From the IMG/VR virus record IMGVR_UViG_3300044491_001809, positions 1 through 36,731 of that record: DNA of 36,731 bases; one strand, given 5' to 3'. Numbering within the stretch: position 1 is the stretch's first letter; every line of letters begins with the position of its first letter. Positions 1 to 36,731 of this stretch are shown here, in pieces. Under the pieces are notes generated by a model. The model worked only from the letters and a program-made list of their open reading frames with translations, was not told where the DNA came from and did not search any database. The translations under genes were made by a program, and so were the position numbers. The stretch comes from a virus.

Positions 1-629
1 CCTAGTACATCCATTGCATGTAGGTAATGTTTCTTACGATCATCTAAACCAATTGTACCACCGTTGATACGTTTTGTAGCACCTACAATGTCCATGTTAT
101 CACAATACTTGTTTAAGCCGTTTGTATCCCAGAACCAACATGCTGAGTCTAGTGCGCCTTTCTTAGTGCGTACATAGTCTACTGCGTCTTCTGGAGACAT
201 GTCCATTTCTTTAGCAAACTGTGTATAATTGTAACGTCCAGTTAACTGAAGGATGCCACCACCGCGAAAGCGCCAGCCGTCACCACTATCAGTATCGCCG
301 TTGTCCATACGTGAAGCGTAAATAACGTTTGCGATTTTTTCAGGTTGTCTATGATATTCATTTGCATCTCTATTTGCTCTTCTAAAATACTTAGGGAAAA
401 TTGTATTCAATGCTTTGGCGCTATAGTTTAAGTTTTCACTTAGTACTCTAAAGCCGCCGGACTCGTGTCCACACTGTGCTACGAACATTGCTACACGTTC
501 TGCTGTGTTTACTTCCCATAAAGGAAGTATTTCTAGCATTGCTTCGTACCAATCTTTCCAGTCTTCCCTATGGATTAACTCTTCAGCCATCCACGGTTCG
601 AAATCAAATTTAAAGTGTTCTTTAGCCAT
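1..629 (-). CDS. Endolysin, glycoside hydrolase family 19 (partial, C-terminus off the window)
   Basis: Predicted peptidoglycan-degrading lysis enzyme of the GH19 chitinase/lysozyme fold. My translation from the ATG at 629 gives about 209 residues without a stop, so the gene runs off the left edge. Seen: GHESGGF near residue 54 followed by SENLNYSAKAL, which carry the two catalytic glutamates of GH19 (Glu56 and Glu65 here), then RFRGGGILQLTGRYNY near 120-134, the family's substrate-binding signature. No signal peptide is visible, so release would need a holin or another route, as for T4 lysozyme. An AAAGGA Shine-Dalgarno precedes the start, and a perfect TATAAATA late promoter lies at 684-691, fitting late lysis expression. 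The start ATGGCTAA overlaps the stop of the upstream small gene. Confidence 0.88.
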   Translation of the reverse strand, partial: MAKEHFKFDFEPWMAEELIHREDWKDWYEAMLEILPLWEVNTAERVAMFVAQCGHESGGFRVLSENLNYSAKALNTIFPKYFRRANRDANEYHRQPEKIANVIYASRMDNGDTDSGDGWRFRGGGILQLTGRYNYTQFAKEMDMSPEDAVDYVRTKKGALDSACWFWDTNGLNKYCDNMDIVGATKRINGGTIGLDDRKKHYLHAMDVL

Positions 630-774
630 TATTTGTATCCTTTTTTTGGCATGCCATACATCGACATTGCTCACATACTTTAATATTTATAATTTGGTTG
701 TCGCCATCTTTATGATCTCTGAATAAACTTGCTCCACAATGTGATTCGTGTCCGCAGTTTTTGCAGTTGGTCAT
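622..774 (-). CDS. Small zinc-ribbon-like protein, 50 aa
   Basis: A 50-residue open frame beginning MTNCKNCGHESHCG and ending just inside the endolysin start. It has seven cysteines in CxxC-type spacing (C4, C7, C13, then C34, C37, C39, C42) plus histidines at 9 and 12, which fits a small zinc ribbon or a pair of zinc knuckles. It starts one base before the stop of the upstream gene (775) and overlaps the endolysin start, so it looks translationally coupled and is part of the same late unit. Such small zinc proteins in phages often bind nucleic acid or RNA polymerase, but nothing here shows a partner. The late promoter octamer for the endolysin lies within its coding sequence. Confidence 0.7.
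   Translation of the reverse strand: MTNCKNCGHESHCGASLFRDHKDGDNQIINIKVCEQCRCMACQKKDTNNG
684..691 (-). promoter_or_regulatory. T4-type late promoter, TATAAATA
   Basis: Exact T4 late consensus on the minus strand, 55 bases upstream of the endolysin ATG and inside the small zinc-ribbon gene. It is the only perfect TATAAATA in the set of octamers found here. It would allow the lysis gene to be transcribed independently late in infection. Confidence 0.55.
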
Positions 775-1476
775 TTAAAGCCTTTTTAGGTGTAGTCTAT
801 AACCTTCATTTGTTAATACAATAGTATCGCCAAATTTTGTAATATTATAGTCTCCTAATACTTTGGAAAGGAAAATTACTTCACCCATGTCTTTCATGTT
901 TATTGTTTCTTCGATCATTGGATCTCTACCAAAATCAGTTACATTAAATCTCATTGGTTGTGCATAGGTATTTTTAATAATTAATGTTTCACCTATCATG
1001 TCAATAGACTCAGCATAACTTTTAGTAAAGAAATTTTTGTAGTTCTCGTATTGAGTTTCGTTTATTGCAACTTCGTAACTTGCTTGATCAACAGGTATAG
1101 TTGCAGTTAAATTTTCTTCATCTAAATCTTTACTTCTAAAATTCTTATAGTATCTAAACTTCATACTTTCTAAATTAGCTAGTTTTTTTACTCCGTCTGC
1201 AATTTCTAAAATCTGTGTAGGAATATCTTTACTTCTTTCAACTTCAACAAATACCTTATATGTACCATCTGTTTGTTCACCCGAAGTTACATCAGCATCT
1301 AAAACAAATGGGTAACCTTTTTCAATAAAGTTTTCTAAATCTTTTGCTGGCTCATTACCATGTACACTAAATGCTAGTGTAACAATATCTGAATCTGCAC
1401 CCATCTTAGATTTGTAAGAATCAATTTCAATTATGCTATCTATTAAGTGTGCTAAATCGTTTTTAAGTAAACCCAT
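775..1476 (-). CDS. Conserved phage protein of unknown function, 233 aa
   Basis: I do not recognise this family. The protein is acidic with a mixed alpha/beta pattern and no membrane segment, signal peptide or obvious catalytic motif. It begins MGLLKNDLAHLIDSIIEID and ends with a Leu-rich, Arg-containing tail. Its start overlaps the stop of the upstream 181-aa gene by one base, and the small zinc-ribbon gene starts right at its end, so the three form a coupled string leading into the endolysin. The position under a late-type promoter suggests a virion or assembly role, but that is inference from location only. Confidence 0.75.
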   Translation of the reverse strand: MGLLKNDLAHLIDSIIEIDSYKSKMGADSDIVTLAFSVHGNEPAKDLENFIEKGYPFVLDADVTSGEQTDGTYKVFVEVERSKDIPTQILEIADGVKKLANLESMKFRYYKNFRSKDLDEENLTATIPVDQASYEVAINETQYENYKNFFTKSYAESIDMIGETLIIKNTYAQPMRFNVTDFGRDPMIEETINMKDMGEVIFLSKVLGDYNITKFGDTIVLTNEGYRLHLKRL

Positions 1477-2021
1477 TATACTGTCTCTAATTCTGCACCA
1501 GTGTCACCAGCTACATCAGCAGTAGCTTCTGCACCAATATCAGCTGTTTGTGTGTCTGGAGTAATAGTTGCTTCTGTACCGGTATCAACTTCGTAATCTT
1601 GCATAGCTTTGTAACCACCATAGATATCAGCAATTAGTTTCTTAGGCATCATAATTTCTACTACCCATATAGGCAATGTATCTAGCTTACCTTTTTTAGT
1701 ACCTGGACGAATATCGTCTGGTTTACGAATTTTACGTGGTCTAATAATTTTATCTTTTTTATAGGTAACCTTACAATCATAGTCTAATAGACGTTTTCCG
1801 CCCATTGGATCAGGCATGTTATCTTTTTCCCACATAAAAGCACATGTAACCCAATGTCTACTAATCTTGGGACCAAAAACTATTTCTCCGTCTTCCCAAT
1901 TATCGTACACATATACATCAAGGTCATCTAAGACTCTTTCAAAATCTTTTAATACAGTAAATGCAACATCACTGTCATATATTTCTGATATGTTTTTAAC
2001 TACGTCTGCAATATCTTTCAT
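1476..2021 (-). CDS. Conserved phage protein of unknown function, 181 aa
   Basis: Unrecognised protein. The N-terminal ~145 residues look like a compact domain with aromatic-rich strands (for example WVTCAFMWEKDNMPDPMGG) and a basic stretch around residues 85-112 with many Lys/Arg. The last ~35 residues are a low-complexity tail rich in Ala, Thr, Asp and Glu, probably disordered. The gene starts about 28 bases downstream of a GATAAATA late-type octamer (2049-2056) with a modest AGGTG Shine-Dalgarno, and is the first gene of the late string that ends in the endolysin. Structural or assembly function is possible but not shown. Confidence 0.75.
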   Translation of the reverse strand: MKDIADVVKNISEIYDSDVAFTVLKDFERVLDDLDVYVYDNWEDGEIVFGPKISRHWVTCAFMWEKDNMPDPMGGKRLLDYDCKVTYKKDKIIRPRKIRKPDDIRPGTKKGKLDTLPIWVVEIMMPKKLIADIYGGYKAMQDYEVDTGTEATITPDTQTADIGAEATADVAGDTGAELETV

Positions 2022-2048
2022 ATTATTGGCACCTATTTTTACTATACT

Positions 2049-2056
2049 TATTTATC
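2049..2056 (-). promoter_or_regulatory. Late promoter, GATAAATA
   Basis: Octamer on the minus strand ahead of the 181-aa gene (start 2021). It matches the NATAAATA late motif described for T4-like cyanophages. It faces away from a plus-strand GATAAATA at 2094-2101, making a divergent pair. Confidence 0.5.
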
Positions 2057-2093
2057 AGATTAATGTATTAGTACTTAACAGTTGCGATCTTAT

Positions 2094-2101
2094 GATAAAT
2101 A
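2094..2101 (+). promoter_or_regulatory. Late-type promoter, GATAAATA, for phoH
   Basis: Plus-strand octamer 54 bases upstream of the phoH ATG, back-to-back with the minus-strand octamer at 2049-2056. No convincing -35/-10 pair was found for phoH, so this is the best promoter candidate. Confidence 0.4.
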
Positions 2102-2154
2102 TTTTTGTAAGCAAAGTTAGAGCTTACAGAAGTCATATTAAAGGAGGACACTTC

Positions 2155-2877
2155 ATGAGTGCAAAGCGAGCTCGCAAGAGCAAGAACTTTCACAATAATG
2201 TTGTTCAAATTAATAATTATCTTCCCGAGAAGCAGAAAACTGTCAAAATCGTGCCACGTAATAAGGCACAAGAATCTTACATGCTAACACTGGCCAATCC
2301 AAAGAAAGACGTTGTCTTTGGCATAGGTCCTGCTGGCACAGGTAAGACTCTTATTGCGGTATTGACAGCAATTAAGTTTTTCAAAGAAGGAATTGTTGAC
2401 AAGATTATTGTAACAAGACCAGCCGTTTCAGTTGACGAAGACTTAGGATTTTTACCTGGGACACTAGAACAAAAAATGGCTCCCTGGACAAGACCAATAT
2501 TTGATGTATTACGTGAGTATTTTACAGCAAAAGAAATTGAAGGCATGATTGCAGAAGGTGTAATTGAAATAGCACCCCTAGCGTACATGCGTGGTCGAAC
2601 ATTTAAAAAAGCATATATTATTGCTGACGAGATGCAAAACTCAACAGCTAATCAAATGAAGATGCTACTAACACGTTTAGGGGAAGGTTCTAAGATGGCA
2701 GTAACAGGTGATCTTAATCAAGCAGATAGAATGAGTGATAATGGTCTAATAGACTTTATTAATCAACTAACACGTTTTGGTAATAGCACCCACCTAGATT
2801 ACGTTACTTTTGGCCATCAAGATATCGAAAGGCATAACGCAGTGAAGGAGGTACTAGAAGTATATGGTGACGAATAA
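2155..2877 (+). CDS. phoH: PhoH-like ATPase, 240 aa
   Basis: P-loop ATPase of the PhoH family, common in marine phages; the cellular role is unsettled (RNA-related or phosphate-starvation functions have been proposed). Walker A GPAGTGKT lies at about residues 58-65, Walker B YIIADEMQN at about 153-161, and the family motif TRPAVSVDEDLGFLPG around 87-102. The reading frame is open back to 1816, but the ATG at 2155 is preceded by a strong AAAGGAGG and gives the usual length of phage PhoH, so I chose it. It is one of only two plus-strand genes. It converges on thyX: both stop codons lie in a 23-bp imperfect palindrome at 2872-2894. Confidence 0.95.
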   Translation: MSAKRARKSKNFHNNVVQINNYLPEKQKTVKIVPRNKAQESYMLTLANPKKDVVFGIGPAGTGKTLIAVLTAIKFFKEGIVDKIIVTRPAVSVDEDLGFLPGTLEQKMAPWTRPIFDVLREYFTAKEIEGMIAEGVIEIAPLAYMRGRTFKKAYIIADEMQNSTANQMKMLLTRLGEGSKMAVTGDLNQADRMSDNGLIDFINQLTRFGNSTHLDYVTFGHQDIERHNAVKEVLEVYGDE

Positions 2878-2894
2878 GCTATTATAGCTCATTC
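2872..2894. terminator. Imperfect palindrome between convergent phoH and thyX ends; possible bidirectional terminator
   Basis: The arms GAAT-n-AGCTA and TAGCT-n-ATTC flank a 3-base centre (TTA), with one mismatched pair. The palindrome contains the stop codons of both phoH and thyX. There is no clear T-run on either side, so termination is suggested mainly by position; it could instead be an mRNA 3'-end stabilising hairpin. Confidence 0.35.
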
Positions 2895-3547
2895 ATTATC
2901 GGAAAGATATTGCTGATTACTTTGGCACAAGCATGGGCAATTTCCATATGCTCTTTTTGTGTGCCATTAGCGCCACGTAGCTCGATGTAATGAACCCAGC
3001 TTCTAATGGAGCCGTTCATATAAAGTCGTGTTTTTGTACAACCTTCAGGTAGTACTACACGAGCTTGCTCTTTAGCGATGCCGTTTTCAATAGCCCATTC
3101 GTATGCGGCTTTTGATGCTTCGATAACTTCTTCTTGTTTACGTTTCCATTCGTAATGTAATTCGCTTTCATCACTTAGTTCGATACTATTTTGTCTGTTC
3201 TTTGTATCTTGCAATCTAGCTTCTCGTGTAATAAATTGATCACCCATTTCACTAGGCTCTGCATAACGCTGACTAAATTCTTGGAAGGCAAAACTACGAT
3301 GTCTTACAATTTGATGAGCAATATCCCTTGTAGTATCAATTTCTAAACATGCACTTACCATTTCTAATGGAGACCAATGTTGATGTTTAATTAGATACTT
3401 AATAAGTTTTTCACTTGTTTCTTTATTAATTTGATTTGCAGGATTACTTACCCTTGCACAAAATGCTACAAGGTCTTGTACATCTCTAATATGCTGAGAA
3501 GTCATTCCTTCAGCTGGCTGTGAATAACTAACTAGTCTAACGTTCAT
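2882..3547 (-). CDS. thyX: Flavin-dependent thymidylate synthase ThyX, 221 aa
   Basis: Converts dUMP to dTMP using methylenetetrahydrofolate, FAD and NADPH, supplying thymidine nucleotides for phage DNA replication. The signature RHRSFAFQEFSQRY is at residues 82-95, matching the ThyX pattern RHRxxSxNxxSxRY, except that Ala87 and Gln89 replace the usual Ser and Asn. The C-terminal half carries conserved stretches such as QARVVLPEG and the Arg-rich TRLYMNGSIRSWVHYIELR that binds dUMP and flavin. Length is normal. It is the last gene of the operon read from 7341-7369 and abuts the 2OG-oxygenase-like gene upstream. Confidence 0.95.
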   Translation of the reverse strand: MNVRLVSYSQPAEGMTSQHIRDVQDLVAFCARVSNPANQINKETSEKLIKYLIKHQHWSPLEMVSACLEIDTTRDIAHQIVRHRSFAFQEFSQRYAEPSEMGDQFITREARLQDTKNRQNSIELSDESELHYEWKRKQEEVIEASKAAYEWAIENGIAKEQARVVLPEGCTKTRLYMNGSIRSWVHYIELRGANGTQKEHMEIAHACAKVISNIFPIMNEL

Positions 3548-4081
3548 TTAAAACTCCATATCTGCCGCTACAATATAACGGTCTTGTTGTGACTGTACTA
3601 TGCCTGGACGATGCCAAACACTTCCTGGATATATCATCCAATGTCCTGTTTTCCAAGGTACAAAAAAGTTACCTTCACCTTCTGGACTAATAGGTGCTAA
3701 TTCTGTTCCTGCTTTTTCCAAATCTTTTACATCTTCTGGCAAGTGCATATAGTATACACCACTTACTGTTTTTGTTTCGGGATTATGATTGTGATGATGC
3801 CAAAGTTTATCTCGGTCTTCTACATGTTTTAGTGAAGTCATAAAACTCCAACTTTGAATATTTTTAATTTGTACTTCACGTCCTAAAAATCTAAAACAAC
3901 TCCAAATAAAACTCATTTTTAAATCTGTAAAATCTTGAAACACATTCCAGTTAGTTTGATATTTTGGACTATTATGCCAAAACTTTCCTGCTTTGATACC
4001 CATTTCGACATCGCTACACATACGTTGTCGTAGCTTTTCGTCAATCAGACTATTCCAATCGTAATATTCGTATTCTATCAT
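3548..4081 (-). CDS. Putative 2-oxoglutarate/Fe(II)-type oxygenase, 177 aa
   Basis: Looks like a small double-stranded beta-helix dioxygenase of the putative 2OG-Fe(II) family that is frequent in T4-like marine phages. The C-terminal half shows a histidine-rich segment (LWHHHNHNPE) followed by SGVYYMHLPED, then GHWMIYPGSVWHRPG, which would carry the distal metal histidine, and SQQDRYIVAADMEF, where the Arg fits the 2-oxoglutarate-binding residue. The exact first metal ligands (an HxD/E pair) are not obvious, so activity is not certain. Its substrate is unknown. It sits between the parvulin and thyX genes, touching both. Confidence 0.7.
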   Translation of the reverse strand: MIEYEYYDWNSLIDEKLRQRMCSDVEMGIKAGKFWHNSPKYQTNWNVFQDFTDLKMSFIWSCFRFLGREVQIKNIQSWSFMTSLKHVEDRDKLWHHHNHNPETKTVSGVYYMHLPEDVKDLEKAGTELAPISPEGEGNFFVPWKTGHWMIYPGSVWHRPGIVQSQQDRYIVAADMEF

Positions 4082-4401
4082 TACCCTGTCCTTAGTACAA
4101 TATGTACGCCCCAGGGGCTTATTACTGGAGGTCCTATAGTATCAATACCAATTACCTTTACAGCGTTTGCAAAGTCTGGATGAAAATGCTCTTCGTCTTG
4201 CCATCCAAGATCTCCTCCATGTCTTGGTCCACTAGCACACGAGCTGTGTTTCGCGGCGGCTTCATTCCAAGTAATATCACCTTTTTTAAGATCAATTATT
4301 AATTTTTCTGCATCTTCAACAGCAACACCTAACGGTCTTTCATGTGATGTGTTTTCTGCTTTGTCGTAACTTAAAAGTATATGTTTACATTTAAATTTCA
4401 T
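4081..4401 (-). CDS. Parvulin-type peptidyl-prolyl cis-trans isomerase, 106 aa
   Basis: A single PpiC/parvulin domain covering nearly the whole protein. Seen: KHILLSY at the start, a central EAAAKHSSCASG, GGDLGW in the middle, FANAV, and a GVHIVLRTG end, matching the parvulin order KHIL / S.C.S / GGdLG / F..A / G.HII. It would catalyse proline isomerisation in folding of phage or host proteins; no signal peptide, so it is cytoplasmic. It overlaps the oxygenase gene start by one base and follows the ferredoxin directly. A stand-alone parvulin in a phage operon next to redox proteins suggests a folding role, but the client is unknown. Confidence 0.88.
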   Translation of the reverse strand: MKFKCKHILLSYDKAENTSHERPLGVAVEDAEKLIIDLKKGDITWNEAAAKHSSCASGPRHGGDLGWQDEEHFHPDFANAVKVIGIDTIGPPVISPWGVHIVLRTG

Positions 4402-4743
4402 TTAATCTCCTGCTCCGGGTTTTTCAGAAAAATATTTCATCTTGTCTTTTACGTTGGCCCATTCTTCTGCATCAGCCGGTACTTCTGATTCATCTTTTGA
4501 TGTAATATTAGGCCAAGTATTTGACCATTTATAATTAAGTTCATAAAATACATTATTAGGATCTTGATGATCTGTAATAATAGCATCTACTGGACATTCA
4601 GGCTCACACACTCCGCAGTCAATACATTCGTCTGGATTAATTACAAGCATGTTTTCGCCTTCATAAAAACAATCTACAGGACATACTTCTACGCAATCCA
4701 TGTGTTTACATTTAATACAGTTGTCGTTAACTAGGTATGTCAT
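4402..4743 (-). CDS. Seven-iron ferredoxin (FdxA type, [3Fe-4S][4Fe-4S]), 113 aa
   Basis: Small electron carrier. Cysteines at 9, 12, 17, 21, 25, 40, 43, 46 and 50 correspond one for one (shift of +1) to those of Azotobacter vinelandii ferredoxin I: C9, C17 and C50 would hold the [3Fe-4S] cluster, C21, C40, C43 and C46 the [4Fe-4S] cluster, with C25 as the known free cysteine. The C-terminal ~60 residues form the usual FdxA extension with aromatic residues ([14 protein letters not shown]). The gene overlaps the nucleotidyltransferase stop by ATGA. It differs from the plant-type 2Fe-2S ferredoxin (PetF) of cyanophages, and may feed electrons to a reductase or oxygenase; the adjacent 2OG-type oxygenase is one candidate. 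Confidence 0.92.
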
Positions 4744-5150
4744 AGCTCTCCTTTATCTCGCATTTCTGCACGTATCTTTGTAGCACTAATATTATGTATC
4801 TCTTTCCCTAGGTCATGTTCTGTAAAAGTGTAACCTACACCTCTACCATAACTAATGTCTACAATATTAGGAACTTTCATAATAGTATATTCTTTGTTAT
4901 ATGTATAACCTGCTTTTTCTAAGCCTGCAACAATACCCTCTACTACATCTACATGCGTAAAAGGATTGTCTGTTTGTGCTACAGTTCTTCCAGCACCAGC
5001 ATCGTTGCCTACTATACCAAACACATCACGTACTTGAATACATACTTGTCCTGTTTCTGCTAATGCACGTTTAAATAATTCTGTATGTCCATCATGCCAC
5101 GGTTGCCATCTGCCTAGCATTTGTGTTGTAGGTTTTTGCCAATCAAACAT
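4740..5150 (-). CDS. Cytidylyltransferase-like nucleotidyltransferase, 136 aa
   Basis: Nucleotidyltransferase alpha/beta phosphodiesterase fold. The N-terminal [14 protein letters not shown] carries the (H/T)xGH nucleotide-binding signature as H19-D-G-H22, and ISATKIR at 121-127 is the ISxTxxR motif of the same superfamily. These two motifs place it with NMN/NaMN, pantetheine-phosphate and glycerol-phosphate nucleotidyltransferases. The acceptor substrate cannot be told from sequence. It overlaps the APS-kinase-like gene by 8 bases and the ferredoxin by 4, so it is tightly coupled to both. The pairing with a P-loop kinase suggests the two act on the same small molecule. Confidence 0.82.
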
Positions 5151-5568
5151 TTTGTTTCTCCATGTAGTTCATAACTACTTCTGAAAGTTGTTGATGTGTA
5201 TCAGTAAACCACTCTTTTACATGATAGTCAAAGACTGTAGGTGTTTGAAACATTTTGTTAGTATCTTCAAACCGTCCTTCTTCAATAGTATCCATCCAAA
5301 CAGTATAGTCCGGAGAAAATTCTGTACGTGCTTGCTCAGTGGGGCACACAAAGTCGGCAACTGCAATTTTGCCAGCCATGACTACTCCATCAGCTAAGTG
5401 ACGCATACGTTGTGCTTGTCTAATACGTCCTTCAGGTGTAAAGTCCCAATCATCATATTGTGTACGTACTGCATCTGCATTAATATGTACTGCGCCAATC
5501 AATTCTGCGAAAGGCTTTGCAAGTGTAGTTTTCCCACTACCGGGTAGTCCAAATATTAAAATCTTCAT
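5143..5568 (-). CDS. Adenylylsulfate kinase-like P-loop kinase, 141 aa
   Basis: P-loop kinase with Walker A GLPGSGKT at residues 7-14, then HINADAVRTQY and DFTPEGRIRQAQRM, which match the DGDNVR and GFS..R motifs of APS kinase (CysC). A later segment, VADFVCPTEQARTEF, matches the FISPxxxxR region. It is somewhat shorter than cellular CysC (about 200 aa). APS kinase phosphorylates adenylylsulfate at the 3' position, but with no sulfurylase in sight the true acceptor may differ. It is adjacent to the gp44 stop and overlaps the nucleotidyltransferase. Confidence 0.78.
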   Translation of the reverse strand: MKILIFGLPGSGKTTLAKPFAELIGAVHINADAVRTQYDDWDFTPEGRIRQAQRMRHLADGVVMAGKIAVADFVCPTEQARTEFSPDYTVWMDTIEEGRFEDTNKMFQTPTVFDYHVKEWFTDTHQQLSEVVMNYMEKQNV

Positions 5569-6483
5569 TTATAATCTCGCTAATCTAATTAAGGTTGCGG
5601 CCAAGTTAATCTCCGGATCAGAAACTAATGTATGATCCACAAGTCCTTGCTTAATAATTAGGATTGCACTTTCTTGCTTTTCTTCATCACCAAACAGATC
5701 AATGTTGTCATACAACCATTTGTATATATCTTCGATCTCTTCTGGTCTTGCTTGCGAACAGACTAGTTTACGTGCTTGTCCTATCTTGCCTGCTTTAAAC
5801 AATTCAACCATTTCAATCTTATAGTCAGCATCACCTGCGTCTGCTTTAGATGGCGGTACTAATGCACCGTCAACGCAATTCATTTGCACCATGTTAATAC
5901 ATTTACGCAAATCAGGATACGTTGCTTTTACATAAGTGTCTAGGATATCCAAGTCTGGAGTAACACCTTCTGTAAGAACAATTTCTGCAACTCGTGCAGT
6001 AAATTCTGTTTGGTCAATACGTTCAATATGAAAGCCTTGACACCTGCTGTGTAGTGCAGGAATAATTCTGTTTGGATAGTTACAAGTAAGAATAAAACGT
6101 GCAGTAGTATGATACTCTTCCATCACACCACGTAATGCCGCTTGTGCGTTCGGCGACAAGTAATCAGCCTCATCTAATAATACAACCTTAAATGGACCAA
6201 ATGGAATCATTTGTACAAAGTTTACAATCTTATCACGTACATCTTCTACTGAGTTTGTTCTACTAGCATTAATTTCTAACACATCAAGATCGTTAATTTC
6301 TAGTTGATTAAGAAGAATCTTTGCAAGTGTTGTTTTACCAATACCTGCGTTACCACTAAACAACAAATGCGGAATAGTTTTATCTGTAATCCATTGCTTC
6401 ACTTGTTGTTTTTGTGCATCATCTCTAAATACATATCCGTCAACTGTGTTAGGACGATATTTTTCTACCCATAATTCTTTCAT
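5569..6483 (-). CDS. 44: Sliding clamp loader ATPase subunit, T4 gp44 type, 304 aa
   Basis: AAA+ subunit of the clamp loader that opens and loads the T4-type sliding clamp (gp45) at primer ends, working with gp62. Seen: box II-like WVEKYRP at residues 5-11, Walker A GNAGIGKT at 44-51, Walker B LLDEAD at 102-107, sensor-1 region ILTCNYPNRI at 131-140, and the SRC arginine-finger motif at 146-148. These are the hallmarks of RFC small subunits and gp44. Length is normal. gp45 and gp62 are not in this window. Its start overlaps the exonuclease stop by 4 bases. Confidence 0.95.
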   Translation of the reverse strand: MKELWVEKYRPNTVDGYVFRDDAQKQQVKQWITDKTIPHLLFSGNAGIGKTTLAKILLNQLEINDLDVLEINASRTNSVEDVRDKIVNFVQMIPFGPFKVVLLDEADYLSPNAQAALRGVMEEYHTTARFILTCNYPNRIIPALHSRCQGFHIERIDQTEFTARVAEIVLTEGVTPDLDILDTYVKATYPDLRKCINMVQMNCVDGALVPPSKADAGDADYKIEMVELFKAGKIGQARKLVCSQARPEEIEDIYKWLYDNIDLFGDEEKQESAILIIKQGLVDHTLVSDPEINLAATLIRLARL

Positions 6484-7019
6484 TTAGTAACTCCAAAGTG
6501 TTTATATGTCTGTTGTAAGCATTTTGCTTGATAGTAACAGTCTGCTAGTGCATTGTGTAATTGCTCTTGTATTGCTTTACGTGGATCACTAGGCATCATT
6601 GCAAACGCAGTTCTACTATCTCTAATTTGCCAGTAGTTCCACGGACAAGGCTTGCCAACGTTTTTGTATAAGTTCTGTAATATTGCATAATCAAATAAAG
6701 GTCCTTGACACCATAAATAATCAACTCCAACACACCATTTGTTAAGTTGCTTTGTTAAGCTATCCATATTTACTCGCTCATGATCTCCAAAGGCTTCATC
6801 TTGGATTTCTTGCTTTTGTTTACTCCACCATGCTAATGTATTATCGTCTATACTACGACCATATTTTTCTGATTGTTCTTCTACGTCACAACGTAGATAC
6901 AAACCGTGATTGGGTTCAGCATCACTGAACGGATCAAATTTTACTGCACCTAAAGTAATGATAACACTATCAGGTTCGACACCTAGTGTTTCTAAGTCAA
7001 TCATACCATGTATTGCCAT
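6480..7019 (-). CDS. dexA: DexA-like 3'-5' exonuclease (DEDDh), 179 aa
   Basis: DnaQ-fold 3'-5' exonuclease most like T4 DexA. Catalytic residues visible: D8 and E10 (MIDLETLG), D110 (CQGPLFDYAIL), H155 and D160 (HNALAD), giving the DEDDh set. The stretches NTLAWWSKQ and WNYWQIRDSRT match T4 DexA regions (TIEWWKNQ, FWNQRDIRTR). T4 DexA degrades DNA from 3' ends and was linked to host DNA or repair processing. It starts one base after the stop of the 41-aa membrane protein and overlaps gp44, so it belongs to the early operon. Confidence 0.85.
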   Translation of the reverse strand: MAIHGMIDLETLGVEPDSVIITLGAVKFDPFSDAEPNHGLYLRCDVEEQSEKYGRSIDDNTLAWWSKQKQEIQDEAFGDHERVNMDSLTKQLNKWCVGVDYLWCQGPLFDYAILQNLYKNVGKPCPWNYWQIRDSRTAFAMMPSDPRKAIQEQLHNALADCYYQAKCLQQTYKHFGVTK

Positions 7020-7020
7020 A

Positions 7021-7146
7021 CTACATTACTTTCATTAAAATAACTACTTGAACTGCTAATACTACAATCGGCACAATAGTTCTTACAAGTTCCATTATGT
7101 GATTGTATTCATCTAGTTTTCTTTCAAGTTTATTTCTTTTTGCCAT
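7021..7146 (-). CDS. Tiny membrane protein, 41 aa
   Basis: Open frame from an ATG at 7146 with AAAGG upstream. A charged N-terminal helix (MAKRNKLERKLDEYNH) is followed by one hydrophobic segment (about residues 22-38), so it is predicted to be a single-pass inner-membrane protein. The stop lies one base before the dexA start. It is the second gene after the strong promoter at 7341-7369. I cannot assign a family. Confidence 0.65.
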   Translation of the reverse strand: MAKRNKLERKLDEYNHIMELVRTIVPIVVLAVQVVILMKVM

Positions 7147-7147
7147 A

Positions 7148-7312
7148 CTAACCTTTCCTATTTTCTTGGCCCATTGCACTCATAATAAGTAGAATATAAA
7201 GTATAGGCCATGCCCACCCTGTAATATATCCTGTAATATGCAGAGTCATCAATACTACGCCTGTAAGACCAGTAGTACCGATTCCGCTAGTTTGTGGCTT
7301 TGGAAATTTCAT
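7148..7312 (-). CDS. Small membrane protein, 54 aa
   Basis: First gene downstream of the strong sigma70-type promoter at 7341-7369. ATG at 7312, with ATAGGAGTAGC giving a good Shine-Dalgarno. The sequence begins MKFPKPQTSGIGTTG and has a hydrophobic stretch from about residue 16 to 46 broken by Gly/Trp, consistent with one or two membrane passes, then a short charged tail. The stop is one base before the next ATG. Tiny membrane proteins expressed first in T4-like phages can act in superinfection exclusion or host membrane takeover; here that is a guess from position. Confidence 0.68.
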   Translation of the reverse strand: MKFPKPQTSGIGTTGLTGVVLMTLHITGYITGWAWPILYILLIMSAMGQENRKG

Positions 7313-7340
7313 ATGCTACTCCTATAATTAATTTTATTAC

Positions 7341-7369
7341 ATTATAGCGTATTATGAATAGAATGTCAA
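7341..7369 (-). promoter_or_regulatory. Strong sigma70-type promoter (TTGACA-N17-TATAAT)
   Basis: Perfect -35 (7364-7369) and -10 (7341-7346) hexamers with an optimal 17-base spacer on the minus strand. The -35 box overlaps the TGA stop of the HAD gene. It drives the two small membrane proteins and the replication/redox operon that ends with thyX. The bases around the -10 (GCTATAATGTAA) are identical to those of the promoter at 28703-28731. Confidence 0.9.
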
Positions 7370-7938
7370 CCTGTTTTGGTAAGAATTATGTTAAAGATAT
7401 CTTCCCATGTATCAGCTCTTTCAATGCCTTCATGCTCGAAATCTTTGTTATATGGGTGTGTAATTAGAATAGGTTTGTGGCCAGCTTCTAAGCCTGCAAT
7501 AGCATTTTGTGGTTTATCTTCAATCCACCAATGCCCAGGCGCCCAATTTTTTAAATGCTCGTCTTTGTCACTGCCTGTAGCAATACAAGTACATTCAGTA
7601 ATAACTTTACCAAATAGCATCTCTAAATTATATTTGCGTAGATATCCTGCATATATATCTTCGCTTTGGCTTGTTAAACATTCAAAAGTATAGCCTTCAT
7701 CTTCAAAACGTTCTAACCATTTTACTGCACCTGGAATAGGTTTAAGATATCCCATCCAAGCACTTTCGTTAAATCTGTTTGTGAGAGAGTCTGATAGTGC
7801 TTGCTCTATTCCAAAGCGTGTGCTTTGTTTATAGACACCTTCTTTTTTTACTTCATAGCCTTTGGAATTCATCCATTTGGTAAACGCTGGCTCCCATTCT
7901 AATAGGACACCGTCTACGTCAGTCAATATTGGTAACAA
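7366..7938 (-). CDS. HAD-superfamily phosphatase, about 190 aa
   Basis: Haloacid dehalogenase-type hydrolase. Motif I is LTDVDGVLLEWE right at the N-terminus, with the two aspartates of DxDG; motif II region LTSQSED; and a late WWIEDKPQNAIAGLEAGHKP that fits motif IV (acidic residues plus the nucleotide-phosphatase-like pattern). Similar phage proteins are often called 5'(3')-deoxyribonucleotidases, but the substrate is not shown. The start is uncertain: the frame is open from a GTG at 7989 and an ATG at 7980, both deep inside mazG, while a TTG at 7938 lies one base after the mazG stop and places motif I at the expected position, so I prefer it. Confidence 0.8.
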   Translation of the reverse strand: MLPILTDVDGVLLEWEPAFTKWMNSKGYEVKKEGVYKQSTRFGIEQALSDSLTNRFNESAWMGYLKPIPGAVKWLERFEDEGYTFECLTSQSEDIYAGYLRKYNLEMLFGKVITECTCIATGSDKDEHLKNWAPGHWWIEDKPQNAIAGLEAGHKPILITHPYNKDFEHEGIERADTWEDIFNIILTKTG

Positions 7939-7939
7939 T

Positions 7940-8383
7940 TTAGAGATCGCCTTCTTTTCTATTCTCACTGTAATGAACATTAAACTCACCGCCCGGATAG
8001 CGTGACTTTAATTTGTTTACATTTTCTTCTACGACTTCATTAGGGTCCAACCCAAGTGCCCTACAAGAATTAACCCAATACCAAATAATATCGCCAAGTT
8101 CTCGTTTAATATGAAACTTAGTTTCATCATCCATAGGCTTACCTTGGAATACACATTTTTTAACAATTTCACTAAATTCGCCTCCTTCGCTTGCAATACC
8201 AGTTGCACCTGTCATTAGTAGTGCAATGTTAACTTCATCATTTAATTCGTGTAAGCGTGCCTGTAAAAAACTCCAGTCGTTTGATTCTTCTGACGTCACA
8301 CCTTCAACAAATTCCTTGTACTTATTTAAATCTACGTTATTCAATTTCTTGGTCTCTTTCTTTGAGTTCGTGTTTAATTTCAT
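7940..8383 (-). CDS. mazG: MazG-like nucleotide pyrophosphohydrolase, 147 aa
   Basis: All-alpha NTP pyrophosphatase of the MazG type, which hydrolyses (d)NTPs, and in cyanophages dGTP/dCTP, to monophosphates. The metal-binding pattern ExxE...ExxD is visible as E66-GG-E69 and E95-LG-D98 (SEGGEFSEIVKK and KRELGDIIWY), followed by ALGLDPNEVVEENVNKLKSR, the standard C-terminal helix. The ATG at 8383 overlaps the upstream small gene by 47 bases; a TTG at 8344 that overlaps that gene's stop (TTGAATAA) would trim 13 Lys/Asn-rich residues and may be the true start. Downstream, the HAD phosphatase follows, a plausible pair for nucleotide pool control. Confidence 0.88.
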   Translation of the reverse strand: MKLNTNSKKETKKLNNVDLNKYKEFVEGVTSEESNDWSFLQARLHELNDEVNIALLMTGATGIASEGGEFSEIVKKCVFQGKPMDDETKFHIKRELGDIIWYWVNSCRALGLDPNEVVEENVNKLKSRYPGGEFNVHYSENRKEGDL

Positions 8384-8483
8384 CTTCCGCTTGCATTATT
8401 TTATAACGCATTTGGACATCTTCTGTGATATGATAGACTGCGTCTAACTTTCTTAATTTTGCCTTCAGTCCATTAGTGGACAA
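8337..8483 (-). CDS. Small charged helical protein, about 48 aa
   Basis: The open frame extends to 8531, but no ATG exists; a TTG at 8483 lies at the end of the co-chaperonin gene and gives a 48-residue product rich in Lys, Glu and Asp that is predicted almost wholly helical (LKAKLRKLDAVYHITEDVQM onward). No family is recognised. The gene sits between the gp31-like gene and mazG, overlapping both ends. Coding is supported by its conserved place in a gapless gene string and by the helix-friendly composition, but the start is uncertain. Confidence 0.5.
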   Translation of the reverse strand: MSTNGLKAKLRKLDAVYHITEDVQMRYKIMQAEDEIKHELKERDQEIE

Positions 8484-8910
8484 AGTCTTCAGGTCTAGCT
8501 TTATCGGAGTGGAAGTCAATTTCTTCTCCAATTCTTAAATCATTATCAGGTGCTTGATCACTCCAACCAATTACACTTTCAGCTTCAACCATTCTAATTG
8601 TAATTGGTTCGCCTGCTAATGTAATTTCAAGTCCTCTAGTCCAACGACCGTGTTCAACTAGGATCCAATCACCTATTTCGTATGGATCTTTGTTGTCTGG
8701 ACCTTTTGAATGTACTTGTGCCCAACGTGGGTAGATACCTCTAGTTTCGCCATCATCACTTCGGATAATAATACCACCTTTAGTAGTCTGTTCACCGAAG
8801 TGCATGTTGTGTACTAATACTCTGTTTTTGATTGGACGGATTGTATCAGCAATAATTGTGCCTTGCACACCTTTCTTGCCTGCCGCCATTGCTTCGTAAT
8901 CAAAACTCAT
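8473..8910 (-). CDS. 31: GroES-like co-chaperonin, T4 gp31-related, 145 aa
   Basis: Predicted co-chaperonin that caps host GroEL; T4 gp31 replaces GroES to fold the major capsid protein. The core IRPIKNRVLVHNM (24-36) resembles the GroES opening RPLxDRVLV, followed by GEQTTKGGIII, the mobile loop that contacts GroEL, and a later DWILVEHGRWTRGLEI that fits the VGDxVLF / G strand region. It is longer than GroES because of N- and C-terminal extensions. It overlaps the 131-aa gene by one base (TAATG). Confidence 0.8.
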   Translation of the reverse strand: MSFDYEAMAAGKKGVQGTIIADTIRPIKNRVLVHNMHFGEQTTKGGIIIRSDDGETRGIYPRWAQVHSKGPDNKDPYEIGDWILVEHGRWTRGLEITLAGEPITIRMVEAESVIGWSDQAPDNDLRIGEEIDFHSDKARPEDFVH

Positions 8911-9305
8911 TATTCACCTCTTTTTACAAAGTTGCCGTCTTCGTCTTCAACCCAATCATCAGCTTCTTCTTTTGCTTCAGCTTTTGTTTGGCCTGCTTTT
9001 GCTTTAGTAGAACGTGGCTTAGGTGCTTCAACTTCTGTTGCTTCAGCTACCGGCTCTTCTACTACAGGTGCTCTTTCAGATGCTTCGAACTGTGTAGGCT
9101 CAACATTATCTTCATAGTAATCACGTAAAACTTCTTCACGCTTTTTAATAATCTTTCCACCTGGACCTAGTTCATCGCCTCTAGCATTTACACGAACATT
9201 GCCCACTGCTGGTGTTAGTTCGTTTCTTTGTCTTAGCAAATCCATATCAACAGGTTTACCCTGCATTGATCTGTATTGCTTACGACCTGTTTGCTTTACT
9301 GCCAT
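8910..9305 (-). CDS. Conserved phage protein with acidic low-complexity tail, 131 aa
   Basis: ATG at 9305 has a strong GAAGGAG Shine-Dalgarno seven bases upstream; the frame is open further to 9353, but that part overlaps the upstream gene. The first ~70 residues are basic and compact (MAVKQTGRKQYRSMQGKP, then NELTPAVGNVRVNARGDELG and a Gly-Pro-Gly-Gly turn); the remaining half is rich in Glu, Ala, Pro and Lys and is probably disordered. I recall similar proteins in T4-like cyanophages without a known function. It sits directly before the co-chaperonin gene and may be a virion or assembly protein, but this is not shown. Confidence 0.7.
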   Translation of the reverse strand: MAVKQTGRKQYRSMQGKPVDMDLLRQRNELTPAVGNVRVNARGDELGPGGKIIKKREEVLRDYYEDNVEPTQFEASERAPVVEEPVAEATEVEAPKPRSTKAKAGQTKAEAKEEADDWVEDEDGNFVKRGE

Positions 9306-9331
9306 TTTAGTCTCCTTCGTTATATTAGTAC

Positions 9332-9895
9332 TTATCTCAAGAACTCTCTCCAATCCAGTTCAAACTGGATTGAATCAATCTTATGTACACCAATTAAATA
9401 TAGCACATAACTTGCCACACTTGATCCTCTACCTACACCCCATACAATGTTATTCTCACGCATAAAGTCTACAAGATATATCATATACTGTAGTAACGGA
9501 TACATACCACGATACTGATATTCAGTAAGTTCTTCAGTTACTCTGATCCATTCATACGTATGTGTATCACGTAAAGTAACAGGATCATCTATTTGATATT
9601 TCTCCATTAACTTTGCTTCAAGCCATTTGTTAGGATTAATTTCTTTATACTTCTGAGGCATAAACCAATCGCTTTGGCATACACCGTCAAATGTTTTTTC
9701 GTCTACATCTAGTGGAATATATTTTTGCAATGGAGACATACCTTGTTCTTCCATTACTGTATTAAATTTGTCTATATCATCATTGGCGTCACAGAGAACT
9801 ACATGACACTTGTCGATATTACCACTATAGATCATATCAACTAGATCACGATTTGTAAATCTCGGGATTCCTAGCTTGTCTGTTTTCATTAGCAT
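9332..9895 (-). CDS. Stand-alone DNA polymerase III alpha-like fragment, 187 aa
   Basis: The C-terminal ~70 residues match the region of bacterial DnaE that joins the PHP domain to the palm: EYQYRGMYPLLQYMIYLVDF, then VGRGSSVASYVLYLIG with VHKIDSIQFELDWREFLR, parallel to DnaE VGPGRGSAAGSLVAYxLxITxIDPLxxxLLFERFLN. The protein stops exactly there, before the PDFDxDF catalytic aspartates, so it cannot polymerise DNA. The N-terminal half has no obvious PHP metal residues. The next gene starts with its own strong RBS, so this does not look like a recent frameshift. It may bind or mimic host Pol III, or be a structural relic. A promoter-like element with a palindromic spacer lies just upstream. Confidence 0.75.
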   Translation of the reverse strand: MLMKTDKLGIPRFTNRDLVDMIYSGNIDKCHVVLCDANDDIDKFNTVMEEQGMSPLQKYIPLDVDEKTFDGVCQSDWFMPQKYKEINPNKWLEAKLMEKYQIDDPVTLRDTHTYEWIRVTEELTEYQYRGMYPLLQYMIYLVDFMRENNIVWGVGRGSSVASYVLYLIGVHKIDSIQFELDWREFLR

Positions 9896-9901
9896 ACACT
9901 T

Positions 9902-9930
9902 ATTTTAACTGATATTAATCAGTTTGTCAA
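9902..9930 (-). promoter_or_regulatory. Sigma70-like promoter with palindromic spacer (candidate operator)
   Basis: Minus strand: TTGACA (9925-9930), 17-base spacer, TAAAAT (9902-9907). The spacer region is filled by an inverted repeat, AACTGAT-n4-ATCAGTT at 9907-9924, which is perfect over 7 bp per arm. The element overlaps the last codons and stop of the 80-aa gene. Transcription would begin at about the ATG of the DnaE-like gene, so a transcript may be leaderless or serve genes further on. Confidence 0.45.
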
Positions 9931-10147
9931 GATCTAAATCGCCATTTTGTTGATTTTTTTCTCGTTCTAGCTTTTCTTTTGCTTCTTTTATTAGTGCTTC
10001 TTGCTTATAGTACTCAATAAATGTACTAATCTGCTCTTTTATGTGAGGGTTATTAGCTTGAAAATACTTCTTAGTTAGATCTGATACTTTATCGTATATT
10101 TGAGATACTGTCATATCTGATGTATCTTCTTGAAACGGATGAAGCAT
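9905..10147 (-). CDS. Small coiled-coil protein, 80 aa, unknown function
   Basis: Begins MLHPFQEDTSDMTVSQIYDK and continues with a long Lys/Glu-rich helix (about residues 35-68) likely to form a coiled coil, then a short acidic end. No catalytic motif, no membrane segment. Its start lies one base downstream of the stop of the 201-aa virion-type gene, so it is probably co-transcribed with the structural block. I recall similar short proteins in T4-like marine phages but no function. The last codons contain the palindrome of the candidate promoter at 9902-9930. Confidence 0.7.
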   Translation of the reverse strand: MLHPFQEDTSDMTVSQIYDKVSDLTKKYFQANNPHIKEQISTFIEYYKQEALIKEAKEKLEREKNQQNGDLDLDKLINIS

Positions 10148-10148
10148 T

Positions 10149-10754
10149 TTACTGATAGATGCCTAAATATTCTGCCCAAACAGTTGCACCACTATCATAA
10201 CTTACAAATTCAAAAGCATAATACTTAGTAGATTCTCCAAGATTTGGAGCACCAATTACTGCTGTAAGATCATTTGATGGCCAGTTAGTGTTTGTTTTAA
10301 TAGTTCCACCACCTGCATTACTTGCAAATGTAATAGTTCTATTATCTGAAGCACCTGCCGCTAGATCACTTTTAACATGTACCCGTACTCTACCGGTTTT
10401 TGCTGTTGTACTTGACCAGTTGGCAAGTGTAAGCGTAATATCTGCACCTACTGTAAATTCTTGATAAGCACCATTGTCAACGTTAATGTTTTGGCTAGTG
10501 TTAACTGTTGTTGTAGCAATAAATGCAGTTTCTGTTGTATTCTTAAAATCAGCATTAATAATGCTATTTCCTAAGAAATTGTTATCTGCATTCTTTACTG
10601 CACCGTTTGTTTGTAAAGCTACTATCTCAGCTTTCGCCGCAACAAAGTTTGAGCTAATTACACTGAAGTTATCTCGAAATCCTTGCGAATCATTGTCTTG
10701 TCCTGCAACTGGGTAGTTTGCATTTACTCCAGTATCATTAATATTACTTGCCAT
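10149..10754 (-). CDS. Putative virion/fibre-associated protein, 201 aa
   Basis: The N-terminal segment (GQDNDSQGFRDNFSVISSNF, residues 18-37) is a diverged copy of the module DGTGDxxREAFxKxNxNFxEL that begins three other proteins in this block. The rest is Thr/Ala/Asn-rich and beta-strand-like, ending with an aromatic GATVWAEYLGIYQ. It is the last gene of the virion block and has its own late octamer (10776-10783) and GAGAGGAT Shine-Dalgarno. A fibre or fibre-attached role is inferred from composition and neighbours. Confidence 0.7.
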   Translation of the reverse strand: MASNINDTGVNANYPVAGQDNDSQGFRDNFSVISSNFVAAKAEIVALQTNGAVKNADNNFLGNSIINADFKNTTETAFIATTTVNTSQNINVDNGAYQEFTVGADITLTLANWSSTTAKTGRVRVHVKSDLAAGASDNRTITFASNAGGGTIKTNTNWPSNDLTAVIGAPNLGESTKYYAFEFVSYDSGATVWAEYLGIYQ

Positions 10755-10775
10755 AATTTATCCTCTCGTTGCTAT

Positions 10776-10783
10776 TATTTATC
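10776..10783 (-). promoter_or_regulatory. Late promoter, GATAAATA
   Basis: Minus-strand octamer 21 bases upstream of the ATG at 10754, in the gap between two structural genes. Confidence 0.55.
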
Positions 10784-10787
10784 AGCA

Positions 10788-13745
10788 TTATACATTGAAT
10801 TGGTAATTTGCGAACGGAACATATTGTTCATTACTATTACCATCTGTACTATCGATATTGTATCTTTCAATTTCAATATCTAGTTGTTTAAAGTTAAAGT
10901 TACTATTATTAATATTTAGAATTATACTATCAGCTTCGCCTGGTCTACAGTAGCATAGTGGTACTGCTAGTTTAAAGCCTAGTTCTGCTTGTCCTACTGT
11001 TTGTGAAGTACGCATCCACAGTGGATAAAACTCTCTTAGATTTGCACCTATTGCTCTAATTCTATCTCTCATATTTGTAATATTACTAATATATTTTCTT
11101 TGATCTTTACTATCACTTATTTTAATAGCATTACTATCCATTTTGATTGTGTTAGTCTGTGGACGTAATCTTAATGTATCTGAACTTATGCTACTGTCAA
11201 TACTTTGACTGCTAACTATTGTTCCGTCTTGTAGTTCAACAGTAATACTGCCTCCTGGGTTGAAGCTTACTGGACCAAGTCTTGTAAAGATTGCAAGTGA
11301 TCCTGATGAAGCAGGACTATTACCATCACCACCTCTAAGTCCTAAGTCAAAGAATCCTTGACCTGTGCCTACTCCAGTATTATCATCAGTTACACTAAAT
11401 TGAACTTGATCTGTTGTAATTTTATTTTGGGTAGATATAGTAAAGTCTACTTTTGTCTTGCCTTTACCAGCATCAGGCTCTGCAGGATCAATAACATCTA
11501 CGTAAATTACTTCATAAACTGTATCGTTACTTCCTGGATTTTTTGCTACTGCTTTTTTAACAGCGCCTAGTTTATATTTTTTTCTTTTATGATTTTTAGC
11601 TACTGCCGCAACAAATTCTGCTATAGATTTAGTTTCAATACCAGCATAGGCTAACATTTTGATTTGAGGTTGTAAACCAAAACTAACATCGTTTGGTCTG
11701 TAAATACTGCCTGGTGTAAAGATAGTAGGATCTGATATAAAGTTTCTAAAAGAATTTCTTTGTGTTTGTTTTAACATAGGAACCATTGATATACTACTGT
11801 AAAGAGTATCATCAGGATCAGTTGTTGTAATAGTGAATGACCTAGTTGTAGCACTAAATTGGAATTGATCTTGTGCTTTAACTGTAAATGTATAACTTCT
11901 ATCAATAGTTGTTGTAGCACCATCAAATGTTGTTTGTGTTGTAGTTTTATCTATAGTTGTAAGCCCAGGCTTGCCTGTCGAACCAAACTGATTAATCTTA
12001 CCTTGTAACTGTCCGTCAATAGCAAGTGTAAGTCCGGGTGGTAACTTTCCTGAATCCAATGTATATAGCACAACAGCATTAGGCACACTACTTGTAGCAC
12101 TAACATTTAGTGTACTAACAAAGTTAGCTCTAAGATTTCCTAGTGTAGATGCTGTATTCCATGTAATTGCACTTTCGATTTCACCTAGTAGTTTAACTGT
12201 AAATTCTTTATCTTTTGTTACTGTTGGGTTTACACTTGATGTTGTTCTTTTATCAAAACTGTAAAATGACATAGTAACAACTTTATTTGCAACCGTTGCA
12301 CCAAATGCATCATAAGTTTTGTAACCTACATTGGAAATGGTTCCTAAAAACTTTCCTCGTAGAAAGTCATCATTACCTACTTCAATTTTAGTTACAGATT
12401 TGTCAGTTGATGTAGATGTTACTCTACCATTTTCTATAGTCCATACACTTTTACCTATAACATCAATTGCTTTATAACTTTTGTTATCTCCTGAATCTGC
12501 TTCAGTAATAGGAATTTCATTGAAAACAATCCAACCTGTTGCTCCTAATCCATTAAACAAGCTATCAGCAAAATCTGTAAATGCTATATTATCTGCACCA
12601 CTCCAAGTTTGTCCAACACCTATATTGTTTGCAAAAGATTGGGTAGTTGTACTAGCTGTTGATCCTAATTGTCTTAGTGCTTCTATTGTAAATTTATATT
12701 CTGTAGTAACTGCTGGCTGATAAGGAATACGTCCTGCAATCTCGCCAGTCGTACTATCAATACTCATACCAGGAGGTAAAGCACTTGTAGATCCGTCTGC
12801 GTTTGATTTTTTAACTGTAAAACTAATTATACCTTGATTACTTGTAGGATCATAGACATCTAAGAATAGTGTTACATAATTATTAGCTCTTCGATAACCT
12901 AAGTCGCTTGGTGTTAACCAAACAGGTGCTCTTAGATATGTATTATCTGCTGTAAACAATCCTGTAGCAAGTTGCATAATAGTATTATCTGATCTTAGGA
13001 AATCGTCTCCTACAAGATAAATTTGAAATTTGCGTTCTGCTATAGTAATGCCGTCACTAGCACTAACAGTAAATTCGTAATATCTATTTAATTTTTTAGG
13101 ACTTTGTGTAGGAACTGCATAATCGTAAAATGTTGTATCGTAATAATAACTTTCAAAACCATTTGCACTCTTTACTCCAAAGTCGAATGGGAAAGTACCG
13201 TATACATTACTATCAAAATAACCTGTTGATGATCGTTTTTCTAATGCTAATATTGGTTCAACTACGCCAGTAAGTTTACCTGTAGTTCTTCCTAGTTCGA
13301 TTCCTGGCGGAAGCTCTCCATCATTATCCCCAATAAAATATTCTATATTATCGCCTGCAGGCAAGTCAGGATCAATTACCTGTAACTGAAAATCTACAGG
13401 ACTGCTATCTAGTATATAAAATCTATTGTTAGGACCAAGTGGTAGTGGACCTTCTGCTGTTACCCATGTTGGAGCATCAGCACCATTAATTTTTAATTTA
13501 AGCGTTACATCTTCTTTAATATTGTCTTTGATTGCTCTTAATACAAAAGTAAATGTTCTTAATCTTTTAACTTCAAATGGTGTACCTACTAAACTATCGT
13601 TTTCAATACGAAGTCCTCCGGGTATTTTTCCGCTAATAAGTGAAATTGTTGTGCCAGTAACAATAGGCAAAGCAATAGATTGTGTAATACTTTCTTGGTA
13701 TGTACCTAAATCATGCCCTGTGTTAACGGTCCATAAGTGCGCCAT
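10788..13745 (-). CDS. Large virion structural protein with putative Ig (He_PIG-like) repeats, 985 aa
   Basis: No signal peptide or membrane segment. Repeated stretches of the type LPPGhxhxxxTGxhxGxh are visible: GELPPGIELGRTTGKLTGVV, SALPPGMSIDSTTGEIAGRI, and GKLPPGLTLAIDGQLQGKI; the N-terminus has a degenerate copy (GKIPGGLRIENDSLVGTP). This is the putative Ig/cadherin-like fold found in phage and bacterial surface proteins. Linkers are Thr/Ser/Asp-rich. The C-terminal ~300 residues differ and carry KKYKLGAVKKAVAKNPG and an end rich in Asn/Tyr. Located among fibre genes with its own late octamer (13765-13772), it is likely a tail, neck or fibre component for surface binding. Confidence 0.8.
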   Translation of the reverse strand: MAHLWTVNTGHDLGTYQESITQSIALPIVTGTTISLISGKIPGGLRIENDSLVGTPFEVKRLRTFTFVLRAIKDNIKEDVTLKLKINGADAPTWVTAEGPLPLGPNNRFYILDSSPVDFQLQVIDPDLPAGDNIEYFIGDNDGELPPGIELGRTTGKLTGVVEPILALEKRSSTGYFDSNVYGTFPFDFGVKSANGFESYYYDTTFYDYAVPTQSPKKLNRYYEFTVSASDGITIAERKFQIYLVGDDFLRSDNTIMQLATGLFTADNTYLRAPVWLTPSDLGYRRANNYVTLFLDVYDPTSNQGIISFTVKKSNADGSTSALPPGMSIDSTTGEIAGRIPYQPAVTTEYKFTIEALRQLGSTASTTTQSFANNIGVGQTWSGADNIAFTDFADSLFNGLGATGWIVFNEIPITEADSGDNKSYKAIDVIGKSVWTIENGRVTSTSTDKSVTKIEVGNDDFLRGKFLGTISNVGYKTYDAFGATVANKVVTMSFYSFDKRTTSSVNPTVTKDKEFTVKLLGEIESAITWNTASTLGNLRANFVSTLNVSATSSVPNAVVLYTLDSGKLPPGLTLAIDGQLQGKINQFGSTGKPGLTTIDKTTTQTTFDGATTTIDRSYTFTVKAQDQFQFSATTRSFTITTTDPDDTLYSSISMVPMLKQTQRNSFRNFISDPTIFTPGSIYRPNDVSFGLQPQIKMLAYAGIETKSIAEFVAAVAKNHKRKKYKLGAVKKAVAKNPGSNDTVYEVIYVDVIDPAEPDAGKGKTKVDFTISTQNKITTDQVQFSVTDDNTGVGTGQGFFDLGLRGGDGNSPASSGSLAIFTRLGPVSFNPGGSITVELQDGTIVSSQSIDSSISSDTLRLRPQTNTIKMDSNAIKISDSKDQRKYISNITNMRDRIRAIGANLREFYPLWMRTSQTVGQAELGFKLAVPLCYCRPGEADSIILNINNSNFNFKQLDIEIERYNIDSTDGNSNEQYVPFANYQFNV

Positions 13746-13764
13746 GTATAAACTCCTATATACA

Positions 13765-13772
13765 TATTTATG
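13765..13772 (-). promoter_or_regulatory. Late promoter, CATAAATA
   Basis: Minus-strand octamer 19 bases upstream of the ATG at 13745; it overlaps the stop of the preceding 234-aa fibre gene. A TATAGGAG Shine-Dalgarno follows. Confidence 0.55.
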
Positions 13773-14472
13773 CTATAGGGAGTGTTCCCATATCTGCTGT
13801 AGGTAAAGTTGATCCTGCAAATGCTGGAGAGGATGGATCAGCTTCATACTCAATATCTAAATTATGTGCTAGATATTCTAATGTGTTTGTGAATTCTGAT
13901 GGTACAGCAAGTCCTTGATCAAAAGTTAAATATTGTTGTAGTCCGTCAAATGTTCTAATATCTAAACCATGTACATTACCGGTCATATTACCTACGTTAG
14001 TAATGTTATTAGTTTGTGCGTTTAATGTTGCTGTAAGTTTAGGATCTGTATCAGTTTGTAAAGAAGTTACACTACTAATTGTAAGTGTTGTTCCGTTTAA
14101 ATTTGTTGTAGTAGTTCCACCACCTGCAAGTGTTAGTGAATTACCGTTAGAGTCTAGTGTAATATTATTATTGTCTGCAAATATCTGTACACTTGGCAGT
14201 CCTGTTGCTGTACTATTAATTGTAATAGCGTTAGCATCAGCCGCGAGTGATATTGCCGTACCTGCTACAATTTTTTTAAACTGTAGTTCAGTGCCACTTA
14301 TTTGACCAAACACACCTTCGCCGGCACTACCTAGATTAGCTACAGTAGTTGATTCTGTACTTCTAGCGTTAAGTTCTGTAAAGTTATTGTTTACTTTTAC
14401 AAACGCTTCGCGTAGATCATCACCTGTACCGTCGTTTGCAATAGTTCCAATATTGATAGTTTGTATTGCCAT
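13768..14472 (-). CDS. Tail fibre-like protein with conserved N-terminal module, 234 aa
   Basis: Starts MAIQTINIGTIANDGTGDDL, followed by REAFVKVNNNFTEL: the clearest copy of the N-terminal module shared with the 151-aa and 2400-aa proteins. The remainder is Thr/Asn/Leu-rich with short beta repeats (for example DNNNITLDSNGNSLTLAGGG), as in trimeric fibres. The C-terminal 70 residues contain a more globular section ending TADMGTLPIA. It has a late octamer (14490-14497) and AGGAG before the ATG. A role in host attachment is inferred. Confidence 0.78.
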   Translation of the reverse strand: MAIQTINIGTIANDGTGDDLREAFVKVNNNFTELNARSTESTTVANLGSAGEGVFGQISGTELQFKKIVAGTAISLAADANAITINSTATGLPSVQIFADNNNITLDSNGNSLTLAGGGTTTTNLNGTTLTISSVTSLQTDTDPKLTATLNAQTNNITNVGNMTGNVHGLDIRTFDGLQQYLTFDQGLAVPSEFTNTLEYLAHNLDIEYEADPSSPAFAGSTLPTADMGTLPIA

Positions 14473-14489
14473 ATAAGTCTCCTATACTA

Positions 14490-14497
14490 TATTTATC
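14490..14497 (-). promoter_or_regulatory. Late promoter, GATAAATA
   Basis: Minus-strand octamer 17 bases upstream of the ATG at 14472. It overlaps the end of the subtilase gene and is followed by TATAGGAG. Confidence 0.55.
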
Positions 14498-16997
14498 GCT
14501 TCTTGAGTCCTACCACATTGCTTGTAAACGGCTTTTGCTGATTATATCTGTTAAACAACATTCTATTTTCAGCACCACATATGTCTGTGGTATCACCGTA
14601 GTTGGTAAGATTATTTTCGTCTTTTAAAATTGCTTTTGCATCTTTTTGTATTTTAGATAGTAATTGTGCTGGTGTAAGTTCAGGTGATGCTTGTAAGTAT
14701 AATGCTCCTACTCCGCAAACTTGTGGACTTGCCATACTTGTTCCACTGATATTAGTTTGCTTAAACCCACCACCATCAAAATAGGCAGGTGCACCAAATT
14801 TGTTTGTTGTACTAGTTGCACTAACAATATCCTCACCAGCCGCAAAGATATTTACTGCTGGGCCTGTTGTACTAAATCCTGTTTTTCTTTCTATATTTCC
14901 TGCTTCATTTTCTGGTGTACTGTCTATACACCCTACCATAAATGCATTGTCACTGTAAGGTGAACTTCCTCTATGGTAATAATTGTTTGATGAAGTTGAG
15001 AATACAATGTTACCATAATCGTCTCCAGTACTCAAATCAGCTTTAAAACTGTTGTTACCAGCGGCAATACAAATGTGTACGCCTGCTGAAATACATTCTT
15101 CTACATCTGTATCTACACTTGCAACTCTTACTGGATATCTATAACTTCCATTTGAATAGTAAGGATAGTATCCATAAGTGTCTCTCATGTGTGTACTATT
15201 ACCAAAGCTACCATCATTACCACTACTATAAGTGGTACCTCTATAAACTATACTTGTAATATTATTGATAGAACTACCAACACTACTACTATATCCCCAA
15301 CTAGCATTTACAATAGTTGGACGCTTTAAACCTGTAATAGGATCTGCGTCTTTATTATTGTGCCATTGTTTTATACAATCGTATACATTTGATATACTAA
15401 TACCAGTGCCACTATCACCACTGCCTTCTAATCCTGCTACTTTGACAGAAAAGATTCTTGCTTTTGTACCCCAACCAAAGTTCTTACCTACTGCTGTTCC
15501 GCCACAATGTGTTCCGTGTCCGTCATAGTCTCTATAGTGATTACCAGGTTGTGTAAAACCTAATCCGCTTTCGTCTCCCCAATGGATTAAGTGTACTCTG
15601 TTTGCTCCACTACTTGCTACATATTCTAAACTACCTTGATCATTTCCTTTGAACATACTTTTCAATGTTGTAAAACTTGGCTTATTTAAAACCGGCATAA
15701 AGTATTTTTTGAAAAGTTGATAACCCTGAGGATTGTTTTTTCTAATACCCTGAGGTGTACGCATATCATCAGTCCATTCTGGAGCAAGAGTTCCGCCACT
15801 CCAAAACTCGCTCATATCCCACATACCCCAGTTAAGCAAATACATGTATTCCTTGTAAGCAAGTTCTGCATAATCTGTATTTGTATCCCAACTAGATGCA
15901 TAATCAGATGGATCAAATTTGCCTGCATCAATTGCTTCTTTCATTGCAAGATGTAGTTCAGTTGTTTTCCAACTGTCATCTCCATAATTTGATGCGGCCC
16001 AATTTAACGCTTGGGCACTTCCTGGTGTTGCACCTGGCAATCCAAATAAATGTATTGTATGAAACAAGTGTTCCATAACTTCTTCAATTTCACTATCGCT
16101 TGTAGTTGGTTGAGGTCCACTTGCGTTGTTATACCATACCATATCGTTAGTCATATGTGAATTTAGAAATGCTTGATAGCCTGTGTAGCTATTAATATTT
16201 TCATCAAGTAACCAGTTAGGTGAATAACTTGAACCTGCACTATTACCAATTCTTTGTGCAGTTGGAAATCCTGCATGGAATGTACCAGCATCACCTTTAA
16301 GAGTAGCAATAAGTCTTTTTTGATGTGTAAGGTTAATATGTGTACCTGTAGGATCAATTAATAGTTTTACAACTTGACCAACCTTGCGTGTAAAGTTGTC
16401 TGATACTGCTGACTGTCCACCTACTGTACCTGCTTGTACAATCTTTAATCCATGTACTGTCATTGACTGTGGAAAGATTTCACTGTTTGTATTGTCACTT
16501 GCTATATCTGTACTAACATATTCTGCTGTGTCATCCATAAAAAACTCTGGGTGATCAACTTGTAGTCCACTATCTTGTATAATAACATCAACACCTTGAC
16601 CGTCCATTGCGTATGTGCGGTTAGTTGTTGTAGAATTACTTGAGTATTTTTGTTCAAAGAAACTGTGTCTAATTTTACCCCAGTCACGATAGTTACCGCT
16701 ATCACTAGTTGTTTTATCAAAGTCAGCAATTTGCACTGCTTGTATACCAATTTCAATATCTGGATTCTGATCAGGTGGAAGATCTACATCTAAAACTCTA
16801 CTGTCGTTTTTTAGAGTTTCTACTTCTTCAGTAGTTAACATGTAGTGTGTATTTCTTTGTGAACCTAATCTAGCGTCTGCTACTATAACTGAACGTCCAG
16901 GAATTTCTCCTGCGCCAGTTGATGCAATCATTTCTTGATTAAATGCATTGTAGTCGACACCTTCTTTAAGAGTTACAATATACTCTTTCTCACTCAT
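14493..16997 (-). CDS. Subtilisin-family (S8) serine protease with large insertion, 834 aa
   Basis: The catalytic triad is complete: Asp142 (VIIQDSGLQVDHPEF), His494 (DGHGTHCGGTAVG) and Ser754 (GTSMASPQVCGVG), with oxyanion Asn648 (IAAGNNS). The first ~75 residues (EYIVTLKEGVDYNAF onward, ending DSRVLDVD) resemble an I9-type propeptide. Asp and His are separated by about 350 residues, roughly ten times the spacing in subtilisin, owing to an inserted domain at about 170-470. No signal peptide. The gene lies between two fibre genes, with an AGGGGAC Shine-Dalgarno, so it is probably a virion-associated or maturation protease that cleaves fibre or capsid proteins or host surface layers. The target is unknown. 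Confidence 0.9.
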   Translation of the reverse strand: MSEKEYIVTLKEGVDYNAFNQEMIASTGAGEIPGRSVIVADARLGSQRNTHYMLTTEEVETLKNDSRVLDVDLPPDQNPDIEIGIQAVQIADFDKTTSDSGNYRDWGKIRHSFFEQKYSSNSTTTNRTYAMDGQGVDVIIQDSGLQVDHPEFFMDDTAEYVSTDIASDNTNSEIFPQSMTVHGLKIVQAGTVGGQSAVSDNFTRKVGQVVKLLIDPTGTHINLTHQKRLIATLKGDAGTFHAGFPTAQRIGNSAGSSYSPNWLLDENINSYTGYQAFLNSHMTNDMVWYNNASGPQPTTSDSEIEEVMEHLFHTIHLFGLPGATPGSAQALNWAASNYGDDSWKTTELHLAMKEAIDAGKFDPSDYASSWDTNTDYAELAYKEYMYLLNWGMWDMSEFWSGGTLAPEWTDDMRTPQGIRKNNPQGYQLFKKYFMPVLNKPSFTTLKSMFKGNDQGSLEYVASSGANRVHLIHWGDESGLGFTQPGNHYRDYDGHGTHCGGTAVGKNFGWGTKARIFSVKVAGLEGSGDSGTGISISNVYDCIKQWHNNKDADPITGLKRPTIVNASWGYSSSVGSSINNITSIVYRGTTYSSGNDGSFGNSTHMRDTYGYYPYYSNGSYRYPVRVASVDTDVEECISAGVHICIAAGNNSFKADLSTGDDYGNIVFSTSSNNYYHRGSSPYSDNAFMVGCIDSTPENEAGNIERKTGFSTTGPAVNIFAAGEDIVSATSTTNKFGAPAYFDGGGFKQTNISGTSMASPQVCGVGALYLQASPELTPAQLLSKIQKDAKAILKDENNLTNYGDTTDICGAENRMLFNRYNQQKPFTSNVVGLKKR

Positions 16998-17009
16998 TAT
17001 AGTGTCCCC

Positions 17010-18920
17010 TTAATGTAAGTCAACCCAACCGCCGTTCGCATATCCTTGGAACTTATTAGTTGTTGAATTATAAATTGTATCTCCGTTAACTGCTGTAAGA
17101 GCATTACGTTCTACAGTTGAAAACGATGCTAGTCTAAATGGACTTTGTGTTACTTTGACAGCATCTTCTGCAACAAGCTCAATTGAACCTGCACTAGTAA
17201 TTTGTGGAGTACCTGTGCCTGTGCCTTCAAATGTTTCTGCTTGTAGTGATCCATTTACAGTCATATCGTTTTGTACTGTAAGGTCACTGCTCATTGTTAC
17301 TGCTGGAGTAATTGTAATACCGCTTGAATCATCTGTATCAATTACACTTGTACTAAATGTAAAGTTACCAACTGACTCACCGCCTGTAGCGTTAGTCCAA
17401 ATACCACCTACGTATTTTATTACTTGGTTTGCTTGTGGACTGTTAATACTTACATCTGACAATGTAGTAATACTAGTTGTTGATAGGTCTGATAGATATC
17501 CTGCACCGTTTGTAAGTTGATTATTATTTGTTGGAATAGTAGGCTTGTTGGTAATTGTACTACTTGTATAATCAATACTAACACCTGTTAATGCACTAAA
17601 CGGAATTGCTGTTATATTAGCACCACTACCGTAAATATTATTAGCATATAAATTTTGGAAATAGTTATTACTGGCACCTAAACTATATGTATTAGCAGTA
17701 AAGGGGTTAATATTACCGAAACTTACACTATCACTTACTTCTGATCCGCCTGCTAGTATTTGACTAAGTGTAATACCTGTTAAACTTGAACCACTACCAA
17801 TAAATGAAACAGCATTTACATCACCTGCTACTGTAAGTTTGTGCGAAGGTGTACTAGTAAATATACCAACACGTTTTGTTCCTGTATCAATTTTAATTGC
17901 TGTTTCAACACCTGTTAATGGTGTTACTTTAATATCTAAATCTTGTTCGTTAACTGTGCTTTCAATAATTGCGGCATTGTCTACACGTAGTTTAATATTA
18001 TTGTTTGTACCTACAGTTATACCAGTATCTGAGTTAAATGTTACACTACCGTTTTGTGTATAACTTTGATTTGCACTGATAGAATCAGTAATGCCATAAC
18101 CTGATAACGTAGTAGGTAATCCAACTAATGAACTAAATTGGCTATCAAATAATGTAGGACGATTTGTTAAATTTGTGTAGTCTAAAAAGTAAGGACTATC
18201 AAATCCGTCAAGTGTATCTGCGTTTAATCCGCCACCACCTGATGTAGCATCGTTTGCTGGTGCCCATCTAAGTCCGTCCCACTTTAGTACTTGCCCTGGT
18301 GTTGGTGGAGTACCTTGTGTATCAACATCTGATAAGTCACTTATATCAGTAACTAAATTTGGTTTGTCTGTAAGATTATTGTAACTGCCAGTTGTTGCTA
18401 CTGTGGCTAAACTAGGTGTTCCAACAATTTCGCTATAGTTAATAAAACTGTTTACCCATGCTCCGTTATTATCTTGTCCTGCGTTTGCATTCCATTTAAG
18501 TACGTTGCTTGATGCTAATCCAGTCAAGTCAGTAACAATGCCACTGCCTCCTGCACCACCACCGCCACCTGTTGCGGCAATAGTAATAGTCGCGTTTAAG
18601 TCATCGTATGTAATATCAATTCCACTACCTTCTCTTAGGATAGCATTTACTCTGTCATCAACTCTTTCATTTGTAAAGTATTGATTAGTACCTTCTGGTA
18701 AGTCTGTTGTAGTTGCGGCTACAGTTGGTTTGTCTGCTAAGTCATTCCAACTGCCACTAAAAGGATTATAGTTAACACCTGCAAGTGTAAGTCCTGTTGC
18801 AGAAATCATTCCTGCTCCAGTAATACCTGAGCCTGTTAAGTCTAAATTATCACCTATTGGTAATTCTTTTAGTTTGTTGCTATCGTCTCTATCAACTATG
18901 AGTGGTATTCTGTTTGCCAT
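17010..18920 (-). CDS. Tail fibre protein, 636 aa
   Basis: Highly repetitive beta-rich fibre. Repeats of the type YxNLTxKPxL occur (SWNDLADKPTV, YNNLTDKPNL, YTNLTNRPTLF, ITNKPTI), together with a typical fibre motif LNADTLDGFDSPYFLDYTN, LPTTLSGYGITDS, poly-Gly linkers, and TSTPSHKLTVAGDVNAVSF near residue 350. The C-terminal end (SFSTVERNALTAVNGDTIYN, then GYANGGWVDLH) is a capping motif often seen at the tip of marine phage fibres. AAGGAAAAG precedes the ATG. It probably takes part in receptor binding. Confidence 0.85.
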   Translation of the reverse strand: MANRIPLIVDRDDSNKLKELPIGDNLDLTGSGITGAGMISATGLTLAGVNYNPFSGSWNDLADKPTVAATTTDLPEGTNQYFTNERVDDRVNAILREGSGIDITYDDLNATITIAATGGGGGAGGSGIVTDLTGLASSNVLKWNANAGQDNNGAWVNSFINYSEIVGTPSLATVATTGSYNNLTDKPNLVTDISDLSDVDTQGTPPTPGQVLKWDGLRWAPANDATSGGGGLNADTLDGFDSPYFLDYTNLTNRPTLFDSQFSSLVGLPTTLSGYGITDSISANQSYTQNGSVTFNSDTGITVGTNNNIKLRVDNAAIIESTVNEQDLDIKVTPLTGVETAIKIDTGTKRVGIFTSTPSHKLTVAGDVNAVSFIGSGSSLTGITLSQILAGGSEVSDSVSFGNINPFTANTYSLGASNNYFQNLYANNIYGSGANITAIPFSALTGVSIDYTSSTITNKPTIPTNNNQLTNGAGYLSDLSTTSITTLSDVSINSPQANQVIKYVGGIWTNATGGESVGNFTFSTSVIDTDDSSGITITPAVTMSSDLTVQNDMTVNGSLQAETFEGTGTGTPQITSAGSIELVAEDAVKVTQSPFRLASFSTVERNALTAVNGDTIYNSTTNKFQGYANGGWVDLH

Positions 18921-18930
18921 ATTCTTTTCC

Positions 18931-19386
18931 TTATAATGCCGCTATTCTAGTTTTGAAGTCTGCAAAGTCGGCACTTGCCGCTACCTCTGTTTTTAGTGTT
19001 GTTAATGTAATTGTTTCTGCTTGTAATGCACTTGCCGCTAAAGTACCTTGTGCAGAAGTTGCCGCATCAGTAATTCCGTAACCAGCTAATGTAGTTGGCT
19101 TACTTGTAAGTGAGGCAAACGTCTGTGCTGGAATAGTTAAGTTTGTAAGATTACTTCCGTTTAACGCTGGAAGTGTACCAACTAATACTGCCGCTGTAAT
19201 TGTTCCGTTAACAGCATCAACTAATAGTGTCGAATCATCAGCGAATACAGATCCGTTAATATCTCTATTTTTATTTGTAACAGCAAGCTCTGCAAAGTTA
19301 GCGTTAATTTTTGTAAATGCAGTTCTTAATGGATCACCATCACCTTTGTTTGCACTAGTTCCAATATTAATTACTTGAATAGCCAT
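18931..19386 (-). CDS. Short fibre-like protein with shared N-terminal module, 151 aa
   Basis: Begins MAIQVINIGTSANKGDGDPL then RTAFTKINANFAEL, the same module as the 234-aa and 2400-aa proteins. Its middle has a GTLPALNGSNLTNLTIPAQT segment and SLTSKPTTLAGYGITDAATS, matching the repeat type of the 636-aa fibre (LPTTLSGYGITDS). It ends with a Leu/Ala-rich helix. It overlaps the 2400-aa gene by one base (TAATG), so the two are translationally coupled. It may be a connector or small fibre subunit. Confidence 0.75.
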   Translation of the reverse strand: MAIQVINIGTSANKGDGDPLRTAFTKINANFAELAVTNKNRDINGSVFADDSTLLVDAVNGTITAAVLVGTLPALNGSNLTNLTIPAQTFASLTSKPTTLAGYGITDAATSAQGTLAASALQAETITLTTLKTEVAASADFADFKTRIAAL

Positions 19387-22300
19387 TATACTCTCCCTAC
19401 CACAACTTCAACGAACCCTGGTTCATCTCCGTCTTTGGTTCCAACTGCTTTACCAATAACAGTTCCTACTGTAGGATCGTTCTGCACCATACCGTAACCT
19501 GGAATTGCACTAGATACAATCATGTCACCTTTGCTAACAGCACCAATTACTTTACATGTTGTTCTACCTTGTAGTGCTAATGCTGTAACATAATCACCTT
19601 GTAAATCGCTGTTCATTAAATGTGCTGGATTCTCTGAAACAACACCAGCAACTTTTCTATCACCTTTTGATATAGTAGTTGTTAGTTCTTGTTCACCGCC
19701 AAACACTAATACTGTACCTGGTTCGTACATAGCATCTGCTAGATAATTCTCTGCCAAGTCAGCATATTGTGCTGAAGTTGCAGTTCCGTAGATTGTACCA
19801 AATTTTAATGCCCCTGTACCAATATCATATCCACCGTTACTTGAAGGTGTCATAGCCCCTTGTTTAAATACCACTGCCGCTGTATTATTATTAGCAACAA
19901 TAGCAACTTCACCTGCACTACTAAATCCTGTACCTGCTCCAATACCAATACCTGTACTTGAAGTACTCTTCTCGCCTGGCGCTTCAATAAATGAAGTGTA
20001 CATCCAGTCTGACGCAACTCTTGGAGAGTTTTGTGTAGCATCACTTGGATCACCATAGCTACTGTTCTGTTGGAAGAACGAAGCTGATGCACTTGTATTA
20101 CCTACTTGTATTGTACCTGGGAATGTTGTAGTTGTATTACTTGGAACTGTACCAACTGTATTAAACACTGTAGCACCACCTGGTGTTTTCATTGTCATTG
20201 TTAAGTTAGTTTGGTCTAAGATATCATAGTTATCTAATTTAAATTTCTGTCCATCAATACTTCCGTCTGCACCTGTTTTTACAATTCTATCAGCAACACC
20301 AGTTGTAGTAAATGAACCACCTGTGTTAACAATGTCTGCAAAACTAATTGCACTTGCATCACCTGTACCTGAGGCACTTCTAGCAAATACTGTGTTTTGT
20401 GCTATATCTGGTAAGTCAGCAAAGTCAACAGCACTTGCGGCTAGTGTTACCCAACCATCTGTTACTGTAAAGTCATCAGCATCAAATGCCGCAAGTCCTA
20501 GATCTGATTGTGCTATACCTGTTGCGTTAGCTCTTGTAGTTGCGGCCTGCATATTAAGTTTGCTTTGTATTATACCTGCTGTTGGACTTACGTCACCGTT
20601 AACAATTACTTCTGAACTAATTGCCGATGTAGCAACATTACTTCCATTACTTGTAAACACAACATCACCTGTAACAGTATGATTATCATAAAGTCCTCCA
20701 TGGAACATTAGAATGTCATTGTTTACTCTGTTACCAATGTCAGTACCAATTGCTTCTGTATCAAATGGTGTTCTAGCATCCACATATGATTTTGTGGTTA
20801 CATCTTGTGGTTGTGTCGGATCACTATGATTGTAGATTTTATTACTACCAGCATTAATATTTCCTGTTATTGGAGTAGTACCATCTCTAGCAATAGCTCC
20901 CGGACCAATAGTACCAGTTGTAATAATTACACCATCTCTATCAAAGTGTAATCTTTTCTCTATAAATTTCTCTGTAGCAAATTCTGTAGGTACTGCCGCT
21001 GGATCACCATCTGCCATTGTATCGTCATTACTGAATTCTGTAATTCTAACACCTTGTCTAAATCCTAGTCCGTCTAAGTTACTAATAGCAATACTTGCCG
21101 CAAATGTAACTGTACCTGTTCCTTGGTCTACACTAAAGAATTTACCAACTCTAAAGAATCCATCTTGGTCTGTACTTGCAAAGAACACTCTACCTTTACC
21201 ACGTTCGCTAACTTCTGCATCTTGGTTAGCACTAATAGTTGGCTGTCCGTAGATAATACTTGGATAGTTAGTAGTGTTAAATCCACCTGTACCAATTTTA
21301 TCAAAGTCGTGTCCGTTAGCTCTTAGAGTTGAAATACCAACTGTAATAGTACCAGCTTCGTTATCTTGTAATGATAACGGAATTGTTCTTGTTGCCGCAG
21401 GACTAAATCTTAAATCTGCTCCAAGTCCTGAACCAGTATATAACGCATTACTACTGTTAATGTTTGAAGCCGCTAAATCGGTAAGTTCAACAGTAGCATA
21501 GTCGCCTCTGTCAGTATAGTTTGAAACGATATGTGTCTTACCAGCAAAACTAAAGATCATATCATTGTTATCAATACGAGTTTGTTGTGTTGCTGTTAAT
21601 TTCTCAATAGCAACTCTAACGTCACCTGCTGTTGCACCCATTGTAGTACCAGTACCTGCATATGTATTCAATGCCGCTTCTGTATTTCTAAGTGTTAAGT
21701 TTAAGTGACTAAATGCTGAGTCCATTACAACTTGGAATCTATCTGATGCTAATGCTGAACCATCTGCGTCTTGGTTGTTGAAACTAATACTTCTATAAAC
21801 TTGATTTGGATTTTCAGAAAACACAACCGCTGTAGAAGGTCTAGTTGCTGTAACACCATTTAGATCACCTAACAAATGGTTTTTGTTCATTCTTAGAACA
21901 GCATATGCACTTGTGTCATTTGATGGAGTAGGATTGTGTGTTCCTGTGATTGCTGTTTCAAGTCCAGTAGTACCTGATACACTTAATCTGTAGATAGGTA
22001 AGTTTGCACCTTTACGTCCTGAAGGTCCTGTTGCACCTGTATATCCTCCGATATTAGATGTTGGAACTGCAACAATACTAGTTGCTGTAACTTCGTATGT
22101 AATTACTCCACTTGCTGTGTAAATGTCAATCAAACTGTTTGGATAAGGCATATAATCGCAGTCATATACAAATATACTAAATGATCCTGCCGTGTGTGCA
22201 AATGTGCCAAAGCCATAAACGTTTGTTTCATCATTGAAAACCTTACCAGGCTGTTGCATGTTTCTTAGTGATGTAATATCATCAACAGTTTCGTTTGGAT

Positions 22301-25300
22301 CTGCTCCTGCCGCAACTAAACCAAAGTTACCATTTGCGTTAGAACAGTTAAGAGCTCTAATCTCTGAACCGTTGTTACTAAAGAATGCTGTATGGTTATA
22401 GTAAGTAAATGTTGAAACTTGCTCTGACAGTGCCGCGTTGTTACAGAACAATCCGTAACCTAAATCGTTAACCTGAGTATAGTCGTTTGCCAACATACTT
22501 CTGTTACCAGCTGTTTGAATATAAATTGCTTGAGGGAATGATGTATCAATATACCCATTACCTTCATTTGAAAGTTTGTTAATTAATAATTTTGCTGTAC
22601 CTGTACCACCGTCATATTCTGAAACAGCATCAACTTGATAACGTACACCATTAATAAAGAATGGAGCAGGTGTTTGTGGTTTTCTTATTCTTAATCCTGT
22701 GCCTGCATCTGATTGTACATTTAATGTAAAGTTATCGTCTTTGCTTGTAATCTTAGTTTCTAAGTTACCTGCAAATCCATCAATATACATACCACCTCTA
22801 AAGGCTTGTTTGTTTATACTTCCTGAGAAACTACCACAAACCTGTGTGTAAGGAGATTTAATAAGAACTTGTCCTGCAGGATCAAGTACCTGTGCAAATC
22901 CTCCATGTCCTTGGAATGACATGTTTGCTAGTCTTGTAGCATCGTTCATTAAGAACACATCCATCTGATTATTCAGTTTAGGTGTACTTGTTGGATCAGC
23001 TGGATCAGTTAGGTAATGATAACCGTAATTCCTTGTTGCTTTAATATGCCAAGCACCACTTGCAATTCCGTTTAGGTTTGGTAGAATATCAATTGTTAAT
23101 GTAACATCGAAACTACTTCCACCATCTGCATTACTAATAAGTCCTACTGCTCCATTATCTGTGTAGAACCAAGCACCATCCCATGATGTAGGTGCAATAT
23201 TATCTGCTGGAGTAACTGTAATAACTCCGCCTGTTTGGTTTGAACCGGTGATTGTAATTGCTTGTGCAGTTGCTAAGTCTGCACCTGTATAGTCTGTAAT
23301 TTTTAAATTGTCTAGTAACTTGTCTCTGTAGAAATAAGTGTTTGCCCAAGGTGATTGTGAAATTCTTGGAGCAGGTCTAATTTGACAACGTCTAAAGTCA
23401 GAACCTTTAATAGATACGTTAGCAGGAACTTTCAACGGATAGTCTTCGTAGTAAATACCTGTTTCAACATGTACAGTAATTTGTTTCTCTTTAGTTCCGT
23501 TACCGTATTCTAGTTCCTCACCAATTCTAAATTCTCTTGGTTCAACTAATACGACTTCTGCTCTATCATATGCTGTGCCGCCTAAGTCTATACCACTTGT
23601 ATATTTTACAATACGTCCTCTAGCACCCGATGTCTTACCAACAATAATTTTGCCTGGGAGGATATCAACGTTTGTGTTTATACCTTGGTCAGTACTATCA
23701 TTACCAGTACCGTTGCTAAAGTCAACTGAGTATGTACTTCCTTCAACAAGTGTGTAATTATTTCTTGCTTGGAAACCATTTTCTAAAATATCAAGTATAA
23801 TATCAAACTTAGCATTTAACGCATCTTTAACTTGTGTTGATACATCGTTAATAGAAGAGTCAAACCATTGTGGAATAAGTGTTGTGTAGTCTGTTGGATA
23901 TACTTTTGTGCCTTCATATCCTGTACATTCAAATACAATGTTATCAAGTACAACAACATCTCCTGAACCTAAACCGTGTGCAGTTGAAGTTGTAATAATA
24001 CCTTTACCTGTAACATTATTATAATTAAATCCGCTTATGTTATATGTGTTACCACCAAATGTTACAGTACCACCACTTACGTATGTGTGTACGACAGTTG
24101 ATGTACCTACAGCTACTTGGAATGTATTTGTTGTTAAGTAATCTGATTCAACAGCAAATCTTTTACTTTGTGTTAGTAAGTCAATATTTTGTACTACACT
24201 ATTAACAATAGCTTTAGCTTTTGTCATAGCCGCTCTAGTTTCTTGTCCTTGACTGATACGTGCTCTAGCACCTGAACTTGTACTAAAGTAGCGTGTAGCC
24301 GCTTGTATAGCGTTGTAGTTACTGTTTGTACCGTTACTAATATCAATAATCATTCCATCAATAATAAGGCCAACGTCACGTTCACATGTGTTGTCTACTA
24401 CAGGCGGTTGCTCTGGTGCTACTAATGAATTAAGTCCGTTAGTTATAACATTTGTAATTACACTTGTTAGTGTGCTTGCTCTATTTGCAACATCATTAAC
24501 ACCTGCTCCGCTTTCGCATACAAGTGTAGTAATATCCTGTGGTAAACTTTCTGGATAAACTTTCTGTGTTGTTTGCCCTTCGAATGTACAACTTACTGTG
24601 ATACTTGAAATTGTAACAACATTAGTTGCACTCAGTCCGTGGTTTGTTGTAGTTGTAATAGTTGCAATACCTGTTGCTTCGTTGTATACAAAATTATTAA
24701 CGGCAAGTACTGTGGTATCTGATTTAGTTACTGTTCCACCACTAACATATACGTTTGCGTAGCTACTGCGTCCAATATAAAATTGGAAACTGTTTGCTGT
24801 TAAATTTTGGTCATCAACAACAAATGTACCTTGCTTTGATGAGTATGCTGTATTAGATAATACGTTGTTTACAACAAGATCTCTTGCAAATTCGATCGCC
24901 GCATTTGTTTGTGCAATCTGATCAGCAGTACCTAAACCTGCAACACCTACAGCATTTTGCATGCCTGCTAGATAACTTGCGGCCATTCTGCGTGTTTCAA
25001 TGTTTCCGCCTCTTGATAAATCATTAATCCATGCATCAACAATATAACCTACATCACGTTTACATTTTGCACTACTGTAATCAAAGTTATTCCATATACC
25101 AGCACCGCCAGCGTTTCCAACATTGTGATTGATCCAGTATGTTACTTCTTCTTGAATAAACTTTTTGTTTCGTGCTAGAATTGCTTCTGCGTTTGGATTT
25201 TGTACACTTGTTGAATTATAAGCAAGATTTGGAAATGTATCGTTTACATAATCAAGTACTGCTTTTTGAATAAATCTTTTGTTTTCTCTTAGATATGTTT

Positions 25301-26588
25301 GTGCATGATATGCCGAAGTATTTTGTGTTGTTGGACCTACTGCTGTAACAAGAGAAATACCTTTACCATTGTCGTATGTAATAGTTTGTTTGTATGCACC
25401 TGGTTCAATAGGAGCACTTGCAATTACTTCTTCCGCTTTCATTAGAGCGGCTTTTAAACTACCATATGCGTATCCTAGTCCCCGTCCTTCAAGTCCTACC
25501 GGAGTACGTGCTTGTGTGTCATCACCTTGTTTAGTTACAAAAATATCTTCTGTTGAACTGTAACTATTGTTGTCAACATATAATTTTGTTGCGGCTTGTT
25601 TGTCTTTTATATCACCAGTGGTAATACCTGCTAAGTCACCTGGATGATCATGCAAGTATAAAGCACCTGTCATGTCATCGCCTTGGCGTCTTACTGTTGC
25701 ACTTCTTGGAAGTGTTTCGTCTGTTTTATAGAAGCCATAGTATGCATCATCATATGCTGTATCTTTAACAATGTCTGTACCTGTTACTGATGTTTGTGTA
25801 CCTAGTGCAATATTAATTTTAACACGAGTAGTATCGTTATTATTTTGTGCTTCTGCTTTAGTAGAGTGTAAACTTAGTTGATCTTCACTTACCCATCTTA
25901 CATAATAATCTGTAGAATTTGTTAATCCGTTTGGCGCTGAACCTGTTGTTGAATATTTCCATTTAGTTCCGTTGATACTCCAATCAAACCCATGATCATT
26001 AATAACAATATTACCACTTCTATATTCTGCAATAGTCTTAGTATACTCATTTGCGTTTGCAGGTTCTGATCTAGCATATACAGGTTTTGTTGGTTCAAAG
26101 GTTGTGTTTGGTGCGTAGTATTGATCTTGGAATTTTTTATCTGTTACAATATCATTAATTGTAATTGCACTACCATGTGTAGTATTAAATTCTGCAATAG
26201 CTTCTGGTGATGTAGCAATTTTACCAATAGCATAAACTTGGTTACCACTTACAGGTCCACCAAATATTGGACTTGTGTCAGCGTTAATATTAGCACCAGT
26301 GTTAGTAATAGTAATATTACTTGCACTTGAATTGTCAATACTAATACCTGTTCCTGCTGAAAGCGTTTTAGCTAGGATTTCAGTACCGGTTGTATTACCA
26401 ATTAATACGCCACCTGGTGTAATTCCTGTTGGTGTATCGTTAAGTGCGGTAAAACTAATTGTTCCACCTTGTCCAAACACAGCATATAGTTCTGTGAAGT
26501 TCTCGTTTGCTTTACGGAACGCTTCACGTATACTATCACCTGTACCGTCGTTACCCTCAACACCTAAATAAATATCTTGTTTTGCCAT
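19386..26588 (-). CDS. Giant modular virion/tail fibre protein, 2400 aa
   Basis: Largest gene of the window. The N-terminus MAKQDIYLGVEGNDGTGDSI then REAFRKANENFTELYAV is the shared module. Around residues 500-970 two related units lie in tandem, each with a CxRDVGxIxD motif (CKRDVGYIVDAWINDLSRGG and CERDVGLIIDGMIIDISNGT), a YVSGGTVT strand and a HGL turn, spaced about 220 residues. Near residue 1040 there is HVETGIYYEDYPLKVPANVS, typical of the first turns of pectate-lyase-like beta-helices, and later a short collagen-like GYTGATGPSGRKGA. The C-terminal ~140 residues (SAQYADLAENYLADAMYEPG onward) form a conserved terminal domain seen on many phage fibres. It likely forms a long fibre or whisker. 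No Shine-Dalgarno of strength is seen; it follows the IscA-like gene directly. Confidence 0.85.
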   Translation of the reverse strand: MAKQDIYLGVEGNDGTGDSIREAFRKANENFTELYAVFGQGGTISFTALNDTPTGITPGGVLIGNTTGTEILAKTLSAGTGISIDNSSASNITITNTGANINADTSPIFGGPVSGNQVYAIGKIATSPEAIAEFNTTHGSAITINDIVTDKKFQDQYYAPNTTFEPTKPVYARSEPANANEYTKTIAEYRSGNIVINDHGFDWSINGTKWKYSTTGSAPNGLTNSTDYYVRWVSEDQLSLHSTKAEAQNNNDTTRVKINIALGTQTSVTGTDIVKDTAYDDAYYGFYKTDETLPRSATVRRQGDDMTGALYLHDHPGDLAGITTGDIKDKQAATKLYVDNNSYSSTEDIFVTKQGDDTQARTPVGLEGRGLGYAYGSLKAALMKAEEVIASAPIEPGAYKQTITYDNGKGISLVTAVGPTTQNTSAYHAQTYLRENKRFIQKAVLDYVNDTFPNLAYNSTSVQNPNAEAILARNKKFIQEEVTYWINHNVGNAGGAGIWNNFDYSSAKCKRDVGYIVDAWINDLSRGGNIETRRMAASYLAGMQNAVGVAGLGTADQIAQTNAAIEFARDLVVNNVLSNTAYSSKQGTFVVDDQNLTANSFQFYIGRSSYANVYVSGGTVTKSDTTVLAVNNFVYNEATGIATITTTTNHGLSATNVVTISSITVSCTFEGQTTQKVYPESLPQDITTLVCESGAGVNDVANRASTLTSVITNVITNGLNSLVAPEQPPVVDNTCERDVGLIIDGMIIDISNGTNSNYNAIQAATRYFSTSSGARARISQGQETRAAMTKAKAIVNSVVQNIDLLTQSKRFAVESDYLTTNTFQVAVGTSTVVHTYVSGGTVTFGGNTYNISGFNYNNVTGKGIITTSTAHGLGSGDVVVLDNIVFECTGYEGTKVYPTDYTTLIPQWFDSSINDVSTQVKDALNAKFDIILDILENGFQARNNYTLVEGSTYSVDFSNGTGNDSTDQGINTNVDILPGKIIVGKTSGARGRIVKYTSGIDLGGTAYDRAEVVLVEPREFRIGEELEYGNGTKEKQITVHVETGIYYEDYPLKVPANVSIKGSDFRRCQIRPAPRISQSPWANTYFYRDKLLDNLKITDYTGADLATAQAITITGSNQTGGVITVTPADNIAPTSWDGAWFYTDNGAVGLISNADGGSSFDVTLTIDILPNLNGIASGAWHIKATRNYGYHYLTDPADPTSTPKLNNQMDVFLMNDATRLANMSFQGHGGFAQVLDPAGQVLIKSPYTQVCGSFSGSINKQAFRGGMYIDGFAGNLETKITSKDDNFTLNVQSDAGTGLRIRKPQTPAPFFINGVRYQVDAVSEYDGGTGTAKLLINKLSNEGNGYIDTSFPQAIYIQTAGNRSMLANDYTQVNDLGYGLFCNNAALSEQVSTFTYYNHTAFFSNNGSEIRALNCSNANGNFGLVAAGADPNETVDDITSLRNMQQPGKVFNDETNVYGFGTFAHTAGSFSIFVYDCDYMPYPNSLIDIYTASGVITYEVTATSIVAVPTSNIGGYTGATGPSGRKGANLPIYRLSVSGTTGLETAITGTHNPTPSNDTSAYAVLRMNKNHLLGDLNGVTATRPSTAVVFSENPNQVYRSISFNNQDADGSALASDRFQVVMDSAFSHLNLTLRNTEAALNTYAGTGTTMGATAGDVRVAIEKLTATQQTRIDNNDMIFSFAGKTHIVSNYTDRGDYATVELTDLAASNINSSNALYTGSGLGADLRFSPAATRTIPLSLQDNEAGTITVGISTLRANGHDFDKIGTGGFNTTNYPSIIYGQPTISANQDAEVSERGKGRVFFASTDQDGFFRVGKFFSVDQGTGTVTFAASIAISNLDGLGFRQGVRITEFSNDDTMADGDPAAVPTEFATEKFIEKRLHFDRDGVIITTGTIGPGAIARDGTTPITGNINAGSNKIYNHSDPTQPQDVTTKSYVDARTPFDTEAIGTDIGNRVNNDILMFHGGLYDNHTVTGDVVFTSNGSNVATSAISSEVIVNGDVSPTAGIIQSKLNMQAATTRANATGIAQSDLGLAAFDADDFTVTDGWVTLAASAVDFADLPDIAQNTVFARSASGTGDASAISFADIVNTGGSFTTTGVADRIVKTGADGSIDGQKFKLDNYDILDQTNLTMTMKTPGGATVFNTVGTVPSNTTTTFPGTIQVGNTSASASFFQQNSSYGDPSDATQNSPRVASDWMYTSFIEAPGEKSTSSTGIGIGAGTGFSSAGEVAIVANNNTAAVVFKQGAMTPSSNGGYDIGTGALKFGTIYGTATSAQYADLAENYLADAMYEPGTVLVFGGEQELTTTISKGDRKVAGVVSENPAHLMNSDLQGDYVTALALQGRTTCKVIGAVSKGDMIVSSAIPGYGMVQNDPTVGTVIGKAVGTKDGDEPGFVEVVVGRV

Positions 26589-26591
26589 TTT

Positions 26592-26915
26592 TTAAAATCC
26601 TACGCTTTCACCACAACCACAGCTACTTGTGCTTGCAGGGTTTTTAATATCAAAGTATGAACCGAATAGTTCTTTTTTATAATCAATAGTTGAGCCTAGT
26701 AAGTACATGATACTAGTACTGTCTATAATAAACTTACCATTTAGTAGGTCTATAACTTCATCGCCTTCTTCTACGTCATCTGCCATTACCCAGTTGTACT
26801 TGAATCCTGCACATCCACCACCTTGCATTTGTAGTTTAATTGCTGTTTTGTCGTTATCTTTGAGTAAGTTAGTCATCTGTTCTTTAGCCGAATCTGTTAA
26901 AAATACCACGCTCAT
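26592..26915 (-). CDS. A-type iron-sulfur carrier (IscA/HesB-like), 107 aa
   Basis: Small Fe-S cluster assembly or transfer protein. The three conserved cysteines are at 35 (QGGGCAGFKY) and 99/101 (SSCGCGES), as in IscA/ErpA/SufA. Length is normal. It is preceded by AGGAGAC and a CATAAATA late octamer (26932-26939), and is the first gene before the giant fibre gene, so it is expressed with the virion genes. It may help mature phage or host Fe-S proteins, such as the phage's 7Fe ferredoxin, though the timing (late versus early) does not match neatly. A virion role has not been excluded. Confidence 0.93.
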   Translation of the reverse strand: MSVVFLTDSAKEQMTNLLKDNDKTAIKLQMQGGGCAGFKYNWVMADDVEEGDEVIDLLNGKFIIDSTSIMYLLGSTIDYKKELFGSYFDIKNPASTSSCGCGESVGF

Positions 26916-26931
26916 TTACTGTCTCCTATTG

Positions 26932-26939
26932 TATTTATG
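26932..26939 (-). promoter_or_regulatory. Late promoter, CATAAATA
   Basis: Minus-strand octamer 17 bases upstream of the iscA-like ATG. It probably starts the long virion transcript that reads through the 2400-aa fibre gene and beyond. It faces away from the plus-strand octamer at 26963-26970. Confidence 0.55.
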
Positions 26940-26962
26940 TAATCTTTTATAATCCGAATGTA

Positions 26963-26970
26963 AATAAATA
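26963..26970 (+). promoter_or_regulatory. Late-type promoter, AATAAATA, abutting an ATG
   Basis: Plus-strand octamer ending five bases before the ATG at 26976. No Shine-Dalgarno lies between or upstream. In T4 late promoters transcription starts a few bases after the octamer, so the message would be leaderless or nearly so. Confidence 0.45.
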
Positions 26971-26975
26971 CAGTT

Positions 26976-27263
26976 ATGTTCAAAAGAATTGAAAAAGAAG
27001 TACGTTTTTACGTTCGCAAGAGCAAGACCGGAAAGAGTCATACATACAAACGTATACGTAGTTATGCTCTATTCCAATGTGATGAATGCCACAATGACTT
27101 TAAAAGAGAAAAGGGCAAAGTAGACCCGAAGCGTTTAGATAACTTCTATGTCCACGTTTGCCCAGATTGTGATCCTAAGCGTTTTGCTCAACGTAAAGGT
27201 GTTGAACAGCGTAAGATATTAAACTTACCTGCAGGATCTGATATAAGGATTGACGAGATTTAG
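26976..27263 (+). CDS. Zinc-ribbon protein, 95 aa, unknown function
   Basis: Basic protein with two CxxC pairs, C35-DE-C38 (LFQCDECHNDFK) and C62-PD-C65 (HVCPDCDPKRF), separated by 23 residues, fitting a zinc ribbon. The N-terminus is Lys/Arg-rich (FYVRKSKTGKSHTYKRIRSY), suggesting nucleic-acid contact. It is one of only two plus-strand genes and is transcribed divergently from the iscA-like gene. Its stop overlaps the stop of the converging 54-aa gene by a few bases. No Shine-Dalgarno is visible. HNH nuclease membership was considered, but the His/Asn motif is lacking. Confidence 0.78.
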   Translation: MFKRIEKEVRFYVRKSKTGKSHTYKRIRSYALFQCDECHNDFKREKGKVDPKRLDNFYVHVCPDCDPKRFAQRKGVEQRKILNLPAGSDIRIDEI

Positions 27264-27424
27264 TCTTCTTTTTTCCAGATAGTCCATGCACCATATGCAA
27301 TAGCCGCATATGCCGCTAGTTTAGCAAATGGTCCCGCAATAAGAACAATAATTCCTAATGCAATAAGAGCCGCTCCATCAATCGATGTACGCTCTTCCAT
27401 TCTTGCTTTAATCCAATTTTTCAT
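27260..27424 (-). CDS. Small membrane protein, 54 aa
   Basis: ATG at 27424 with an excellent AGGAGG Shine-Dalgarno. Begins MKNWIKARMEERTSIDGAAL and continues into a long hydrophobic region (about residues 17-49, with a Gly-Pro break), then ends KKED. One or two membrane passes are likely. I believe similar short proteins occur in T4-like cyanophages but know no function. Its stop overlaps the stop of the opposite-strand zinc-ribbon gene. Confidence 0.68.
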   Translation of the reverse strand: MKNWIKARMEERTSIDGAALIALGIIVLIAGPFAKLAAYAAIAYGAWTIWKKED

Positions 27425-27426
27425 AA

Positions 27427-27633
27427 TTATCCTCCTAAGATTTCTGTATGTTTGATAGAAGCAAAAGGTATAGGTTGACCGTTTTCGTCAACTACCATTT
27501 CGCCGTTTACCGATCCACATAGCATTTTACCTTTAGCACCATAATACATTGATGGTTTTATTTCTACGCCATCAATAGCTCTTTTGTAGTTTTTTGGTTT
27601 AGGTTTGCCTGCTGGTCCTCTTTGTCCTGCCAT
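27427..27633 (-). CDS. Small conserved protein, 68 aa, unknown function
   Basis: Starts MAGQRGPAGKPKPKNYKRAI, a basic Gly/Pro/Lys-rich arm, followed by a compact beta-like part (MLCGSVNGEMVVDENGQPIP). ATG at 27633 has AAAGGAGAT upstream and a CATAAATA late octamer at 27652-27659, both inside the 3' end of the UvdE gene, so it is expressed separately and late. No family recognised; a minor virion or DNA-binding protein is possible. Confidence 0.65.
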   Translation of the reverse strand: MAGQRGPAGKPKPKNYKRAIDGVEIKPSMYYGAKGKMLCGSVNGEMVVDENGQPIPFASIKHTEILGG

Positions 27634-28661
27634 ATATCTCCTTTGGTTAAGTATTTATGTAGTGCAATACTGGCTAGGTTCTTGCATTTAGACTCGCACA
27701 TAATATCTGCGTAGTCTAAAAACTGTAATGCCCAATCGTTAACTACATTGTTAGGGTAGTAGTCACTGTGGGCTCGTAATTTTGCTTTCTTGTATCCGCC
27801 TTCTAGTAGTGTAGGCATATCAGGCATTGTGTTGTGTGCAAAGTCTGTAGGTAAGTGTTCGTTGCGACTGTATGAATAATGTATCGCTGGACGTACACCA
27901 CGCCAGCTATCAATTACGCGAGCAAATCTATCGTCGGTGGGTAAGATATACTCACCTTCACGGCACCAGTGATGGTGTATGTCGAGTACCAATGCACATG
28001 TGTCGACAAGTTCGAGGCTGTGTTCGAGACCCCATTTGTTTTCGTCGTTTTCGATCGTAATGCAGTTTCTCGCTTCTGGAGAAAGTCTTTTGTCAACTGC
28101 GTGTTTGATACCGGCTGGACCTTGCCTACCGGATATATGGACGTTGCATTTAAAGTCTTGGAAGGTACGCCCGTATCCCATCCAGCGTATGACATCGGTG
28201 TGATATTCAAATTCTTCTATGCTCCTCTCAACTATTTCTTCGTTGTCGCTTGCAAGTACAGTAAATTGGCCTGGGTGCATCGATAGTCGGACATCGAGGG
28301 CTCTTGCCTGTTTGCCGACGTTAGCAAAGTTTTTCTCGCAGTAGGCACGTACATCGGGCTTCTGCCAAAAGTAAGACCAATCTGCTTGCGTATATACCGG
28401 TAGCACATCACTACCCAGTCTAACCATACGTAGTTCATTTGGTAATCCTCCTACATAGGTAATAAGGTTCATATACGATTGTATATTGTGAACCATGATA
28501 TCCCACAAACGTTCTTCAGCAACTTCACGTGTCTGCCTATTAAGCCACTGTACTGTTGTGCTACGAGTATTTAGTGGTCGTTGAATTTCTTCTAGTAGTT
28601 TTTTCTTCTGCGTTTGATCGGGGTGCATATATTTGCAGGCAAAGCCTATACGTTTAATCAT
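27564..28661 (-). CDS. uvsE: UV-damage endonuclease, UvdE/UvsE family, about 365 aa
   Basis: TIM-barrel UV damage endonuclease that nicks 5' of pyrimidine dimers and other lesions. Seen: RIGFACKYMHP at the start, VRLSMHPGQFTVLAS (metal-binding His), NVHISGRQGPAG, CITIENDENKWG, and VLDIHHHWC, matching the family metal ligands. I chose the ATG at 28661, which overlaps the PMM stop (ATGA) and gives the usual MIxRxG start; an ATG at 28682 in frame adds 7 residues. A strong sigma70-type promoter at 28703-28731 lies just upstream. Its GC content (45-50% over three 60-base lines counted) is higher than the roughly 37% counted in a fibre gene. The last 70 bases overlap the following small gene. Confidence 0.93.
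   Translation of the reverse strand: MIKRIGFACKYMHPDQTQKKKLLEEIQRPLNTRSTTVQWLNRQTREVAEERLWDIMVHNIQSYMNLITYVGGLPNELRMVRLGSDVLPVYTQADWSYFWQKPDVRAYCEKNFANVGKQARALDVRLSMHPGQFTVLASDNEEIVERSIEEFEYHTDVIRWMGYGRTFQDFKCNVHISGRQGPAGIKHAVDKRLSPEARNCITIENDENKWGLEHSLELVDTCALVLDIHHHWCREGEYILPTDDRFARVIDSWRGVRPAIHYSYSRNEHLPTDFAHNTMPDMPTLLEGGYKKAKLRAHSDYYPNNVVNDWALQFLDYADIMCESKCKNLASIALHKYLTKGDIWQDKEDQQANLNQKTTKELLMA
27652..27659 (-). promoter_or_regulatory. Late promoter, CATAAATA
   Basis: Minus-strand octamer within the 3' part of the UvdE gene, 19 bases before the ATG at 27633. Confidence 0.5.
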
Positions 28662-29359
28662 AATGTTTTTAATAGTTCCCATGTGTGTACATAATCTCTT
28701 ACATTATAGCAGATTCCTAAGTCATTGTCAAGCATTATTTTCTTCAAAGGATAGTCATTTCCTGCAGGATGCATTGCATCTCCAAAGAAATGTAATTCAT
28801 CATTGGGATCAAAATCTACAAGTATTTGACTTTTATCACTACCTAAAGGAAAAATATCAATTCCAGTTTCTCCACCTACTTTTGCTTGTATTTTTGGAAA
28901 ACGTTCTTCAAACAGTTCAGCAATTAAATTACGTTCATTATTTTCAATATCGTGCTTTACATATAATTTACGTTCACCCATTGTAGCATTACGTCCTACA
29001 ACACTAAAGTTTACCATACCTGATCGTTCTTCAATATGTAGACCTGTGCGTAACGGAAAACTACTTTCTTCTAGTTTATCTTGTAACCATGTTCGAGCAT
29101 CTCTTGGTAATTTCCAATCGTCTACTTTAATTTGTTTACTACCTTCCCATACTTCACTACCTGAACAGTTGTATACACGTTTTGCTAGATTATAAGTTGC
29201 TTCGCTTATTTGTTCTACAGTTTTAGGTTTATCACTACCTGTAACAAGGTATACATCATTAGTTAAACAAAATGTATTAAAGAACATTTTAAATTCTAAA
29301 TCAATTTGTCCACGACTTGGTGTCAATGTTCCGTCTACATCAAATATAAATTTTTTCAT
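28658..29359 (-). CDS. Phosphomannomutase-like HAD enzyme (eukaryotic PMM type), 233 aa
   Basis: HAD-superfamily sugar-phosphate mutase of the PMM1/PMM2 kind, which interconverts mannose-6-P and mannose-1-P. Motif I FDVDGTLTPSRG with D7 and D9; VTGSDKPKTVEQ; YNCSGSEVWEG, parallel to PMM NGxxxY; FSVVGRNAT with ERxxY; and GGETGIDIFPLGSDKSQ, close to the GGxISxDVFPxGWDK region. Length (about 245 in PMM2) fits. It follows the glycosyltransferase (overlap ATGA-like by 4 bases) and could supply activated mannose for glycosylation. A plain sugar phosphatase is the alternative. Confidence 0.8.
   Translation of the reverse strand: MKKFIFDVDGTLTPSRGQIDLEFKMFFNTFCLTNDVYLVTGSDKPKTVEQISEATYNLAKRVYNCSGSEVWEGSKQIKVDDWKLPRDARTWLQDKLEESSFPLRTGLHIEERSGMVNFSVVGRNATMGERKLYVKHDIENNERNLIAELFEERFPKIQAKVGGETGIDIFPLGSDKSQILVDFDPNDELHFFGDAMHPAGNDYPLKKIMLDNDLGICYNVRDYVHTWELLKTL
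28703..28731 (-). promoter_or_regulatory. Strong sigma70-type promoter (TTGACA-N17-TATAAT) for uvsE
   Basis: Perfect hexamers at 28726-28731 (-35) and 28703-28708 (-10), 17-base spacer, minus strand. It is embedded in the last codons of the phosphomannomutase gene. Upstream bases AATAATGCTTGAC are identical to those at 34603-34631, and the GCTATAATGTAA around the -10 is identical to that at 7341-7369. Confidence 0.85.
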
Positions 29360-30261
29360 TTCCAGTTTTCCTTCACCCAGTTATCTTGGCATTGGTGAGG
29401 GTGTGGTTCACCGTGAAAAACTGCTACACAAGTTTTAGGCAACAGTTTAGGATCTTTCTTTTCTCTAAAGTTGCGAGGTTGACCGGACGGCTTATGCAAA
29501 TCATTTCTATCACGCATTTCCCATTTGTAACTTAAGATCCATTCGTCTGGCCAAAATCTCCAATCTTGTTTTTTAGGACCAACCATTTCAAAAATCCAAT
29601 CTTGGTCTCCGTGAAATCTACGTTGGTTCATAGCATGGTCTTTCATAAACTCGTCATATACATATCCCATTGAACCAGACTTTAATCTAAAGATACTGCT
29701 GTTCATTCTGTTCCAATCAGAACGTAAAGAACGATTGAAGTCTCTAATAATACAAAACTTATCTGGCTGGTATGTAAATAGATTATCAATGTTTCCTGAT
29801 ATTACAATATCTAAATCCATGTACAGTATAGTACCATCAAGAGGAAAGTTCTTGTCAAAAAACATAGGCTTATACCACCAACCTGACACACCAATTTCTT
29901 TTAGTCTAATAGTTCTGATGTTAGCATCAATCTCACGTAGGTCGTCTGTAAAGCAAACAAATTCAAAAGGTACTGTTAAATGCCTTTTGCACATGCTGTA
30001 TAGTTTATTAACATACTCTGATGAGTACTTACTGCCATGTTTTAAACAAACTACATAGTTCTTTGTATTCTTTTGATGTAGTTCAAGTTTAGAGCTAACC
30101 GTTGGCTCTAGCGGAGGTATTACGGCCTCAACCGGGGGATTACTCTTTTGTAATTTTTGTTGTGCTTTTTCAGCTCGGCGTTGATCTTTTTCAGCTCGTC
30201 TAGCCGCACGAATAATATTCCATTGTGCTTTAGTGTACTGGCTTTTATCAACCTTAGCCAA
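29356..30261 (-). CDS. Glycosyltransferase (GT-A-like), 301 aa
   Basis: A charged N-terminal helix (residues 10-42, Lys/Arg/Glu/Gln-rich) and a Pro-rich linker precede a GT-A-type domain from about residue 66. The metal- and sugar-nucleotide-binding DxD is at 149-151 (ILYMDLDIVISGNID), preceded by FEFVCFTDD and WWYKPMFF. The end HGEPHPHQC carries likely late metal or substrate His residues. It resembles the GT8-like phage proteins without being classifiable here. Between QueD-like and PMM-like genes under the promoter at 30786-30814, it could glycosylate DNA or phage or host glycans. Confidence 0.8.
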   Translation of the reverse strand: MAKVDKSQYTKAQWNIIRAARRAEKDQRRAEKAQQKLQKSNPPVEAVIPPLEPTVSSKLELHQKNTKNYVVCLKHGSKYSSEYVNKLYSMCKRHLTVPFEFVCFTDDLREIDANIRTIRLKEIGVSGWWYKPMFFDKNFPLDGTILYMDLDIVISGNIDNLFTYQPDKFCIIRDFNRSLRSDWNRMNSSIFRLKSGSMGYVYDEFMKDHAMNQRRFHGDQDWIFEMVGPKKQDWRFWPDEWILSYKWEMRDRNDLHKPSGQPRNFREKKDPKLLPKTCVAVFHGEPHPHQCQDNWVKENWK

Positions 30262-30263
30262 CG

Positions 30264-30710
30264 TTAGGCCTCGTAGATTGCTGAATTAGCACCATGCTCT
30301 GCACACTCAACACTCACACAATAACAACGATTGTCTGTTGCTTCACGTACAAGTTTGTCTGCAAAGTTAAATGCGTGTTCGGCAAACTTCTCTGCACCTA
30401 CACCATCAAACTCTCTTACTTCGCACAAGTCTTTGTCTTGTAAATCATAAAAGTCTTGTTTGTGTGGATCATTAATATCAACACAAGTCTTGTGATCAAA
30501 ACTATCTTCTAACCAAGCCTTCAAAGGCTTCAGTCCACCAAAGTCGACGGCCCAGTTTTTATTATCTAATTTCTCACACCCAAATGTAAATTTAAATTGC
30601 AAACTATAACCATGTAGTAAATGGCAATGCGAATGGTCTGCATTAGGTTGTCTGAACACTGCTGATAAGCCTATGTTGTGTCCATATGTTTTTGTACTAT
30701 AATAACTCAT
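30264..30710 (-). CDS. QueD/6-pyruvoyl-tetrahydropterin synthase-like protein, 148 aa
   Basis: T-fold protein of the QueD/PTPS family. Cys29 aligns with the catalytic Cys and H33 with the first His of the LHGH motif (SHCHLLHGYSLQ). FDHKT and VECAEHGANSAIYE match the later family segments, and WAVDFGGLK matches the D-F-G motif. Two of the three usual zinc histidines are replaced: Phe19 (SAVFRQP in place of xAAHRxP) and Tyr35 (HGY instead of HGH). A subfamily with this look exists in bacteria as far as I recall. Role could be preQ0/7-deazaguanine or pterin chemistry, or something altered. SD is TATAGGAG. Confidence 0.8.
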   Translation of the reverse strand: MSYYSTKTYGHNIGLSAVFRQPNADHSHCHLLHGYSLQFKFTFGCEKLDNKNWAVDFGGLKPLKAWLEDSFDHKTCVDINDPHKQDFYDLQDKDLCEVREFDGVGAEKFAEHAFNFADKLVREATDNRCYCVSVECAEHGANSAIYEA

Positions 30711-30759
30711 ATTTGTCTCCTATATTAAACGGCGGAGTATTTAAAGAGGGTCGACGCAT
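30697..30759 (-). CDS. Possible 20-aa leader peptide ahead of the QueD-like gene
   Basis: Short frame MRRPSLNTPPFNIGDKYELL from an ATG at 30759 with AGAGGA five bases upstream. It runs into and stops inside the first codons of the QueD-like gene (TAG at 30697-30699), so its translation would cover that gene's RBS and start. It is the first ORF after the promoter at 30786-30814. It may be a translation-coupling leader or attenuator, or simply a chance frame. Confidence 0.3.
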   Translation of the reverse strand: MRRPSLNTPPFNIGDKYELL

Positions 30760-30785
30760 AAAGTCCTCTGTTGTGTATTGTACTT

Positions 30786-30814
30786 ATTATACTATAAATT
30801 ATCTATGATGTCAA
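30786..30814 (-). promoter_or_regulatory. Strong sigma70-type promoter (TTGACA-N17-TATAAT)
   Basis: Perfect -35 (30809-30814) and -10 (30786-30791) hexamers with 17-base spacer. It overlaps the 3' end of the 188-aa gene and heads the QueD-like/glycosyltransferase/PMM string. Confidence 0.85.
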
Positions 30815-31358
30815 GTGAAACATTTGCCAAATTCCACTCTTTTGGTAGGTTCCAATCAAAGGTATTGTATATTCTAAATGTTGTTTCTGGAAACCATTCG
30901 AACACTTTGGCTATTTGATACACCCAATAACTGTGATCAACTGCGTGTGAATCTGCACTGTTATAACCTTCAGTGCCTTTGTATATGTTATTAACTTTGT
31001 TATCTGTACTATACAGATCAAACCCTACTAGGTTAACTGTTTCTTTCCATTCATATGCTAATCTTACTCCTAACAGAACTGCATACGGTCCACTACCCCA
31101 ATGAAAAGGATCGTCCATTCTTTCTGTTCCTTTTTCTACTAAGTCAGGTAATGCTAATACACCTAATTCTTCGTTCCAACGTTGTCTTGTGTATATAGTA
31201 TCGTGATGTGGTAATGCTTGTTTGACCATACGTTTATCACAACAAACTAAGTGTTGTACGTAATGATCTCTAAATATTGCATTACAGCCTACCTTTTCTT
31301 GATAGACTTTATCGAGGGGAAGTCCTTTACGGCTGACACCGTTTCCAATTACTAACAT
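30792..31358 (-). CDS. Unknown phage protein, Rossmann-like, 188 aa
   Basis: The start MLVIGNGVSRKGLPLDKV resembles the first strand and turn of DUF115-like and glycan-related Rossmann proteins, followed by VGCNAIFRDHYVQHLVCCDK, a second beta-alpha unit that ends in an acidic residue, and VNLVGFDLYS, a typical later strand. Two Trp/Tyr-rich segments follow (SYWVYQIAKVFEWFP). No membrane segment. It sits next to the glycosyltransferase cassette but is upstream of its promoter. A glycan or sugar-related function is possible; confidence in any assignment is low. Confidence 0.7.
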   Translation of the reverse strand: MLVIGNGVSRKGLPLDKVYQEKVGCNAIFRDHYVQHLVCCDKRMVKQALPHHDTIYTRQRWNEELGVLALPDLVEKGTERMDDPFHWGSGPYAVLLGVRLAYEWKETVNLVGFDLYSTDNKVNNIYKGTEGYNSADSHAVDHSYWVYQIAKVFEWFPETTFRIYNTFDWNLPKEWNLANVSLDIIDNL

Positions 31359-31362
31359 AAAT

Positions 31363-31680
31363 TTATTTAGTAGGTTTGGTGTCGTGTATTTCTTTACTAA
31401 TCTTTTTAAACTCTTCTCTAACTTCGCCTAAATTTTTACTTGCTCTATGTAGTGTTTGTACTAACAGTCTAATAGTGTATATTGTCCAGAACCACCAAGT
31501 TACTGCTGTTACAGCAAACACTGCCAGTGCCGCATAAAATGCCTCTTTCCAATCTATAATGCCTAAACATACTAATCCTAAAGCAAATACTAGGAATACA
31601 ATTGGCACAACTCGTGCGAACATATCCCAGATTGCTACCTGAGCCTCTATCTTTTCAATTTTTTTTTTATCTATTGTCAT
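31363..31680 (-). CDS. Small membrane protein with C-terminal helix, 105 aa
   Basis: Two hydrophobic segments (about residues 24-42 and 46-72: VVPIVFLVFALGLVCLGI and AALAVFAVTAVTWWFW) form a hairpin, flanked by a Lys-rich N-terminus and a charged helical C-terminus of about 35 residues that could form a coiled coil on the cytoplasmic side. The topology would suit a holin or a membrane anchor, but no family match is recognised. It is preceded by a late octamer (31739-31746), a perfect 8-bp stem hairpin (31711-31729), and a GAGG Shine-Dalgarno. Confidence 0.7.
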   Translation of the reverse strand: MTIDKKKIEKIEAQVAIWDMFARVVPIVFLVFALGLVCLGIIDWKEAFYAALAVFAVTAVTWWFWTIYTIRLLVQTLHRASKNLGEVREEFKKISKEIHDTKPTK

Positions 31681-31710
31681 TTATTTTGCCTCTTTATGGT
31701 TGAATACTAA

Positions 31711-31729
31711 TGTAAACTGATAGTTTACA
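31711..31729. promoter_or_regulatory. Perfect 8-bp inverted repeat in the 5' leader of the 105-aa membrane protein gene
   Basis: TGTAAACT-GAT-AGTTTACA, an exact 8-bp inverted repeat with a 3-base loop. It lies ten bases after the CATAAATA octamer (31739-31746), so it would be at or near the 5' end of the transcript. There is no T-run after it on the minus strand, so a terminator is unlikely. A 5' stabilising hairpin or a protein-binding operator is more likely. Confidence 0.5.
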
Positions 31730-31738
31730 ACCGCATAA

Positions 31739-31746
31739 TATTTATG
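31739..31746 (-). promoter_or_regulatory. Late promoter, CATAAATA
   Basis: Minus-strand octamer in the 93-base gap between the fibre-like gene (ends 31774) and the 105-aa membrane protein gene (starts 31680). Confidence 0.5.
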
Positions 31747-31773
31747 AACTTTTTCTATAGATTAAATTGTAAC

Positions 31774-32193
31774 TTAACCAGAAATTGTACCAAAAGATCG
31801 CCACTCACCTGGAGTGCCTGTCCTAATACAAATCCAACCTAAATTACCGCCGGGAGCAGGTGCATCATGCCATACAATGTCACCTTGATTAAAAAGACCT
31901 ATAGTTGGAATACTATTACCAACTTCCATCTTTTTATTTTGAAATCTAACTGGTCCGTTAGTTTCCAGAGATATGCCGTTTGTTACTGCTGATACCCCAA
32001 TACCTACACTACCTTCAAATACAGTGTCTGTAGTACCTTGTACTTTAAGTGTGCCAGCGCCGTCGATAATAAGTCTTGATGACGTATCGTCTCCTGCGAT
32101 TGTGTTAATTGATAGAAGTGCATTACTTAGACTGTTAAGTCCTTCTTTAATTGCAAGAACGTTGTCTGCACTTATGTTTACTAATGCTGTCAT
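31774..32193 (-). CDS. Fibre-like structural protein, 139 aa, paralogue of the upstream protein
   Basis: ATG at 32193 overlaps the stop of the upstream gene (ATGA); the frame opens further but deep inside that gene, so I take this start. The N-terminus MTALVNISADNVLAIKEGLN is a short helix with the NxxxxxEGL pattern of the upstream protein. The last ~55 residues (RFQNKKMEVGNSIPTIGLFN, NQGDIVWHD, GWICIRTGTPGEWRSFG) match the end of the upstream protein almost position for position. It looks like a short paralogue made of the two termini of the longer one. Probably a minor fibre or appendage component. Confidence 0.75.
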   Translation of the reverse strand: MTALVNISADNVLAIKEGLNSLSNALLSINTIAGDDTSSRLIIDGAGTLKVQGTTDTVFEGSVGIGVSAVTNGISLETNGPVRFQNKKMEVGNSIPTIGLFNQGDIVWHDAPAPGGNLGWICIRTGTPGEWRSFGTISG

Positions 32194-33257
32194 GCTTCTA
32201 TCTTCCCAAATCTTTTCCATGTACCAGGTGTACCACTTGCTACACAGACCCAACCCATGTAACCATCTGCTACTGGATTACTGTCATATACAATATCACC
32301 TTGGTTGTTATTTCCTGTAGTAGGCATTTCATTACCTACTGCTAATCTTTTGTCTGCAAATCTAATAGCACCTGCTACTTGTAGATCTACATCATCACCT
32401 GGATACTGTACTTTAATACCTAATGTGCCTTTTACTTCAACTCCGCCTTGTTCTTTAATAACAATACGTTCTTTGTTGTCAGTAATTAAACTCATTTTAC
32501 TTGTAGTATATGCACCTACTCTAACGTGATCAAACTCAGGATCAACTACAAACTCTGCTTCGTTACTTGCTACACTTAATTGTGCATTAGGTGCTTCAGC
32601 ACCAATAGCAAAACGCATTGTTCCACTGTCGTATGTAACAAACTCATCAACACTTAGATCGCCTGCAATACGTAGACCATTAAGTGTGCCTACAGTTTCA
32701 AGTTCACTGTGCTTAACAGTAACACCTAGTTTGTCTGCACTTAATACAGGAATATTATCTATTTCAATTACTGCATTTCTATGTAGATCAATTGTATTAC
32801 TAATGTAAAATCTATCTCCACGCCATACAATTTGTTTAGTTGCTTGGCCTTCTTGTCTCCATTGCATACCCATCATGTCGATGGTTCCGCCTTGAGCAGT
32901 AAAGTCAATATTTTGTGTAACTTTTTGTGTTGAACTTAGTTCTTCAACATGCAAACTTCCAACAGTTAATGATCCTTGTACGTTTAATCCACCACTAACA
33001 TCAACATCACCAATTAAGTTATCAGTATCAATACTACCTACTGTAATAAGATCGTCTTCTACAAGCAGACTATTTCTAGTTGCTTTATCAGTAATACCTG
33101 TACTTCTTAATAGTGTGATTTTACCACCATGAATTGCATTACCGCTAATACTGTTTACTACTGCGGGTGGCATTTCTGCGGCTTGTGTGTTTGCTATAGT
33201 CTCAACAGTCGTTGCTAAACGTGCGAGACCTTCTCTAATATTGTCTATCTGGCTCAT
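32190..33257 (-). CDS. Fibre-like structural protein, 355 aa
   Basis: Begins MSQIDNIREGLARLATTVET, a likely coiled-coil trimerisation start, followed by beta-rich Asp/Val/Gly repeats typical of phage fibres and appendages (GSIDTDNLIGDVDVSGGLNV, then QGSLTVGSL). The end (IRFADKRLAVGNEMPTTGNN then NQGDIVYD, GWVCVASGTPGTWKRFG) is shared with the downstream paralogue. The ATG at 33257 lies exactly five bases after a GATAAATA octamer and has no Shine-Dalgarno; a TTG at 33272 in frame is the other candidate start. Structural role is inferred from composition. Confidence 0.75.
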   Translation of the reverse strand: MSQIDNIREGLARLATTVETIANTQAAEMPPAVVNSISGNAIHGGKITLLRSTGITDKATRNSLLVEDDLITVGSIDTDNLIGDVDVSGGLNVQGSLTVGSLHVEELSSTQKVTQNIDFTAQGGTIDMMGMQWRQEGQATKQIVWRGDRFYISNTIDLHRNAVIEIDNIPVLSADKLGVTVKHSELETVGTLNGLRIAGDLSVDEFVTYDSGTMRFAIGAEAPNAQLSVASNEAEFVVDPEFDHVRVGAYTTSKMSLITDNKERIVIKEQGGVEVKGTLGIKVQYPGDDVDLQVAGAIRFADKRLAVGNEMPTTGNNNQGDIVYDSNPVADGYMGWVCVASGTPGTWKRFGKIEA

Positions 33258-33262
33258 GTAAG

Positions 33263-33270
33263 TATTTATC
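33263..33270 (-). promoter_or_regulatory. Late promoter, GATAAATA, abutting an ATG
   Basis: Minus-strand octamer that overlaps the TGA stop of the 435-aa gene and ends five bases before the ATG at 33257. It predicts a leaderless or nearly leaderless message, as at 26963-26970. Confidence 0.5.
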
Positions 33271-34576
33271 AACTTACCTTCATAAGCACTGTATCCGCAT
33301 TAATTCTACCGTTGAGCTTGATATCTACTGCATTGATATCTTCAAGGAAAGTACGTAGTTTTACCTTACCTGCTTCTTTAAACTCTTTAAGTTTTTCTTC
33401 AGGTTTACGCAGTGTCTTTTGTACACTTTCGGCTTCGTTGAATCCTATAATAGTTGTACCTTTTACACTAAGTCCACTACCTTCACGTTGCATACCTTGT
33501 GGATCTATATTTTTAGCAACATACTTTCCAATCTTACGTGTCTTAACATTAAACACCCAAAGTTCGTTAGCATATATAATCTCTACAGGATTAATACTTG
33601 CAAGACTGTTCTTGTTATCTACCTTACAATATTTCAACTTTTCAACTAGTTTCTCAGCACTCTTAGGCTTACGTTTTCTAGTCTTACGTGTTGCTTTACT
33701 TGTATCAACAACAAGTTGACAAGCCATTTGTATATTGCCTAATGCTTCTAGTATCTTTTTAACATCGTCTTTGCTAAGATGTGCATATGCTTCTTTAAGT
33801 TGCTCTAACATGTCTTGTGCATGTTCGTCCATTTTAGCAATCTTTGCCTTGCTAGGAAAATTTAGTAGTTCATTATACTCGGATATTTCTCCGTCATAGA
33901 AACTAGAAATCTTACGTGCATGAGCTTGTGTCACTGAGAAGTTTTGGAAGTGTTCTTTAAAATTAAACCCTTTAGGGTTGAACGACTTTGGGTCTGTTAT
34001 CCACCCATCTAGCCATTCTTCTATTGCTTCTGATTGTATATTAACTTGTTCTCTAATACGTTCTTGTATTGTAGGTTGATGTACTTTTGCTTTTTCTTCT
34101 TCTACTTCTTTCTTTTGTGTAAGAAGATAAGCACCTTGTTGCATTGCTTCTTCAATACGAGCTTTTAAAAACTTTGATGCAGGAGCAGTATTCCCCATAG
34201 TACCCGGAAGTGAGGACCAATACTCGTCATGCTTTTTATTATAGTCAGGCATGCCGTTCATTAGCAGTTTAGCAGTAATACCAGCAGTAACACTTAATGC
34301 ATGTGTAGGTGCGGCTCTTACTTGTTTTACCTGTTCTTTTGTGTAACCGTTCTTTTCCATCCAAGCACCGACCGCAGGATATAAATCTGCTGGCTTGTAG
34401 TTTTGATAATACCAATCTCGTGCATGTTGTGCCGCACGATGGTATTGTTCGCCGGTCCATTCTTCCCAACCTTCCCAGCTAGGTTCTGTCATTTTAGCGC
34501 CGCGTCTTAACCGTGGTGCACCGCGAGCCACTTTTTTCTTAACAGCTCTACCTGTGATTTTATTAACTCTAGCCAT
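33269..34576 (-). CDS. Conserved phage protein of unknown function, 435 aa
   Basis: The first ~28 residues are strongly basic (MARVNKITGRAVKKKVARGA), like a nucleic-acid-binding or disordered arm. A Trp-rich segment follows (SWEGWEEWTGEQYHRAAQHA), then long charged helices with coiled-coil character (about residues 155-300), a Lys/Arg patch (ATRKTRKRKPKSAEKLVEKL), and a beta-rich last third with FNVKTRKIGKYVAKN. No catalytic motif is recognised. It has its own strong promoter (34603-34631) and AAAGGAG Shine-Dalgarno, so it is probably expressed early, unlike the fibre-like gene downstream. DNA or RNA binding is a guess from charge. Confidence 0.75.
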   Translation of the reverse strand: MARVNKITGRAVKKKVARGAPRLRRGAKMTEPSWEGWEEWTGEQYHRAAQHARDWYYQNYKPADLYPAVGAWMEKNGYTKEQVKQVRAAPTHALSVTAGITAKLLMNGMPDYNKKHDEYWSSLPGTMGNTAPASKFLKARIEEAMQQGAYLLTQKKEVEEEKAKVHQPTIQERIREQVNIQSEAIEEWLDGWITDPKSFNPKGFNFKEHFQNFSVTQAHARKISSFYDGEISEYNELLNFPSKAKIAKMDEHAQDMLEQLKEAYAHLSKDDVKKILEALGNIQMACQLVVDTSKATRKTRKRKPKSAEKLVEKLKYCKVDNKNSLASINPVEIIYANELWVFNVKTRKIGKYVAKNIDPQGMQREGSGLSVKGTTIIGFNEAESVQKTLRKPEEKLKEFKEAGKVKLRTFLEDINAVDIKLNGRINADTVLMKVS

Positions 34577-34602
34577 GTGCCACTCCTTTAATGTGTATAA
34601 AC

Positions 34603-34631
34603 AGTATATAGCCGACTTGTTAAAAAGTCAA
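34603..34631 (-). promoter_or_regulatory. Sigma70-type promoter (TTGACT-N17-TATACT)
   Basis: -35 at 34626-34631 and -10 at 34603-34608 with a 17-base spacer on the minus strand, in the 58-base gap before the 435-aa gene. Each hexamer has one mismatch to consensus. Its upstream AATAATGCTTGAC is shared with the promoter at 28703-28731. Confidence 0.7.
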
Positions 34632-34634
34632 GCA

Positions 34635-35390
34635 TTATTGGAAACTTTTCTTTTGATGGAAAGCTCGTTTGTACATATTGTGTAGAAATAAATTTAATTT
34701 ACTAGACCTTGACGGCTTCTTATAACTTAAAGAACTTTTCCACTCGTCTCTTTTGAAGGGGATAACTTGTATTAAAGGTTGTCCTACTTTTAGTTGTGCT
34801 ACAGGATCTTTTAGAAATCCTGGAAAGTACATTGTATTCATATCAATTACATCGCAGTCTATTATAGCAGGAAGCAAAGTAAATTCTGATTCAAAATGAT
34901 AGAATGGTTGCATGAACAAACAGCTATAACCTTTAGGAACTTTTATTCTCCAAGGTAATGCAATTTTAAAGTAAGACTTTTTTGTACCTTGTATAGGAAC
35001 TGGGCACTGTGCATGAGAATGACCATTGCCGGGGTGTGTCATATGATTTTGAAGTTCAAAGAACTTACCTATTTCTTCTACAGGATAAACTACTTCAATT
35101 TGTTGTTCATCGTCAAGATTATAACTTGTACCAATAATTTCTTGTTCAAACGCATTAGGAATAATATATCCAGATGTAATTAAATCTCGTGCAGGCATGC
35201 AACCTGCAATAGTTGGAACACCATTTATATCATTTGCACTTAAATTTCTATACCATTCTGGTAGTGCATCTTTGGCAGGCACTATAGGAAAATGTTTTAG
35301 AACATTTTTATCTCCACATATAAATTCAATTTCTTTTGTGTTACTCATTCGTGGTTCCCAACCAGCAGGAAATTGCCATCCATTATTCAT
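34635..35390 (-). CDS. Phage protein of unknown function, about 251 aa
   Basis: Start uncertain: ATG at 35390 overlaps the upstream stop (ATGAATAA), an ATG at 35408 adds six residues, and an ATG at 35348 (MSNTKEIEFICGD) gives a shorter form. Seen: PEWYRNLS, a central HMTHPGNGHSHAQCPVP rich in His, ALPWRIKVPKGYSCLFMQPFYH, and VGQPLIQVIPFKRDEW. The PxGYS...P and Gxx-hxQ-h-P-hxR-xxW pattern resembles a widespread bacterial and phage family of unknown function (possibly DUF6065-like). The His/Cys segment may bind metal. It lies between a membrane protein and the promoter at 34603-34631. Confidence 0.65.
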   Translation of the reverse strand: MNNGWQFPAGWEPRMSNTKEIEFICGDKNVLKHFPIVPAKDALPEWYRNLSANDINGVPTIAGCMPARDLITSGYIIPNAFEQEIIGTSYNLDDEQQIEVVYPVEEIGKFFELQNHMTHPGNGHSHAQCPVPIQGTKKSYFKIALPWRIKVPKGYSCLFMQPFYHFESEFTLLPAIIDCDVIDMNTMYFPGFLKDPVAQLKVGQPLIQVIPFKRDEWKSSLSYKKPSRSSKLNLFLHNMYKRAFHQKKSFQ

Positions 35391-35898
35391 GCTCCCCGCC
35401 GGGGTCATTTGGATCTAATGGAACTTTTTTAGCATTGCCTTTTTCATCTCGCCAGATAGTATATGTTCTACCTCTGCCATATGAGTGATAGCCACTCATA
35501 AAATTAAATGCACCAGGTTTCCTTTTTGCTGTTTCAAATGTTGCTACTGTAACTGCAATGGCTCCTAGTAGTAGTGTGTGTAGCACCATACTGAATACAC
35601 CCATATACATGCTACCTACAATAATACCAAAAACTGTACACCACATCCATGCAAGTACCTGCATAATCATATGCCGTGTGCTAAAGTCTGGAATGGAACT
35701 TAGAGGATTTCTTTTATCATCCATTACACTGTTCCAACAATCATAAACCCATTCTCTCATTGAGAATACTCCTTTTTCAAATGTTACTTTCTTAGGGTAA
35801 TGAGCATCTGCTACATCACGATAATCAATAGCATCATAAACGTCCTTAAACATTTGTGACACCTTGTGTGTTTTGAAGTATGCCGTTACTCTATACAT
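35383..35898 (-). CDS. Two-pass membrane protein, 171 aa, unknown function
   Basis: The soluble N-terminal ~70 residues (MYRVTAYFKTHKVSQMFKDV start) are followed by two hydrophobic segments at about 76-97 and 100-120 (VLAWMWCTVFGIIVGSMYMG and VLHTLLLGAIAVTVATF), then a Gly/Tyr/Arg-rich tail ending in Asp/Pro/Gly. No signal peptide. It shares one base with the ligase gene stop. It is co-directional with the ligase and probably co-transcribed. Function unknown. Confidence 0.7.
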   Translation of the reverse strand: MYRVTAYFKTHKVSQMFKDVYDAIDYRDVADAHYPKKVTFEKGVFSMREWVYDCWNSVMDDKRNPLSSIPDFSTRHMIMQVLAWMWCTVFGIIVGSMYMGVFSMVLHTLLLGAIAVTVATFETAKRKPGAFNFMSGYHSYGRGRTYTIWRDEKGNAKKVPLDPNDPGGEHE

Positions 35899-36731
35899 TA
35901 AATTTTCTCACCAGCTTGAAATCCACGAAACGTTTTGAACCTTGGAAATCTCAAACTGTAAGTGTCACTGTCTTGTGACTTAGTTCTTGCGTCAGCTCTA
36001 ATTTCAATTAGCTGACCAATGAGACTAGAACGTTCAGTCCAGTACTCATCACGTTGAGCGTCAGTGAAACCGCTCCCACAGTTAAGGCGATAATTGTATC
36101 CATCGTCTTCTCCTTCTACTATTACGGCACCTAGTCTTCCCGCATTACGTCCAGTGCCTTCCTCGACGTCTACGACTTTTAGTGTAATTTCAATAAAAGG
36201 TTTTGCTTTAAGCCAAGCATGTGTTCGTTTACATTCGTAGGGTGCATCAATATCTTTGATCATAACACCTTCATAACCACCGTCTACAGCCGTCTTATTA
36301 AGCTCTACAAAGCGTCTATTGCCTTCATCAGTACTTAGGTCCACCTCTTCCCATTCACACGCTGTAACGTGCTCTAAGAGGTCTTCATTCTCTAGTACCC
36401 AATATTTGACTAAGTTACTACGATATGTTTGTGGCTTATCCCAACCACCTTCTAAAAAGTCTTTCAACGGAATAAAGTCAAACAAGTGTAGTACTGAGTC
36501 AGTTGCGGCCTTGCCGTCTTTTCTATGTACTTGCTTCATAAGGTCTTGAAAGTCTTTGCTCATTACTTCACCGTCTAGTACACAATCATATGGACTAGGC
36601 TTACGTTCTAGTACTGCTTCGATCTCTTCGATGATGTGTGGGAAGTTATGAAACTGTTTACCATTACGACTAAACAATTCTACCTTGCCTGAACGACATA
36701 TAGCTAATACTCTTACACCATCTAGTTTAAC
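35898..36731 (-). CDS. 30: ATP-dependent DNA ligase (partial, N-terminus off the window)
   Basis: Seals nicks in phage DNA; T4 gene 30 equivalent. Reading the frame to the window edge shows KLDG at residues 2-5 of the visible part, the adenylation motif I (KxDG) with the catalytic lysine. Further: LFSRNGKQF (motif Ia), CVLDGEVMS (motif III region), GGYEGVMIKDIDAPYE (motif IV), AWLKAKPF (motif V), then an OB-fold with GRLGAVIVEG, GSGFTDAQRDEYW and LRFPRFKTFR (C-terminal ligase motifs). About 278 residues are visible; roughly 200 more would be expected upstream. It overlaps the membrane protein gene by one base. Confidence 0.93.
   Translation of the reverse strand, partial: VKLDGVRVLAICRSGKVELFSRNGKQFHNFPHIIEEIEAVLERKPSPYDCVLDGEVMSKDFQDLMKQVHRKDGKAATDSVLHLFDFIPLKDFLEGGWDKPQTYRSNLVKYWVLENEDLLEHVTACEWEEVDLSTDEGNRRFVELNKTAVDGGYEGVMIKDIDAPYECKRTHAWLKAKPFIEITLKVVDVEEGTGRNAGRLGAVIVEGEDDGYNYRLNCGSGFTDAQRDEYWTERSSLIGQLIEIRADARTKSQDSDTYSLRFPRFKTFRGFQAGEKI

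What the first reader, a model, noticed from the sequence alone, without database searches (positions are those of the whole stretch)
14493..16997. Subtilisin-family protease inside the fibre block with a ~350-residue insertion between Asp and His
The triad and oxyanion Asn are all present, so the enzyme should be active, but the inserted domain between Asp142 and His494 is about ten times the normal spacing. Position between fibre genes suggests a virion-borne protease. It could process fibres, digest host surface proteins, or be exposed at a tail tip. An I9-like propeptide suggests self-activation.
Basis: partly seen in the sequence, partly recalled or inferred. Interest (0 to 1): 0.6.

Follow-up and report, generated by a model that had tools for sequence, protein, structure and literature searches.

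The report
Phage protease hosting a mobile domain
A sea virus of bacteria carries a protein-cutting enzyme of an ordinary kind, but an undescribed 300-residue domain sits inside it; that domain has jumped, one copy per virus genome, into many unrelated tail and baseplate proteins and also exists as a surface protein of marine bacteria, so it probably does a job at the host cell surface that nobody has named yet.

Summary
Observation confirmed, interpretation partly supported. Window 14493-16997 (minus strand) encodes an 834-aa proteinase-K-type subtilase with intact Asp142, His494, Asn648 and Ser754; the predicted fold matches subtilases at Z 32. Asp-His spacing is 352. Most relatives have about 45, and the empty site is clean, so about 307 residues are inserted. 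The insert is a separate domain, not a protease elaboration. It has no model in Pfam, NCBIfam or PHROGs and no PDB sequence relative. It recurs in at least 297 viral contig stretches, in subtilases and in unrelated virion-type proteins: a YHYH baseplate protein (Synechococcus phage S-RIM2; empty site in S-BM1), wedge-like and PIG/gp10-like proteins, a tail fibre. Copies in unrelated genes share about 945 bp at 90-96% identity with sharp borders. Each of 11 phage records that carry it holds one copy. Standalone copies are lipoprotein-like genes of marine bacteria. Trees show repeated gain or loss in the subtilase and exchange between carriers. The fold resembles zincin metallopeptidases (best Z 7.6, below the safe limit), with ExxEHxxH...E in place of HExxH. 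Best guess: a mobile, surface-displayed, metal-binding hydrolase-like domain used at adsorption. Virion location and activity are untested.

The parts
14493..16997 (-). subtilase (S8) with nested domain, 834 aa
   Evidence: fold match to proteinase-K-type subtilases Z 32, 271 residues, rmsd 2.5
16773..16997 (-). I9-like propeptide, residues 1-75
   Evidence: beta-alpha-beta-beta-alpha-beta in the model; Pfam I9 only sub-threshold in relatives
16572..16574 (-). catalytic Asp142
15621..16541 (-). inserted mobile domain, residues about 153-459
   Evidence: empty sites in L146-L160 and others and L210; relatives in 297 viral contig stretches
16041..16085 (-). putative metal-site helix EEVMEHLFHTIHLFG, residues 305-319, invariant ExxEHxxH
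   Evidence: one helix in the model
15849..15851 (-). invariant Glu383, candidate further metal ligand
15516..15518 (-). catalytic His494
15054..15056 (-). oxyanion-hole Asn648
14736..14738 (-). catalytic Ser754
13768..14472 (-). neighbour: protein with T4 gp9/gp10-type N-terminus, 234 aa
   Evidence: Pfam T4_gp9_10_N E 8e-5 (below cut-off), phrog_677 E 1.6e-9
10788..13745 (-). neighbour: PIG-domain gp10-like protein, 985 aa; its family carries the mobile domain in L081 and L020/L104, not here
17010..18920 (-). neighbour: fibre-like protein, 636 aa
   Evidence: weak tail-fibre PHROG hits
18931..19386 (-). neighbour: small protein with T4 gp9/10-like start, 151 aa
19386..26588 (-). neighbour: 2400-aa tail fibre protein
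   Evidence: phrog_9851 E 4e-46

Best explanation
The gene encodes a self-activating proteinase-K-type subtilase that is built into or onto the baseplate/tail of a T4-like marine phage, and it serves as one of several carriers for a mobile, single-copy, about 300-residue domain. The domain has a zincin-like fold with an unusual conserved ExxEHxxH...E site, probably binds a metal, and most likely acts on a cell-surface or extracellular substrate when the phage meets its host. Because the domain works wherever it is displayed, it is carried in surface loops or ends of different baseplate, fibre and protease proteins. SHOWN: subtilase, intact and conserved triad, clean empty sites, recurrence in unrelated genes, one copy per record, incongruent trees, purifying selection, standalone bacterial copies. 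INFERRED: virion location, protease activation, metal binding, enzymatic action, role in adsorption.
For: Triad and fold. Empty versus filled site in S8. Domain in a YHYH baseplate protein of S-RIM2, absent from the 89% identical S-BM1 protein as one 319-aa gap. Domain in other virion-type proteins. DNA copies 90-96% identical over about 945 bp in non-homologous genes with sharp borders. One copy in each of 11 records. Uncoupled from S8 in one genome (G309). Repeated gain or loss in the S8 tree (7 changes, at least 6 forced by starred branches). Domain tree mixes carriers. Standalone bacterial genes with lipoprotein-like starts. Every listed row of the structural second look is a zincin-type chain. 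Invariant ExxEHxxH and Glu383 even at about 25% identity. Low dN/dS. YHYH domains predicted elsewhere to be zinc-dependent tail hydrolases: PMC7824862.
Against: The zincin match is weak: Foldseek best E 0.93 and VIA Z 7.6, under the tool's own limit of 8; there is no HExxH and no profile-level link to the one zincin family tried. The distance from H310 to E383 (73 residues) is longer than in the gluzincins I recall. No virion proteomics or enzyme data. S-BM1 is recorded on Synechococcus WH7803 without this copy, so the domain is not essential for that host.
Confidence: 0.5

Rival explanations
1. The inserted domain is a non-enzymatic receptor- or polymer-binding domain that kept an old metal-binding fold for stability, and is swapped between virion proteins like phage Ig-like domains.
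For: No canonical protease motif; occurrence in fibres and baseplate proteins next to other binding domains; the same region holds YHYH and lectin domains read as host recognition in PMC7029224.
Against: Five acidic and histidine residues are invariant down to about 25% identity, more than a scaffold usually needs; one copy per record rather than tandem repeats.
Confidence: 0.35
2. The insert is an exosite that sets substrate choice or access for this subtilase.
For: It lies in the loop between catalytic Asp and His and its insertion site is the same in distant subtilase clades.
Against: Close relatives have intact triads without it at the same site; the same domain sits in many proteins without a protease; an insert-less S8 and a separate copy coexist in one genome.
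Confidence: 0.1
3. The subtilase is not a virion part but a late intracellular processing enzyme that trims fibres or baseplate proteins during assembly.
For: Encoded between baseplate and fibre genes with no secretion signal visible; phage maturation proteases are common (established knowledge).
Against: The nested domain is otherwise found in virion-type proteins and surface-type bacterial lipoproteins, which argues for an exposed place.
Confidence: 0.25
4. The insert is an intein or another self-removing or parasitic element.
For: In-frame insertion with clean empty sites and presence in unrelated genes.
Against: No intein, Hint or homing domain among Pfam matches up to E 10; the same sequence exists as standalone lipoprotein-like genes; it occurs as a terminal as well as an internal part (L035, L019, L186).
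Confidence: 0.02

Closest known systems
Subtilase family S8A, proteinase K type (aqualysin I, proteinase K)
   Same: triad, oxyanion Asn, whole fold (Z 32, about 30% identity over 271 residues), probable I9-like propeptide
   Different: about 307-aa foreign domain between Asp and His; no secretion signal seen; phage baseplate gene neighbourhood
Cyanophage subtilases of cluster T4-GC_292 / phrog_9158 (S-H38, S-CREM1, P-SSM2, ACG-2014h)
   Same: same family and the same baseplate or tail neighbourhood
   Different: S-H38, S-CREM1 and P-SSM2 lack the insert
S-RIM2 1713-aa baseplate protein (phrog_708, YHYH domain)
   Same: carries the same mobile domain, 47% identical
   Different: domain nested in a YHYH-type protein, not a protease; S-BM1 homologue lacks it
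Zincin metallopeptidases (PPEP/M34, Mx1, M9, M30, M4)
   Same: overall fold by structural second look, Z 4-7.6; helix with conserved His/Glu and a later Glu-bearing helix
   Different: no HExxH; ExxEHxxH instead; no sequence-level similarity found
Promiscuous phage virion domains such as Ig-like and BACON domains
   Same: one domain type spread over virion proteins (Ig-like: from memory; BACON in crAssphage: title and abstract of PMC6949934)
   Different: here about 300 aa, single copy, enzyme-like, and nested inside the fold of an enzyme with intact catalytic residues
Subtilases with large insertions (PA domain in lactocepin, Asp-His insert in tripeptidyl peptidase II)
   Same: precedent for large domains inside a subtilase (from memory, not tested)
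   Different: unrelated domain; in those families the insert is a fixed family feature as far as I recall

Membership tests
Subtilase S8A | Asp/His/Ser triad plus oxyanion Asn | tested here: met
   D142, H494, N648, S754 present and invariant in relatives
Subtilase S8A | subtilisin fold | tested here: met
   VIA Z 32, 271 residues, rmsd 2.5; Foldseek E 5e-12
Subtilase S8A | I9 propeptide | tested here: inconclusive
   pattern in the model; Pfam I9 below cut-off in two relatives, none in the window protein
Subtilase S8A | proteolytic activity and autoprocessing | not testable with these tools
   needs purified protein
Zincin metallopeptidase (inserted domain) | HExxH motif | tested here: not met
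   alignments show ExxEHxxH throughout
Zincin metallopeptidase (inserted domain) | zincin fold | tested here: inconclusive
   all listed VIA rows are zincin-type chains but best Z 7.6, and Foldseek has nothing significant
Zincin metallopeptidase (inserted domain) | sequence-profile relation to a known zincin family | tested here: inconclusive
   no Pfam, NCBIfam or PDB sequence hit; hhalign to a small PF15890 alignment gave nothing; other families not tried
Intein | intein/Hint domain | tested here: not met
   no such Pfam match up to E 10 for the domain
Promiscuous phage virion domain | the same domain in non-homologous virion-type proteins | tested here: met
Promiscuous phage virion domain | present in the virion | not testable with these tools
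   needs proteomics or cryo-EM

The most novel reading that the evidence does not exclude
A new family of mobile, single-copy enzymatic domains exists that marine T4-like phages move, as an in-frame DNA cassette of about 0.95 kb, between surface loops of unrelated virion proteins, subtilases included. It uses a non-canonical ExxEHxxH...E metal site in a zincin-like fold to process a host surface or extracellular polymer, and was exchanged with surface lipoproteins of marine bacteria.
Probability: 0.35. Interest if true: 0.8.

Novelty: new variant of a known kind. Interest (0 to 1): 0.62.

Why it matters
It reveals a widespread, uncatalogued domain in marine phage virion-type proteins, with natural plus/minus pairs among cultured cyanophages (S-RIM2 and S-BM1, both recorded on Synechococcus WH7803). 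That makes the question of what extra surface activity phages carry on their baseplates directly testable. It also shows a clear case of in-frame domain mobility between unrelated genes, including insertion inside an enzyme whose catalytic residues stay intact.

Tried and rejected
Nucleotide search of the region in phage records: no match. Module alone against Pfam, NCBIfam, PHROGs and PDB sequences: nothing meaningful. Foldseek of the module against PDB and BFVD: nothing at E below 0.001. Profile comparison with PF15890: no alignment at the motif helix; that alignment was small. Inverted-zincin (HxxEH, M16) idea: the 73-residue spacing from H310 to E383 resembles what I recall for M16, but no M16 chain appeared in the fold list; the list cannot exclude it. 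Intein, parasitic element and assembly error rejected: the domain recurs in hundreds of contigs and in cultured phages, under purifying selection. Literature on virion-borne phage subtilases: nothing found in the library held; the S-CREM2 virion proteome paper names no peptidase and could not be tied to this family. Model coordinates are not given by the tools, so clustering of the conserved residues could not be measured.

Full report
OBSERVATION. The ORF at 14493-16997 is real, on the minus strand, 834 aa. Pfam finds Peptidase_S8 (E 7.5e-23) and PHROGs finds phrog_9158 (E 9e-79), a family without assigned function. They are invariant in every insert-bearing subtilase relative aligned. An AlphaFold model from 27 relatives (pLDDT 79.9, pTM 0.84) matches proteinase-K-type subtilases at Z 32 over 271 residues, spanning model residues 102-829 with the insert skipped. 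The N-terminal 75 residues show the I9 beta-alpha-beta-beta-alpha-beta order; Pfam I9 is seen only below cut-off in two relatives.

THE INSERT IS A SEPARATE DOMAIN. tblastn splits the protein: residues around 1-160 and 494-815 match cyanophage subtilases without an insert, and residues 172-450 match, at 47% identity and E 2e-70, the middle of a 1713-aa baseplate protein of S-RIM2. A scan of viral contigs for subtilase relatives found hundreds. Among the best 80, most have an Asp-His spacing of 45 or close to it and no insert, while carriers have about 352-360. Insert-less L146 is about as similar to the window protein in its catalytic part as the carrier L033 (both 69-70%). The junction is clean: HPEF, then the insert, then the segment leading to SRV. 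L210 shows the empty site inside an otherwise carrier-only clade.

IT SITS IN UNRELATED VIRION-TYPE GENES. 297 stretches in viral contigs encode the domain (the 80 best were read). Besides subtilases it is found in giant baseplate-type proteins, proteins weakly matching a baseplate-wedge model, PIG/gp10-like proteins, a tail fibre, the N-terminus of a 1079-aa ORF, the C-terminus of an intact subtilase (L186) and the C-terminus of a subtilase with Asp to Glu (L019). In S-RIM2 it lies between the two halves of a YHYH region (515-536 and 1037-1069; Pfam reports two YHYH stretches). The homologue in S-BM1, 89% identical outside the gap, lacks it as one 319-aa / 957-bp gap. Copies in L086, L095, L097, L102 and L103, which lie in different proteins, share about 945 bp at 90-96% identity with sharp edges. 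Each of 11 records with the domain, up to 221 kb, has exactly one copy, and 11 other searched records have none. One genome (G309) holds an insert-less subtilase and, far away, the domain in a wedge-like gene.

EVOLUTION. On a tree of the subtilase without the insert, presence needs 7 changes, at least 6 by well-supported branches. The domain tree mixes carriers: the L156 subtilase copy is sister to the S-RIM2 baseplate copy, and the sister subtilases L037 and L199 carry distant copies. Both trees are quick searches. Between the window and L033 the insert has lower dS (0.63) than the flanks (1.5-1.9), which fits later exchange of the insert. dN/dS is 0.11-0.24 in insert and main catalytic part.

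BACTERIAL COPIES. Standalone genes occur in MAGs of Flavobacteriaceae, Actinomycetota, Opitutaceae and gammaproteobacteria. Several start with a lipoprotein-like signal by eye, and two Flavobacteriaceae copies carry a Flg_new_2 domain. One lies in a 1.13-Mb contig among glutamine synthetase-like and GTP cyclohydrolase-like genes, and that genome has two copies. Of 299 genomes drawn from the same family, 10 match, some at only about 25% identity.

WHAT THE DOMAIN MAY DO. Its own model is good (pLDDT 91.2, pTM 0.91). Foldseek finds no significant match. In the structural second look all listed rows are zincin-type chains, led by PPEP-2 at Z 7.6. There is no HExxH; instead E306, E309, H310, H313 and E383 are invariant even in distant copies. 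By helix geometry the first four lie on one face (inference). I read this as a metal site, either a hydrolase or a retained scaffold. The neighbouring YHYH domain was independently predicted to be a zinc-dependent tail hydrolase (PMC7824862), and the same region in pelagimyophages is called a host recognition cluster (PMC7029224).

VERDICT. The subtilase is a new member of a known phage family and by itself ordinary. The unusual thing is the mobile domain: new to the libraries searched, widespread, single copy, with natural plus/minus pairs in cultured cyanophages. What it works like: promiscuous phage virion domains (for mobility) and zincins (for fold). It is not filed as a zincin peptidase, because HExxH was tested and not met.

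Noticed in passing
L019:3738-6212 and 6206-7843: Two subtilases side by side; the first has Asp replaced by Glu and carries the mobile domain at its C-terminus, the second is intact without insert.
   Followed up: partly
L020:8060-8085: The copy in a PIG/gp10-like gene has two in-frame stops near its start, while the otherwise similar L081 copy is open; sequencing error or a decaying copy.
   Followed up: no
L186:ORF of 1361 aa: Intact insert-less subtilase with the mobile domain far C-terminal (residues 791-1080).
   Followed up: partly
window 26592-26915: Fe-S_biosyn (HesB/IscA-like) gene next to the giant tail fibre gene.
   Followed up: no
window 9332-9895: 187-aa protein matching the DNA polymerase III alpha NTPase domain (PF07733, E 2e-9): a short fragment-like form.
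   Followed up: no
window 8473-8910: Reads like a GroES-type co-chaperonin (by eye).
   Followed up: no
window 30264-30710 and 1816-2877: QueD-like and PhoH-like genes.
   Followed up: no
L127 and L128: Short lipoprotein-like bacterial proteins about 25% identical to the domain keep only its second half and the ExxEHxxH...E core; they look like an older, simpler branch.
   Followed up: partly
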